Source of the DNA: Mayamaea pseudoterrestris
Taxonomy: Eukaryota; Bacillariophyta; Bacillariophyceae; Sellaphorales; Sellaphoraceae
Assembly (NCBI GenBank): GCA_027923505.1
Contig: BROI01000010.1
Location: forward strand, 310,001 to 374,000
DNA: 64,000 bases
Reading direction: 5' to 3'
A program made the translations under genes and the position numbers. This document shows positions 1 to 64,000 of the stretch, piece by piece. The notes beneath the pieces were generated by a model, which ran no database searches, was not told the DNA's origin, and worked only from the letters and a program-made list of their open reading frames with translations. Positions within the stretch are counted from its first letter, which is position 1, and each line of letters opens with the position of its first letter.

Positions 1-316
1 TAGAAGGCGCCACTGGTGCACCAATGGAGCATCCAATGAGCATCTGCATGGCCAAACCCTTGTCCCGTATGTTCATTTGGCGTGGTTAAACCCCTCCATG
101 GCATCCAAGTAGCTCAGTGGTGGTGAGAAGGAAAATCCTTCTGAGCGCCAGTTGAAGGGGCATCTGCCTAGAAGGCGCCACTGGTGCACCAATGGAGCAT
201 CCAATGAGCATCTGCATGGCCAAACCCTTGTCCCGTATGTTCATTTGGCGTGGTGAAACCCCTCCATGGCATCCAAGTAGCTCAGTGATGGTGAGAAGGA
301 ATATCCTTCTGAGCGG
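1..316. repeat. 168-bp direct repeat, two copies
   Basis: The motif tagaaggcgccactggtgca begins at 1 and again at 169, giving a 168-bp period. The second copy is nearly identical to the first and is lost around 316, where a different repeat family starts. The period is a multiple of three, so long open frames appear on the minus strand, but they only reproduce the repeat and are not taken as genes. The array may continue to the left of the window. Confidence 0.85.
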
Positions 317-317
317 C

Positions 318-1503
318 ACTTCTGTGTAGCTGGTGACTGTGTGGCTCTTTGCCCTCCCCGATTACTGATGCTACATTTGAGCTGGGAATGATTGTTATGC
401 ACCAATATCACCGCATATGTGTCCCCAGGGATAGCCAGAACAGAAATCATGGAACAAGACTATTCGGGGTAGTCATTAAAGGCCGCACACTGTAGAACCT
501 TGCAGCTGGTTACTGTTTGGATCTTTGCCCTCCCAATCAACTGATGCTACATGTGAGCTGGGATTGATTGTTATGCACCAATCTCACCTCATAAATGTCC
601 ATAAACATATCCAGAACAGACTTCATGGAACAAGACTTTTGGGAAAAGCTTTTGAAGGCCACACATGTAGCACCATGGAGCCGGTTACTGTGCGGATTTT
701 TGCCTTCCCAAACAACTGATGCTACACGTGAGCTGGGAATGATTGTTATGCACCAATCTCACCGCATACATGTCCCTAAGAATAGCCAAAACAGAATTCA
801 TGGAACAGGACTATAGGGGGTAGTCTCTGAAGGCCACACATGTAGCACCATGCAGCTGGTTACTGTGTGTATCTTTGCCCTCCCAAACAACTGATGCTAC
901 ATGTAAGCTGGGAATGATTGGTATGCACCAATCTCACCGCATACATGTCCTCGAAGATAGCCAGAACGGACTTCATGGAACAAGACTTTTGGGAAAAGCC
1001 TTTGAAGGCCACACATGAAGCACCATGGAGCGGGTTACTGTGCGGATCTTTGCCCTCCCAAACAACTGGTGCTACATGTGAGCTGGAAATGATTTTTATG
1101 CACCAAGCTCACCGCATATGTGTCCCCAAAGATAGCCAGAGTAGAATTCATGGAACAAGACTATTGCAGGTAGTCATTGAAGGCCTTACACCGTAGCACC
1201 ATGGAGCAGGTTACTGTGCGGATCTTTGCCCTCCCAAACAACTGATGCTACACGTGAGCTGGGAATGATTGTTATGCACCAATCTCACCGCATATGTGTC
1301 CCCAAGGATAGCCAGAACAGAATTCATGGAACAGGACTATTGGAGGTAGCCTTTGAAGGCCACACATGTAGCACCATGGAGCTGGTTACTGTGTGGATCT
1401 TTGCCCTTGCCCTCCCAAACAACTGATGCTACATGTGAGCTGGAAATGATTGTTATGCACCAATATCACTGGATACGTGTCCCCAAGGATAGCCAGAACA
1501 GAG
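318..1503. repeat. ~175-bp satellite-like tandem array
   Basis: The motif gctacaNgtgagctgg recurs at 370, 546, 721, 896, 1071, 1247 and 1428, so the periods are 176, 175, 175, 175, 176 and 181 bp. Units differ by scattered substitutions, and the last is broken off near 1503. Two variants can be told apart by the middle of the unit: the units at 546 and 896 carry gacttttgggaaaag, while the others carry a gactat...ggtagtc version. Open frames inside are chance products of the periodicity. No transposase or reverse-transcriptase coding is visible. Confidence 0.9.
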
Positions 1504-1604
1504 TTGGTTGCAGTAGGATATATCCCGACATGTCTCACGACATTACTTGGAATACTGCAGCTGCGACCTAGATGATGTCATGGTTGTGGTGCATGCAATG
1601 ACCC

Positions 1605-1984
1605 CTAATAATAAACGTGTTAGCTATCCCAAACACATTGCTTTAATTTAGGAGTATGCTCTCAGAGAGCCATCAATTACGACTAAATTACTGCAATCTC
1701 TAGCCTCTCCTTGTGTGAGACCGTTGATCCTACCACCTCCCCGCTCCGCGAATGTGTTTATGCATTCTGCATTCTGTCATCTACCTACGGCTGGCTAATA
1801 ATAAACGTATTAGCTATCCCAAACACATTGCTTTAATTTAGGAGTATGCTCTCAGAGAGCCATCAATTACCACTAAATTACTGCAATCTCTAGCCTCTCC
1901 TTGTGTGAAACCGTTGATCCTACCACCTCCCCGCTCCGCGAATGTGTTTATGCATTCTGCATTCTGTCATCTACCTACGGCTGG
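1605..1984. repeat. 190-bp recent tandem duplication
   Basis: Bases 1605-1794 are repeated at 1795-1984 with about three differences. The second copy contains the stop codon of the minus-strand macro-domain gene (1975-1977), so the duplicated unit is that gene's 3' flank plus its last three codons or so. The near identity indicates a young event. Confidence 0.85.
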
Positions 1985-3805
1985 CCAGTAATCTTCGATG
2001 GACTGACGTCAACCTTCACACGGGCCCAAAATTCCTCCTCCGATATAGAGCAAGCTGCTTCATCCTTGATTATGCTGGACTTGCTCTTAAAAGCACTGTC
2101 AATGACGCCGTAATGAAAAATGTCTAATTCATATGCATTATGGGAGTCATCAGCCGCGTCGTTGGTCGTCACGTCGCCATCATGGTTATCGCCGTCGCCA
2201 CCGTCAAATTGAACCGTTTCGCTAGCAATTGCAGAAGCTGAGTCACTCGCCATGTTCGTGTTGCGGCTAGAAAAGAAGTCGGTCCGATAGGAGCTCATGC
2301 CTGTGACACTTGACCAGGGTGTGTTGAGTGCTGCTTTCCAACCCTTCGCCTCATCGTCGGGTGCATTGTCACTATTGCTTTGATAAGAGTTCGTACCGGT
2401 ATGAACGACTGCGCTGCTCTTGCTTCCATGGACATCGGCTTTGACCGCAGGAACTCCAACGTGACTACTAGCCTGCGTCAAATCCGTCATGTTTGAAAAG
2501 CTGTAGCGACAGCCACCACTAGCACTTGGCCAGCCTCCACCATCGACTCGCACCCAATCGTCAATATTCTCGTCGCTGGTCCAAGCTACTTTGGATGTTC
2601 TGCCATTATCCTGGTCCCTGACGTTTCCATCATGACCTTTGCCATGTGCATCCTCGTCGTCGTGGGTGGCGGACGCCGCAAAAGCACTTTTGCAATCCAC
2701 GGGTGCTTCCGTATCAATCGACATTGGCGATCCACAGTCGCTCTTTTGTTTCTTGGTGACTGGGGAATTGTCGGCGGAAGGTGAACCCAAAACATGACGA
2801 CACGCCTCAAGCAAGGTTTCGCACTCCTCGCGAGTAAATCCGCATAATGTAATCTCCGCGATTGATGCTTGTCCTGGCAATGGAGAAGGCGGAGGCGATG
2901 GCGGAAGTGGTGCAGTGAGTGGATTATCTGGATCGAATGCAGCATCTGCCTTAAGCTTTTCGTTATTGCCATCATCCACACTCGACCCTTGCGTATCTAC
3001 CAAGGGAGCCCAGCTTTGAATCGCGTCGATGGAAACTTGCAAAATCTCAAGCAACGAAACATGCGCCCGAAAGATTCCAGCGGAAAGAAGGGAAAATCCA
3101 ACCTTTTGAATGCCGTGTTCCAAGGCTCGATCGAGTGATTCTTGGTAGGCGCCATTTAACAGCTCATGTCCATGGCTCGTCCCTTGACTCCCTCGAAAGT
3201 TTGAATAGTCCGGTCCGACGGCGTGAATGACGTAAGGAACATGCAAGCGACCATAGTCGTTTGGACCTGTCAAGACAGCCTCTCCAGTTGGACATCGAAT
3301 CTCGGAGCGAAAGGCGAACATGTTGCGCATAGCGAAATAGTCATTGGAACCTTGTTCGGAAACAATGGGTAGATTGAGTCGGTCATGTCGCAATCGAAAG
3401 CCCCCTAGTATTCAAATAATGAGAGCAAGTCAAATATGTTATAAGGATCAATTGCAATCAACAGTTGAATTATTGTCATTGCCATGGTCAGCATCAATGC
3501 TCACCTGCACTACTAATCGCTCCGTCAATGCCTCCTCCGCCGAGACATCCTTCATTAGCCGCATTTACAATCGCCGATTTGAGTACGACAGGCAAAGAAT
3601 CTTGCTTTTTATCCTTTAGATCATCTTTGCCGTCTCCAATTGTACTTGTGTCTGCTGTTGCAGCTGCAATAAAATGATCGAATCCGTAGTCGACGACTGA
3701 TCCGTGTACGATGCGAACTGTTCCAATATGCGGAGAAACATTGGAATAAGAAGCGATCAGTCGCATACGAGGAGGTGAACGGGAACGAGTAAAAGTCTTC
3801 TTCAT
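1975..3805 (-). CDS. Macro-domain (ADP-ribose-binding) protein
   Basis: Two exons, 3505-3805 and 1975-3404, are joined across a 100-bp GT-AG intron (3405-3504) to give 576 aa in frame. The macro fold is shown by IVNAAN at residues 79-84 followed by GCLGGGGIDGAI, then GEAVLTG and YVIHAVGP, and the SLLSAGIFR phosphate-loop segment in exon 2. The last strand and helix (ITLCGFTREECETLLEACRH) come after a Pro/Ser-rich insertion of about 50 residues. The Asn and Gly-rich loop are those of ADP-ribose-binding and often hydrolytic MacroD-type domains, so removal or reading of ADP-ribose or O-acetyl-ADP-ribose is the likely role (inferred). The C-terminal 280 residues or so are acidic, low-complexity and probably disordered. 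No targeting signal is seen, so a nuclear or cytosolic site is likely. The stop lies inside a duplicated 190-bp block. Confidence 0.85.
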
Positions 3806-4067
3806 ACTGATGCTGCGTTGGCAGTGAATAATAACATGTATTATGCGGAATGAACGACGAGAATTTCATGATCTCGTCAACGCGTCGCTTCGATGCGCGG
3901 ATCGCTCTCGATGACGATTCCGCGCGGGAATGAAAAGATCGAACGATATAACCGCTACGACATCCAAAGGACGAAAAACTCCGATAATGCGAAGCTCCTT
4001 CGTGCCTCAATAACATACGATAGCAAAACAAAGCAATCAACTCTAAATTACATTTATGTTTTACATA

Positions 4068-4895
4068 CTATTGCTTCATGGTTGGTCGTCGCATGGCCAT
4101 GCGACGCATTTCCTCCAAAGAAGGAATTTGACTCGAGTCAAGCAAGTCATCGGTCAAGCGTCCCTGTGTTCGATAGTCCGAAACTGACGCTGCCATGTTT
4201 GCCACGGCCACTCGTAGCGAGTCAATGTTGCGCGACTGGAGCGCTTTTGCGTATAGTTGATATGCTATTTGAAAGGCTAGAGCGTCAGCCTTCATCTTTT
4301 TGGCAAAGTCCGTCGTCAAGCTCAAGCCTTGGCCATCAAGCGAGGATTGATATAGCTGCAGCGGCAAGACAGCATTGTCTGCCGTCTTGCTAAAATCCTC
4401 AAGTAATTCCCAGTTTGATTCAGCAATGGCGTCTGGTATCGACACAAGTTCCTGCGAAAGCTTTTGAATGCGCGGCAAGTATCGCTTCTTTGCCGTAGGA
4501 TAGTAGTAGGAGCTTCGAAGAGTTGGATCAATCTGGCCCTTGCCTACGGCATTGTTGGGTACTTGAGCTGTCGCCGGGGCAACCTTCTTTTCGATATTCT
4601 TTGGGTCGGTGCCGTAGTCGTCGAGTAAACCGGCATTAGCAGAAGACGCTGCAACGAAAATAGTAGGGACTGCAGGAGTAATGGAATACATCATGTTTCG
4701 CCTGGTAACAGCAAATAGACTTGTAGAGCTTTGAAAAGGTGGTGATAAAGCTTCTTCTGGTAGAGGATGTCGATAACGTTGTTCAAGTGACGATGGAAAA
4801 GCATTCTTGAGAGCTGACAATGGCGCATACGCATGACCGGAAGTTACACTAAGCGCCATAGCAAAAACATGCTGTATTCTAATCATCCTATACAT
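4068..4895 (-). CDS. Thylakoid-lumen protein, possible PsbQ/Psb31-type helical bundle
   Basis: Single exon, 275 aa from the ATG at 4895; the open frame runs further upstream but has no other ATG. The N-terminus is a plastid bipartite leader: MYRMIRIQHVFAMALS signal, cleavage at GHA/YAP, a transit-like stretch, then a second, twin-arginine signal (RRNMMYS, hydrophobic core, SSANA/GLLDDYG) typical of Tat-dependent lumen import. The mature part of about 187 residues is almost all helical and ends in EEMRRMAMRRPTMKQ. Size, helicity and lumen routing fit the PsbQ/Psb31-like extrinsic photosystem proteins of diatoms. No residue-level signature proves this, so another lumen protein of photosystem I or II is possible. 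It is divergent from the BET gene at 5225. Confidence 0.7.
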   Translation of the reverse strand: MYRMIRIQHVFAMALSVTSGHAYAPLSALKNAFPSSLEQRYRHPLPEEALSPPFQSSTSLFAVTRRNMMYSITPAVPTIFVAASSANAGLLDDYGTDPKNIEKKVAPATAQVPNNAVGKGQIDPTLRSSYYYPTAKKRYLPRIQKLSQELVSIPDAIAESNWELLEDFSKTADNAVLPLQLYQSSLDGQGLSLTTDFAKKMKADALAFQIAYQLYAKALQSRNIDSLRVAVANMAASVSDYRTQGRLTDDLLDSSQIPSLEEMRRMAMRRPTMKQ

Positions 4896-5224
4896 ACACG
4901 CTGCTATCTCCGCCTTAGTAGACAAAGCAAGTCGACAGTGAGCTGAGTGGTCGTCGTTCTTGCCGATTGCCGACCATGGTCAAAGGCGAAGAAACGGCTG
5001 ATGACGCACCACATTTTTTACGTCATTCACGATTGAGAGTCTCATTCACGCAAGCGACGCACTGGCACTGAAACAGCGCTCCACCATGGCGCGCTGCCGC
5101 AACTGCAAAACGCAGCATCAGCGCTCCCATTCTTCGTTCCCTCGCCGACAGGAACTAAGATACCTCATACCTCAACTCCCTTCTCTATCCATTGCGACAT
5201 TTAGTCAGTCTTTAGTCAGTCATT
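4896..5224. other. Divergent intergenic region
   Basis: This stretch separates two divergent starts. It contains acgtcattcacgattgagagtctc-type promoter sequence around 5020-5060, but no clear named element and no coding exon. Confidence 0.4.
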
Positions 5225-6084
5225 ATGTCAAGTCCAACCCAGGAGGAATGGAAAAAGATTGCCGCTCTCGTCGATAGCTTTTCCAAGCGACCTGATACCG
5301 GTACAAAACCTACTGAAATAGCAGTCTTGATATTTTATTCTGCCATTTTCTCACTCCTTTTCGTGTCTTGTACTTAGAACCGTTTCGCGTCCCAGTGCCG
5401 CACGCCGAATTAGGTGAGTGCTGCGATCATCTGGAGCATTTAATAGTCTACGAGACATAGGTTTGTGAAGACGATGCATTTCCTCTCTTGTCATCCATCT
5501 CATTCATTCATATCTCTCATGATTGCAATGGAACAGGACTCACCGATTATTTAAAAGTCATCAAGACTCCGATGGATTTGGGAACTGTCAAGACCAAGCT
5601 TCGCGGCAAGCAGTACAAGACAATCTTTGAGGTCGGCCATGACGTTCGCCTGATTTGGAAGAATTGCATGACGTACAACCAAGACGGATCCGACTTTCAC
5701 AAGCTTGCCGATGTACTGAGTAAAAAGTGGGACGAAAAGTACAATAAACTGTTGGGTGAAATGGCCCTTTCTACCAGCTCCGATCCAACCATTGCGGCGG
5801 CAGGCAAGGATGTATCCGGTAATTCAACGACACTAATCAAGGATCGCCAAGCATTTGCACGCTCTCTCTATAACATTACTAAAGAGGAGCTTGGCAAGGT
5901 CTTGGTCGAATTGGAGCAAAAATGTCCATCCAGCATTACGCGCAACGCGCAGGAGGATGAGGTCGAGTTGAATGTTGACAAGATTTCCGCACACTTGCTC
6001 ATGGAGCTGCAAACCTTTGTGTCAAGCTGCGGACAAAAGGCCAAGAAGAAGAAGGTTGCGACGGGAGCGACGGCAAAGAAGTAA
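5225..6084 (+). CDS. BET-type protein: single bromodomain plus NET domain
   Basis: Three exons, 5225-5300, 5378-5413 and 5537-6084, with introns of 77 and 123 bp, give 219 aa in frame. The 36-bp middle exon is needed to complete the ZA loop: splicing produces PFRVPVPHAELGLTDYLKVI followed by KTPMDLGTVKTKL, the canonical bromodomain start. CMTYNQDGSDFHKLADVL carries the acetyl-lysine-contacting Asn. The NET (extraterminal) domain follows (KDRQAFARSLYNITKEELGK to LLMELQTFV), and the protein ends in a basic tail KKKKVATGATAKK. Bromodomain-NET order defines the BET family, which reads acetylated histones and recruits partners through the NET domain; the location is nuclear. It is compact compared with two-bromodomain animal BETs and resembles the one-bromodomain plant GTE layout. 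Confidence 0.88.
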
Positions 6085-6445
6085 AGTAGTGAGGCGAGTG
6101 GTTGCGGCATATATGTGTTGGACTGCGCTACTCGATGTAATTTGAGAGCGATTGTATCTTCGAATGAGACTAGATGATACAACTTATCACAACAAAAATA
6201 ATGAGTTCAACTTTAGTATTAAGCAGTGTTTAATAGGGTTTGTGCGCTATTAAATGCAATGGTGTGTCTGCGGCACCGTTTTGTTTTCGATGTATCGACT
6301 CGAGTATTGTCTTTTGCAAATAAAACGACAGGATCCTTTCTCGCCCTCGGTGCTGTACACGCTCAAAGGCAAGGTGCAGTGCCTACTGCGTGTTACTCGG
6401 CGAACGCTTGCTCGCACTCGCCCATCTCATTGCAGGACCATGCGT

Positions 6446-7378
6446 TCATTCGTCAAAGTGAACTCGTCGCTCGTTCGGTCGATTTGCAAACGCATCCATC
6501 ATTGTGTAGGGAAGTTCCGTCTGCGTTATTGTACTTGCATCATTCGAATCCGCTCGCTGAACAAGTACTTGCAAGTCTTGCTCAAGCACATGCTTGGGAA
6601 TCATTCCAATCAATGCCGTTTCAACACTTCCATTAGCATCCACTAGCGCAATATGCGGAATGGCGTCCACACCAAACGTTTCAATCGCTTTATAGGTATA
6701 AGAGTCACTCAAGTCCCCATTGACCAATACGAAATTGACGCGGTCGCCAAACTCTTGCTGAATCATGAACATGGTCGGTGCTTCCTCCTTGCAATTCTTG
6801 CACCAGGGTGCCCAAAACTGAACCAGCGTTGGCTTTTGGTTCGTTCCAATGATGCTCAGTGGCGGTGAACGCGCCTGCATGCTTGCCAATAGTTGCAAGG
6901 ATGATAGTGGATGAGTGTAGTGCCACGCGTAGTTGGAAACGGCGAATACGACGCTGGCGACTGCAACTAGTGCGTTGCGGCGAAGCATGGATTGAATCGA
7001 AGAGTTGCTGTCACTTGATGTTGCTTCTGTTGCTGATGGTTCTCTGATACCAAAGGTAGTACTGGCTGCAGCAGCAGACGTAGAAACAGTCGAGGGGCGA
7101 CGCAGTTGAACCACTTGTCCAAATTGTGGCAAAGGGGTTAAAGCTTCGTCCATTTGCGTTGTATGATTGCTGCTGCTGGTTATTGGCGTTGACAGAACAA
7201 ACTTTTCATTCGTTGTTGCAGTCTCGTCTGACGCAGCTGTCATAGATCTACAAGTCGGACTTCTTTCATGGCGTTCGAATGTTCCTGCGGAATACCTGTG
7301 CTTGTCGGGAGCTGTGATAAAGGCTGCATTCCCTTGCAAACAGCAAAGGCAGAGTAATAGCAGCTGATGCATCTTCAT
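6446..7378 (-). CDS. Membrane-anchored plastid thioredoxin (HCF164/TxlA-like)
   Basis: Single exon, 310 aa from the ATG at 7378; a second ATG at 7372 is equally good. The leader MKMHQLLLLCLCCLQGNA/AFIT is a signal peptide with a plastid-type cleavage site. One hydrophobic segment (about residues 135-152, NALVAVASVVFAVSNYAW) anchors the protein. The C-terminal domain is a thioredoxin fold: LVQFWAPWCKNC with active-site CxxC at about 192-196, then VDAIPHIALVDANG with the cis-proline. HCF164 and cyanobacterial TxlA have the same plan and pass reducing power across the thylakoid for cytochrome b6f assembly. That role is inferred from architecture; other membrane thioredoxins remain possible. Confidence 0.8.
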   Translation of the reverse strand: MKMHQLLLLCLCCLQGNAAFITAPDKHRYSAGTFERHERSPTCRSMTAASDETATTNEKFVLSTPITSSSNHTTQMDEALTPLPQFGQVVQLRRPSTVSTSAAAASTTFGIREPSATEATSSDSNSSIQSMLRRNALVAVASVVFAVSNYAWHYTHPLSSLQLLASMQARSPPLSIIGTNQKPTLVQFWAPWCKNCKEEAPTMFMIQQEFGDRVNFVLVNGDLSDSYTYKAIETFGVDAIPHIALVDANGSVETALIGMIPKHVLEQDLQVLVQRADSNDASTITQTELPYTMMDAFANRPNERRVHFDE

Positions 7379-7751
7379 ATGGATTGTTTTGTTATACTGC
7401 GAAGCTGTTATAGTCTGCGAAAGAGACAAGCCTGTTCTTCTTGTTGTTCTCGTGTTGAAGCGTCGACCATCATCATGGTGGCGCGCTGACGCGCCGAAAC
7501 GAACGGGACTCGCGTGAATGAGTCAGGAGAGTGACGCAATGACACTGAGAACCGGTCCGACAATATCTTGCGTACGCACTCCGCGCGCAATGCGACCCGC
7601 AAATTCTTCGTGAAGCAAGTTCCGACGACGCTGCCATCAACAAAAGCATCTTGCTTCTCCTCGGATCATCATTGTTAGGAGAGGCCTTTCATACGACGAC
7701 ATAGAAAATCATTGGGCGCAGATTCGAGCAAATTTACAAGCATTTAGCATC
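7379..7751. other. Divergent intergenic region
   Basis: Shared upstream region of the thioredoxin gene (minus) and the URC1-like gene (plus). No coding exon or repeat is recognised. Confidence 0.4.
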
Positions 7752-9656
7752 ATGAGCAGCAACACGACGACTAGTGTGTCCGTCGACGACAAGGCGGCGA
7801 CTATCATTTCCATTGATTCGTTCGCTGCCAACAAGCGAGCGTCATCCGAATCTTTGGTTCCTTCGAGTCAGGAGAACTATGAAGGACTCTCACCGCGACA
7901 GCAATCCAAGAAGAAGGTCAAGTCAAATCAAAATGGTAAGGGGCAAGTTGTACTTCTGCTATTGTATGATGAATGACGAACGATGCTTGCTCCAAGAATT
8001 TGCGACAGCCGAAATCTTGGCGCGCACGTCTGGATTAATCGCAGCATTGACTATGTGTTGAATTTGTTTCTATCATGATGTCTTGATGTCTCGGCTTTTC
8101 TTTCTTTGTCTGCAAATATCCTTCGTTCCCTCATTGCTTCCATTATTGCCTTCTGCACTTCCACAGACAATACAAACAGCGGCAACGACATTCCAGATCC
8201 CCAAATATCCGACGCCAACCACATTACACTGACTTCACACCCTGATGCCTTTGGAGTGGATCCAATTCCCATTTCGTGGGGACATCCCGATCCAAAGATT
8301 CGCGGTCCCATTGTTTGCACGGTGCGTCACTCGGCCCAGCGAAACGCCATTGGCGCTCACCAAGGAAGCTACTGCATTTACACTGGCTTGGCACTGGCTG
8401 CGGGTGCGCTTGATCCAGACTATGTTCCAAACCTTTCGTTAACGTCGCCCGTGTTTACCGTTGGCCCGCATGCGTCGTGGAGCGATCCAAAAAAGATGGC
8501 ATCCATGGATCCCTTTGGACATTTGACAACGTCGGCGTATAACGACTGGCTGGACAAGGGATGGGACATTCGTCCAACCATTGCCGTGACCAAGGCGCAC
8601 ATTGATTTGCCCGAATGTCGCGAGGCACTTGCAGCCGGTCGGTTGGTGCCGGATCACAAGATTTTGTTGCCCACGGGGCAGTCGGTTTGCGGCAAGGCGG
8701 CGATTGAACCAGTGTGGTATCTGCCGGAGATTGCGCGACGATTCCAAACGACGGAAAGCAACTTACGGCAATCAATCTTTCGCATGACGAATGGCATGTA
8801 TCCGGAATTAGGTATGTTGACAGAGTCAAATTTGATATTTTGGTTCTGTTTCAATGTTTGTCGTTCTCACTCACTTCCTCGCAATACTCGACTCGATATT
8901 TGGGATAGTCACTCGTCCCGATATCAAAGTATTTCTACCTCCCATTGGTGGCCTGACAATTTACATTTGGGGAGATCCCGACACAATTCCAGACGAGGAC
9001 ATTGAGCTGACTTGTCGGGTCCATGATGAATGCAATGGAAGCGACGTGTTTGGCAGCGATATTTGTACCTGTCGACCGTATCTCACACATGCGATTGAAG
9101 AGTGCATCAAAACTGCTCAACGAGGTGGTTGTGGAATTGTCATTTACTTCCGCAAGGAAGGACGGAGTCTCGGTGAAGTGACAAAGTACTTGGTGTACAA
9201 TACGCGCAAGCGACAAGAAGGTGGAGACTCGGCGGCACAGTACTTTGCATGTACTGAGAAGGTGGCCGGTGTGCAAGATACTCGGTTTCAGTAAGTGAGA
9301 GAATGAAAGAGAATTGGTTGGATTTTTGTTATCTTTGTATTCTTACTCACTACATCTTGCCTCGCAGAGCATTGATGCCCGATCCCTTGCACTTTCTTGG
9401 GGTGACAAAGATTCACAACTTTATCAGCATGTCCGACATGAAGTATAATGCCATTATCAACTCTGGTATCAAAATTGTAAACCGCATTGAAATTCCTCCC
9501 GACATGGTTCCCGACGATGCGCAAGTGGAGATTACGGCCAAGGTGTTTCATGGTTACAATGCTGGCAAGGCCTACCAAGGAATCGACGAGGAGTCAATGA
9601 AAAAGACTAAAGGTCGAGATTATCATTATGACGGTACCAGTACAGATGATAAGTAG
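7752..9656 (+). CDS. URC1: URC1-like protein: GTP_CH_N plus GTP cyclohydrolase II domain
   Basis: Four exons, 7752-7935, 8167-8811, 8909-9290 and 9368-9656, total 1500 nt (499 aa), with all phases consistent. After a disordered N-terminus of about 60 residues, the segment from SHPDAFGVDPIPISWGHPDP to NGMYPEL matches the GTP_CH_N domain. The RibA-type domain follows with RVHDECNGSDVFGSDICTC (about residues 312-330; three zinc-binding Cys) and FRKEGRSLGEVTKY. The same two-domain fusion is URC1 of the fungal uracil-catabolism pathway and related bacterial proteins, rather than riboflavin-pathway RibA/RibBA, because there is no RibB half and the GTP_CH_N domain is fused. The expected role is in pyrimidine degradation. 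No targeting sequence is seen, so it is probably cytosolic. Confidence 0.88.
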
Positions 9657-10086
9657 TGGCGATGCTAATTCTTACTTTTTTGAAGGCTCTGATATGCGTT
9701 AAAGGTGGAGCAATCAATTCGTCCAATTAGAATCCAGACGACAGTATTCATTTCGTCGCGCCAAACAATCCTTTAAAGCCTTTGCTTATCAAAAGTCAGC
9801 CGTTCACGTCGGTCACCATGTATGTAACTGGTAGAAAAGACAGGAGCAGCTCCTTCGCGCTTTAAGAAACGGGTTCCGCTCCTTCTTGATCTCTCCGGAA
9901 AAAAGGAATGTCATTAAAGCAGGAACCCACATTGATCATTCGAATCGTCGTAACATCCATACCAGTTAACTCTCTGTGCAGCAAAACTACTGCGTCACTT
10001 GCCTTGTGTATTCATCAGCTACAGCGCTTTTAGGCCGTATAATCGGCTGCGGCTTCAATTTGAGTTTTTGTGCTGTCCATGTCATG
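9657..10086. other. Convergent intergenic region
   Basis: 3' flanks of the URC1-like gene and of the PPR gene at 10087. No further gene is seen. Confidence 0.4.
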
Positions 10087-12630
10087 TCATGTCATGAGTG
10101 CAGTTTCCGAGCCCCATTGGCGGGCCATCTTGAGCGCTTCGGCCGCGTTCCTTTTTATTCTGAACGTGCCATTTTTCTGCAATGAATCGAGCTGAACAAT
10201 CGAGCTTGTCATCTTTCGCAAACTTGTCGACTCGTGCGGACTGGTCGACAACTGAATAAGAGTCACGAAACCTTGTAAAATAAGTAGCATGGTGCGCTGA
10301 CTGCTTAGAACTTGATCCAAATTTACACGATCCATTCCCAACGACTCGTCGCCCAACAGCAGACCTTCGTATAGCGCCACAAATTGGTGCAAAATGCGGG
10401 CTCGTTCTTGATTATCTTGCATTGTCGATGCTTCATACAAATGTGCAGAGAGAAGCATGGAAAATGACTCAACACTAGGTGTCCACTGTATGGATCGTTC
10501 GTCTACTACCCGCCGCTTCTTTCGAAACGCAACTCCCTGTTTCCAAAATGATAATGCCAATCCACTTTGACCCGCTTTACCTGTCGCACATAGCAATTGC
10601 CGCCACGTTGTGTCATCCGGCACCAAATTTGCCGCAAGAATTTCCCGGAGCACCTTTTCGGCTCGATTGACATCACCCACCCGAGCGCATGCTCGTAGCA
10701 GTGCATTGAACGATGCCAAGTCAGGCTGGACGCCCGACGACTTCATCTCTTGAAAGACCAGAAAAACTTTGAGCAGCAATGTGTTGGAGTCGTCGGCGAT
10801 GCTGCGAGTCCTACCATGATTTGTAGGTGTCGCTATGTTGCCCCGCTCAGTCGACTCGACAAGACTCTTCATCAGCTCCGTATATACGTGGATTGCTGTG
10901 GTATCTTCCGCGGCTACAATGCCATCTTTCGTGTCGGTATCAACATGCTGCCATGCTCGACTGGACGTCGCCCATGCCTTATTACCATGATGCTGCTCCA
11001 GCTCTGCCAATCGCTCTGCCCGCATCATGAGCGACGTGTACATGACTTCGCTCGGTGCGATGCCATGGGTTTTCATGTATTTTAAAACACTCAATGTTTC
11101 AACTGTCCGTCCAATCCGGAGCAACGAATCCGTCAAGCATCCGCAAGTGACGGTATTGGGCGAAACGCCAAAATTGGGCATGGCATAAAAGAGCTTAAGG
11201 GCCGTTTCCCAGCGACCAGCCTTGCCACACGCGTTAATAGCAGCCGTCCATGCGCCGACCTCGTTGCTTAACACAATAACTTTGCCACCAGGCATGTTTA
11301 GCTGCAACTTTTCTTGCTCCTTCTTGTCGCGAAGCATTAGTCGAAGCCCTTGCAATGCCAAGTCACTTCGACGAGCCTTGGAAGCCGCGTCAATCAATGC
11401 CGTGTAAGTCATGCCATTGGGACGTACGTTGCATTCCTTCATTTCTTCGAACAGAGCAAAGGCAAGTGACAAGGGGTCTTGAGGATAATCACTCTCGCTT
11501 GTGGTGTTTAGTTTACGCTCCGTCGTAAATGCTCCTGCAATTAATGACTCAGCTTGGTAGTACTGCAATCGTGCTGCATTGTTGCTCGTCACCGCCGTCG
11601 TGGCAATGAGGCTCGTATAGGAGCGAACGTCGGGTTGAATTCCAGTCGCTTCCATCTCGCGCTTGACCAGCAGTGCCATCCGCAAATTTCCAACCTTGCT
11701 GCAAGCGTCCAATAGTGTATTGAATGTCACCAAGTTTGGTTTCAAGTCGCTGCAATCGTCGTTGGCGTCCAGCAGGAGTACGTTTCCCGCAAGAGCTGCA
11801 CCTCCAACAGAACTATTCTTCATTTGCTGAGTGCAACTGGCGTTGGCGTCCAGCAAGAGTCTGTTTGTCGCCACTGCATCTTCATTGAAACTATGCTTCA
11901 TTTGCTGATAAAGTGCAAAACAAATGTCCAATTGCTTTAGCTTTGTATAAGCATTCATGAGAATGTTGCAGGCTCGGGTGTCGGGTAAAATGTGGTCGTT
12001 CCGCAGCATGCGAAAGAGCCTCAATGAAACGGCAGGTTTCGACAAGCGATTTGATCGAGACATGAGCGTCGAGTAGGTGACAAGAGTCGGGCATAAGGTT
12101 GGTAGTTTTGAACTGCTGTATGGTTGCTGCTGAAGTTTGGCTAGCTTGCGCATTTTTCCAAAGAGCTTGAGTGATCTTAGCATGTCGCCGTCGTCTCCAA
12201 ACCTTGCTAAGGCCGCGTTACATTCCCGAATGGTAGGAATCACTGGAATTAATTTTGGTGCAAATGATGAAGGCGAACTTAATGACGAAGCAGAAGAAAG
12301 CGTATCTATTGCTTGGTGTATATGCTGCTCGATGATTTGCGCCATGGCTGTCGTCATCACAGACCGCCGCTTTTGCTGACTGGATGATAAGTTGCGAAAT
12401 TTAGGCTGGTATTTTGTATATGATCTTTGTGTACGTTGTTTTATTTGCTGACTCTTCCAATGTATCGAAGCGTCATTGTTGTCCAAGATTCCTCCTTCCT
12501 CTTGCCTTGATTCTAGTGAAACAAAACGCTGAGTAGCTCGTCTGCAGCCATGCTTTTGCCTCGGAAATTCACAGGACAGCAGCGCATACCCACGACCCTG
12601 AATCAGCAACAACATTAGTACTCGCTTCAT
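10087..12630 (-). CDS. P-class pentatricopeptide repeat (PPR) protein
   Basis: Single exon. The open frame begins with an ATG at 12666, but the ATG at 12630 gives a better leader (MKRVLMLLLIQGRGYA/LLS), so about 847 aa. At least nine PPR motifs are visible, for example LVTYSTLMSRSNRLSKPAVS, NLVTFNTLLDACSKVGNLRM, NGMTYTALIDAASKARRSDL, GAWTAAINACGKAGRWETAL and DLASFNALLRACARVGDVNR, with degenerate units between. PPR proteins bind organelle RNA base by base and govern its processing, editing or translation; plastid or mitochondrial action is expected. No DYW, SMR or endonuclease domain follows, so it is a plain P-type binder. An internal 75-bp near repeat codes for two LLLDAN segments. The target cannot be inferred. 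Confidence 0.85.
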   Translation of the reverse strand: MKRVLMLLLIQGRGYALLSCEFPRQKHGCRRATQRFVSLESRQEEGGILDNNDASIHWKSQQIKQRTQRSYTKYQPKFRNLSSSQQKRRSVMTTAMAQIIEQHIHQAIDTLSSASSLSSPSSFAPKLIPVIPTIRECNAALARFGDDGDMLRSLKLFGKMRKLAKLQQQPYSSSKLPTLCPTLVTYSTLMSRSNRLSKPAVSLRLFRMLRNDHILPDTRACNILMNAYTKLKQLDICFALYQQMKHSFNEDAVATNRLLLDANASCTQQMKNSSVGGAALAGNVLLLDANDDCSDLKPNLVTFNTLLDACSKVGNLRMALLVKREMEATGIQPDVRSYTSLIATTAVTSNNAARLQYYQAESLIAGAFTTERKLNTTSESDYPQDPLSLAFALFEEMKECNVRPNGMTYTALIDAASKARRSDLALQGLRLMLRDKKEQEKLQLNMPGGKVIVLSNEVGAWTAAINACGKAGRWETALKLFYAMPNFGVSPNTVTCGCLTDSLLRIGRTVETLSVLKYMKTHGIAPSEVMYTSLMMRAERLAELEQHHGNKAWATSSRAWQHVDTDTKDGIVAAEDTTAIHVYTELMKSLVESTERGNIATPTNHGRTRSIADDSNTLLLKVFLVFQEMKSSGVQPDLASFNALLRACARVGDVNRAEKVLREILAANLVPDDTTWRQLLCATGKAGQSGLALSFWKQGVAFRKKRRVVDERSIQWTPSVESFSMLLSAHLYEASTMQDNQERARILHQFVALYEGLLLGDESLGMDRVNLDQVLSSQRTMLLILQGFVTLIQLSTSPHESTSLRKMTSSIVQLDSLQKNGTFRIKRNAAEALKMARQWGSETALMT

Positions 12631-12899
12631 CCAGCATTTTCTTCTTTTAACACAAGTGAAGTACATAACAAGGAATTATCAAAATGATTCATCGTCGCGG
12701 ACGGATCGGTGGATGGTGTCGAAACTAGGCTTGCGTGCAAAGCGGTACTGAAATGTTGAGTTTCATTGGCGAAGATACCTACGAAGACAATCACTCGCTA
12801 ATTGAACGACCCGGCAGGCTCGCCTCGCTCGAACATTCTGTGTCGGAGGGAAGCCATGCACCCACAAATTCTTTCACAGCGACACAACAAATCTCCACC

Positions 12900-14009
12900 A
12901 TGATCATGCACCAACATCTTGCTGCTCTTCTGCTGCTAGCGACGGCTATAAGACCTACTGTTGCAGCCAAGTATCCAGATACATGCATTTCATCATCGTC
13001 ATCGTCATTTGGGGTCTACAGCAGTCGCGTCACCTCTCGACAGAAGCACGAGGAACGCATGGAAAGCGCCTACCGATCCATTCGCCCAACGACAACATGC
13101 TCTTCAACGACAAACTCATTAACTCGCCAAGAGGAAGACGAAGATGAAGTGGACTATGACATTCAAGACGAGGCTGCCACCAAGTTTGACCGATTCGAGC
13201 CAACGACAACGACTCTACATTGCGCAACTACCAGCAATCATCACAGAACACGAAACTACCACCGCCAGCAACAGCCCCGGCAGGAGCATCATCCATTTTT
13301 GCAGATTCCTTGTCAACTAGTAGCATCCGCTGCCATGCAGGAGGATTCGATACCCGTGTCAAGCAGTCGATCCTCGAAACAAGCATCAACGCGAACAAGT
13401 AGCGCATCCGACTGTTGCTGCTGCATTGACACTGGCGCCCAGCGCTCGGTCATGAGTTTGGAGTGCGCCAAGGCGTGTGGATTAATGGCGCATGTCGATC
13501 GTCGGTATGCTGGTCAAGCGGTTGGCGTGGGAGGAAGTGTGTCCGTCCTTGGTCGCATTCCGGCTGGAGTTGTTCAACTGCATTGCAGCTCAGAGCGACA
13601 AGAGAATACGAGCAGAAGAAACAAGCATGCTGATGACTCGTTGTCATTATCAGTCATGGCTCCAAGTATTATTATCATTGAGCGCATTGGACCCAAGACG
13701 ACTGGAGCATCGTCGAGCGAACAGAATCAATCGATTGATTTACTACTAGGTCTCGACTTTTTGCGCGAGCACCAAGCTGTCTTGGATCTACAAAAGGAAG
13801 ACTTGCAGCTGCAAGTGAATGGCCGCTTACTCAGTGTACCGTTCATGCGACCAAAAGTGAAGGGAATTTTATCGGCAAAGTCAGCATTTGGAATCAAGGG
13901 TGGTGCCATAACTCGCACGCAAGGCATGTCCAAGGAAGAGTATGCCGACTTCAGCGACGACGAAGACTTTGACTTTGATCCAGACGGTGTTGACTTGACA
14001 GGCTTTTGA
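12900..14009 (+). CDS. DDI1-type retropepsin-fold protease with secretory leader
   Basis: Single exon. The ATG at 12900 sits in ccaccATG, and the protein (369 aa) starts with a signal-like leader MIMHQHLAALLLLATAIRPT followed by VAA. The catalytic region reads CCCCIDTGAQRSVMSLECAK (D177 in DTGA), then CGLMAHVDRRYAGQAVGVGG and LLLGLDFLREHQAVLDL. These are the three blocks of the host DDI1/DDI2 aspartic protease domain (DSGAQ..., DRRWAG.A.GVG, LLGLDMLRRHQ). The N-terminal ubiquitin-like domain of DDI1 is absent, as is any UBA domain; instead there is a low-complexity Ser/Thr/His-rich stretch. The C-terminus is acidic (FSDDEDFDFDPDGVD). It acts as a homodimer in known relatives. A plastid or secretory location is inferred from the leader. 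It is a host-type gene: no gag, RT or LTR is nearby. Confidence 0.8.
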   Translation: MIMHQHLAALLLLATAIRPTVAAKYPDTCISSSSSSFGVYSSRVTSRQKHEERMESAYRSIRPTTTCSSTTNSLTRQEEDEDEVDYDIQDEAATKFDRFEPTTTTLHCATTSNHHRTRNYHRQQQPRQEHHPFLQIPCQLVASAAMQEDSIPVSSSRSSKQASTRTSSASDCCCCIDTGAQRSVMSLECAKACGLMAHVDRRYAGQAVGVGGSVSVLGRIPAGVVQLHCSSERQENTSRRNKHADDSLSLSVMAPSIIIIERIGPKTTGASSSEQNQSIDLLLGLDFLREHQAVLDLQKEDLQLQVNGRLLSVPFMRPKVKGILSAKSAFGIKGGAITRTQGMSKEEYADFSDDEDFDFDPDGVDLTGF

Positions 14010-14429
14010 GCAATGTCCGTGATAGCGTTACCCATAGCAAGCGCAACCGGTTGCGCGAACAACGAATTTGCTGCTGCTGACGATGTATAATAATTTATGA
14101 GGGTCTCCAATCATTCATTCATTTAGCTATTCTTGACATTATTGGCTGCTTCACTTCTACATAGTAATTCTGTAATGCGACTGTCATGTTTATTATTCGG
14201 TATAGCCCTCCGGCGTTTGTATATTTGTTCAGTGACTTGTCGCTTGCATGACATGCAACTTGCTCATAAGAACTACCGGTAGTACTTGTAGTTAAAACTA
14301 TGTACACAAATCACTTTAGAGTATAAGCATAAGTCTATATCAGGAAAGATTATTTTTTTGTATGAGTATGAGTCAATGATTAATTGCTGGTTTGTAAAAT
14401 TGATAAACATGACAGCAGTTTGCAAGCAA
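14010..14429. other. Convergent intergenic region
   Basis: AT-richer DNA between two 3' ends, with one ACCGGT palindrome at 14275-14280. No gene is recognised. Confidence 0.4.
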
Positions 14430-15983
14430 CTACACTTCTGCCGACTGTCTTTTCGAGGATGGTGCGTGCGTTCGCTTAGACCGATACTCGTTTTTCTCAT
14501 GAACATTGCGCGTCCAATCACTCGGCAAGTCTCGTCGGCTACGTCCGTCCATTAGTTGTCGGTAACATTCCGGAGATGCAGCCTCGCGGAACCGGCTGAG
14601 AACCATGTCGCCAACGCAGCCATCAGCGCAGGCTGTTTCGAAGACTTCGCGCGATACTTGCTTGCGAATCGGTGATGAGCTTGGAAGAAGTTTGCCACAA
14701 GCCTTGAGCATAGTGCCGTAAGTCACGTGGTTGGCATGCAGGTATGAGCTTGTTTGAATTTCTCGAAAGGTGCGCAAGGCAACGTCAAACGCTCGAAGCT
14801 TGTCCTTTTTATGACCGGACTCACCCGCGCAGCTTGCAATGACAGAGGTATAGCCATAGACGTCCGGTTTGCAGCGAGGACAATTTCCTGCCGCGTGCAA
14901 TGCTATCTGGCGATTCAAAATGGCGCGGGTACGCTTGTAGGCCCCCGGGACATTGGACTTGGCCCAGCAGCCCATGGCTGTATTGTAGAGCAAAGTGTCA
15001 GGCGCAAGTGTGCGTTTGCCTTGATAAAAACCGTCTTCAACATGCTGAAGGAACACATCCGCTCGATTGGCCGCCAGTGCTTTGTCTTTGCTGCAACTCT
15101 TGGTCAAAGCTCCCATGACAATAGCGTAGCTTGCACGATCTGGTGCAACGGCTGCGTCGCCTCGGCTCTCCAGCAGCTCCATGAAACTCAAAACGTCCGT
15201 CGCTCGTTCCAGCGCGTAATGGGCCGAGCTCTTGCACCAAGCCGACAACACGGCGTTGAAGCTGGTCGTTCGAGGTTTCAGTATTGGAAATCCTGTCTCC
15301 TCGTACATGCGCTCCATGACGCCCATTAGCTTCTCGGCCTTTTTCGGTGCGTCCTTGCGTCCACTGTTACTCCACGTTTGCAAAACGATATCAAAACAGT
15401 CACTGTCTGGCAATGCTTGCAGATTTTCTTGTGTTTGCACTAATCGAATCATCCACTCCAAGACACGCTGAGCCCGAATTGGCGCATAGTCGCAGTCTTT
15501 GGCTTGTCGCCACGCCATTAAAACAACCTTGAAGCTCGATAAGTTTGGCTTCGGTCCTTGCTCCTGCATGCCATGCAATATTTGCTCGCAACGTTCCGCC
15601 GCAGCGATTCCGCAGTCGGCTCGCGCCCAACCTTCCAGTAAACAGTTGTAGTCTTCCAACGTTGTTTCCGCCAAAACATTGCCTGCTCTTTGCTCGTCAA
15701 TGACGCGCTTGACCAAGGATTCGACGGCAAGTGCAGCTTCCTTGGTGTGTCGGCGCGTCTCTAGATGCGACCATGCATACATTAGTTCGTGACCTTGCGA
15801 AATCTCTCTTGTTGACAAATGTCCAGGCGTCTTGGTGCAAATGGTGCTCGTCATTCTCTTGAGCCATTCGACTTGACGCTGATGTGGGACAGTGCCAGTC
15901 ACATATGAAGAAGCTAATCGGAAGCTGTCCATGGACAGAAGCAAAACTAGCAGCAGGGAGGTTATATTGGTACAACTAGACAT
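14430..15983 (-). CDS. PPR protein with N-terminal targeting leader
   Basis: Single exon. The open frame extends to 16046, but the ATG at 15983 lies in accATGtc and gives a clean leader (MSSCTNITSLLLVLLLSMDS then FRLASS/YVTG), so 517 aa. PPR units include LEDYNCLLEGWARADCGIAA, NLSSFKVVLMAWRQAKDCDY, SDCFDIVLQTWSNSGRKDAP, TSFNAVLSAWCKSSAHYALE, DTLLYNTAMGCWAKSNVPGA and HVTYGTMLKACGKLLP. Many units carry a W before the second helix, a style common in stramenopile PPR proteins. Predicted organelle RNA binding, with plastid the likelier site given the signal-type leader. It ends shortly downstream of the terminal exon at 16024-16449 on the same strand. Confidence 0.82.
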   Translation of the reverse strand: MSSCTNITSLLLVLLLSMDSFRLASSYVTGTVPHQRQVEWLKRMTSTICTKTPGHLSTREISQGHELMYAWSHLETRRHTKEAALAVESLVKRVIDEQRAGNVLAETTLEDYNCLLEGWARADCGIAAAERCEQILHGMQEQGPKPNLSSFKVVLMAWRQAKDCDYAPIRAQRVLEWMIRLVQTQENLQALPDSDCFDIVLQTWSNSGRKDAPKKAEKLMGVMERMYEETGFPILKPRTTSFNAVLSAWCKSSAHYALERATDVLSFMELLESRGDAAVAPDRASYAIVMGALTKSCSKDKALAANRADVFLQHVEDGFYQGKRTLAPDTLLYNTAMGCWAKSNVPGAYKRTRAILNRQIALHAAGNCPRCKPDVYGYTSVIASCAGESGHKKDKLRAFDVALRTFREIQTSSYLHANHVTYGTMLKACGKLLPSSSPIRKQVSREVFETACADGCVGDMVLSRFREAASPECYRQLMDGRSRRDLPSDWTRNVHEKNEYRSKRTHAPSSKRQSAEV

Positions 15984-16023
15984 GGTTCGCTTGGTATGTG
16001 GATGCAGTTTCCTTGATCTTGGC

Positions 16024-16449
16024 TTAATCATGATCGTTGTTGTCATCTAGGGCAAATTCTGTGCATGTGTATTCGCTTTGGTAATGTTTTTCTATACGCT
16101 CCTCCGACACAGAAAGAGTCAGCAGCTCGATGGAATTGTTGTTCGATCGGTCTGATTCAACATTTTCCAAATTCCGTTCGTGTGACAGGGAGCTCTGGAA
16201 GTTCCGGCGAATGGCCTCTTCCAAAAGGGCGGCCTCTTCTTCATTGACTCAGCACGACCAAGCGCCGACGAACAATTGGCAGGCTGGAGTTGACGCATCG
16301 TCGATAAGTAAGCGAGAACCAACCAGCTGGCTGACCGTGACCACGTCATTGTCGAGCGGAAAACGGATCGTGGCGCAAAACGAAAATGTGCGCGATCTTG
16401 AAACTTCAAGTTTGCCCGCCCGGCTCGCACCAACATGTCGTAGCGAAAC
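16024..16449 (-). CDS. Terminal exon of an unrecognised gene with an in-frame TGA
   Basis: One reading frame on the minus strand is free of TAA and TAG from a plausible acceptor (cttag/GTTTCG, exon starting at 16449) to the TAA at 16024-16026, and is interrupted only by a TGA at 16249-16251. Both sides read like protein: 66 codons before (ending LLIDDASTPACQLFVGAWSC) and 74 after (starting VNEEEAALLEEAIRRNFQSS, ending EFALDDNNDHD). The opposite strand gives a serine-rich shadow frame. Options are a selenocysteine or read-through codon, an unrecognised intron, or two separate pieces. No start exon was found upstream, and the stop lies only about 40 bp before the PPR start, so a selenocysteine insertion element would have to overlap that gene. 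Function unknown. Confidence 0.35.
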
Positions 16450-17095
16450 CTAAGCGATAGATCCCGCGACATCGACATCGACCGCATCGAATTCACGCGA
16501 CATCGGCACAAGCTCGACGTCGGCAAAGATTTAACACTGTTTGGCATAAAAGCAGCAAGGAACGAAACGAAAGAGCCTTGGGCAGACTTGCCAAGCGAGT
16601 TGGTGTTTGAAGCTTGAAACTTGAGGTGTAATATCCACTCGTTTCTCTTCCCGCGCGATTGCCTTTTCCAATCACGTCCGTGTCGACTACACACTTGCAG
16701 TTGCGAAGATAGACAACAAAAAGTATTCAAGAGATGCATATGATGTTTTATAAGTTTAAACCTAAATGTTTCTCGGCCAGGTCACTCTGCGGTCTGACGG
16801 CTCAGGTCGCGTGTATCGAGAGGTGAGATAGGTGCAACACATATCGCGTTTCGAGCAAGCATCAAATCTCGAATCTTGTTCGTTCTGACGTCAAGCTGCT
16901 CTCTCAAACATCGACCCGCTTGTGTTAACTGTATTTTTACATCGTCCCTTGTATTTAATTTTTAACATAGTTTCGCTTCCGCCGTTACTTCTGCATTTGT
17001 GCTTGCCAACGATTGCCGGCGCATTACAAAATAAATGACTATCCATAATCAATTTTGACTCTTTCTTTCTTGATACTGCTTTGAAACGTCAGCAC
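16450..17095. other. Intergenic region with unresolved short frames
   Basis: Must contain the missing 5' exon of the gene ending at 16024 if that gene is real. A plus-strand pair of short exons can be drawn (16766-16822 and 16971-17048, 44 codons), and a stop-free minus-strand run of about 59 codons overlaps it; neither is convincing. Confidence 0.3.
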
Positions 17096-18451
17096 TCACT
17101 GCTGTGCAAGGTAGTCTCCCAATTTATGCATTGCTTGCCGGTAGTCCAGTGCATCGCAGTCATCGACAACAGCACGGTTAAATTCTTGATCTACTTGTCG
17201 AAACAAGGATTCTCGTGGCCGCATGAAGAACGGTGCGCTCATGCGCTGCTCCCGACATGTTGGATCGGAAATGACTCGGTGCACAGTGGCTTTCGTCTCG
17301 CCCTTGGTGAGTAATTCTAGCCACGACCCAGTTATGACAACCGCGTATTGCGAATTCCAATTGTGTTCGCTTGCTGCATCTGCTGCTGTTGCATTTGAGT
17401 GATGCATACCAGCAAGAACTTGTTCGATGCGTATCCATCGCTTGGTGCTTGGATCATACAACTCCAATCCAGGAATGGCACTAACAGGCAATGCCGTGGC
17501 AATGGTCCAATCGCAATGACTGCGCAGCAATCGTCGTCCAGTGCTGGTGTCGTCGTCAATTTCAGTTTGAAGCTCGCCCGAGACATATTGGCATAGCCGA
17601 TGGTACGTTCCTGACATCCAAGGTTCATCATATAATGTGCTGTCCATCTCATAGAGCAGTCGGTCGCGCAACACGGCCGCGTCGCGGGGACACCTCTCGC
17701 CCGAGTTTACGACAGACGTAAAAGTTTTGCAGAGCTGTGACATTAGTTGAAAGGCCGATGCGGCTTGTTCCATGCCACAAGGTCCAACTAGCGTTTTCAA
17801 ACTGCGTGGGACGAGCTGATGGTCGTGGAGCAGCTGCGTTTGAACGTGAAGATACCCAGATTGTCGCTTGTCGTTGGATAACTTGCTATTGGCACTTGCA
17901 TCAGCCAGACTGAATCCACGTATTAAGCCGTGCTCGTCATTCTCTTGATTGATGAATAGCGTTTCAATGCATTTCCACATGTCATTGACAACAGTCGCTG
18001 CCACCTTGTCCAGTCGAACAACACACCAGCCTCCAGAGTTTTGAATGCGGCGACAAAAGTCTTGTCGTTTCTGCTGTATTGCTTCTCCATCTACCGTATC
18101 GCCATCATCAATTATCATTTGAAGCATATCATTCCAGTCAATAATGTTTATAGCAGTGTCTTGTCTATCGGCTGTTGTGTCATCATGGCACGTTCGAACG
18201 TCATGACTTTCGTCGGCTTGCTGTATTAGCTGATTCTGGTGCTCGCGAAATAAATTCAAAGGTGTCGTCCCCTGCAGAGATGTTTCAGCTGGTGCCGAGG
18301 CTGCAGTCAAAAGCAGACATGACGATGAGTCGCAGATATGATTGATGGGTGTGTTAACGCTGAAACGGCCTCGTGGAGAGCGAACGACAAAGGCGTGACA
18401 GCATCGTAAAGCAATGGTGAAAAGTAGCAGCAGGTATAATAATGGTCTCAT
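17096..18451 (-). CDS. Plastid-targeted 2OG-Fe(II) oxygenase-like protein
   Basis: Single exon, 451 aa from the ATG at 18451; the frame continues upstream without another ATG. The leader MRPLLYLLLLFTIALRCCHA/FVV is a signal peptide with a plastid-type FVV site. The C-terminal half has the double-stranded beta-helix signature of isopenicillin-N-synthase-like oxygenases: HCD in RSHCDWTIATALPVS (first His and Asp iron ligands), ATVHRVISDP (second His) and an Arg-x-Ser type segment REQRMSAPFFMRP for 2-oxoglutarate. PGLELYDPSTKRWIRIE fits the strand between. The substrate cannot be predicted. It is followed on the same strand by the unresolved 16024-17095 region. Confidence 0.78.
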   Translation of the reverse strand: MRPLLYLLLLFTIALRCCHAFVVRSPRGRFSVNTPINHICDSSSCLLLTAASAPAETSLQGTTPLNLFREHQNQLIQQADESHDVRTCHDDTTADRQDTAINIIDWNDMLQMIIDDGDTVDGEAIQQKRQDFCRRIQNSGGWCVVRLDKVAATVVNDMWKCIETLFINQENDEHGLIRGFSLADASANSKLSNDKRQSGYLHVQTQLLHDHQLVPRSLKTLVGPCGMEQAASAFQLMSQLCKTFTSVVNSGERCPRDAAVLRDRLLYEMDSTLYDEPWMSGTYHRLCQYVSGELQTEIDDDTSTGRRLLRSHCDWTIATALPVSAIPGLELYDPSTKRWIRIEQVLAGMHHSNATAADAASEHNWNSQYAVVITGSWLELLTKGETKATVHRVISDPTCREQRMSAPFFMRPRESLFRQVDQEFNRAVVDDCDALDYRQAMHKLGDYLAQQ

Positions 18452-18669
18452 GCCTCTGGTGAGTATTCTAGCGATATGCAACAAATCCGATGACCCTGCT
18501 TAGTTTCCTCGTGGTGCATGCGTCATTCGACTCGGCTCATCCATGGTCGTTTCGAATTTCGGTCAATACCAGTTGATGTCGCACAACGACTCCGGATCGC
18601 AGCCTCGTCTTCACAACTCGCTTCCAATGATTGTTCGACCATGCTGCTGCTCCGCAAGCACCGCGTTCA

Positions 18670-19848
18670 ATGACAAGTGTATGGATTCGTTTGGTGCAGC
18701 TCCTTGCCGTGAGTCTTCTCGCTGAAGCTTGGGTAATGCATCCGTTTTCGAGGCGACTGACAGTTCGTTTGAGGCGACAATCATCAACAAGCCGACAACT
18801 GCTGCAACTTCTTTCCAGTTTTACTTCTGAGCATACTCCTACCGCATCAAAGCAAACAGTTGCAGTCGTTGGATCGGGTGCTATTGGATGCTACTATGGT
18901 GCTCGACTATGGGAAGCTGGCCATGACGTCAAATTCTTGCTCCGAAGCGACTTTGACTACTGTCGAACCAATGGCATGAATGTAACCTCCATTCTCGGAA
19001 ACTTGCACATTTCTTCTCATCAGCTGCAAGCCTTTAATTCTACATGCGACATGGGCCAAGTGGATTGGGTGTTAGTGTGCGTCAAGAGCACCAGCTTTGA
19101 CGATATACCTCAACTGATACGTCCATTGCTCAATGTCAGCCGAACGCGAGTCATGCTTATTATGAATGGACTCGAATTGGAAGAAATTCTTACCAAAATG
19201 ATGGGTCCGTCCTTTTGCCGCGCCTTGTATGGAGGCATGGCGTTTATCTGCGCAAATCGTCTAGGTCCGGGCCATGTTGACCACACTTTCGCGGGCTTGC
19301 TCGCAGCAGGTCGACACTTTGGCTGCAGCTGCAGCGACGACAGTGTTGCAGAGGATCAAGCTGCATTGGAGCAGCTATGGGAACCAACTAAAGTCGACGT
19401 CGCGTACGATCCGGTATTACTGCGGGGACGATGGAAAAAGATGCTATGGAATTTGCCTTTCAATGGCATCTCTGTGGCCATGGGTGGCATTACGGTTGAC
19501 CAAATTGTTGGCAATGCTAGTCTGCGCAAACTTGCCAAGAGAATTATGCAAGAGACGCTTGCGATTGCCAATGCAGACTTGGAGGCTCGTGTCAAGGAAC
19601 CAGGGATAGCTTGTGAGCCTTTCACGGATTCCGACATGGATGCCATGATGAGCTTGTCCGACAATATGGACTTTGCCTACAAGACATCTACCATGCTGGA
19701 TCTGACTTTTCGAAAACCCATGGAAGTTCGCTTTTTGTTTGAAACACCGCTGGAACGAGCAAAAGAATTAGGTGTTGCAGCTCCATGCTTGGAGACGATA
19801 GTGGCGCAAATTGAAGGTTTCCAGAGCATGTACGGCCTATACAGCTAA
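18670..19848 (+). CDS. 2-dehydropantoate 2-reductase (ketopantoate reductase, PanE family)
   Basis: Single exon. The ATG at 18670 is preferred over the one at 18631 because it gives a signal leader MTSVWIRLVQLLAVSLLAEA/WVM with a plastid-type site; 392 aa. The N-terminal Rossmann motif is VAVVGSGAIGCYYGARLWEA, followed by VDWVLVCVKSTSFDDI and MLIMNGLELEE, the usual ApbA blocks. The helical C-terminal domain contains WKKMLWNLPFNGISVAMGG with the catalytic Lys and the conserved Asn region. It reduces 2-dehydropantoate to pantoate with NADPH for pantothenate and coenzyme A synthesis. Plastid location is inferred from the leader. Length is somewhat above bacterial PanE because of the leader. Confidence 0.85.
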   Translation: MTSVWIRLVQLLAVSLLAEAWVMHPFSRRLTVRLRRQSSTSRQLLQLLSSFTSEHTPTASKQTVAVVGSGAIGCYYGARLWEAGHDVKFLLRSDFDYCRTNGMNVTSILGNLHISSHQLQAFNSTCDMGQVDWVLVCVKSTSFDDIPQLIRPLLNVSRTRVMLIMNGLELEEILTKMMGPSFCRALYGGMAFICANRLGPGHVDHTFAGLLAAGRHFGCSCSDDSVAEDQAALEQLWEPTKVDVAYDPVLLRGRWKKMLWNLPFNGISVAMGGITVDQIVGNASLRKLAKRIMQETLAIANADLEARVKEPGIACEPFTDSDMDAMMSLSDNMDFAYKTSTMLDLTFRKPMEVRFLFETPLERAKELGVAAPCLETIVAQIEGFQSMYGLYS

Positions 19849-20097
19849 TACCTAGCAGTGGCACTAATTGATTAGAAGATTGATGCAGTGGGTATGAGCT
19901 TTAACTCTAAAGTATTACACCTTGAGCAACCTACAGTACCGGTTCGCTTGGTTAACATGCGTTAGCTCGCTTCGAACGGTACTCACTGCCATGTCGCATA
20001 ACGACTTGAACGTCGTGGCTTCCGTGCGTCCGGAGCGAGGGGATGGAGGCATTTCGCAAGCAAATCAAGCAACTCCTTTGCAGCTTTTGGAACGACC

Positions 20098-21123
20098 ATG
20101 AGTGATCAAGGCGACGACGGTTTCGGTCAGCAGACCCTTGAGCATCTTCACAATGATACGTACGATGCTGCGGCACATGAGCCGCTCCCGTACGCGCCGC
20201 AGCATGAATCTGACGCCTCGCTCCTATTGCCGCCGCAGCAGCACGACGATTTACTCATAGCGGATGATCAGCAGGATGATGATGACGACGCTTCGTCTCC
20301 TCGTCCGACTGACTCGCATCTCGAGAGTCCAGAGGAGCTTTACGCCGAAGCTACGGCTGCTGTAGAAGCTGCCGCGGCCGCTTCACTTGAAAATCCTCAT
20401 GTTGAAGACATTGTCCTTCCAACGGCATCAGGCGGCAACGCCGCTCCGCCAATGGACATTAATTCACTCCAGTCGGCCCTTGCCTCCAAGGAGGCCGAAG
20501 TTGAAGCACTTAAAAAGGCTCTCAAGCGCCGTGATCGGCAATTGATTCGCCAAGCATCGCAGCAGTCAACGTCTGCGATTATTGGAGAAGCGGTGCTCAA
20601 GCACGCCAAGGGCGAGGACGCGAACAATTCAAACCTTATCTCCGCCATTGATCCCAACAAGATTTCGAACCTTGAGCAGCGATGGAAAGCTCGCTTCCAA
20701 CAACTAGTTTGTTTTAAACTAAAGCATGGTCACTCCAATGTCCCCAAGAGTTTCGACGCTTCGCTGCATGCCTGGGTTCGCAAGCAGCGGGTCAACAAGC
20801 AGCTTCGTGACAAAACGCAAGGGGACCGCGGATTATCCGTGCATCAAGTGGAGGCGCTTGATGCGTTGGATTTCGACTGGTATGTTGGCTATCGCTCGCT
20901 TGACGATCAGTGGGATCTGAACTACCAAAAAGTGTTGATGTTGAGTCACGCCCAAGGGCATTTGGAAACGACCAGTGATAAGAGCCTTAACAAGTGGATG
21001 CAGAATCAACGAGCCCGACGCAAGTTGCTGGAGCAAAAGGGAGCTGGCAAGGCCAAGGGCATGACGTGGGAGCGAGTTCACAAGCTGGATGCAATCAACT
21101 TTCGATGGGAGACGAGAAAGTAG
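20098..21123 (+). CDS. Helicase-associated (HA) domain protein
   Basis: Single exon, 341 aa, ATG at 20098 (gaccATGag). The first 190 residues or so are acidic and Ala/Gln-rich, with a coiled-coil-like stretch (SLQSALASKEAEVEALKKAL). Two HA domains follow: one from RWKARFQQLVCFKLKHGHSN to VEALDALDFDW, and one from QWDLNYQKVLMLSHAQGHLE to VHKLDAINFRW. HA domains are trihelical, W-anchored modules thought to bind DNA; diatoms carry many proteins built only from them, with no helicase core. The function here is unknown; a nuclear DNA-binding role is a guess from the domain. A paralogue-like gene lies at 56945. Confidence 0.8.
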   Translation: MSDQGDDGFGQQTLEHLHNDTYDAAAHEPLPYAPQHESDASLLLPPQQHDDLLIADDQQDDDDDASSPRPTDSHLESPEELYAEATAAVEAAAAASLENPHVEDIVLPTASGGNAAPPMDINSLQSALASKEAEVEALKKALKRRDRQLIRQASQQSTSAIIGEAVLKHAKGEDANNSNLISAIDPNKISNLEQRWKARFQQLVCFKLKHGHSNVPKSFDASLHAWVRKQRVNKQLRDKTQGDRGLSVHQVEALDALDFDWYVGYRSLDDQWDLNYQKVLMLSHAQGHLETTSDKSLNKWMQNQRARRKLLEQKGAGKAKGMTWERVHKLDAINFRWETRK

Positions 21124-21519
21124 CGCAAGCATAATGCGGTTGAGCCATTTACTTACTCTATGCATAGTGCGGCGTACAACTTGTGGTATACCAATATAAA
21201 AGCTTTCTTAAGAATATTGGCGTTACAATAAAAGAGTAGACATCGCGATCGTTGCGCGAGATGTTGTCGCGGAAAGAGCAACTATCATCATGATCCTCAG
21301 CCTGGAGTCCCTGCCATTGCAACTATGCAGCTGCTAAATAAATATTAATGTATACTGTATAGAGTAAAGCAAACATAAAGCTATACGGCGATATCACATT
21401 TTGTGCTTCTTGCGCACAAGGGACAGTTATGAAAGGAAATAATATGAATATGCCACGCGGCAACGCTGGTGAAGACTAGCAATCGTCTTTGCCTTTTCAG
21501 CGTGTCAAGGTTTCAACAT
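21124..21519. other. Convergent intergenic region
   Basis: 3' flanks of the HA gene and the PT-repeat gene. AT-rich, no gene seen. Confidence 0.4.
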
Positions 21520-23105
21520 TTAGTAGTAAAATCGACGGTATCTTGGTACCTCCTCCTCAATAGGCTCCTCCTCCTCTTCCAAAGTGACTGGCGAGCTGGT
21601 TTCCGTCGTGATCACTTCTTCCGCAGGAAGGATGCCCTTCTTCTTCTTAGCATTCTTCTTCTTGTCCTTCTTATCCTTCTTGTTCTTCATCATTCTCTGT
21701 GGCTCCTTGCAAACATCTCCCTTGATCTTTTTGGCCACCTGGAGGCGACGTTTCATTCCCGCCTTGGCGCCCGGGCCGCCTGGGCCTCCCTTGATCTTCA
21801 TGCCCTTCGTGTCTCCCTTGATTTTCATTCCTTTGGCACCCTTGATCATCATCATGTTACCCTTTGGCACTTTCATGCCGGTGGGGCGAGGAGCTCTAGT
21901 AGGAGCACAAGTTGGGCGAGGACGCATCGTCGGGCGCATGGTTGGGCGCCTTGTTGGACGCTAAAATGTTGAAATGGTAGAGAAAAGTTGGGTCAGCAAT
22001 GGTCAAGCAAGACAGCTAACAATAAAACCTTTGAACATGTGTACGTACCATTGTCGGTCTACGGGTCGGCATCATGGTCGGGCGACGAGTAGGCATCATC
22101 GTCGGGCGACGAGTAGGCATCATCGTTGGACGACGAGTGGGGCGCATAGTCATCGTCGGTCTACGCGTAGGAGTCTTGGTAGTAGGTCTGCGAGTCGGCA
22201 TCATGGTCGGACGACGCGTAGGAGCCCTGGTCATCTTAGGTCGCTACGATTGATTAAAAAGATACTGGGTAAGTACTGTGTTTCCACGAAGAAGAAAGAA
22301 CAAATAATTATGCAACGCACCTTCGTCGGATTCGGAGTTGGCATTCCAGTAGGACGCTTCGTTGGCCTCATTGTTGGACGTTTGGTCGGGTTTGGAGTTG
22401 GCATGCCCGTAGGACGCTTCGTTGGCATCATTGTTGGACGTTTGGTTGATGGAAGAGTTGGTCTTGGAGTTGGACGCTTTGTAGGGCGAAGCGTGGGCAA
22501 CTTTGTCGGATTTTTTGTAGGCACCTTTGTAGGTCGTTTCGTCGGGGTTTTGGTTGGAGCTTTCGTTGGCCTTTTGGTTGGAATTTTGGTCGGAGCTTTC
22601 GTTGGTACTTTGGTTGGCGGACGAGTTGGAATGCTGGCGCTTCCAGGAGGCAGTACCGACCCACTGCTGATGGGAGGAGGCACAGCGCCGGATGCGCTGC
22701 TGAAGGGCGGGACGACCGACGCGCTACTAATGGGCGTAGGGACGGCACCAGACGCACTGTTGAAAGGCGTCGGCACAGCTCCTGATGCACTGTTGAAAGG
22801 AGTTGGTACAGCTCCTGACGCGCTGCTGGAGATGGAGGCAGCTCTTCCTTCTCCATCCTCGACTGGCGGAATACCGAATTCGTCAAACAACCGGCCAGCA
22901 AGGGCACGAGCATCCTGTGCGTTGCAGTAGAAAAGGGAGAATTAGATGTAAGCCATTGTCCCAAAGATGTCGGTCGTTACGCAAACGATGATTTGATGTT
23001 TCGTACCATTGTCTCCTGCACCTCTTCTTCCATATTGGCTTCCGGAACTCCTGCGGATTTCGCAGCCGCCAAGAAACTTGCCACGATCAGCAAAGAAAAT
23101 TTCAT
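21520..23105 (-). CDS. Secreted PT-repeat and MKIKG-repeat protein, wall-protein-like
   Basis: Four exons, 23007-23105, 22321-22914, 22049-22243 and 21520-21960 (introns 92, 77 and 88 bp, all phase 0), encode 442 aa. Order: signal peptide MKFSLLIVASFLAAAKSA; an acidic segment; DARALAGRLFDEFGIPP; SASGAVPTP repeats; about 60 Pro-Thr units (PTKxPT, then PTRRPTMMPTRRPTMM); a Lys/Gly/Met segment (MIKGAKGMKIKGDTKGMKIK); KRRLQVAKK with an RXL tripeptide; a poly-Lys stretch; and an acidic, Tyr-rich end (EEEVPRYRRFYY). Exon edges fall between repeat units, so the array looks grown by unit duplication. The composition is that of extracellular, probably glycosylated, wall proteins; lysine-rich ends suggest polyanion or silica contact (inferred). 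A TGACGTCA box lies about 230 bp upstream of the start. Confidence 0.8.
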
Positions 23106-23908
23106 AATGTTGCTTTGTCTATATGTGTCTCTTATGTTTAAGACAGCAATATATCAAACCTCGTGATAATACAACGATTGTTTGATGGCAAGATGTGGGT
23201 GGAGATCGAAATTTGAAATATTTGGCGAATCTGTGTCGCCAAGGAAAGAGCGATGGTGTGACATCAAGGATACCTTGAATTGTGTGTCATTTTGAAAGAT
23301 ACCATAAATTTTGATGTGCAAGTTTTCTCGTGACGTCAATCAGAGTCATTGGGCAATAGCTTATGGTTCTTCCAGACGTCATCATGGTGAACTTCGATTT
23401 GGTAGTGAACTGTTGTGTAGCATAATTGGACAGGTGTATCGGAAGTCACTTTTCATCACGTGATTTGCCGATCGCCAAAAGTAACGCCTGTGAGACTCAT
23501 GTTACAATTGCAGTCTACTCCATATAAGTAGCGGCAAGGCGATAAGACGAGGAGCGAAATGTTGCACGTGAGGAAAAGTTGCGTCAGAAAAGGAAGAACT
23601 GGTGGAGGATGGATACTGTGAGTGTCAGAATGCAAAAAAGTGATTATTCTATCTCACGTACTGCAACAATAACTGGAGGCCGTTAAAGAGTAGCCGATAT
23701 TGTTAGGCTACAAGTATGCACAAGGAGATGCGACGCATGCTCGTATGATATGACCGTATTTCGAAATCGGTACGACATTTATTCATCGTACCGGTACTAA
23801 ATCTTTCTTTCCTTCATTTTATTCTTCTCGATCTCGAGGCGCTTGTCCATTGGTCATGAAGGAACCACCATTAACCTCTTTTGTTACGTCGCTCAATCTA
23901 AATGAAGG
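23106..23908. other. Divergent intergenic region with CRE boxes
   Basis: An 803-bp region between two divergent starts. It contains TGACGTCA at 23331-23338, GACGTCAT at 23375-23382, CACGTGA near 23458 and an ACCGGT palindrome at 23790-23795. No exon is recognised. Confidence 0.5.
23331..23382. promoter_or_regulatory. Pair of CRE-like boxes
   Basis: A perfect TGACGTCA palindrome at 23331 and a GACGTCAT at 23375 lie about 230-280 bp upstream of the secreted PT-repeat gene start at 23105. bZIP factors bind such boxes; in the diatom Phaeodactylum, TGACGT elements mediate CO2/cAMP responses. Function here is inferred. Confidence 0.35.
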
Positions 23909-25765
23909 ATGAACTATGCTACGGACCGCTTGGATCGAAAGTCTCGTAGCCGGATTGGATTACAAGGTCTCTTTCACGACTTCCAGCAGGCACTTGCAGA
24001 AACCAATCACTCAAGGCTCGCGCATGTTGCCCTTCACAAAGGCTGCAACCAAGCTGCTGCTTATCATGCGGGAACGGCATGGATGGAAGATCCCGATAAT
24101 TCCAGCTTGGCGGGGGACTATGCTCAAATTTGTGAGCTGAATGGCTATCCGGAAATCGGCCTGCTGGCCCTCCTCTGCTTTCGTTTGCGAGGCCGGCTAA
24201 AGAGTGTAGACGACTACAGTACTATTATTGTAAAAGGGACGCGGAGTAATCAGAAAGACAGTCCGACGTTTGAAGATTGGTCGACGAAGACTGCTTCGTG
24301 TGGCTGTCGATTGTCAAACTGTGGATTCGCGCACTGCTTTGTGGCCATGCTTCCCGAGTCAATACATGCGGCACAAAGAGTGCTTCGAAACTACTTTGTA
24401 TCGGCCAGCAAATGCAGCAAATCACCAGTCTTGACGGCTCATGAGATTTTGATGAGCCGGTCCAAGAAAGACAAGTTTGATACGGAGAGAGAATGCTCGT
24501 CTCATGTGCCTTTGGACCTACAGTTTTGGAACGCAAAAACAAACTCCAATACGCGTCGATTGTTCCCAGTCGTTCTCCAGACGCTTCTTATCAAACTTCT
24601 CTATCTTACCATTCCGAGTCTCGCTTGTGAGTTGCTTGTGCACGTTTCGCCCTTGGTGCTGGAAGACAACAAAGTCAAAGCGAACATGGTAGTGCACCAC
24701 AAATCGCACATGGCTTACATGGTTTTAATAGACGCCTTGGTGTTTGGTTCCAAGCATGCACTAGTCAAGCCAGGACGGCGACATTCACTAAAGTACTTTC
24801 ATGTACCTGTGCATGATCAGTGTCATGGATTGGATGCGAGGCGTGACTTTGCATTTACAAAGGGCAGGCGGCAGGAAGACAATGCAAGCAACAGCGACCT
24901 TATCGCATTTGACGAAGGCATGGAACATGAAAATCTGTGCGCTGGTGGTTACAGTGAGTCCAAAATTGGCGAATTTACAAAAAAGCTCGACGTGGTTGTC
25001 CAATTTGCTTCCTCCCATGTCATTTTACAATCTGATCCAAGTCGCCACGTTGTTCCGTCACCGCTGACCTGGTTATTGCCGCGCACTTTCCCGAGTGCAA
25101 ATGCCGAGTCATTGTATCTGGTTGGTGATTCGCACGTCTTGTCTCTAGCTTGGCAGCTCATTCAGTTGCCATCCGGTGACTTTCGGCGAATTGTTCCGGT
25201 TGTCGTGACGGGTTTGAAAGCTTGGCATGTTCGACCAGAAACGCGATTCTTCACGAGAGTCAACCTTGCCAACGTTTTGAGTACCAGAATACGTTCGAGT
25301 CGGACCATTCTCTTTTCGGCAGGTGAAATCGACTGTCGTGAAGGGCTTGGTGGTCCATTATTGGAGCGATATAAAGCGGACGATACGCTCATCAGAGCAC
25401 ATGTCGAACGCACCGTGCAAGAGTATGTTGACTCCTTGACCAAAGTAGTTGAGGACGTTAGCAATAGCTTGCAACAAATTTTAGTGCTACCAGTTGCCCC
25501 GCACGCAGCCAAAGGAACGTCCCGCATTGTAGGTCAAGCATCACGATGGGAAACGACACGAATATGGAACGAAACTTTGCAACAGCTGCTTCCTTCAAAG
25601 AATGTGCATTATCTAGACTACAGCAGTGAGCTACTTGACAAAACCTGCGACTCGTATACATTATTGCGAGCTTTGGATGCGGATTCAACCCACATGAATG
25701 CTGCATTTGCTCCTCTGCTGGAGAAAAGCATCGCTGCCAGCAGGTGTGCTCAAGATTTAATATAA
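23909..25765 (+). CDS. Protein with C-terminal SGNH/GDSL-hydrolase-like domain
   Basis: Single exon, 618 aa, ATG at 23909. The first 380 residues or so are helical, with little recognisable beyond an ACELLVHVSPLVLEDNK segment and paired cysteines (CGCRLSNCGF). From about residue 400 the protein fits an SGNH hydrolase: LYLVGDSHVLSLAWQL (block I, nucleophile Ser in GDSH), ILFSAGEIDCREG (a block-III-like position where Glu replaces the usual Asn), QILVLPVAP, and DADSTHMNAAF (block V Asp-x-x-His). SGNH enzymes cleave ester or acyl groups from lipids or polysaccharides; some GDSH versions act on sugars. The altered block III leaves activity uncertain. No signal peptide is obvious. Confidence 0.6.
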   Translation: MNYATDRLDRKSRSRIGLQGLFHDFQQALAETNHSRLAHVALHKGCNQAAAYHAGTAWMEDPDNSSLAGDYAQICELNGYPEIGLLALLCFRLRGRLKSVDDYSTIIVKGTRSNQKDSPTFEDWSTKTASCGCRLSNCGFAHCFVAMLPESIHAAQRVLRNYFVSASKCSKSPVLTAHEILMSRSKKDKFDTERECSSHVPLDLQFWNAKTNSNTRRLFPVVLQTLLIKLLYLTIPSLACELLVHVSPLVLEDNKVKANMVVHHKSHMAYMVLIDALVFGSKHALVKPGRRHSLKYFHVPVHDQCHGLDARRDFAFTKGRRQEDNASNSDLIAFDEGMEHENLCAGGYSESKIGEFTKKLDVVVQFASSHVILQSDPSRHVVPSPLTWLLPRTFPSANAESLYLVGDSHVLSLAWQLIQLPSGDFRRIVPVVVTGLKAWHVRPETRFFTRVNLANVLSTRIRSSRTILFSAGEIDCREGLGGPLLERYKADDTLIRAHVERTVQEYVDSLTKVVEDVSNSLQQILVLPVAPHAAKGTSRIVGQASRWETTRIWNETLQQLLPSKNVHYLDYSSELLDKTCDSYTLLRALDADSTHMNAAFAPLLEKSIAASRCAQDLI

Positions 25766-25812
25766 GCGTCAAGTATGTGTTGCGTTACGTTATAGTAATT
25801 GCTAATAACAAA

Positions 25813-27093
25813 CTACTCGTTTCCACAGTTCAGTCTTTCCTGTAGTTCTCTTGCCAAGTCGCTATCAGATCGTAGTAATGCGCCTTGAGGTAATTTCAAC
25901 AAGACAGGTTCCACTTCGTCAAGTGTAAATTCCGTCTTTTTCATCATTTGGAAACCTTCCTGCAGCTTCTTGCTGGAGGGAACGCGTTGGGGCACAGTGT
26001 CAAAAAAGACGGATGAATTATCCTTTTCCCAGGTACGTAACAATAGCGCCATGTGTTGTCGAAGATCATCCAAATCCTTTTGCATCACCTTGAGAATGGG
26101 ATTGCGAGCCACGTCGGGAATTCCGGGAGCTGCGTCTGACTCTCGAGTCCTTAACGCGACGGATGCTTCCGACATGAGGGCAATAGCGATTCCATACTCG
26201 CACGCATCCCAGAAAGCCCGCGCTTGAAAATACAAACTCAAGGACTTTTGCACGTTGATTTGAAATGTGGTGAGTGTGAAAAACTCCTTGTCCATGCGTG
26301 CCATTTGCACGTAGGCATCGCGACGAAGCTGGCTGACAAACTCCTCCAACTGATCCGCCACGCCAAGACATAGCTTGCCAAGCAGTGAATAGTTTGGTGT
26401 ACCAGGCTTAATAAGAACAGTAGCAATTGCCATTTGCTGTCCATTGGCCATGAATAAATTAGCCAGAGCCTTTGCCATGGCAGCATGACATTCACTCGGA
26501 AGTTGCTGCTCGTCAACCGATGAGCCCTTGCTGATCCACTTTGGCAGCAAATCCTCAGACAAGAAGGTAAAGATTCCAGCTGCAGCCGCATAGTCTCTTG
26601 ATGATGCTGCAAACTCGCCTTGCACCGAATTCTCTGTTGCGCTAGTAACCTTTCCCAGTCCCTCGCTGACAACCGTCATGACCAAGTCGTACATGATTGC
26701 CTCCGACTTGAAAGACTGTGGAGACTCTTCCACACCACTTTTCCAGCCAAACACCAATCTCTCATTCAATTGAGCTTCTTCTGGTTGGACTTTGCAGGAA
26801 AGTAGAATTGTATTGATGATTGGTTGAAAGCGTTTGGCTTCCGAAATAACTCGTTCCGATGATGTCCGTTCAGCGTTCAAGGCATCATACAACCGGCCGC
26901 GTACATCATCGGCATTTAGCATGAGTTTACGAGTCTTGTCGGCCTGGCCGGCAGTCTTGAAAGACTTGGCGAAACTGACCTGTCGATCCATCTTGGGAAC
27001 CTTGAAGCGATGAACGGCGCACGCCAAACGGATGCAGCTGTCTGGATGGTCAACGTTTGGTCCAGTGTGATCTCTGTAAAAGATATTTGACAT
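25813..27093 (-). CDS. BRO1-domain protein (ALIX/BROX-like)
   Basis: Single exon, 426 aa, start at 27093 in accATGtc. The whole length matches a BRO1 domain: MYDLVMTVVSEGLG, the SRDYAAAAGIFTFLSEDLLP helix pair, ECHAAMAKALANLFMANGQQ, YGIAIALMSEASVALRTRES, and the C-terminal VFFDTVPQRVPSS. There is no V domain or Pro-rich tail as in ALIX or Bro1, so the protein is closest in layout to stand-alone BROX types. BRO1 domains bind ESCRT-III (CHMP4/Snf7) tails and act in endosomal sorting or membrane repair; a cytosolic or endosomal site is expected. No CaaX box is seen at the end (RLNCGNE). Confidence 0.78.
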   Translation of the reverse strand: MSNIFYRDHTGPNVDHPDSCIRLACAVHRFKVPKMDRQVSFAKSFKTAGQADKTRKLMLNADDVRGRLYDALNAERTSSERVISEAKRFQPIINTILLSCKVQPEEAQLNERLVFGWKSGVEESPQSFKSEAIMYDLVMTVVSEGLGKVTSATENSVQGEFAASSRDYAAAAGIFTFLSEDLLPKWISKGSSVDEQQLPSECHAAMAKALANLFMANGQQMAIATVLIKPGTPNYSLLGKLCLGVADQLEEFVSQLRRDAYVQMARMDKEFFTLTTFQINVQKSLSLYFQARAFWDACEYGIAIALMSEASVALRTRESDAAPGIPDVARNPILKVMQKDLDDLRQHMALLLRTWEKDNSSVFFDTVPQRVPSSKKLQEGFQMMKKTEFTLDEVEPVLLKLPQGALLRSDSDLARELQERLNCGNE

Positions 27094-27401
27094 GGTTTAA
27101 GTTTGAGACAAAGCCTAATTGTCTGGTAATGAATCAAGTCGAATTGTTTTTTCCTTCAAAGAACGACGAGTGCATGATTGTGGTCGTGCGTTGGCAGAAA
27201 TCGCCTTCGCGGAAAATCAACTCACTTTTTTGCTCGTGTCGCACCGTTACTTACGACGACAAGTCGTCCAAACATCCTGCCATCACCATGCGGGGACCAA
27301 AGAGTAACTTAAGAAAGTCATTCTGGCTGTCCTGTTTCTCACTTGATGACAATATAGGAATCGCTACCGGCTGATGAATTTGCGCCGGTAAGCGACCAAA
27401 C

Positions 27402-28721
27402 ATGGCGACACACGAGACTCATGTGCATCCATCATCACGCTTTACTGGAACGGAACCCTTTCTGGCTGGACTTTCGCCATGTTTTTGGTCGCACGTGCCA
27501 CTCATGGCGGCGCATATAAACAGTCTCAAGCTTATCAATGGTTTGAATTGCATTGTGGTAGACGTACTTGACGCGACAACAAAACTTTTGCCAATTCAAA
27601 AAGTGACAATGGTTGGAACGATTGTCTGTGCAGAGCGCCGATCCAATGGCTCTGTCATGTATGTTTTGGACGATGGGACTGGATTTGTAGATTGTATGCA
27701 TTGGATTGAGAATCCTTTTAGCTTGCCGTCCTTGACTGGCGAAGATGCCGAGGACGAAAGAAGGGGCGCGTATTCTGTAGGAACACTCGTTAAAGTCATG
27801 GGACGCATTGAATGTTTAGCCATACACACTGACAATGTGGAAAAGATTGGCTACAATGGACACCTCCTCGAGTCGCAAGCATGCGTCCGTGAAATTCATG
27901 CCACTATTGTGCAGGATCTGTCAGCCGTTGCAGATGCGGAATGTCGCCATTGGTTCAGGTGTCAGTCTCTCCTTCGAACCAACTTGAATGCCAGCGAAGT
28001 CCTTACGACAAAGCTTGGTTCTGAGATTGAACAACAGGTTGCTGATCGAACGAATTTGCCAGCTATTGATGACACTTCTGGCGAGTGGCGGCTCTTTGGA
28101 ACAAGGTGCATATGTCAATCACGTTACAAGGAGAGGCTGCTGTGTAAGTGAGTCTACATCGTAACTACGTTGTCGCTACTGAATTCATAATAGTTGCCAC
28201 TTTAATACACGCGCATCAGCTCACGACTTGATTGCACTATTGCAGACTGCCACTGTCAGGCTACCATGGAGCCGCTTGATCCCCACTACCGATTCCGCGA
28301 CTACTTTTTGGAGACGCTCATCGAGCTGGAAGCCTCAAGTTCAAACGACCAGCCTTTTCGAATACAGTACAAGTTTCTTGTTGGCAACCACGAAATCCAA
28401 TCCATGGCGTTAAACGTGGTTGGGCCAACGGGAGATGCGAGGCGCTTGCTTTCGAATACTGTTCGATGCCTGCGAAAGGACGGGATTCTTTATCTGCTCT
28501 GTCAAGAGTCCGACACATATTTGCTAGTATCGGCTGACCGCGTGCTCAAGCCTTATCTACAAAAGGTAATGTCAAGAGACCATAAAGATGCTGCAGAACG
28601 AGCTTTGCTAAATTTGAACCGGCCCGAATATCTTTCCAACGTACCAAAGGCGAGGTTGGACCTTGTGAAACGGCGTCTCGTGAACGAATTGAGGGATATG
28701 CAGGAGCGGGATAACGGATGA
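27402..28721 (+). CDS. STN1-like OB-fold protein with C-terminal Cys cluster
   Basis: Two exons, 27402-28143 and 28246-28721 (102-bp intron, phase 1), encode 405 aa. The N-terminal OB fold reads PIQKVTMVGTIVCAERRSNG, SVMYVLDDGTGFVDCMHWIE, then LVKVMGRIECLAI; the LDDGTG-x-x-D-C-x-x-W block is the hallmark of STN1 and RPA32-type OB folds. Splicing creates CICQSRYKERLLYCHCQATM, a C-x-C ... C-x-C cluster that could hold a zinc ion, followed by YRFRDYFLETLIELEASS and about 130 more residues that look like another OB fold. STN1 is part of the CST complex acting with polymerase alpha at telomeres and stalled forks. The N-terminal assignment is good; the zinc-like part is unlike the winged-helix end of human STN1, so another ssDNA-binding OB protein is possible. 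Confidence 0.72.
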
Positions 28722-29162
28722 CAGTACGCAGCTACATGATAACAACAGCTTGTATTATACCATCAAACTGTCATCCACCTACTAGTAGGTAGTTCTTTGG
28801 TGCGTTATATTGCAAGCTCGTCTTACTCCGCGCACCCAAACGCGATGGTCATAGTCATTTCGTCAAGGTCATCTTCAATCGTTTTCATGAAAAGCGTTCG
28901 TTCGAAATCGCCGCGCACCTTCCCTCCGCGTTGCTCGAGCTTCGACAAGTCGGCATAGCGGATGAAGCATAGATAGCGGCCACTTTGCGGCCCAAGTAGA
29001 CAGACAGCTACGTGACGCTCACTTTTAAATCTACCTGGCTGTAAGCGCTAGCTTTTATAGTTTCAGCTTCGCCGGTCGCTGCGCTTAGCTTGGCTCCTTT
29101 TTCCTCCTCCTCGGACTGTTGCGCAAGTGCATCCACTTTGGAAATACTTGCAGACTAACAAA
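28722..29162. other. Intergenic region
   Basis: Upstream region of the unknown gene at 29163. No exon or repeat is recognised. Confidence 0.4.
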
Positions 29163-29705
29163 ATGCCGGACGACAAGATGACACCTCTAGTTTCGCACAA
29201 GTCACTCATGTTCTACGATTTAGACTGCATGCTGAATGTTTCCACAAGTCTGGCAAACGGATACATTGTCATCCTCGCAGGTGGTGCGCCGAAGGAATCC
29301 GTCTTGAATGCGCAAGGTTGCGTCGTGAATCAACCTATAGAAAAAGAGGCTGACAATATTGTCTTGGGCTTTTTGGCATTGACGGAAGGTAACGTTATCG
29401 ATTCATGCTTTGGTGTTAGCCCCGTCACTAGCAAAATGTCCTCTAGCAGAAAGTATGTGGAACGACTCAAGTCGCTCTTGCTTTCCGCGGCCGATGAGAA
29501 TGACGACATTCGTCGTTTAGCAGTTGATACGTATATTGAGATCTTTGGAGTGCTGCTGCAATATCAAGGACAGCTGCGGAATTTAAATTGTTTCACTCGA
29601 TGCTTTCGCTACGGACGATTACGTCGACAAGCTCAAGCCAATTTAGAACGAGTCTTTGAAACACTCAAACATGCAATCCAAACGTGCACTCGACTAGAAA
29701 TATGA
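29163..29705 (+). CDS. Unrecognised 180-aa protein
   Basis: Single exon; the first ATG of the open frame is at 29163 (MPDDKMTPLVSHKSLMFYDL), as the frame upstream has only GTG. The sequence is mixed alpha/beta: VSTSLANGYIVILAGGAPKE and NIVLGFLALTEGNVIDSCFG look like strands around a glycine turn, and the C-terminal half is helical (RKYVERLKSLLLSAADENDD to FETLKHAIQTCTRLEI). There is no signal peptide, membrane segment or known motif. The codon use and coding-like composition support a real gene. The function is not inferred. Confidence 0.6.
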   Translation: MPDDKMTPLVSHKSLMFYDLDCMLNVSTSLANGYIVILAGGAPKESVLNAQGCVVNQPIEKEADNIVLGFLALTEGNVIDSCFGVSPVTSKMSSSRKYVERLKSLLLSAADENDDIRRLAVDTYIEIFGVLLQYQGQLRNLNCFTRCFRYGRLRRQAQANLERVFETLKHAIQTCTRLEI

Positions 29706-30215
29706 CAATATAGTTGCAGATTGAACCTATTGATTCTATTTACTGCAACTCCTACTTTTCTTCTGCGTAGTCTGCAAACTAAATGCACGTTTCCTTGAAT
29801 TACGCGTTACGATGCGCCTGCCTTCTTCGAACGCATCAAGAACCTGTTACGATTGTAGCCTGCAGATTATGGCGATTGCGGCAATTCATGTTTATTATTA
29901 ATTATAAGCGAGAAGAAGGGTTGATGAGTTGGGGCGACGGATAACTGTTGTGTGCAAGAACGTCATCGCCCATCGCCATTGTCTATCCTTTGCGCAACTG
30001 GGGAGCACTGACGAGCGTCAAACAATCACTATTTTGAAAATGGATTGGGGCGATTTAACATATACACTCTATTTACGGCAACATTAAAACGTCAACATAA
30101 AACATGGCAAAGCAAAAGATTGGGAAGAGGAGATATTGTACTGGGTGCGCGCGTATGATAAAGCAGAAGCAGCACCAGCTATGTACGGCGATTGGCATCG
30201 TTTAAGCAGCAGCTG
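29706..30215. other. Convergent intergenic region
   Basis: 3' flanks of two converging genes. AT-rich, nothing else recognised. Confidence 0.4.
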
Positions 30216-33200
30216 CTACTTCTTTTTCTCCTTCTTGTCTTTCTTCTCCTTCTTCTCTTTCTTTTCCTTCTATGAAATGGAGTAGCGATGCGTTCATGAG
30301 CAAGTTCAATATGGAAATACAAGGTAAAGCGCTCGGGTAAAATATTAAGGCGTACCTTCTCTTTCTTTTCCTTCTTCTCCTCTTTCGGCTCCTTCTTGAC
30401 TTTCTTTTCCTTTTCCTTCTCCTTGCCGTCTTTCTCTTTCTTGACCTTCTTCTCCTGCAAAGTGATTCCCCGTAGCTGGTTAGCATGGATCGTTCGTTTT
30501 CTCCAACGCAAACCACAACCGCTACAACAGATGTGCTTACCTTCTTTTCCTTCTTGTCTTTCTTTGGCGCAGACTCTGGCTGCTCCTCGTCTGATGAACC
30601 ACGGCTCGAGTTCTCGTCATAATCGTCGTCAAGAGTTCCAGAGCGAAACTCTATGGATCGGCGACCACCTTGCTTTAGTATCGCAATAGTTTCATCGTAC
30701 GAATGGACAACCTGCTTGTTCACAGAGACAATCACATCACCAATATTGATCACGCCAGAAGCGCGAGCGGGAGAAGGTTGGTCGGGTCCGGCGTCTAAAA
30801 AATCAAACACACGACAAGATCGATCGCCTTTCGTTGGCTCAAGCTGCATCCCAATCGGTCCCTCTTCAAACACAACAACCTTGAGTTCGGCCTCGTGGCT
30901 AGATCCGCTGGTGCTTCCGTCGCTTGCAGTGTCATTTAGTGGTTGATCGTCCGAGTCGTGGCTCCTATTGAGAGCAATCGCAATCGAATCGACATCGACC
31001 GGTCCACCAAACCCATTCTTCGCACCGCTAGACTTTGAAGGTGATTTACGACTGGGAGATCGGGATGCAGGTGGAGGTGATGGCGGATCAATTAACTCGG
31101 GCTGTCCGAAATTTTCCCATGTTTCCACTTCCTCCTCCAGCTCTTGAAGTACTGGGGCGACCTTCTTGGAGCTTAATATATCAGGTGGCATAATCTGTAG
31201 CGTCCTCATTAAAGTCACACGAACGTTCGAGATCTTATCCTCCTTCATAACAAGAGCTTCATCGATCAGTAAATCCATAAGGACATTCCGCAAATGCTTT
31301 TGCTCTGCTTTGGTCAATTTCAAGTAGGGACCCTCCATATTATCGTCGACGCTTGTTCCGTAGAGCTCCAAATATTTGCTCCGCAGCTCTGACACTGGAT
31401 CGTTTGATTGGAATTGTTGATTGTCAATGTCGTCACCGAACCGAAGCGCCAAGCCAATGGCTGCACATATCCTGCAATACAATTGTCGGTCGTTAAAATT
31501 GTTCAACTTTGGGACCTTAGGCTGCCCTTTGCGGCCATTGGTAAACGCTCCAATTTTTAGAACTTTTTCCTTTATCCATTGCGTACAAGCAGTCGAAGTA
31601 TCGGAACTCCACTTCTCTGGTTTAGCAATCTCGGACTGACGCTTTACTATGTCGATGGAAAATGCTCGCAGCATCATTGGAACCGCCCACATTGCATCCT
31701 CTCGTACCGAACATATCGGATCGATGAGCAGAACTTGTAAAACAGGCCAAACATAGTCTCGGACAAGTAAGGAATCGAGGGTTTGTATCAGCATTGGCAA
31801 GCTCCTAGCGAGATAATCTCTCTGACGCCAATTTAAAACGAGTGGGTTCGAAGCGCTCCTTTTGCGAGCACCCAAGAATTCGTCACCCATGACAACTTCG
31901 TGCCACTGCAGAAATGGGCCTCGTCGCTCAGCTTCCGGAAGCATCTCAAGTATATACGGGAAATTCCTTATGACGTTCAGTCGCACAGACTCATCGGTAT
32001 CATTCAAGAAATACTCTTGAAAAACTGGAAGGATATCAACTAGTGTAGCTTCCGACCCCAACACTCTCGCCACTGTGTGGAGACTACTCGCCAAGCATCG
32101 TTTCACTGGCAGCGGGGGTTCTGGCGGTTCCTCTTCTTCGCCTTCGTCGCCGCCACCCTTTGCGTAGTTCGAATTTAACAATGAAAAGAAGCAAGTCTTC
32201 AACGGACCTTCCCAGTGATCCTGTCCGAGCAAAAGAGCAATGGCAGGAAAGCTGTATGCGCAATATACTCTCATTTCAGCGTCTGTATTCTCGTCACCAG
32301 TGGTTACAATTGCCAAAGCAGCAAAATAATCAAGGAGTTGCTCCTGAATCGCTTGAATGTCCGCAGGCTCGGGCGGATATTTTCTTCGATGCTGGCATAC
32401 AGCGTGCAACGACAAGGCCGACATGCGATGGGCTTGTAGAAAAATGGGCAGTGCGCTATATAGCTTTTCGCCGTCGGTAAGTTCCCGTGGTGTAAATTGT
32501 TCCAAACTAGAGTGGACGGGTGTTGGGGCAAGAGTAATCGAGTTTTGTGACGAGTTTAAACGGCTAACCATGCTGGTGGCATGCGGAAAGAACTGAGAAA
32601 CGATTCCAGAATGATTGGAACCGTCACTTTCTGTACTTGTCGGTAGCAATCCTTTCAAAGGCGAATATTGGAAGGGATAGAAACTGGCGAGAAACGGTCC
32701 AAGAAATTGCATCATACCTTGTCGAACCATCTTGTGCGAATCTTGTATTAATCGATCAGCAATTGGAATCAACTTGTCTCGCCTCAGCTGGTATAGTAAG
32801 TTTTTCTTTGCTTCATCCTCTTGTGCTGCTGCTAATATAATCAAGCTTCGACTCATGTCCACTAAACATTCGCCGCTGCTCTTTCGAATTCGATGCACCT
32901 GGTCGCTCGACAATTCCTCAAAGGCTGGAACAATCTTTTCTGTGACAATCTCAACGTCACACGCTGCCAATAATCGCGGCAGCGCCTGTACCGCACTCCT
33001 TCTGACTCGAAAGCTTGGATCAGCGCAAAGTTCCAAGACGGCTGGCAAAACCTGGGCCGGCACCCACTGCGAAGAGTCTCGCAAATGAGCATTTTCACTC
33101 GCCACGCCCGACAGTTCCGCCAACAAATTGCAAGCGGTAATGCGCAACTCATCAATCTTTTGATCCGACTCGGACCGCTTCTTGGCAGTTGGATTGCTGG

Positions 33201-33777
33201 GCTTTTGATATGCCATTTGCAAACAGACGGGCAAGCAGTAGGCTGGAATGTCATGTGGCTGCAAATGAACCGCCAGCGACGCCATTGTGGTTGCCGCCGC
33301 CCGACGAACGTCCAAATCCGCATCGGCAATCAGCGCATTCAAGTAGTTGTGAATGACTGACTGCGTCACCAAATCGTAGCCTTGCTGAAACATGACGCTC
33401 TTTTTATGCGGCAGCGAGTACTCGTGCGAATTGTCAATCAAGTATTGCACGCCTCCCCTTTTATGTTGATACAAACTCGGATGAAGCATTGCTACTATTG
33501 ATACTTGCAAAAGTTGCGCCGCCAAGTGCTGTCGAATGACCGACTCTGGATCACTGACTAGACTTTCTAGCGCTGGAATCAAGTATTGAACCGTTGGCTC
33601 GGCTCCAATGAGTTCGGCCGTTTCGGCAATCATTTTCACGTGCACCAACCGCTGCAACGCAACTTGCGACTGAATGTATCGGACGATACGATCCAAAATG
33701 GGCAAGTCATCGTCGACGGTCAAGTCCTCAAAGCGGACCTCGGCACTGAGATTTGCTTCGCCGCCTGATTCGTCCAT
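30216..33777 (-). CDS. HEAT-repeat phosphatase-regulator-like protein with PDZ domain and Lys-rich tail
   Basis: Exons 30541-33777, 30356-30454 and 30216-30269 (two 86-bp introns, phase 0) give 1129 aa. Reading through the introns would give a false Arg-rich tail; splicing keeps a uniform KEK tail. The first 850 residues or so are HEAT repeats of the PP2A-A/PP4R1 type, e.g. VLPAVLELCADPSFRVRRSA, IVPAFEELSSDQVHRIRKSS and LVDILPVFQEYFLNDTDESV. At about residues 955-1045 a PDZ domain is clear: VVVFEEGPIGMQLEPT, ASGVINIGDVIVSVNKQVVH, ETIAILKQGGRRSIEF. PP4R1/PP2A-A proteins scaffold Ser/Thr phosphatases; the PDZ would add a docking site for partner C-termini. The HEAT+PDZ combination is unusual. 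Cytosolic or nuclear; the basic tail may bind nucleic acid or membranes. Confidence 0.82.
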
Positions 33778-34442
33778 TTTGTATTATTGATCGATTGATA
33801 GTCGAATGGTAATTTCTTAACACGCTCCTTGCTGAAAGCCAGATGACGCACTTTCTCGTCAAGCTTTCCAGTTCGTTGAGTTTTTGAGTCAAGCGAAAGC
33901 AAATTCGAACAAAGCCAACGAGATTGCTGTCGAGTGACTTTAATGAGGGGCGTCCAGCAAGCGAGATCGTGGGAGCCAGTCGATTCGTCGCTCGATTGAC
34001 TTGGCAGTTCCGAAGCCAAGCAGCAAATTGCAATATTTTAAGACGATGCACGCAATTCAATAGCTCGAGCTGAGTCTTGAATGTCTTGCTTGCTTATCGA
34101 CAGTTGACCGATCTCCAACGGCAGTGTACTTTCTCCGTGATGCGATGCCTCGTAGTCGATGCAATGAAACCTGAATTTCCAATTCAACTCCTTATTTCGC
34201 GAATGTATATTATGCTTCAATTTCTGTCAACAATTCTCAAGTACGAAAAGTCCTGCGAGAGCAACTATAGCATGAGCAGCAGCAAGCAGCCAAGCATCAC
34301 AATGGACCTCTGCATCGGCCGTCGCTGACGGTCCCTGCGTCGTCCGTGAAATGACTGTCGGAGCGGTACTGAAAAAGTGCGAGTCACGCTGCAACGCGAC
34401 CATGGCGAGAATCCTTTTCCTTCCTTCTTAAGCAGCAGCAAC
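33778..34442. other. Divergent intergenic region
   Basis: A 665-bp region between the HEAT/PDZ and acyltransferase starts. Short open frames are present on both strands, but none reads like protein. Confidence 0.4.
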
Positions 34443-36782
34443 ATGCAGCCCCAAACGACGCAAAGCTGGACCAAGACCCAGCTGGCTCTCTTGCTGGTCG
34501 TTTTGTTTCTTGCCGTGGATGAGTGAGTGGAATGAATGTAGTTGTTGTTGAAGATGATCAAGGTTTGCATGAAGAGTTGTCACGCTCCTCGATGTGCTTC
34601 TGTATCTAATCTCGATTCATCCTCTCTTTCTACAACTTACAGCATTAACCCAATCAAACTCGTCCTGACAGTCTTTCCTGAAATATTGCCATGGCACATT
34701 GCTTCTGTCTCCTTGATCTTGATCGTGTACATTTTCGTTTCCGACATTAAGGAGCTTGTTTACTTTGGCCTCAAGGTCTTTTTCAAAAGCATTCTTTCGA
34801 TATTCTTTCGGCAGGTTGAAATTGTCGGTCGAGAAAATATTCCAAGATATGGTCCAGTCATTTTCTCAGGTACTGTACGCAATGATGATTGCTTGAGTTG
34901 TATATCCTTGAAGTTCGAAAACATTCATTGTCTCACATTTTCGTTTTATAACTTGCGCGCACTCACTGTCAAGCACAGTCAACCACGCTAACCAATTCAT
35001 GGACGCGGTCATGGTTGTCTGTGGATGCGAAAACAAGGTTAGCTACTTGATGGCAGAAGCCTCGTGGAGGCGGCCCATTATTGGGCACATTGCCTGGGCA
35101 CTGGACGTTGTTCCTGTCAAGCGAGCGCAGGATGACGCAAGGCAAGGAACAGGCAAGATTCAATTGGCGGATGCTCCGGACATGGGTACTAGTATGCTGG
35201 AGCTGCATGGGCAGGATACATGCTTTACGAGAGAATTGAGTCCTGGCGACAAGATTCGTCCGCCGGAGACGGCGCATACGTTGAAGGTTGTCAAGGTTTT
35301 GACGGATACTAGTGTCTTGGTCGAAGAAAATTCAGAACTAAGTGCAACACTTTTGAAAAAGCCAGTCGCATTTGACATTCTCAAGTACACGCCACTGAAT
35401 GTTGTATTTGCGCGCGTATTGGAACGTTTGGCGGCTGGTGGAGCGGTGGGGGTACGTCTGTTAGTCGCATGCAATCCACTAAACGATAATCTTCCACCAA
35501 CTCATCCCATATACCCTTCTTTATCAGATTTTTCCGGAAGGTGGGTCCCATGATCGAACGGACTTATTGCCGCTCAAGGTTGGAGTCGCCTTGATTGCCT
35601 ACAGCGCATACGTGGAGCATGGCATGACCGTGCCCATTGTGCCGGTTGGTCTCAACTACTTTCGCGCACACCGATGGCGCGGGCGAGCGATTGTCGAGTA
35701 TGGCAAGCCGCTTTATATTGATCCAAACAATATTGAAGCCTACAAGGCAGGCGGTCAGAAGAGAAAGAAGGTTTGCAACGACTTGCTACAGGATATTGAG
35801 GCGTCGATGCGGTCCGTAATTGTTTCAACAAGCGACTATGAAACGATGCAATTGATTCTCACGGCGCGACGATTGTATGTCAAGACGTCGTCCACGAGGC
35901 TTGATCCGTCGGAGAAGCAGGATTTGACTCGCCGCTTTGCCGAAGGGTACAGGAGATTGCTCGAAGTACCGGAGCCGCCGAAAGAATGGACCGACTTGCA
36001 GGATCGCTTGAAAGCTTACTACTTGTAAGTATCTAGATGGCTAGTGCCTTGCACTTTAACGAGCGAAACTAACAATTTTTCACAATTTGCCGTTTTCCCT
36101 CAGTGAGCTTCGGGATTTGGGCATCAAGGACTACCAAGTCCCGGCTTTGATGGAGGAACATTTGGACGAGACTGTAGAAACGTTGCACGTTGACGGAGAC
36201 AGGGTTCTGTCGACAATGCAATTGTTTTACCATATTGTACACCTTCTCATTGTTTTAGCGTTGGCAGCCGTTCCGATTCTGTTTCTCAACCTACCCGTTG
36301 GCATCTTGGCCTCCTGGTGGGCGGAACGGCGCCGAAAGAAAGCATTGGCAGCATCCAAAGTTAAAATCAAGGGTTACGACGTTATGCTCACGGAGAAGGT
36401 TCTGTTTTGTCTTGTCATGGTTCCCAGTTTGTGGATTTTGTACATAATTCTACTGTACACCTCTACAAACTTGACGAGTCCTGAAATTGCGCTTTGCATT
36501 CTGTCCATGCCGGTGTTTGCGTACGTTGGAATTATCGTAACCGATGCCGGATTTGTTGACTGGCAGCATTTGCGTGCATACTACATGAGACTCTTCCCGT
36601 CAGCGCGCAAGCGACTGGCAGTGCTGCCATTTGCACGCAGGAAGTTACAGGCTGACCTGCGATCGTTTATCAAGTCGATTGGGCCCGCTATGGGGGAGAT
36701 TTACTACGAAAAAAATTTGGATTGGAAAGCTATTCAAGAGAAATCGCGGAAGGAAATATCTGTGGATAAGAAGGCGCTATAA
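34443..36782 (+). CDS. Glycerol-3-phosphate/DHAP acyltransferase of the yeast Gat1/Gat2 (GPT2/SCT1) type
   Basis: Five exons, 34443-34522, 34643-34869, 34979-35451, 35528-36024 and 36104-36782, total 1956 nt (651 aa), all phases consistent. N-terminal hydrophobic segments (LALLLVVLFLAV and the helices after IASVSLILIVYIFVSDI) precede the acyltransferase blocks: VIFSVNHANQFMDAVM (His and Asp of the catalytic motif, about residue 105, split by an intron), MAEASWRRPIIGHIAWALDV, IFPEGGSHDRTDLLPLKVGV (about 261-280) and VPIVPVGLNYFRAH. HANQFMD and EGGSHDRTDLLPLK are diagnostic of the fungal Gat1/Gat2 group. Two more membrane segments lie near residues 470-500 and 530-590. It makes lysophosphatidic acid in the ER as the first step of glycerolipid and storage-oil synthesis. 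Confidence 0.88.
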
Positions 36783-36903
36783 GCTGCATGTTTTATTTCA
36801 TATGTACTGCACTACCGGTATATGTATAGGAGAAAGTCTGCTCGTCATCAACTTTGACCCATCGCCTCGACGTACGCATAGGAACAAACGTTGCCCTCAT
36901 ACT

Positions 36904-38254
36904 TTACTCTTCGCACAACCAAATGTTCAGAGCGTACTTGATTCCTTTCTCTACTGACAGGCCCGCATGAATCGTTCGAGCATCAGGCTCTCCGGATGGC
37001 AGTATATTCTGCCATACTACTGCTCGTCCAGCCTGTGGTTGCACAGTCAGTCCAAGCGACGGAAACTGGGTCTGCCCTCCCTCCTCCACGTCGTTGAGAT
37101 AACAGAAAATGGTTACCAATCGTCTGTTGCAGCCTCGCACATGAATTTGCTTCGGAGGAAGCTCGACGGTGCCAGTGTCCACGTCATAATTGCCCAAATC
37201 ATGATGCACACCAAAGAACTCACCCACATGGTAACGCACCAGCTGCAGTGCCTCCACGGATCCTGTCGTAAAACAACCCATTAGAGTCGCGGCTCGCTGC
37301 TCAATTGCAGCAATCTTGGAATTTTGTCGCTTATCAAAGGATAAGAATGTACTCGTCCGATGTGTCGTGTCAAAGTGACGTTCCATTGTTTGGGGATTGT
37401 CGACGTAGGATCGCTCAAACGGCATGTTGCTGATACATGAGCGAAAGTAGTCCAAGTCGGATGAAGTCAAAAAGTTGTCAATGGTGTATATGTTGGGCGA
37501 AGAATGGACGCGCTCCAACATCCAGTTACCAATCCGAATGGCATGAGCTAACGGAGAGTCAGTTAGCTCATCAAAAAGTTGCTCAAAGCGACGTCGAGCT
37601 AGCGACGTCCGCTCCCATAGTTGAATGCGCTGGAGATAGAGCATAGTTTTACAGTGAGGCGAGACTTGCGACCCTTTCTCGCGTACCAGTCATTATTGTG
37701 GCACGTACATTTGAATTTCGCTTTGAACGACGACGTTTTTTGCTTGTGTCCACCTTCTTTTCGTCCGTCAAAATCCCGCGCTTGACCTCGCTCACTATTG
37801 GCTTATGAAACGTTCCATCATTTGTGAATGGAGCTGCTCTGGAAGGGGTTGCGACGGGCGAAAATGCGACACTGATGATTTGAGGAACTGCTGGAGAAGC
37901 AGTTTGGATTGTACTTTGTTTCACCAATCCATAAATGCCAGCGTCGCTACAGCAGCCTTCCATTCTTCTGTCTTGAGCTCCAGCAACTTGCTGCCCATCT
38001 TCGTCTTTGGTAGCAGAGTCATGCAGCACAGAAATGCGCATGACATCGCTCGCGGAACTTTTCTGCAACGGCGCTTCAGTCCCTGTCATGCTGATCTCTT
38101 GCGTCTCATGTGTATACGGCAACTCGAACATTTTCAATCCAGCCTGCATATTACTGTTTCGCCAGCTGTGATGCAATATGTTGCGAACCGCACCGATGAA
38201 CAAATGCCTTTCATCCCATGGTGAAGGAATGACGGAACGAATGAAGCGTTGAAT
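36904..38254 (-). CDS. Prolyl-4-hydroxylase-like 2OG dioxygenase with basic N-terminal extension; 5' end unresolved
   Basis: Two frames five bases apart (stop at 37649, ATG at 37644) are best read as one gene. A GTACGT donor after NSN (37708) and a ctccag acceptor (37630) define a 79-bp phase-0 intron, so exons are 37709-38254 and 36904-37629. The C-terminal domain is P4H-like: LVRYHVGEFFGVHHDLGNYD (His-x-Asp), RLVTIFCYLNDVEEGGQTQF, ARTIHAGLSVEKGIKYALNI (second His, Lys). The N-terminal part has IQRFIRSVIPSPWDERHLFI and a basic KKRRRSKR cluster. An acceptor at 38255 (gtgacag/ATT) suggests one more upstream exon carrying the start; MSWRRFKS at about 38400 is one weak option. Known P4Hs hydroxylate proline in wall proteins, collagen or regulators. 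It is divergent from the secreted protein gene at 38495. Confidence 0.75.
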
Positions 38255-38494
38255 CTGTCACAAAGTCGCAACGGTACACGATGCTTCGCGCCAAGTCGGG
38301 CAGTCCTGTCTGAGCAATTCAAAAAGGTATCTTCAAATCGTGATAAGAAAAGTTGCTTAGCAGATAACGACGCTTCTGGCGCCGGGCCGACCAGTAACGT
38401 GTGCACTATTCGACCGATTTGAAACGTCGCCAACTCATCACAACATCATTGATCCACTCAACGACCATTCATCCACTTTCATAATCATTCGACC

Positions 38495-40229
38495 ATGAAG
38501 CTAGCATCCGCCGCCTGCATTTTCCTCGCCACTTCCGTCGCTGCCTTTCGCCGTAATATTGGTGATGACCATGACGAGGCGCGTCGCCTCTTTGCGCGAC
38601 CGCCAGAAAGTCCAGACAGTGACGGACGAATGCTTGCAAGCGGCTCTGGCAGCTTTGTTCCACCAATAGCGAGCGGCAGTGGCAGTGGATCTGTTTCGGT
38701 AAAAGGTATGTTGAGTTGTAAGTAAATGCTGCAGAGTAACGAATGGTATTTCCTCATCGCTCGTCTCGCTTCGCAGGGTCCAAGTCTAGCAAGGGAAAGG
38801 GTGGCAGTAAAGGTACGCATGCTTGAGAAAGAGCGAGTCTCATTGTTTCAATCTATACAATACTCACGCGTCGGCTGTCTTCCATTATATAGCTTCAAAG
38901 GGTAAGGGATCACCAAATGCATCCAAGGGAAAAGGAGGCGGCAAAGGATCAGCCAAAGCAAGCAAGGCAGGATCGCATGAGCATCACAGCCAAGGAAGCG
39001 GGTCAGGTGCTTCTGGATCCATTGTACATGGTTCTGGATCCGTCGATATGTCAGTCGCCGGATCTGGTTCCGTAGCAAGTTCTGGATCAGTCGTCATGAC
39101 CTCTGGCTCGGTCGTCGCTGGATCTGGATCCGTCACCACTTCCGGCTCTGTCATGGTAGATTCTGGATCCGTTGCGGCATCATCAGGCTCAACCATGTCT
39201 ACTGGCTCAGAATCTGTTGCTTCTGGATTTGTCATGGAAGCATCAGGTTCGGGCATGTCTTCTGACTCAGGTTCAGTCGATTCGGGCTCAGTTGTCGCGT
39301 CATCAGGGTCAGTCATGTCGTCGGGATCCGTCGTTGTCGATTCTGGATCTGTTGCATCTTCTGGCTCTATGGCAACTTTGGGATCCGTCGCTTCCGGTTC
39401 AGTGGCTACTTCAGGATCTGGATCAGAAGCCACTACTAAAATGGCTGATTCGTCTGGCTCAGTCGCTCATGGTTCTGGATCTTTTCACGACAGCAGCGCG
39501 TCAGGTTCCGCCGCAGCGGCTGGTTCTGGCTCCATTCACGTCGCTTCCGGCAGCCGCTTTGTCGGTGGCGCCAAGGGAAGCAAGGGTGGTTCTAAAGTTA
39601 GCAAAAGTGGAAAGGGCAAGGGCGGCTCCAAAGCTAGCAAGAGTGGAAAGGGCAAGGGTGGCTCCAAAGCAAGCAAAAGTGGGAAGGGGAAGGGCTCGTC
39701 AAAGTTCAGCAAGAGCGGAAGGGGCAAGGGCGGTTCAAAGGAAGCATTCCAGCAATCCGGATCAGGCTCTACAAACGTGGGGTCTGCATCATTCCAAACT
39801 GGATCATCCAGCTTTGAGCATGGACGTCAACTCGGTTCATCATGTCAGAAAATTCCTATTTTCTTTTACGTCGAAGATCTTAAGGCCAAGTTCAACAAGA
39901 CGGATGTTGGCGGTTCTTTCAACAAGGCACCATTCTACTACAAGGATACGGGCGATTTGCTCGGTTACTACACCGACAGTTCTACAAGCTTTGCCGATGG
40001 TGATTGTGTCGGAACTGGGACGTTTTCCTTCGGCAAAACTAAACCATACCCCAGCCAGATATCGGTCCAGTTCACATGCACGGGTCGCCAAAACACCATC
40101 ACCGGCGGAAACGGTGACTTTGGCTGCGCCAATGGTCTTGAAATATTCACGTTTGATGACGGCGTCATTACAGAGAGTGAGCTGCTCATTTGCCGAGACC
40201 TTTGTCCGTTTCATCAATGGACGCGCTAG
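38495..40229 (+). CDS. Secreted SGS/KGSK-repeat protein with six-cysteine C-terminal domain
   Basis: Exons 38495-38705, 38777-38812 and 38893-40229 (introns 71 and 80 bp) give 527 aa. Signal peptide MKLASAACIFLATSVAA/FRR; RXL tripeptides at ARRLF and GRMLA; then GSKSSKGKGGSK, SKGKGSPNASKGKGGGKG, about 200 residues of GSxSGSVxxSSGSV repeats, and four SKxSKSGKGKGG units. HGRQLG, another RXL, stands just before the folded domain. That domain (about 130 residues) has six Cys: CQKIPIFFYVEDL, GDCVGTGTFSFG, VQFTCTG, ITGGNGDFGCANGLEIF, LLICRDLCP. The same domain ends the protein at 62704. The GDCVG-x-G-x-F and GGNG-x-F-x-C-A-x-G pattern recalls the dirigent/allene-oxide-cyclase barrel (tentative). 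Ser/Lys-rich, RXL-processed secreted proteins of diatoms include silaffins, so wall or silica work is inferred. Confidence 0.8.
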
Positions 40230-41412
40230 TAGAACGGTCACTGTGTCTCTTGCAAAATGATCGGTCACCCAGTAAACAATATAAAGCGATCCAAACACTC
40301 TTGAATCAAGTTAACATCTTTTATGAACTCTCTTTGCCTTTATAAGTATAACTACTTCAACGGTATGATGCGCGTGTATTATGCGCGAGGATAGAAAGCT
40401 AAATTTTCCCACGACTGGTTTTGGATAAGATAGTTCGTTTTCAAAGCTGTGATTTTCGACCACGCGATTGTCGACATCCACAGCCAGCCACACTATTGCG
40501 AGATGCCTTCATTATTCAACTTTCCTCTTGCCTAACGTTTTTGAGATTACGGGACCATGAGAACACCTACCGAACAAGCCTTGGCTGGCTCCACAAATGA
40601 ACTAAAAACACACAATTCCACGAGTGGCAATGAGCAATGAGGGCATCGTCGCTCGGCACTCACTGCCGCTCCGCACACTGGTCAAAGCTTAAAAAGCCGA
40701 TGACTGGTCTAACAGCTTCGGCTGCAACAGTTACCACAAGAGTAGAAAATATGACTGCAGCCGCTGCGGTGTATTATCACTGTTCGGTTAGTTCACTGTC
40801 ATTACGCCGTCATGTTTTCTTGAAGAATCTGGAGACAAGAGTCATTGCTTTCGAAAGAACCACATGTTGCAGCGCCTGGCACGGCGATCGGCTTGTTTGG
40901 TATAGCGTCTCATATTTCGTACACAACAAAGGTTTGAGTGCTAGTTTGACAATGACACGGGCAAAAATGGCTTGGGCACTCTACACGAGAGTCCACAAAC
41001 ACGACAATATTTTCTCACTCGACGTTGATGTTACATGTAACATGTAACAATGCAGAGAGTCTTTCAGTCGATCGAAAATGCGCGGACGCATAAAGCTTTG
41101 CTGGATAGTGGAAGAAAGCTTAACATTCGAGGGTTTTTTTCATTTCGCAATTCGATTTTTGACTTCGCACCTCTTCTAAGGGGCTGCGCTTTCAAGATTC
41201 GGTTCTTGCTATGGCAGTGCGTGAGTGATGTTGTGACGCTGCCGAAGCTCTGATCCCAGTTTTATCGAGCATGTCTATTGGCTGGTCAACTTCCACGATA
41301 TCTTGCCCGCGTGGGAACCGTATCGGTTAAACGTAAACCACGCTCCCCGACTTGTGTTCGTCAAGGTGTGCGAGCTTAATCAGCATCCTCTAACGACGCC
41401 AAACTTTCTGTC
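40230..41412. other. Intergenic region, 1.2 kb
   Basis: Between a 3' end and the helicase start. A 136-codon plus-strand open frame at 40637-41047 has poor protein character and is not called. A small inverted tgttacatgtaacatgtaaca sequence lies at 41029-41049. Confidence 0.4.
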
Positions 41413-44400
41413 ATGAGAGTCTGTACCGCGTGTTGTGACGATTTGGACGATGGTTGCGGCTTCAACTGCCCGCGCCAATGCGGATACTGTTTGTGCGAGC
41501 CCTGCGTCAAGCTAGCTTTGAAAGATCAAGCCGGAGAGAACACAATCTGTCGACTTTGTAAAAACAAAGGAAAGGAAACAAAGATTGGGCTGCTCATGGT
41601 TGAATCACTTTGCGGCGTAGGCGCCATTCGCGAGGTGGAACGCGAGCTACGGTCTAAAGTGGAACTGGAACTGCAGCGAGACGACGAGCGACGCGAAAAG
41701 GGAAAGGCGGAAATGTTGCAGATGAAAGGCAGAGCCGAACAGCTGTATAAAGATTTAACTGAACGCCTGAACATGCGATGCCCTCGGTGCAAAACGGTTT
41801 TCTTTGACTATGACGGTTGCAATGCTCTTAGCTGCGTGTCATGCAGTGCCGCCTTTTGCGCCATCTGCTTACACGATTGTGACGACGATGCTCATGGCCA
41901 CGTTAGGGAAAGTCACGGCGAATTGTATAACAAGAAATTATTTGAGACTGCGCGGATTCGAAGGGATAATGCAACCGTTGCAAATTTCATGCATGAGATC
42001 AGTAATGAACCGTTTGAAGTACAAGAATATGTTCGCATCGAAGTAGAAAAGCTTGCCGTACCGGAAAGCGATGCTTTATACGATAACAAAGACATCGCTT
42101 TCCTTCGATCAGCGACACAAGTTCTGGCAAAGGCGATGAGGACTGACAGGCTCTCTGTTTTGAGCGAAACAGACCAGGAGTTGCAAGGACACCGTCTTCT
42201 TGGTTTTGAGACGAAACATATATCACCTCGGGTCGCCTTACCAAAAGATTATCAGCTCACGCTGACATTTCGCTCAGGTTCAATCTGCACCGTGAATCTG
42301 TACAAGCTAGAGAATGGACACTGGAAGAAAGTTCCTCTCCCTAACGAAGATGCAGTGATGACCAATGACGCGAAAGACAGTGAAAGGGAACAAGGCCTTA
42401 AGGTAGACGTTCTTTGTAATATTCGGCAGCAGCTTCGTTGTGGTGTCGTCGCCTTCAATGGCGAAACGGTTCTATATCAGACTCAATCGGTGAAACATGA
42501 CGGAAGTGAAAAGTTGGGAGACGACGACGTCTCGATTATGTTTCATCGAGTGTCCGCTACTGGCGACATTGAAGACCGACCGCAGAGTCTTTGCGACATC
42601 GGTCATCACGGGTGTTCTATTCTCGGAATCAACCAGAATCGCAGACTTACAATTCTTTGCGAACACGTCAAGAATACCGAAGCGGAAAAATTATTGGTAC
42701 CGTCGTTAAAGCATTATGTTGGAGCGGGAATACCTGAGCGCCTACTTGTTGACTTAATAGTACCACCCTTGAGTAGCATCTCGGAGCTGAATACAGAGCA
42801 GCAAAGCGTTGCTCACCCCTTGTGTTTAAAAACTGCACGAGAAGTCGCCGGCCCACCTGGAACGGGTGAGTCTTTGTTTAACTTGCGAGAATTTGAATTA
42901 TTGCGCCCTTCCGTGTGCTAACATGCGTTTGTCTTTGTTAAGGAAAAACTAAAACGATTACCGAGCTGGTCAGATCGATTTTAGAGTGTACATCCTTCGA
43001 TGTTATTGTTCTTTCGGAGAGAAATGGCGCAATTGACGCGATTGCTGAAAAGATTGCTGGTGACTGCATCTGTACATCGAAGCTGCAGAAGACACCGTCT
43101 ATTAAAGATATTCGGCTTTGGATCACCCTTCTGGCCTTTGGCTCCGCCAGCCTTGGTCCATCAACCTCCCTTTTTACTCATAAGAAAAAGATGGACTACC
43201 ATCCGGAGCTATCGGAGCTTGCCGAATGTCTAAAACGAAAAAAGGCCATTCAAAGGCGACGACGCAAGGAAATGTTGTCTCTCTTGGCTTCAGCCATCGC
43301 GCGCCTTGAAAGTGAATTACCATGGAAACCAGATCCTACAAAGCTCACCCGTAGCTCAATGATCCAGTCGATGCTGAAGAAAACAGGCCCTGACGATGGT
43401 TTGAACACATGCATGGTCGTTGTCTCCACCCTGTCGGCAGCCAAAGATGTGTGGGCGAAACTCGCACGCGTTCCTTTGAATGCGCTGGAAGAGAATCTCG
43501 TCGAGTCCGCCTCGCTCGATTTTGTAGACATCGTCGGAAACCTTATTCCAATCCGAGATCAGAATGCAAAGAAAGTACGACCATGGGAAAAGGTGCGCCA
43601 GGAGGTCAGATCTGCAACAGACCAAATCTCTCTCTGCCTCGAAACTGTTTTGAAAGATCCGTTGTTTTCGTTTGAAGAGGTTGAAAGAATGCAGTTTGAT
43701 GTCCGCCAGGGAGAAGATAATCTAAAAGCTGCAACTGACCGAGTGGCGAAGGAACTTTTCGAAAGTGCTAGAGTCTTTCTATGCACCATCGGCTCATCTC
43801 ACAAGCTCCCAACCACGACTTTGGAGGACGAGGCTGACGCGACGATAGATGCTTCGGATATTGCAACGATTCCATTTGGCAGACCTACAATCGTAATATT
43901 CGATGAAGCGGGATGTATCCCTTGCTACGAACTTTTAGGCTTGACTCGTTTAGGTCGAGACATCAGAGGCATTCTTTGTGTCGGCGACAAGCACCAACTT
44001 GGTCCGTACAACCCAGGCAACTTTACCCAAGTCGGCGGCAGAAGCCAACGCACCCGTCGTGTGCAAGACCGGGACAAAACAATACCGAGCCTACTCGACG
44101 TGAGTGCTATGGATGCAAAAAGTAGCAACAAAGTTAATCTCACTGAGCAATACAGATTGCCGCGAGACATAGCAAGTCTTCTAAATGCTCGGGTGTACAA
44201 GGGAAATTTTCGCACAGCTGTTCAATTCAACGCACCACTACGCGGCTTCCACTTCGTCAGTGTTGACAGTCCACTTCGGGGCCGCGAAAATAAATATGTC
44301 AATCAAATGGAGATCAACCGTTGTATTGAGATTATCAATTTATCTATCGAAGAAGGTCATACCAGTTTTATGGTTTTGACGCCGGTGAGCAATCGACGAG

Positions 44401-44796
44401 TGTGTGAGAGAGAGAGCCTGTATAGCAAGCCGCGTAAGCTGAAAACTAATCACATATTCGTTTTCCATGCAGTACAAGCATCAACAGCGACTTTTGCAGC
44501 ATACGTTTAGCAAACATTTTACAAAGGAGATTCCAATTCTCACTATTGACCAGTGCCAAGGGCAGGAGGCCGACATTGTTCTCATCAGTTTGGTTCAAAA
44601 GCCAACATCGTTTCTCACGCTCAATCGTTTAAATGTTGCTCTGTCTCGAGTACGCAAGAGGGTCTACTTGGTTGTTGATATGGAAGATTTTCGACAAGCC
44701 GCGCGCAACGTGAAGTGGGACTGCCATTTGCTTGCGAATGATTTGATAGAAATAGCGACAGGAGGGAACGAGTCTGATTCTGATGATAGCTTGTAA
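41413..44796 (+). CDS. IBR/RING-like zinc module fused to a UPF1-like SF1 helicase
   Basis: Exons 41413-42865, 42943-44384 and 44473-44796 (introns 77 and 88 bp) give 1072 aa. The N-terminus has RING-like cysteines (MRVCTACCDDLDDGCGFNCP, CGYCLCEPC, ICRLC), a charged helical spacer, and an IBR module at about 122-165 (CPRCKTVFFDYDGCNALSC, CAICLHDCDDDAHGHV). The SF1 core begins with GPPGTGKTKT (about 479, split by intron 1), VIVLSERNGAIDAIAEKI (Ia), IVIFDEAGC (II, DEAG, about 804), GDKHQLGP (III), LTEQYRLPRDIA (IV), IDQCQGQEADIVLISL (V) and LNVALSRVRKRVYLV (VI). The core is UPF1/SMG2-like, so 5'-3' RNA or DNA unwinding is expected. The IBR part suggests ubiquitin-ligase-like or nucleic-acid binding, though no clear RING2 catalytic Cys is visible. 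The combination suggests RNA quality control or defence (inferred). Confidence 0.85.
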
Positions 44797-44988
44797 TTTA
44801 ATAGCTCAGCGTGTTGGCATTGGCGTTATAATATTGTAGCATGCTGCTATTATATACCGTTTACTTGTGCCTATATAATACATTACAGACTTGTCAGCCA
44901 TTGTGATCGACAAGCGCAACATATCTGCCGCACAACCAATTTGTCGACTACACCCAAGTCGGTCTTCCAACGCCGAACGGAATCAGTA

Positions 44989-46122
44989 TCAAGGAAACCT
45001 CCGATGCGTCTGGCAAAAAAGATTCTGCGTAACGCTCACAGGAGAGGCTTTCCAATACACGTCTTGCTGATTGTCCTGTTTGGGCGGTGTAACAGCCCGT
45101 GCTCTTGACGTCCCAAACATATTCAAAATGCCATAGTCGCGAGCCAAAGTAATTGGATGCGAAGCATCCGCGTCGACGCAATCATCAAGTAGCATTTCAG
45201 GCCAAAGTGATGTGCCCAGCGTCGCTTGTAGCTGATAGGTCGCCTGCTCGTCGTCCCAACAACAAAGCCCGTCCACCCGATGACAAAACGAGCTTCGTAC
45301 TCTGGCTGGAAGTGCTTCCAAGGTCAACAGATCCATGGCAACCAGTAGAGCCGCAAATCCAATTTGCGATGGCGGATACTGCGTGCACTCTTCTTCCAAG
45401 CAAACAACCAGCTCCGTCAAGTAGCGAGACAGTTCTCGCAAAACATGCACTACCAATTCATGTCGGTCGCGTCGCAGTTCCCACTCGGGCATTAAAACCG
45501 CCAGGTAGTAATTGACAAATGTCATTGGCGTTGGCGTGTTAACCACCTTCCAATTGAGCGCTCGCAGAATTGTCTGCTCCATGTGAATGACATGGTCTTT
45601 CCTGAACAGTCCCCGACTCAATTCGCAAAAGGCTTGCAACTTGAAGGTTCGGCGATGAGCCGCGTCGGCATCAGATCCATTGTCAATGTGTAACTTGACG
45701 GCAAGGTAAATGCACGTCATTGCCGCGAGCTGATAGAATTCGGAATCGACGCAGCGTTTGCAAGATGGACATGCGCATGGCGATGCAGCAGACGACTTTG
45801 TACCGCTCGACGATTGCTGTTGTATGCTGCAAGCGGCTAGAAATCGGTCCAACAAGTGCATGCCGACTGAAACGACTTCTCGGTCGAGGAGAAAGTGGTC
45901 AATGACTCGAAACGACCACTGACAAATCTTGCGACGCCAATGTTGGAGTGGCTTCTCTTGACGCGGCTGCGAAGAGCGGCAGGGTATGTGGGGAATGGAG
46001 TATACTCGTTCAACCTTGAGTAATGCGACAAGTTGGTCTGTCTGCAACACAGTGGTTTGGTCATGGATGGCGAACCACTCTGGTGAGGTGTAGTAGTCGC
46101 ATGTTGTAGGAATAGGCTCCAT
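44989..46122 (-). CDS. Cyclin, diatom-type
   Basis: Single exon, 377 aa, ATG at 46122. The cyclin N-box reads VYSIPHIPCRSSQ ... RRKICQWSFRVIDHFLLDRE, VVSVGMHLLDRFLAACSI, then YQLAAMTCIYLAVKLHI and FRKDHVIHMEQTILRALNWK; the C-terminal cyclin fold starts at VNTPTPMTFVNYYLAVL. A Ser/Cys-rich insertion (SSGTKSSAASPCACPSCK) splits two helices of the box. The conserved Arg/Lys (R in RRKICQW, K in YLAVKLH) needed for CDK binding are present. The divergent sequence and insertion fit the expanded diatom-specific cyclins, which tie nutrient or light signals to cell-cycle entry (family knowledge). No destruction box is clear. Confidence 0.78.
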   Translation of the reverse strand: MEPIPTTCDYYTSPEWFAIHDQTTVLQTDQLVALLKVERVYSIPHIPCRSSQPRQEKPLQHWRRKICQWSFRVIDHFLLDREVVSVGMHLLDRFLAACSIQQQSSSGTKSSAASPCACPSCKRCVDSEFYQLAAMTCIYLAVKLHIDNGSDADAAHRRTFKLQAFCELSRGLFRKDHVIHMEQTILRALNWKVVNTPTPMTFVNYYLAVLMPEWELRRDRHELVVHVLRELSRYLTELVVCLEEECTQYPPSQIGFAALLVAMDLLTLEALPARVRSSFCHRVDGLCCWDDEQATYQLQATLGTSLWPEMLLDDCVDADASHPITLARDYGILNMFGTSRARAVTPPKQDNQQDVYWKASPVSVTQNLFCQTHRRFP

Positions 46123-46771
46123 GTGATCGAGGGTGAGAAGGCAGGCAGCACAAATGCGTGTTGTTCCTTGCCACAGCCACCAGTCAACTTGGGTTGCGAA
46201 AATTATGTCATGCTCTGTGCTGATACATAAGTGGAAGATCCGAAAGACTGCGTTCAGAATCGTGTAAACGAGAGTGTCTTGACTCGAGTCGTTTTAGAAT
46301 GAAGCCGGACTTTAGAATGATGCCAATGCTGCACCACCGGCGCAGGTGAAGCAAAAGACCACTGCCTCGGTTTTCCATTAACGAAACCAGCTTCAAATGC
46401 CTGATAGTCGAATCAACTTGGCATAGCTTGACCGACTCGACGAATTCGTCCATGAGTCCTCATCCATCTCCGTTTGCGCAACTCGACGAAAGAAAAAGCG
46501 AAACCGAAGACAATCATGTCTTACCGGTTACCATGGCATAAGCCCCAAAGTGTCAGGCAATATTAAATAAAGCAAATCTTGCTATCGGAAAGAATCTTTG
46601 CTAAAGTACTTAGGTAGCGTGACCTTCAACGGAAACATGTTCGAGCCAGCCGAGATGCCGCATCGTCAACTTTGGCCTCTCGAAAATATTTTGAAACAAC
46701 TCGTCGTCCCCGTGTCGAATCGAAGGAGAAGCGAGACAGCCTTCGACCATCAACTCTCGAAAAAGTTCACC
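46123..46771. other. Divergent intergenic region
   Basis: Between the cyclin (minus) and the KG-rich secreted protein (plus). Holds one ACCGGT at 46523-46528; no exon is recognised. Confidence 0.4.
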
Positions 46772-48228
46772 ATGAGGCTTTGTAATCGGCGGCGAACGCT
46801 GCTAGTGAATCTGCTATTACTTTGCGCAACCGTGGCGAGGAGTCTTGAAACAGAGACGACACAATCGGATCTTGACATTCGCGCGACAAGCCTGCAAAAT
46901 GACAGACGGTCATTGTTCATGTCACAGAAAGAACATGAAAAGTCTTTGACAGTATTAGAAGAGCTGCGGCAGCACGTAGCCACAGATCGGCAAGCCTCGC
47001 TGCACTTGGACAGTCGAGATTTGCTTCGACTTCGCCGCGCGGACGCTGCCTCGTTCAGTCACTTTTTTCGATCGCTGCTCCAAGCCGACACTAACGTCAA
47101 AGCTAACTCGGAGCATCGGAGAACCAAAGAGCACGGAAACATTTTTTCGCGAGTAGCTCCTGTAACAAAAGCTCCTGTCTCAAATGCTCCTCCGCCAAAA
47201 GGAAGCAAGAAGGGCAGCAAGGTTGACAACAAACTGGCTAGTAAGAGCAAAGAGTCGAAAGGCAGCGCTAAAAAGATAGCGAAAGGAGGCAGCAAAATTA
47301 CAATTAAAGGCACCAAAGGTAGCAAGGGATTAAAAGGACGAGGCATGAGTAAGGGTCTTAGTAAGAGCCAGGCGCCGAGTAGCAAGCGAACAAAGGGCGT
47401 TAAGAACGCGAAAGGCAAAATTACCAAAGCTATAAAATCCCCCAAGGGCGTCAAGAGCACCAAAAGCAAGGTATCAAAAAGCATCAAAAGCGCAATAGGC
47501 ATCAAGGGCATCAAGGATGCGACGCCTAGCAAGTCTACGAAAGGCATGATGAAGGAGAAGGGCAGCAAGAAAACGAAGGGTTTGAACAGTTCAAAAGCAA
47601 TCAAAAATGCAAAGGGAATCAAGAGTGCGAAGAACACCAAATTGAGCAAAAGTAAAGGTACCAAGGCACCAAAAGGTTCCAAGACTGGTGTTGTCAGTAA
47701 CATTATGAAAGGCGCAAGCAAAGGTTTGAAGGGTGGCGATGACAAAACAGCCAAAATCAGCAAGAAGGAAGTCGTTGCCGGCGGCAATCAAGGCACTGAA
47801 AACGTTGATGACGCTCCCACGAGTGCGCCAAAGCAATCAACTTCATTGACAGAAGCGCCTATACTAGTACTGACCATCGCGCCTCAGACTGTCGACACTC
47901 GAACTCCGTCGGAACGTCCAACACGGACACCAACAGTGCCCACCTCACCACCCACCAGAATACCTACAACACCTTCGCCGACAGGTGCACCAGTAATCCC
48001 GACGGATAGTCCAACACGACCACCGACTGTACCGACTCCACCACCAACACGATCACCGGTGAGTTAAAAGTTCACGTAGTAAAGTTATTGTGTCATCTGG
48101 CGAAGGTGTTAATACTCACAATTTTCATTTCACAGGCTTCAGTTGATTCGCAAGCTCCGTCATCGCAACCTGCATCCATCGACTCCCTCGCACCCGCGGC
48201 CGCACCAACAGCGCAAGTAGTACGATAG
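46772..48228 (+). CDS. Secreted Lys/Gly/Ser-rich protein with PT-rich tail, silaffin-like composition
   Basis: Exons 46772-48058 and 48136-48228 (77-bp phase-0 intron) give 459 aa. The ATG at 46772 lies in ttcaccATGag; the frame extends upstream without support. Signal peptide MRLCNRRRTLLVNLLLLCAT then VARS/LETET. An acidic-basic helical part of about 90 residues with RXL sites (NDRRSLF, SRDLLRL, RSLLQ) follows, then about 200 residues of loose Lys-Ser-Lys/Gly repeats (KGSKKGSKVDNKLASKSKES, TKGSKGLKGRGMSKGLSKS, KGIKSAKNTKLSKSKGTKAP), then a Pro/Thr-rich tail (RTPTVPTSPPTRIPTTPSP) and ASVDSQAPSSQPASIDSLAP at the end. Signal, RXL, lysine pairs and PT tail together match diatom biosilica proteins in style. 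A long hydrophobic frame on the opposite strand is a shadow of the lysine codons. Confidence 0.78.
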
Positions 48229-48357
48229 CAGGAAATGTATTGTATATTTATAAACATGCATGTATATTAATGTTTCTTTTTGACTATGTCGTGTTGGCTG
48301 TCCAACGGTTTGTTGTCAGCTTCGACATCTCTCAAAGGACACAAGTTTTGTAGTCAG

Positions 48358-49230
48358 TCACACAGTGCCACCGACCGGGACGAGTATATTTTGCCGCCTT
48401 TCTCGCAAGTGCTCTACGATCCTCTGGTTTGTTCGCTCCAATCTTTCCACCTTTCGTGTGGGCACCGCTCCGTTTGCAACATTCGCCTTTAGTACATGAA
48501 TCATCTTTTGTACAAGACAGTGCGTATCCTTCAATCCCGGCTCTGTCCAGTCGTTTAAGTCACAATCACGTTCTCCTATGATTGCCTTGTCGCCACGCGC
48601 CCTGATGAGCGCCTGCATGAACGTTTGATTCCACTCTCGTGCATCGGCCCGTGAAACATACATGAAGCACCTGTACAGCACGCTGCAGCACTCGCTGCGA
48701 AGCAAGTCACCATGTTCCTTCAATATCGTTAACACAACTGGCAAGTGGTGCTTCACAAAGACTATTCTCCAGTTTGACGCTTGCGTTTCGTTTCGTTGCC
48801 ACTGCTTGTCGGTTTGATAGAAACCAATCATTAAATCCGGAACGCTCTGAAGCACGCGAAAGACGACAGCAAACGCTTGTCGGAGCAGCAAGACATTATT
48901 GGCAAACGGCGTTTGCATCATGCTGGCAAGCTCCTTCAACACAGGTCCGGCTCGTTCGTGGTAGGTTTCGTTGCCAGAGTCGAATGTGAGATGGCTGCTG
49001 CCGCCGCTTGTGATGGATATTGTGGTTCCACTCGACTGGTAGGACTCCTTAATTTCCTCCAAGCGTATTCTGGCAATTTCATCCGATAAAAAGTCAAAGA
49101 TATAACTCGTTACTCCGGGGCAGGAAAGTGAGCGATTCAAATAAAGGTGCAGCAAGCCAACCGTTGGCTCTGACAGCAAGACTGGCGTCGCTTCGTCTTC
49201 GTCGTGGATGGAAAGAGAGTTGACATTCAT
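48358..49230 (-). CDS. Unrecognised 290-aa helical protein
   Basis: Single exon; the first ATG is at 49230 (MNVNSLSIHDEDEATPVLLS). The sequence is mostly helical: LLHLYLNRSLSCPGVTSYIF, AGPVLKELASMMQTPFANNV, LLLRQAFAVVFRVLQSVPDL, HHLPVVLTILKEHGDLLRSE, and a basic C-terminal helix (VERLERTNQRIVEHLRERRQ). This could be an armadillo- or HEAT-like fold but no family motif is certain. No signal peptide. It converges on the KG-rich secreted gene with about 130 bp between stops. Confidence 0.6.
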   Translation of the reverse strand: MNVNSLSIHDEDEATPVLLSEPTVGLLHLYLNRSLSCPGVTSYIFDFLSDEIARIRLEEIKESYQSSGTTISITSGGSSHLTFDSGNETYHERAGPVLKELASMMQTPFANNVLLLRQAFAVVFRVLQSVPDLMIGFYQTDKQWQRNETQASNWRIVFVKHHLPVVLTILKEHGDLLRSECCSVLYRCFMYVSRADAREWNQTFMQALIRARGDKAIIGERDCDLNDWTEPGLKDTHCLVQKMIHVLKANVANGAVPTRKVERLERTNQRIVEHLRERRQNILVPVGGTV

Positions 49231-49690
49231 TTCGCTACGTTGCGACACTTAATTCAAGGAAGGGTGAGAAACATATACAAAAAAGATCTTAAGAGTCGCG
49301 ATGCACGGTTATGATACAAACAAGCAAGCACATCAAGAGAAAGGGATCATCGCTTTCGATGCGTGACACAGGTGTGCGTTTCACAGTTTTGCTTGTGACG
49401 TAATTGACACTGGCACTCGTTTCGCACTATAACCTCAGTGACGTAATTGACACTGGCACTCGTTTCCCTGCTATTGCCTTATGACGTAATTGACACTGGC
49501 ACTTGTTTCGTAGTATTGCCTTATGACGTAATTGACACTGGCACTTGTTTCATAGTATTGCCTTATGACTTAATTGACACTAGCACTTGTTTCGTAGTAT
49601 TGCCTAATGATGTGTGAAATGTCTAATTAACTCGACATCGCCATCCATCATCGCCATTACCATGCATTTTCGACGCTGCTTATATGAACA
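49231..49690. other. Divergent intergenic region with five-copy repeat
   Basis: Shared upstream region of the unknown gene at 48358-49230 (minus) and the OB-methyltransferase gene at 49691 (plus). It is dominated by the 42-43-bp repeat at 49396-49607. Confidence 0.6.
49396..49607 (+). repeat. 42-43-bp tandem promoter repeat with TGACGTAA core
   Basis: The motif tgacgtaattgacactggca starts at 49396, 49439, 49482 and 49524, with a fifth copy (tgacttaattgacactagca) at 49566. The array ends about 85 bp before the ATG at 49691. TGACGTAA is a half-palindromic CRE/bZIP-type core; TGACGT elements drive CO2/cAMP responses in Phaeodactylum. A cis-regulatory array is the likeliest reading, though a plain minisatellite is possible. 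Confidence 0.8.
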
Positions 49691-51736
49691 ATGAAGCATG
49701 CACTATGCCTCCTACCACTCTTAGCGCTTTGCTGTCAGGCATGGGTGTTTTGGAATGGCCAACGCACCAGCGAAAAGTTATTCAGCATTCGGCTCCGCTC
49801 TACCAAAGCTCCTTCCGACTCGCTGTCGATAAGGGCGGCAGCATTGACTCTCAATGAAGCAGCCGCCATTCCAAACACTGTGCACTGCATTACCGGATAT
49901 GTAACTGCTATTCGAGGATTCGGAAAGTCATTTTGCTTTGTCGATATCTCAACCAAAGACGCCATTCAACAAGTCATGCTCAAGCGACAGGAATATCAAA
50001 ATTCGCACTTTGACGCCACGCGCCGCGCCATGCTTCCTGGCGTCAAGCTGCGTGTCACAGGCGTTATGATCAAGTCCAAGAATCAAGAAGACGATTTACT
50101 GGTTCATAATGCGACTATTGTGGGATGGCCTCGCAATCCGCAGCATGTGCGCATCCTGCTCGAGCTTTTGGAACAAGGCGAGCTGTCTTCGGAGTTGAGC
50201 TTGCCGCCGTCGCCGCCGCCCTTATTACGAAATAGTGATGTCGGCAATGCTCTGCAATTCAACAATAGTGCTGCGTCAACCTTGTATTTGCGAGCAAAAC
50301 AAATTGTAGAGTCATTGCCGAGCGACGATGACTATCCGTACGAGATACTGTCGACTTTGAACGCTGGCGATTTTCTTCTCCCAAAAGCACCAATTCACAT
50401 TCAGCGCGGCCCAAGCAACGAGCTCTCGCAATCAGCAGACTCACTAATATCCATGTCAGCGATCGTCATGAGTCGCCGCCGGTACCAAGGCAATATAACG
50501 CAGCTAGAGTTGGTCGACGAATCGACCCAGGAGCGGTTCCTCGGCATTCTACACTCGCAATGTTTTTTGTCGTTTGCGTTCATTAACGTTTTCAGTACCA
50601 TTTTGGCGCCAACCAGTCGCGTCCAAGTATCGGGTTTCATGCGGCGAGGCGATTGTGACGAGCAAGGACTCTTCCTCCTGTGGGTAACTGACTGTCGCAT
50701 TGTTCAGGCTTCATGGCAGCCAAAAACCATTGAATACTTGCTGGAAGTGACACGAACTGGCGATTTTGACAGAAAGGATGCTGCTACGGCGCTCAACATT
50801 TCGGCAAGCAATCTTGCTGCCATTGTAAACCTGTCGACGACAACGGAACGACAATGGAAGGCTGCGGAGCTCTCGCGAAACATGCAGGCCCTTGCTCACA
50901 GGTATGAGGATGCAAGCCACGGCAAGAGCGTCGTCGCAAACGTATTGGAACACTTTCGAACTGCACGAGAGCAGTTTCCATTTGAAGCAGTCAATGATAT
51001 AGACACCATCAATCGTAACCGCAGCAACGTTGATTACTCGAATGATGGAAGCCGCTGGCGTCGCAAGAAGGAACCTCAGCTAGCTTGGATGCTTCAACAA
51101 GTCGAACAGATTGTGCAGCATCATCCCGATTACGAACTACGACCCATTCGCATTCTAGATATTGGCGGCGGGAAGGGGTTACTGGCCAACTACCTGGCCA
51201 GTCACATGCTGGGCAAAGTGGAAGTGCAAGTTATTGACATTTCCGACCGAGCAGTAAAAAATGGAGCAATGCGCTCAAAGCGCCTCAGCCTTCCAGTCAA
51301 ATACACAGTTGGAGATGCCAGTCAAGCAAGACTAATAACGCCAGTGGATGTTGTGGTGGCACTGCATGCGTGCGGTACATTGACCGACGTGGCTTTGGGA
51401 CATGCCGTGCTGCATAATGCCTCGTTTGTGATTTGCCCTTGCTGCTTTTGCTCTCATCCGCACTTGCGGGTGCCAACGAGGGGCCAAAGTGTTGACAAAC
51501 ACGCTTCACTGACTGCATCTGACTGGCTTGATGTTGACGCGATTAAGCTTGGGGAGCTGCAACGGATCGCCGAGATACAGGGCGACATGCAAACGGCCAA
51601 CCAGGCCATACATTCCATTTGCGCACTACGTGCATGCGCTGCAGAGAATAGATGTCAGAGCCTGAAGGTCTCTATCAAGACCTTTCCGCTTGCCTTTTCC
51701 ACACGCAACTTTTGCCTAATTGGGAGCCAATTTTGA
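49691..51736 (+). CDS. Plastid-targeted OB-fold / SAM-methyltransferase fusion (METTL25/GSTCD-like)
   Basis: Single exon, 681 aa, ATG at 49691. Leader MKHALCLLPLLALCCQA/WVFW is a signal peptide with a plastid-type Trp site. An OB-fold-like region follows (HCITGYVTAIRGFGKSFCFV, GVKLRVTGVMIKS), and a second lies near residue 260-340 (SLISMSAIVMSRRRYQGNIT, SRVQVSGFMRRGDCD). The methyltransferase starts near residue 485 with ILDIGGGKGLLANYLASHML, then VEVQVIDISDRAVKNG and VDVVVALHACGTLTDVALGH followed by ASFVICPCCFCS. HACG...D and the PCC motif define the METTL25/GSTCD (Methyltransf_32) group, proposed to modify RNA. OB folds ahead of it point to an RNA substrate in the plastid (inferred). Its promoter carries the TGACGTAA array. 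Confidence 0.78.
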   Translation: MKHALCLLPLLALCCQAWVFWNGQRTSEKLFSIRLRSTKAPSDSLSIRAAALTLNEAAAIPNTVHCITGYVTAIRGFGKSFCFVDISTKDAIQQVMLKRQEYQNSHFDATRRAMLPGVKLRVTGVMIKSKNQEDDLLVHNATIVGWPRNPQHVRILLELLEQGELSSELSLPPSPPPLLRNSDVGNALQFNNSAASTLYLRAKQIVESLPSDDDYPYEILSTLNAGDFLLPKAPIHIQRGPSNELSQSADSLISMSAIVMSRRRYQGNITQLELVDESTQERFLGILHSQCFLSFAFINVFSTILAPTSRVQVSGFMRRGDCDEQGLFLLWVTDCRIVQASWQPKTIEYLLEVTRTGDFDRKDAATALNISASNLAAIVNLSTTTERQWKAAELSRNMQALAHRYEDASHGKSVVANVLEHFRTAREQFPFEAVNDIDTINRNRSNVDYSNDGSRWRRKKEPQLAWMLQQVEQIVQHHPDYELRPIRILDIGGGKGLLANYLASHMLGKVEVQVIDISDRAVKNGAMRSKRLSLPVKYTVGDASQARLITPVDVVVALHACGTLTDVALGHAVLHNASFVICPCCFCSHPHLRVPTRGQSVDKHASLTASDWLDVDAIKLGELQRIAEIQGDMQTANQAIHSICALRACAAENRCQSLKVSIKTFPLAFSTRNFCLIGSQF

Positions 51737-52038
51737 AATACTACAGTAAGCATTTGAGGAATGCATGTCGCGACACTATGAATTTTGATCGACTTCATGT
51801 GCGGCATGCACGTACTACATCCTTAGATTTATCTCTAATAACTCGCGTAAACGTAGCTACCACAAAAGTACGGCATATAAGACCTGAGTAGACCAAGATA
51901 GCATGTATTTTAAACAACAGGTCTTTCAAAAAACGTTACGTCGTGATAGCCCATCATTGGGATCAAAGGAATACGTGGCACAAACAAAATCGATCTGCCA
52001 CGACATCCCCCTTGAGACACAATTGCACCATTGCCCCT
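51737..52038. other. Convergent intergenic region
   Basis: 3' flanks only; no gene seen. Confidence 0.4.
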
Positions 52039-52512
52039 CTACTGCAGCATCTTCAGCTCCTGTCGAATCTGCTTGCGCTTCTCGCGAGCTTCAAAGCTCT
52101 GGACGGACGCTGCAAAGTCGTCGACTTCAAACTGCAAGTCGTCGACATCCTGCTCATGGCTCACCTCCCGCTTCAATGCGAGGCCGCGCTTGGATGCAAG
52201 TTGTCTCTGAGCCTTCTCCAACTTCTTTTTGTTCTTAAGCTGCTTCATCTTGCGTTCTCGCTCTACTTGCTCTGGTGCCTTGGCAAGCAGCTGCTGCAGG
52301 AGAACACTTGCGTCAGCCTGAGGAGCCGTGATGATCGAAAAAGTATCCAGCGAGGAGGTTGATTGCTCGGTCAATTCAGTCAACTCCAAAGGATCATCAT
52401 CATGCTCCGTCGTATCCTCCACTCCATCCTTCCCAACCGAACGGCGCAGGTTGTCACGATGCGCCAAGCTCTTGACGGCCGCCGCCAGCAAAAGGATCGA
52501 TCCAAGCTTCAT
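52039..52512 (-). CDS. Small secreted coiled-coil protein, unrecognised
   Basis: Single exon, 157 aa, ATG at 52512. Signal peptide MKLGSILLLAAAVKSLA/HRD is followed by an acidic Ser/Thr stretch (DTTEHDDDPLELTELTEQST) and a strongly charged helix likely to form a coiled coil (ERKMKQLKNKKKLEKAQRQL to EKRKQIRQELKMLQ). RQL and RGL tripeptides occur in the basic part. No family is recognised; extracellular or vesicular location is inferred from the leader. Confidence 0.65.
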   Translation of the reverse strand: MKLGSILLLAAAVKSLAHRDNLRRSVGKDGVEDTTEHDDDPLELTELTEQSTSSLDTFSIITAPQADASVLLQQLLAKAPEQVERERKMKQLKNKKKLEKAQRQLASKRGLALKREVSHEQDVDDLQFEVDDFAASVQSFEAREKRKQIRQELKMLQ

Positions 52513-53402
52513 GGTGCTTTAGACGAAAAGCTTATGATGTCGACTTTCGCATACGATGAGTTGAACTGTGGGAGCGCGATACTATATCTGATACAGCAAT
52601 GAGGCGAGCCAAAGGATTTTAAGCTGACAAAAAAATGCAATGGAGAAAATATCAAAGAGAAATGCCAGAGCAGTATTCACTGTTATAATGACCTTAGATA
52701 CTTTTTACAATATAGCCCTTCCTAGTATGGGTCGTGCGAACATGCCGATGGATGCGACGAACATTTTTTTCTACGCGAAAAAGATTGGTTGGCCTTTGTC
52801 TCTTGCGCACCCTTGCAAAATGAATGCCGACGCAAGCCGTCACGGCGATAGAAAGAGTCATGTACAGCAACGTTTACCCATTCGCGACGGGCTAGCATGC
52901 GCCTGCGAGCTTGAATTTGTAGACATGCACGCACGGACGCGAGCTTACCGACACTGTCCCATCGACTCCCGGGCCAAATGCGCCTTTTGCTAGCTCCCAA
53001 TCCCATCTATTGAATTGTCACCTGAGCAGCGACCGATGCAAGCTACCGGTAGTCCGTCTACCGGTATGCAAATTATTGCCCGCCAAATCAGGCAGTCCGT
53101 CGTCATAGAAACTGAGTTGCTTTTTGCTGACAAATCCACTTTCTCATCTTGCGATACAGTTCATAATACCGGTTGCACGGGACTATGTTGTATACACTCG
53201 GACGCTATTACCGGTACCTCGCACTCTTGCTGGATAACGTTACGACTCACAAAGTCATTTCCTGCAAAAATGGTTCTTGTCGCGTGACCGACGATTAGTC
53301 GTCGCAAACATCGCAAAAGCAAGCCGCACATGAACAACATCACATCACAGCACATCACTCCTTCAAGCTTCACCAAATCCCTTTGTATGACGAGCATCAA
53401 AC
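52513..53402. other. Divergent intergenic region with ACCGGT cluster
   Basis: An 890-bp region between two starts. Four ACCGGT palindromes lie at 53045, 53060, 53169 and 53211, two of them within taccggta contexts. No exon is recognised. Confidence 0.45.
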
Positions 53403-54677
53403 ATGTCAAACGAATCTTCTAATCAAAAAGAGAATACCGACGAGGTCGAACTCGCCAGTTTCCTCGTGCCGCCACTAAGCGAGGCGCCATCCGACATGAT
53501 GAGTTACCACATTGAAGCTTCTAAGCGACTGACAAGAATTGAAGAGCGGGAGCGAGATAGACGGCGGGTGATCCGATTGCCTCCTGGCTGGGATAAGCAA
53601 AAGTTGAAGCAAACTTTAAAACTTGCTCTTGCCGCCATTGTCAGTCTCTGTGTGACGATTCGCATCTTCCGTCACTTTCACTCTGCTCGACAAGAACAAC
53701 ACCAGCAACAACTCGCACGACAACCCGTCGTTTACAAAGGTCATACGTTGCTGCCTGAAGTTGTTGAAAAGGTTTTACAATATCGGAAAAAGACAGCTCT
53801 CATTGTAAATCTACATTTGGGAATTATGCATTCCTCTACGGAATACAAAGACGATGTAATCTACCAAAACATTGTCAACGATGAAGATTATGTCTGCAAA
53901 GTCATTGGACACGCCTATCTTTTGGATCAACAAGCTCCTCGCTTTCACTGTCGAATTGACATACACCAAGATAAGCTGCGCATTAAACCTGGTCCATACT
54001 TTCCATTTACAGCACCATGGTCATTTGATGACACGGCTGACAATATACAAGCAGTTCGCAAGTTTTGGCACATGATTGATTGGTACAGTAACGATGTTGA
54101 TGTAATTAAGGAAACGCTTGATTCTGTCGCGACGACGGATGATGCTGGTCGTGCGCAGCAACACTTCTTGGCAGACACCAACTGGAAGGATCCAAACCTC
54201 ATCTCCATTCTAGTCATGGTTGATCCCATGGAACGACTCTTGACGGATGCTTGGGCCTTTTTTGAGCGTACATATCCAGTTGACAATGTCTTGGAAATTA
54301 CTCTGGATCGATCGTTCGGCTCCAAGCCATGGTGGAGCTTCATCGAGGAGAATCCTACGAATAACGTGGTCGAGCAACTTGGCCAGCGGCACAAGGATAC
54401 GAAGCGCGTAAGGCCAGCTGTGTTGACAAGTCATGCTCAGGAGCTGATGAAGGAGTTTACGTTTGTCTTGGACAGCGCATGTCTTGAGCAAGGCATTACA
54501 AAAGTGGCTGACATTTTGAATATTCCCATCGATGAACCACTGCCAGAACGAACCAACACCACTTGGACGCCTTCCACAAGCATGCCAGCGGATGTCTACC
54601 AAAGGTTGACACAGCTCAGTAAACTAAATATTGACTTGTACAAGTGGAGCAAAACAATAAGCTTGGTGCAATGCTGA
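53403..54677 (+). CDS. Type II membrane protein, possibly sulfotransferase-like
   Basis: Single exon, 424 aa, ATG at 53403. About 75 cytosolic residues, rich in charged residues (IEERERDRRRVIRL), precede a single membrane segment (LKLALAAIVSLCVTIRIF), then a stem (HSARQEQHQQQLARQPVVYK) and a lumenal domain. This is the Golgi type II layout. In the lumenal part, LISILVMVDPMERLLTDAWA resembles the 3'-phosphate-binding RDPxxRxxS block of sulfotransferases, and the end (LTQLSKLNIDLYKWSKTISL) resembles their last helix, but the 5'-PAPS loop is not evident. It may equally be another Golgi enzyme. One likely N-glycan site (NTT) lies near the C-terminus. Confidence 0.55.
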   Translation: MSNESSNQKENTDEVELASFLVPPLSEAPSDMMSYHIEASKRLTRIEERERDRRRVIRLPPGWDKQKLKQTLKLALAAIVSLCVTIRIFRHFHSARQEQHQQQLARQPVVYKGHTLLPEVVEKVLQYRKKTALIVNLHLGIMHSSTEYKDDVIYQNIVNDEDYVCKVIGHAYLLDQQAPRFHCRIDIHQDKLRIKPGPYFPFTAPWSFDDTADNIQAVRKFWHMIDWYSNDVDVIKETLDSVATTDDAGRAQQHFLADTNWKDPNLISILVMVDPMERLLTDAWAFFERTYPVDNVLEITLDRSFGSKPWWSFIEENPTNNVVEQLGQRHKDTKRVRPAVLTSHAQELMKEFTFVLDSACLEQGITKVADILNIPIDEPLPERTNTTWTPSTSMPADVYQRLTQLSKLNIDLYKWSKTISLVQC

Positions 54678-55031
54678 TGCGACAGTATGAGATCAAGTTT
54701 TGTATGGTGTTTGCCGGTAGCTGAGATGGACATGTCACAGCAAAGCGTCAATTTCTGGTTATGCATATTTTGTAACTTTCTAGATACATTTTCGTTGTAA
54801 GAAATACTCTACAGTATAAACAAGTTCCACCAGGTCAGGATCATGATTCCGCCGCGCTGCGTTGTAAGCAAACGTCGCACCGCGGTACTGAACGGAAATG
54901 ACCGCAAAGAATGAATGTGACGTCACGTTGAAACATTCGAAACGCAGAATCCTCGCGCTGCACCATGAGCACCTCTTCTTTGACAGCAGAAGAAGGGAGC
55001 AGCTTCTGCGTTTGTATCGCGAAACTAAACA
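54678..55031. other. Intergenic region with CRE box
   Basis: Upstream region of the DUF285 gene. A perfect TGACGTCA palindrome is at 54918-54925, about 110 bp before the ATG. Confidence 0.45.
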
Positions 55032-56618
55032 ATGAGCCAGTCGCTATCATCCTCCTCCTCCTCTCTTGAGGCTGCCAACATTGAGCTTCCCGGCGACGAA
55101 GAAGACAGTGACAACTCGGAGCGGCGAGCGAGCAACTTGCAGCACAATAATTATCCAACGATGCTGCGCGAGCGTCTAGCGGAGCCCGGAGCTGGTATTT
55201 TAGCAGCTGATGAAAGCGAAACCGACCTAATGCTACTTGATGACTGGAAAGTGACTCATAATACGGAATTTGATGACGACGCTCCATTTCTGGGAGACGT
55301 TGTTGAACCCGAAGCGGCTGCTGCCTCCACCGCTGCTCGAGTACAGCAGACTAGCGCAATCGATAAAGCGCATAACCTTGCAGCTCCTACTGTCAATAGT
55401 ACTGATAATTCCGCTGTTGCAGCTATAGGTCCATCACTGTCTTGGTCTCATCCTGAGAACGACGAGCAGGCACTAGAGGAAGTGCAAACTCCAACGTCAA
55501 AGAGTGCACCATGCACGCCTAGCAAAGTGCGCGGAAGGACGCTTCTATATGGTTTCATGCAGCCTGTTAGTATCTTGAGCAAAATGTCTCCAAATGAGAA
55601 GGATGAACGCGACATTGAAGCTGCCGATGCTATCGCCGGAACTCCTACTACGATTGACTCCAAGGACGAGGAGGGCCCCGCGTCCGAATCGGCGCTCGAA
55701 AAGGTTTCACCAACAGCCGAATCATCTCAACTTACCGACAAGCAGCGCAAATGCCGATACTGCGTCTGCATTGGCATCTTACTTGGGCTCTTGCTCATTG
55801 CGCTTGGAACGGGGCTGGGCTTGAAAAACAAGCAGCGAATGGAGTCGTCGTCACTAAGTGACAAGAGTAGTTCATCAAACAGCACCTTATCCGATGACGA
55901 ACTGGTCGAGCCTCCGTACAATTCGGCGCCGACCAAGGGGTTTCAAACGACGCAGGAACTCTACGATGCGGTGGATGTTTACCTGGCGCGGCCCATGTCA
56001 TCGGCAATTTACGATGTTGCTGCCACCTACGGATACCCAATCAACGAATGGCTGGTCGGTAATCTAACTCGATTCGATAACGTTTTTGCGGCTTCTCGGT
56101 CACCAAATTCAGTAAGCTTCAATGAGCCGCTTGACAAGTGGAACATGAGCAAAGCAGTCTCGCTGGCGTTCATGTTTGAAGGCGCTCTGGCCTTTAGCCA
56201 AGACTTGAGCGCTTGGGACACGTCCAACGTGCGAAACATGACGCGTTCCTTTGCAAATTGCCAATCATTTAACAAAGCACTCGATGCATGGACCGTGTCT
56301 CGAGTTGTAACCATGGAAGGCATGTTTCAATTAGCGACCAGTTTCAACCAGCCACTTGCCGATTGGAACGTGAGCGCCTGCGAGAATTTCTCGCGCATGT
56401 TCTTCAATGCAACGAGCTTTGCGCAAAATCTTTGTCTCTGGGGTGACACTATTGATGTTAACGCGAATGTCAGTTTAATGTTCGATGGGGCGTCAAGCTG
56501 TCCTGCTCGCTCCGAAACTCTAGATCTCGCATCAGGTGGTCCATTCTGCTCTTATTGCGGGAATTTACCGGGAGTGGAAGTACCAATTGAATTAAATACA
56601 ACCAGTGGGATGGCTTAG
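55032..56618 (+). CDS. BspA-like (DUF285) leucine-rich surface protein, type II membrane
   Basis: Single exon, 528 aa, ATG at 55032. The N-terminal 235 residues or so are acidic and Ser-rich (probably cytosolic). A membrane segment follows (CVCIGILLGLLLIALGTGLG, about 240-262). The outer part begins with a Ser-rich stalk and QTTQELYDAVDVYLA; NEWLVGNLTRFDNVFAASRS leads into DUF285 units: FNEPLDKWNMSKAVSLAFMF, FSQDLSAWDTSNVRNMTRSF, FNKALDAWTVSRVVTMEGMF, FNQPLADWNVSACENFSRMF, ending CLWGDTIDVNANVSLMFDGA. W-N/D-x-S-x-V-x-x-M units form a right-handed LRR-like coil used for binding or adhesion. Diatoms have many copies. The exact partner is unknown. Confidence 0.85.
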   Translation: MSQSLSSSSSSLEAANIELPGDEEDSDNSERRASNLQHNNYPTMLRERLAEPGAGILAADESETDLMLLDDWKVTHNTEFDDDAPFLGDVVEPEAAAASTAARVQQTSAIDKAHNLAAPTVNSTDNSAVAAIGPSLSWSHPENDEQALEEVQTPTSKSAPCTPSKVRGRTLLYGFMQPVSILSKMSPNEKDERDIEAADAIAGTPTTIDSKDEEGPASESALEKVSPTAESSQLTDKQRKCRYCVCIGILLGLLLIALGTGLGLKNKQRMESSSLSDKSSSSNSTLSDDELVEPPYNSAPTKGFQTTQELYDAVDVYLARPMSSAIYDVAATYGYPINEWLVGNLTRFDNVFAASRSPNSVSFNEPLDKWNMSKAVSLAFMFEGALAFSQDLSAWDTSNVRNMTRSFANCQSFNKALDAWTVSRVVTMEGMFQLATSFNQPLADWNVSACENFSRMFFNATSFAQNLCLWGDTIDVNANVSLMFDGASSCPARSETLDLASGGPFCSYCGNLPGVEVPIELNTTSGMA

Positions 56619-56944
56619 TGATTCTGAACGCTGGTGTGAAATTTGCAGGTCACGACTGGGCAGACGATCGACCGCCCCCGCCGCACGCAAGTCGTGGTTA
56701 CGATGTTCTCTTTCACCTCCAAAAATGGCATCAGCTTTACGAGATAAACATACATAAACATACATATTGTGCAATATAACCTTTGTAATCTAGTACAATG
56801 ATTGCCTAGTCCCCGATAGCTCGTCGCCTTGTGTATAGCGACAATGAAAGATGCTGAAGCCGTTGTGGTTCTCAGACACGCCACCCTCCAATCCCCTATA
56901 GCCTGTGGCAATGTGTGCATATTACAACGAAAAGGTCGTATCGT
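56619..56944. other. Convergent intergenic region
   Basis: 3' flanks of two converging genes; nothing else seen. Confidence 0.4.
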
Positions 56945-57874
56945 TTAACGCTTCTTGCACACTAACATCTTCTTGGAGTTTTTCAGCTCCCACTCGAAAC
57001 CAACCTGCTCGAGCTTAAGGATGCGCTGAAGAGTAATGTTCGACGGCGTGGCCTCGTGCAAATAAAGTTTGTGTTGTCTTCGCTGGCACTTGACCCAAGT
57101 TGCCAACTGAGGGTTGTCCGAGAAGAGCGATGGGACGTTCGTATGACCATACTTGGCCTTGAAGTCCATCAACTCCTCGAAACGTTCTTGCCAGGCCGAC
57201 TCCTGAGAGCCCCAGCAGAATCCAATGTCCTCCAGCGCACGGACGCGCTCGGGGATCATGGTCGAAGGCTGACCAGAGATCATCAAGCGATATTGGTACC
57301 TCTGTCTTTTCACCCAGCGAGCGAGAGGAAGATTCTCTGCGTAGGTGTGGGTAATCATGCAATTACCATACTTTTCCTTGTAGGCCAACAGCTCCTCATA
57401 GCGCTGCGCCCAGTTTCCTGACTGATACGTCCTGAACCGCTTTGGGCTGTCCTCACGCTCGCATTCCCGCAGACGACGCTTGGGCGAGGATCCCTTGGAG
57501 GATGCGGGAGATACGCTGTGGATCAATTCCGGAATGGCAAAAGGAACATAACCCGTCTTACCCTTGCTTGAGCTTGATTTGGTGGGTGTCACCACAGCAA
57601 CCTCCATGATTGGGGCAGACATGAGCGCCTTGAGCTCGTCGTCATCGTCTTCGCCTCCAAACAGAAAGTCGTCCGAGACGTCAATGATCTCTTGAGCCGT
57701 GAAACCCTTGAAGCTGTCGTAGGCCGTCTGCAACGGTTGGAAATCTTGATGCGGGAGGTTTTCACACCCTTCAAATGTGAGGTCGTAGGTCGGCTCCAGC
57801 GATTTGGGGTCCCAAATGCCACTGACAAAGGCGGAGGAGGAGGAAGCGAGTAGCTTTTGGGTAGGAAAGCTCAT
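56945..57874 (-). CDS. Helicase-associated (HA) domain protein
   Basis: Single exon, 309 aa, ATG at 57874. An acidic N-terminus with SSAFVSGIWDPKSLEPTYDL and a SDDFLFGGEDDDDELKALMS patch resembles a transcription activation region. A basic cluster (SSPKRRLRECEREDSPKRF) may be a nuclear signal. Two HA domains follow: NWAQRYEELLAYKEKYGNCM to RALEDIGFCW and AWQERFEELMDFKAKYGHTN to LKLEQVGFEW. Domain plan and length match the gene at 20098, but the repeats are closer to the W-x-x-R-x-x-E-L consensus. DNA binding and a transcriptional role are inferred. Confidence 0.82.
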   Translation of the reverse strand: MSFPTQKLLASSSSAFVSGIWDPKSLEPTYDLTFEGCENLPHQDFQPLQTAYDSFKGFTAQEIIDVSDDFLFGGEDDDDELKALMSAPIMEVAVVTPTKSSSSKGKTGYVPFAIPELIHSVSPASSKGSSPKRRLRECEREDSPKRFRTYQSGNWAQRYEELLAYKEKYGNCMITHTYAENLPLARWVKRQRYQYRLMISGQPSTMIPERVRALEDIGFCWGSQESAWQERFEELMDFKAKYGHTNVPSLFSDNPQLATWVKCQRRQHKLYLHEATPSNITLQRILKLEQVGFEWELKNSKKMLVCKKR

Positions 57875-59033
57875 GGTGGATGGGAGGTGGATAAGTGAGA
57901 TGAAGGTGTTGATTTAGCGGACTGGCGAAATTGTGAGCAAGATCCAAGGCGGAATCACTAAACCTGAGACGCTGATGATTTGAAACTCCATCCGTCGTCG
58001 TTTGGAACGACTGATCTCAGTGGACCGACCAAGGCTGCAAACATAACGCGAAGCTGAACTCAAGGCAATAGTAAATGAGTGGAGATGGACAGCATCACCT
58101 TGAAATTCTGAAGTTGAGCTTCTCTCCGAGTTCGCAAAATGACGAGCTTGGAATAAATGGGCGACGTAGTTAGTTCTTGTCCTTTGTAGTCTGCATTTAA
58201 AGCGATAGCCGTGATGTTCAATTGCGACTTCAACCATGCTGTCAGTCGTGCACTTTAACGACGGGTTAATTGGAGTGGAAAGTTGATCACTCCACTGGAT
58301 TACGGTGCAAGACAATCCTCACGGATTTAGATGACCTCCATCCATCGACTTGGTGTTTGGCAAGATCTGTTCCTCAACTCCGCATCGGCAACAGTGATCC
58401 CATGTCTTGCTGGCTGACATGGTTTGATCACGGTCCCACATTGCAGCTGGCAGCCGGAATTCTCGTTCACTGTCAACAATTTGGCGACCAGGATCTTACG
58501 CTCGATGCAGCAAATCTTGTATGTACTGCAACCACGATATATATGATCCTGATACAGTGATATATTTCTGTTGCTGAAAGTGATGCGACACATAACGTGA
58601 TGTTGCATCGGCTTTGGTTCAATGCATAGTGAGCAACTTAGGCCAGCTTGTGGTTGGCCGCGTCCGGAGACATGTATCATCCATACGTATAGTTCTCGAT
58701 GCACGATTGCAGTGTCAAGGTGTGCAATAATGACGCCTTGTTTCTCGTCCAGCACGCTACAGCAGAACTTGTGCCCATGATCCGACAGCCAGCACTGCTA
58801 CGTCGCTTGTCGCTCGCCGCTCCCGGTATGCAATTGTGGATAGCAAACAATATGTTTGCACACAGAATGATCTGCATTGTCTTTTTGTGAATAAGTTGAG
58901 ATAAAATTATAGCACACTTTACTTTTACTTTCATCTCATCGTCGAAACAATCACCTTTGTGACCATTGTTTCGACGCAGCTGTATTCCTTCGTGACGCAC
59001 ACTCATTTGGCTTGCAGTTTAGTTATAAAATGG
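57875..59033. other. Intergenic region, 1.2 kb
   Basis: Upstream of the HA gene and downstream of FCF2, both on the minus strand. Open frames at 57914-58315 (minus) and 58270-58560 (plus) are not convincing. No repeat or RNA gene is recognised. Confidence 0.4.
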
Positions 59034-59759
59034 CTACCGCTTATTTTTCTTGCGTTTATGACGCTTTTGTGACTTTTCTTGCTGCGCGCGTTGCATCGTT
59101 TGGTATTTTCGCTTCACGTAGGCGCTTTCCTGCTGTGCGCCCAGCACTTGATCCACCAACGTTCCATGTCTAACCTTTCTACCATCCTCAATATAAGTTC
59201 CTCGCTGTACCCACTTCCCCGGCAAATCCGGATTCTTGTAGAAACGTTTTGGATCCAAGTAGTTTCGATGACGAATCAAATGCAGATCTTGGGCCAGCGT
59301 CGGGTCAGACGACGGATCGAGCATCCCCTGGTGCTTAAGTCGCTTTACTTTGGAACCAGGTGTCGATGCCGAAGCCAGTCCATTCCGCAAGTTCCCCAAA
59401 GACTTGTTAAGCGCAGCCTTGTAATCCTTTTTCATTGATGCTTTGCGAAGCGACTCCAGGCCTCCTTCGCATTTGAACTTGTCCAATGAAGCAGCAGCAA
59501 GTCGTAATGGAGCTACATAACCTGGACGAAGCTTCGTCAAAGCATTCTTTTGGACTTGCAATTGTTGCTTCTCCGTTATCAATGCAGGATCGGGAGAAGT
59601 GTTGATCTCCGAATTGCCAAATATATCAGCGTCGTCGTCGACGTCGACGTCGGACAACGTTTCGGCCAGGGCGCGCTGGGGAAGTGATGACGAGTTTGCT
59701 GTAATCCTGTCGATCGACACACCTTCTTCTGTAACATCTGTCTGCTGAAGAGTCTTCAT
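59034..59759 (-). CDS. FCF2: FCF2-family pre-rRNA processing protein
   Basis: Single exon, 241 aa, ATG at 59759. The C-terminal half has the Fcf2 signature: LIRHRNYLDPKRFYKNPDLP, WVQRGTYIEDGRKVRHGTLV, then a basic tail (RRAQQE-type KSQKRHKRKKNKR). The N-terminal half is acidic and low in order (DVDVDDDADIFG), followed by a basic linker. Yeast Fcf2 and human DNTTIP2/TdIF2 act in early 18S rRNA processing in the nucleolus. The C-terminal tail is a likely nucleolar signal. Confidence 0.85.
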   Translation of the reverse strand: MKTLQQTDVTEEGVSIDRITANSSSLPQRALAETLSDVDVDDDADIFGNSEINTSPDPALITEKQQLQVQKNALTKLRPGYVAPLRLAAASLDKFKCEGGLESLRKASMKKDYKAALNKSLGNLRNGLASASTPGSKVKRLKHQGMLDPSSDPTLAQDLHLIRHRNYLDPKRFYKNPDLPGKWVQRGTYIEDGRKVRHGTLVDQVLGAQQESAYVKRKYQTMQRAQQEKSQKRHKRKKNKR

Positions 59760-60333
59760 TGTGTTTGCTTTATTCTATACTATAGAGACGGTATGATAGC
59801 AGGTATGTCTGCAAAGAATTTGGACGAAATTCAAATAATGGACGGCCATCACCGCAGTACCGGTACGATGAACCATTGTCGAAAAAATCTCTCCCGTGGA
59901 CCAATGCGATACCACGCAAGTACTCATACTACTCAAGTACTTCCAGTACTCAGCCGCTGGCAACCAACAATGTGAAAATCGATAGTGGTTAAAGAGCAAC
60001 AGTAGCTGATAAATGACGACCCACGCGAGGGTCTAAAAAAATACGTACTTGTACTGCGTTTTACAGTACTTCTCGAGTACTTTTCGATATTCAGACCCAC
60101 AACATGGTGGTGTGTAAAGCGAAAGTGGTCAAAACATCACAGTAGTTGATAAACGGTTGTCATTATTGAGTGCAAACGCGGCTAGCGCGTTGTGATTAAC
60201 ATCTTTTATGTAAGGTACGTCAGCGCTCGCGATCTTTATTCAGAGAGAGAACCGAACAAAGCCCATCAGCAGCATACGCATTCCGGGTAGTGATACATTT
60301 CATGCGAACGACGACGGCTCGCGTCAAGCGGCT
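59760..60333. other. Intergenic region with diverged 80-bp duplication
   Basis: Upstream of FCF2 and downstream of the silaffin-like gene. Segments around 59936-60016 and 60077-60160 are diverged copies (both run from agtactt to cacagtag/caacagtag then ttgataaa/ctgataaa). Many agtact and gtac palindromes occur, plus ACCGGT at 59859. Confidence 0.45.
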
Positions 60334-60903
60334 CTACTTGCGAAAGAATTTTGGCGCCTTGCTACCTTTTGGTCCTTTGCTGCCCTTGGTCTTGCTCCCT
60401 TTTGCGCCCTTGCTCTTCGAGCCATGCAGTTGACGTCTTTCGCGAAAGAATTTCGGCGCCTTGCTTCCTTTCGGGCCTTTCGGAGCTTTACTGCCCTTAG
60501 TTTTGCTTCCCTTTGAGCCCTTGACTTTCGATCCGTGCAGTTGGCGTCTGTCGCGAAAAAATTTGGGCGCCTTGCTGCCTTTCGGAGTTTTCGGACCTTT
60601 ACTGCCTTTGATTTTGCTGCCTTTAGCTTTAGATCCTTTCAGTTGGCGACGAAAGAATTTTGGAGCCTTGCTGCCCTTCGGTCCCTTACTACCTTTGGTC
60701 TTACTTCCTTTTGACCCTTTTAGCTGACGGCTGGTCTGCGAAAGCTGGCGAGCACCTCGAACCAGTTGCTGTGCTTGCTGCTCGACCTGACCACTGATGC
60801 GGCCCTCCTGAAGCTCGTTATCTAGACCTCTCGCGCCTTGATTTGTCGAGCAAGAAGCTCCAACGAGCAAAAGGAGGATTGTTAGGATAAGTTGACGCGG
60901 CAT
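60334..60903 (-). CDS. Silaffin-like secreted repeat protein with RQL processing sites
   Basis: Single exon, 189 aa from the ATG at 60903. Signal peptide MPRQLILTILLLLVGASC; a Gln-rich propeptide-like part with ARQL and SRQL; then four repeats at about 59-85, 86-118, 119-155 and 156-189. Each has the plan RRQL (or SRQL) - K/HGSK - several KGSK/TKGSKGPKGSK units - APKFFR. The RRxL edges resemble the RRIL edges between silaffin-1 repeats of Cylindrotheca and the RXL processing sites of centric-diatom silaffins and cingulins (family knowledge). Released peptides would be about 30 residues, strongly basic, with Lys spaced by Gly-Ser, suiting polyamine modification, Ser phosphorylation and silica precipitation (inferred). 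The FFR end of each unit is unusual. No homology search was possible. Confidence 0.78.
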   Translation of the reverse strand: MPRQLILTILLLLVGASCSTNQGARGLDNELQEGRISGQVEQQAQQLVRGARQLSQTSRQLKGSKGSKTKGSKGPKGSKAPKFFRRQLKGSKAKGSKIKGSKGPKTPKGSKAPKFFRDRRQLHGSKVKGSKGSKTKGSKAPKGPKGSKAPKFFRERRQLHGSKSKGAKGSKTKGSKGPKGSKAPKFFRK

Positions 60904-62703
60904 GATGAAGCTGGAGGTGGTGGAGGAGCTCGTCATTCAAACAAATGTGTGAGATTTATAATGGATGCATGTGTGCTCGCTTAAAGAAGTGGTGGCAGGA
61001 TGGAGCTCGGATCGCTTGCACTCGTGTCGGCGAAAGATCCACATGGGCTTCTAAGTGTTTTAGTACCGGATACCTATATATGGTCTGTCTGACTCTCAAG
61101 CCGGCCGATGTCACACGCTTCATTAAATGCCACCATGTGCCCAACTTTCCGAACGACCATGCTAATTGCACATTAGCGGTTGTATAGCGATCATTGCAAG
61201 TCAGAACACGTGGTATCGGCCCAACTGGTGAAAAATGGGATGTAAGCGAAAGATACAAGATTGCAGCGGCACCCCAACGCCACCGCATGCTTGCCGTCAG
61301 TCCGAGGTGCGAGCCTCGAGCCTAGCGAGGAGCGAAGGGCGAGGAATTCTTGGTGAAATGATGGTCCGAGCCATGCCATTTTTCCCTTCCCTGTTTATGC
61401 GCAATGAATGAGCATCACCACGCATGTGTTTTGTGTATGGCTGTCCATCATAGCCGCGTCATCGCCGCATCACTATAGCCTGCAGCTTGAGCATACATCT
61501 GTTCGAGACCAACAAAGGTCAAGAGTCCCAAATAGAAGATAGTTCATCCATGGAATGGTGGTAGGCGACACGACGCGCCACCTTTTGAAAATTACGATGG
61601 CGACTTGTTGCATGTGTCCTCCAAAGATTCATAATTTGCTAGCTGAGAGGATGTGGACCTGCTACCTGCTACAGTTCAGAGGAAGGAGGAAGGGCATCGA
61701 CTCCATGCTATATCAAGCACAACTCCTCGTTCTATGTTTCCAGATGCATTGGCGAGATAGTGTTGCAGATGGTGCAAGCTGCAAGCCCATCATGCGCCAT
61801 TAAATTGCTACGACTTTATACTATTTTGCCTTAATATAGCTGCAGCGTTACCATTTTTAACGTCATTGCGCAGCGAGACCTTGTCTCTTATTGCATATCT
61901 AAAAGTCATCGCCCTACGGCTGGCTTACTTTGGAATGGCCCGGATAAATTTGCGAGAGAGGTCTGTAGTATCTTACAGGAGATTGACGTCACTGCGAAGC
62001 GCGTTGCAGGCTCATTAGTTGCTCCTTTTCCATTGCCGTCATCACTAAGTAATTTTGTTCATCAAGGCGGTGTCACGCAATCAATTGGTATTGAGAGGAA
62101 GCAAAAAGCATGGACTTGATGCGATGTTCGCCGATGTCGTTCTCTCTGTATGCTATTATAGCTTTGCCGCAACCGCTTAATGGATCGATTATTAGCCAGC
62201 TCGCATTCGTGCCTGAGCAGATTTTGTTAAACTTGTCAAATGAAAGCGGATGATAAAGATGTCGGCTGCCTCATCAAACCATAACTTCTGCTTCGCCTAA
62301 TAGCTGCTGCATGATGCATGCAAAAATGCAACGAACATGAAGGCACGGACAGATAGCAAAGTCACGACTGCTGCTCATTTTTACTGCTATTGCTTCGAAT
62401 ATCGCTGAAGCGTGGCCGAATCTTTGAGATCCTCCATGTTTGCATCATTTTTGACGTTTCTCAGCTCGAGAGTCGCGTACGAAGGATCGCTGAAACAAAA
62501 CCTTGGACGAGACAACATGGCTCGCCTCGCGCGCCATATTCATATTAGAAAACGTGTTCATGACACAAAAATCACGATACTTAAGTAGGCTCGCTTACAC
62601 AATTCAAGCGATCCAAAATTGGCGAGCTTTTCACCTTTTCTGTCAAAACTTCGCACCTCTAACATCTACACTTTCGATATTCGTCGCACAGCCAAGTAAC
62701 ACC
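60904..62703. other. Divergent intergenic region, 1.8 kb
   Basis: Lies between two divergently transcribed secreted-protein genes. Contains TGACGTCA at 61984-61991. A short open frame at 61555-61803 has no protein character. No repeat or transposon is recognised. Confidence 0.4.
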
Positions 62704-63564
62704 ATGAAGTTTGCACGAACAGCGATTGCCTTTACCATCATGGCCATCTCGGCCGACGCCTTTAGCCGCGAAAAGACTCTAGAGCATTCCCAGGCAGGCG
62801 GTGGAAGATATCTCAAGCGCACGCTAGCGGGCATGACCACGGCAACTGGATCTGCGGCAACACCCGTTGCACCAGTGGCAGCACCAGTTGCGACAATGGC
62901 GCCGGTCATATCAGGGTCTGTGGCGGCGCCCGTCGCAGCTCCTGTTGCTCCTCCTACTCTCATCGCATCTGCATCCGTCGACACACCGATTGCAGCGCCC
63001 GTTGCTCCTCCTACTCCAATTGCATCTGCGTCGACTCCTATTTCTGGATCCTTGTCTGCCGTTACGGGCGGAGGCGACGGAGGAGATGGAGATGGTGAAG
63101 GTAACGTGCCAACGACATCGCCACCACCGCCAACGGCGGAAGCCTGCCGCACCATTCCCATTTTCTTCTTGAAGAGCGAGCTGACGGCCAACTATACGCG
63201 CTATGCTACTGGCGGAGGTTTCGACTCGGTGCCGTACTACAATGCCAACACGGGCGAGCAGTATGGTTTCTACAGCGACGAAGCAACCAACCTTGATTCG
63301 GGAGACTGCGTCGGCGGAGGTGTGTTTAGCTTTGGACCAACCATAAGCTACCTTGACCAAATCACCTTTTCCTTTTCCTGCTATGGAGCATCTAACTCTA
63401 TCACAGGAGGAAATGGTCGCTTTGGTTGCGCATCAGGCTACGAAATTTTCAATGCGGACGAGGTTGACCGCATCAGCTCCACCTTGTACTTGTGCGGAAC
63501 CCTGTGTCCGTACACTGGCCCCATGGATCCGGTTGCAACAACTCCTCGCACGGAAACGCCATAA
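62704..63564 (+). CDS. Secreted Ala/Pro-rich protein with six-cysteine C-terminal domain
   Basis: Single exon, 286 aa; the ATG at 62704 (acaccATGaa) is preferred over the longer frame upstream. Signal peptide MKFARTAIAFTIMAISADA/FSR; RXL tripeptides in GRYLKRTLAG; a low-complexity linker (VAAPVAPPTLIASAS type repeats, then GGGDGGDGDGEGN and TSPPPPTAEA); then the folded domain CRTIPIFFLKSEL, VPYYNANTGEQYGFY, DSGDCVGGGVFSFG, ITFSFSCYGASNSITGGNGR, FGCASGYEIF, LYLCGTLCP. All six cysteines and most glycines match the domain of the gene at 38495, so three disulfides are likely. A dirigent or allene-oxide-cyclase-like barrel is a tentative fold. Extracellular role in the wall is inferred from the family resemblance; the linker differs completely from the KGSK linker of its relative. 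Confidence 0.78.
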   Translation: MKFARTAIAFTIMAISADAFSREKTLEHSQAGGGRYLKRTLAGMTTATGSAATPVAPVAAPVATMAPVISGSVAAPVAAPVAPPTLIASASVDTPIAAPVAPPTPIASASTPISGSLSAVTGGGDGGDGDGEGNVPTTSPPPPTAEACRTIPIFFLKSELTANYTRYATGGGFDSVPYYNANTGEQYGFYSDEATNLDSGDCVGGGVFSFGPTISYLDQITFSFSCYGASNSITGGNGRFGCASGYEIFNADEVDRISSTLYLCGTLCPYTGPMDPVATTPRTETP

Positions 63565-64000
63565 GCTGGCTTGCTAATTATGTTTGTTGGGCGGACCAAC
63601 GTATGGGGTGCTGTCGAAAGCATGTTAGATTGCACGGGGATTTGTTGCAGGCTAGTAATCATTTCATAGTCTGGCTACTTGGTTTTATTACTTAGTATAC
63701 CTCTAATCACTCAGCCTTGCCACGACTGTCGAGGGCAATGCAGTCCAACTTCTTGTTCATGTTAAAGTTGGACTTGTAACATAAAAGTAGCTAACTTTCA
63801 TTCCAATGCTTGTGCGACACAGGACCGACACCACGAAACGCACGCAGCGCGCCCAAAGAATGATGAGCCATGCGACCACCTTTCCACCCACTTAACCAGG
63901 TCAAGTCATAAGAAACTCTGTCAAACAAGTACATCCTAACTTTATAAAGGCATGGCAAGGATATCACGCTCCCCAAATGCCACTGCAACAAGACAGCAGC
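63565..64000. other. 3' flank at window end
   Basis: No gene is recognised; short minus-strand open frames lack protein character. Confidence 0.35.

Follow-up and report, generated by a model that had tools for sequence, protein, structure and literature searches.

The locus at 60334..60903 of a 64,000-nucleotide stretch of Mayamaea pseudoterrestris DNA (the window analysed here, GC content 48.47%, close to the 48.55% given for a Phaeodactylum-like genome in PMC11151724) raises the question of whether a small, lysine-rich open reading frame (ORF) encodes a precursor of silica-active peptides of the kind known from the silaffins, and how far the genes around it share this character.

Structure and coding evidence of the ORF

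Six-frame reading of the region showed that a single frame is open throughout 60334-60903, whereas the other five contain 4, 10, 5, 6 and 7 stops. The ORF starts with an ATG at 60903 on the minus strand and ends with a stop codon at 60334-60336; a further in-frame ATG is located at 60936 and its use would lengthen the product by 11 amino acids. The following parts were distinguished (the basis of each is given in brackets).

60334..60903, minus strand, silaffin-like precursor ORF, 189 aa plus stop (six-frame reading)
60850..60903, minus strand, hydrophobic leader of aa 1-18, likely a signal peptide, its cleavage site a guess (hydropathy)
60730..60849, minus strand, Gln-rich, net-neutral propeptide, aa 19-58, with RGL at aa 25 and RQL at aa 52 (composition)
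60649..60729, minus strand, unit 1, RQLKGSK...APKFFR, 27 aa (unit alignment)
60547..60648, minus strand, unit 2, RQLKGSK...APKFFRDR, 34 aa (unit alignment)
60436..60546, minus strand, unit 3, RQLHGSK...APKFFRER, 37 aa (unit alignment)
60337..60435, minus strand, unit 4, RQLHGSK...APKFFRK, 33 aa (unit alignment)

The original prediction described a signal peptide followed by RRQL repeats ending in APKFFR, with Lys-Gly-Ser spacing and without acidic or phospho-rich blocks. The leader was called from hydropathy alone, with an 11-residue peak of 3.17 compared with a maximum of -0.39 from residue 36 onward, and the signal peptide is retained to that extent. RQL stands at the head of all four units (aa 59, 86, 120 and 157), although the literal RRQL occurs in three of them and unit 1 has SRQL. 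Similarly, APKFFR is present in every unit (aa 80, 112, 149 and 183) but is not always its end, since FFR is followed by D-R or E-R in two units and unit 4 closes with FFRK and the stop. Between RQL and APKFFR, each unit contains KGSK-type words. The 40-residue propeptide contains nine Gln, four acidic and four basic residues, which agrees with the predicted lack of acidic blocks; the parallel statement on phospho-rich blocks is weaker, serine accounting for 13.7% of the repeat region.

The whole product consists of 20.1% Lys, 14.8% Gly and 12.2% Ser, contains one Cys and neither Trp nor Tyr, and has 53 Lys and Arg against 6 Asp and Glu residues. An older screen for silaffin-like proteins is reported to have used thresholds of at least 18% Ser and at least 10% Lys; the serine content of the ORF lies below the former value. 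In the 131-aa repeat region, 26 KxxK and 15 KGSK motifs were counted. None of 10,000 shuffles contained as many of either (shuffle maxima 20 and 4, respectively), so that the motif pattern is not due to chance, and the predicted Lys-Gly-Ser spacing is borne out. The spacing of three residues was found for 26 of the 37 neighbouring lysine pairs of this region.

The four units differ mainly in their silent positions. The aligned units showed 110 base differences, 12 at the first, 8 at the second and 90 at the third codon position. Among 176 codon pairs compared, 96 differed (79 silent and 17 residue-changing differences); these numbers are descriptive and not a statistical test, since the six unit-to-unit comparisons share units and gapped columns were excluded. 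The codon sets of the 15 KGSK words were also varied and both serine codon families were used. Taken with the mostly silent differences, this indicates that the units did not arise by fresh duplication or slippage and that their amino acids have been held. The protein sequence of the four units is held by selection and the units are old.

Likeness to silaffins, proposed processing and rival readings

The ORF is built like silaffin-1, with a unit of its own, and the likeness shown is one of design. Sil1p of Cylindrotheca fusiformis is described as having basic repeats that follow a leader and an acidic stretch, the mature peptides being without RRIL/RRNL (PMC4557024). It has in common with the ORF the order of leader, middle stretch and tandem Lys-rich units (PMC4557024), as well as R-R-X-L type junctions and GSKGSK words (PMC4557024; letters of R5 from PMC3806462). 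The two differ in the length of the units (27-37 residues vs 19 in silaffin-1 R5 as given in PMC3806462), in their number (four vs the seven ascribed to Sil1p) and in the middle stretch, which is neutral and Gln-rich in the ORF and is reported as acidic in Sil1p (PMC4557024). Moreover, the ORF is without Tyr and carries FFR at its unit ends, unlike silaffin-1. The alignment of the ORF with R5, the 19 residues which this homology comparison covered, reached a score of 36 that was matched by 167 of 2000 R5 shuffles and 174 of 2000 ORF shuffles. This is no better than shuffled sequences and gives no sign of kinship with silaffin-1.

A screen for silaffin-like proteins in Thalassiosira used an N-terminal leader of the ER signal peptide type, KXXK, a pentalysine cluster and RXL (PMC5501833). 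In that screen, X in KXXK is S or G, the motifs lie 1-6 residues apart, and a cluster has five non-consecutive lysines within 12-14 aa (PMC5501833). The ORF contains 15 K[SG][SG]K, of which nine neighbouring pairs are spaced by 1-6 residues. It also has seven RXL, one of them within the leader, and 18 pentalysine clusters, which overlap and span 12-14 residues. It fits this screen on KXXK, pentalysine and RXL, the leader being judged from hydropathy only. These features and a hydrophobic leader are those described for the silaffin-like proteins (SFLPs) of Thalassiosira pseudonana (PMC5501833); compared by description only, they differ from the ORF with its orderly tandem units headed by RQL. 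Cingulins are likewise reported as KXXK-rich with RXL, but their Trp/Tyr-rich blocks alternating with KXXK (PMC4557024) have no counterpart in the ORF, and the highly acidic phosphopeptides given as the feature of silacidins contrast with its excess of basic residues. When the literature was searched for KGSKGSK, KGSKAPK, APKFFR, RRQL and KGSKGPK, RRQL was the sole match among the matches listed.

We consider it probable, at roughly 0.64, that the ORF encodes a silaffin-1-like precursor from which cleavage at RXL would release four silica-active peptides. The chain would pass into the secretory path, and an RXL protease would cleave at RQL, yielding four peptides that are each 27-37 residues long and contain 8-10 lysines; the net charge computed for the pieces released after RQL is about +10 to +12. 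RXL has been proposed as a general cut site and KXXK as a modification signal (PMC4557024), and RXL removal has been observed in silaffins, the responsible protease being described as unknown (PMC5525289). The lysines with KxxK spacing may be modified like those of silaffins. Pentalysine clusters are reported to act as targeting signals (PMC9650480) and would direct the peptides towards the silica deposition vesicle, within which they would accelerate silica formation. The pair of Phe residues in APKFFR might play a role in self-association like that of Tyr in silaffin-1 or Trp/Tyr in cingulins, or alternatively might guide the protease to its site. The idea of a precursor of silica-active peptides gains from the leader, the tandem Lys-rich units, the mostly silent unit differences, RXL, KXXK and the pentalysine clusters, and from three further secreted-looking genes with Lys-rich segments in the window. 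Against it count the alignment with R5 at the level of shuffles, the neutral propeptide, the serine content, the absence of a Pfam family and the loss of the in-window tblastn matches under the low-complexity filter.

Other readings of the ORF were weighed against these features. Lys-rich tails are also found in DNA-binding proteins, but the strongly hydrophobic leader and the bias of the unit divergence to silent changes make it very improbable that the ORF encodes a basic protein of the nucleus or nucleolus or is functionless low-complexity sequence. A secreted precursor cut by a furin-type protease after RR would yield peptides starting with QLHGSK or QLKGSK, to be used for silica or otherwise, e.g. 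in signalling or defence. Precursors of this sort commonly contain basic peptides in tandem, and sites following the furin rule R-X-[KR]-R, namely RDRR and RERR, lie ahead of two units. However, they occur at only two of the four unit starts, whereas RXL occurs at all four, a comparison that favours RQL somewhat by construction because the unit edges were placed at RQL. Furin-type cutting as the sole rule was rated less likely on this count, and the KxxK and pentalysine design points towards silica, so that we regard this reading as improbable. An additional RQL copy is that at aa 52, inside the propeptide.

It is also unlikely that the product remains uncut as a cell-wall or mucilage matrix protein whose Lys/Gly repeats attach to polysaccharide or to other proteins of the wall. 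Such a protein would resemble Amphora AC3362, which is described as having KG repeats, as belonging to the insoluble matrix and as being nearer to cingulins than to silaffins (PMC4220933). AC3362 is, however, reported as Tyr-rich (PMC4220933), and the ORF is without Tyr. The occurrence of RQL at the head of all four units with differing codons further suggests that a cut site has been conserved. The ORF is real and under selection, and its product is a secreted-looking precursor with the design of silaffin-1.

Companion genes and domain X

Several other genes of the window resemble the ORF in part, and two of them contain a further domain, here called domain X.

38495..40229, plus strand, silaffin-like gene, 527 aa: leader, RRL, RML, KGSK/KGGSK and Ser-Gly repeats, RQL, domain X (hydropathy, motifs)
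38706-38776 and 38813-38892, plus strand, proposed introns of this gene, placed by eye
39831-40226, plus strand, copy of domain X in this gene, after RQL
46772..48228, plus strand, Lys-rich secreted-looking gene, 459 aa: leader, RSL, KGSK/KGxK region, Pro-Thr repeats (hydropathy, motifs)
48059-48135, plus strand, proposed intron of this gene, placed by eye
21520..23105, minus strand, Pro-Thr repeat secreted-looking gene, 442 aa: KxxK tail, KRRLQ, three introns by eye
62704..63564, plus strand, divergent neighbour of the ORF: leader, RYL, RTL, Ala/Pro/Val-rich linker, domain X, no Lys-rich segment
63133-63561, plus strand, copy of domain X closing this neighbour

The 38495, 46772 and 21520 genes are secreted-looking, with Lys-rich segments, and have a partly silaffin-like look; their leaders were judged from hydropathy only and their exon edges by eye. 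The 38495-40229 product contains 23% Ser and 7.6% Lys, with RQL just ahead of domain X; the 46772-48228 product has 33 KxxK and 21 pentalysine clusters, and the 21520-23105 product 13 KxxK. The strict KXXK rule holds for the 38495-40229 gene, with one pair, and not for the other two. Among the 141 stop-to-stop segments of at least 100 aa in the window, at least two K[SG][SG]K were found in three, namely the ORF itself and portions of the 46.8- and 38.5-kb genes. Pro-Thr repeats have been reported for 14 silaffin-like proteins (PMC5501833).

Unfiltered tblastn of the ORF within the window gave best E values of 1.3e-15 for the 46.8-kb gene and 3.8e-8 for the 38.5-kb gene. These matches disappeared under the low-complexity filter and therefore reflect a common composition only. 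Two 8-mers common to three of the five 400-base upstream stretches of five genes were counted without a control and were not used. Pfam assigned no family to the ORF or to the 38.5-, 46.8- and 62.7-kb genes read as unspliced ORFs (E up to 0.1).

The two copies of domain X, the only ones detected in the window by tblastn, are 47% identical over 124 residues. They had no match in Pfam (both copies, E up to 10) or among PDB sequences. Confidence in their structural models is modest (mean pLDDT of 65 and 62, from two sequences each), and the models are not independent, as both were built from one pair of sequences. In the Foldseek search of the PDB, the first model matched allene oxide cyclases, dirigent domains and a Diels-Alderase at ranks 1-11; E ran from 4.9e-3 to 0.15, with no match at 0.001 or better, the rmsd was 4.4-6.1 and the TM by query 0.47-0.59. 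For the second model, ranks 1-7 were all allene oxide cyclases, and a Diels-Alderase followed at rank 8. Over these eight, the rmsd was 5.0-11.8, the TM by query 0.46-0.53 and E between 6.6e-4 and 0.13, with three matches at 0.001 or better; rank 9 was unrelated. The rmsd of the best match was 4.4 for the first and 11.7 for the second model. Domain X has in common with the allene oxide cyclase (AOC)/dirigent barrel its predicted barrel and its best Foldseek matches, which are weak: the top seven rows of either search show 16-18% identity, and TM-scores are about 0.5. It is unlike these barrels in its secreted-looking hosts and in the joining of one copy to a silaffin-like segment. Judged from these models, domain X is likely a barrel of the AOC type. 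The literature search found no paper on dirigent or allene oxide cyclase proteins in a diatom context.

Pattern searches with domain X gave 165 matches in bacterial and archaeal genome contigs and 54 in viral contigs, none of which was confirmed; the same applies to the 37 matches of the ORF in viral contigs, and phage proteins contained no relatives of the ORF. The collections searched hold bacteria, archaea and viruses, so absence from them says nothing about diatoms.

Some further genes lie in the window. A 2OG-Fe(II) oxygenase is encoded at 36904-37644 on the minus strand (Pfam 2OG-FeII_Oxy_3, E 2.5e-12), and the 38495 gene starts about 850 bases away from it. Silaffins carry hydroxylated lysines, and a link of this oxygenase to their hydroxylation is speculation. 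On the plus strand, the product of 12753-14009 has an aspartyl protease domain of the retropepsin-like type (Pfam Asp_protease, E 3.3e-15), and that of 55032-56618 has DUF285 matches (E 2.9e-41). A leader followed by GNAAFITAP was seen on a thioredoxin at 7378, and a leader followed by GHAYAP at 4895 on a protein without a Pfam match; we take these motifs to resemble those of diatom plastid proteins, which would fit an alga with a secondary plastid. Rfam yielded nothing at the gathering score over the window and ARAGORN nothing.

Possible meaning for silica formation

The joined barrel-like domain is a more surprising part of the finding than the ORF itself. We suggest only tentatively that the window belongs to a biosilica gene neighbourhood whose shell-building module would be a secreted AOC/dirigent-type barrel, joined through RQL to a silaffin-like Lys-rich segment in one gene and, in another, encoded head-to-head with the silaffin-1-like polyprotein. 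If so, domain X would act as a folded partner of disordered silica peptides, through binding or catalysis. The 38495-40229 gene, combining a silaffin-like segment with the barrel-like domain, offers a testable handle on the placement of such peptides.

The classic peptides that precipitate silica are those of the silaffin-1 kind, basic, arranged in tandem and cut at RXL, and yet silaffin-type proteins barely align across species. If the ORF is a second precursor of silaffin-1 design, ending its units with APKFFR and having no Tyr, it would show that the features kept are the KxxK spacing, RXL and an aromatic spot.
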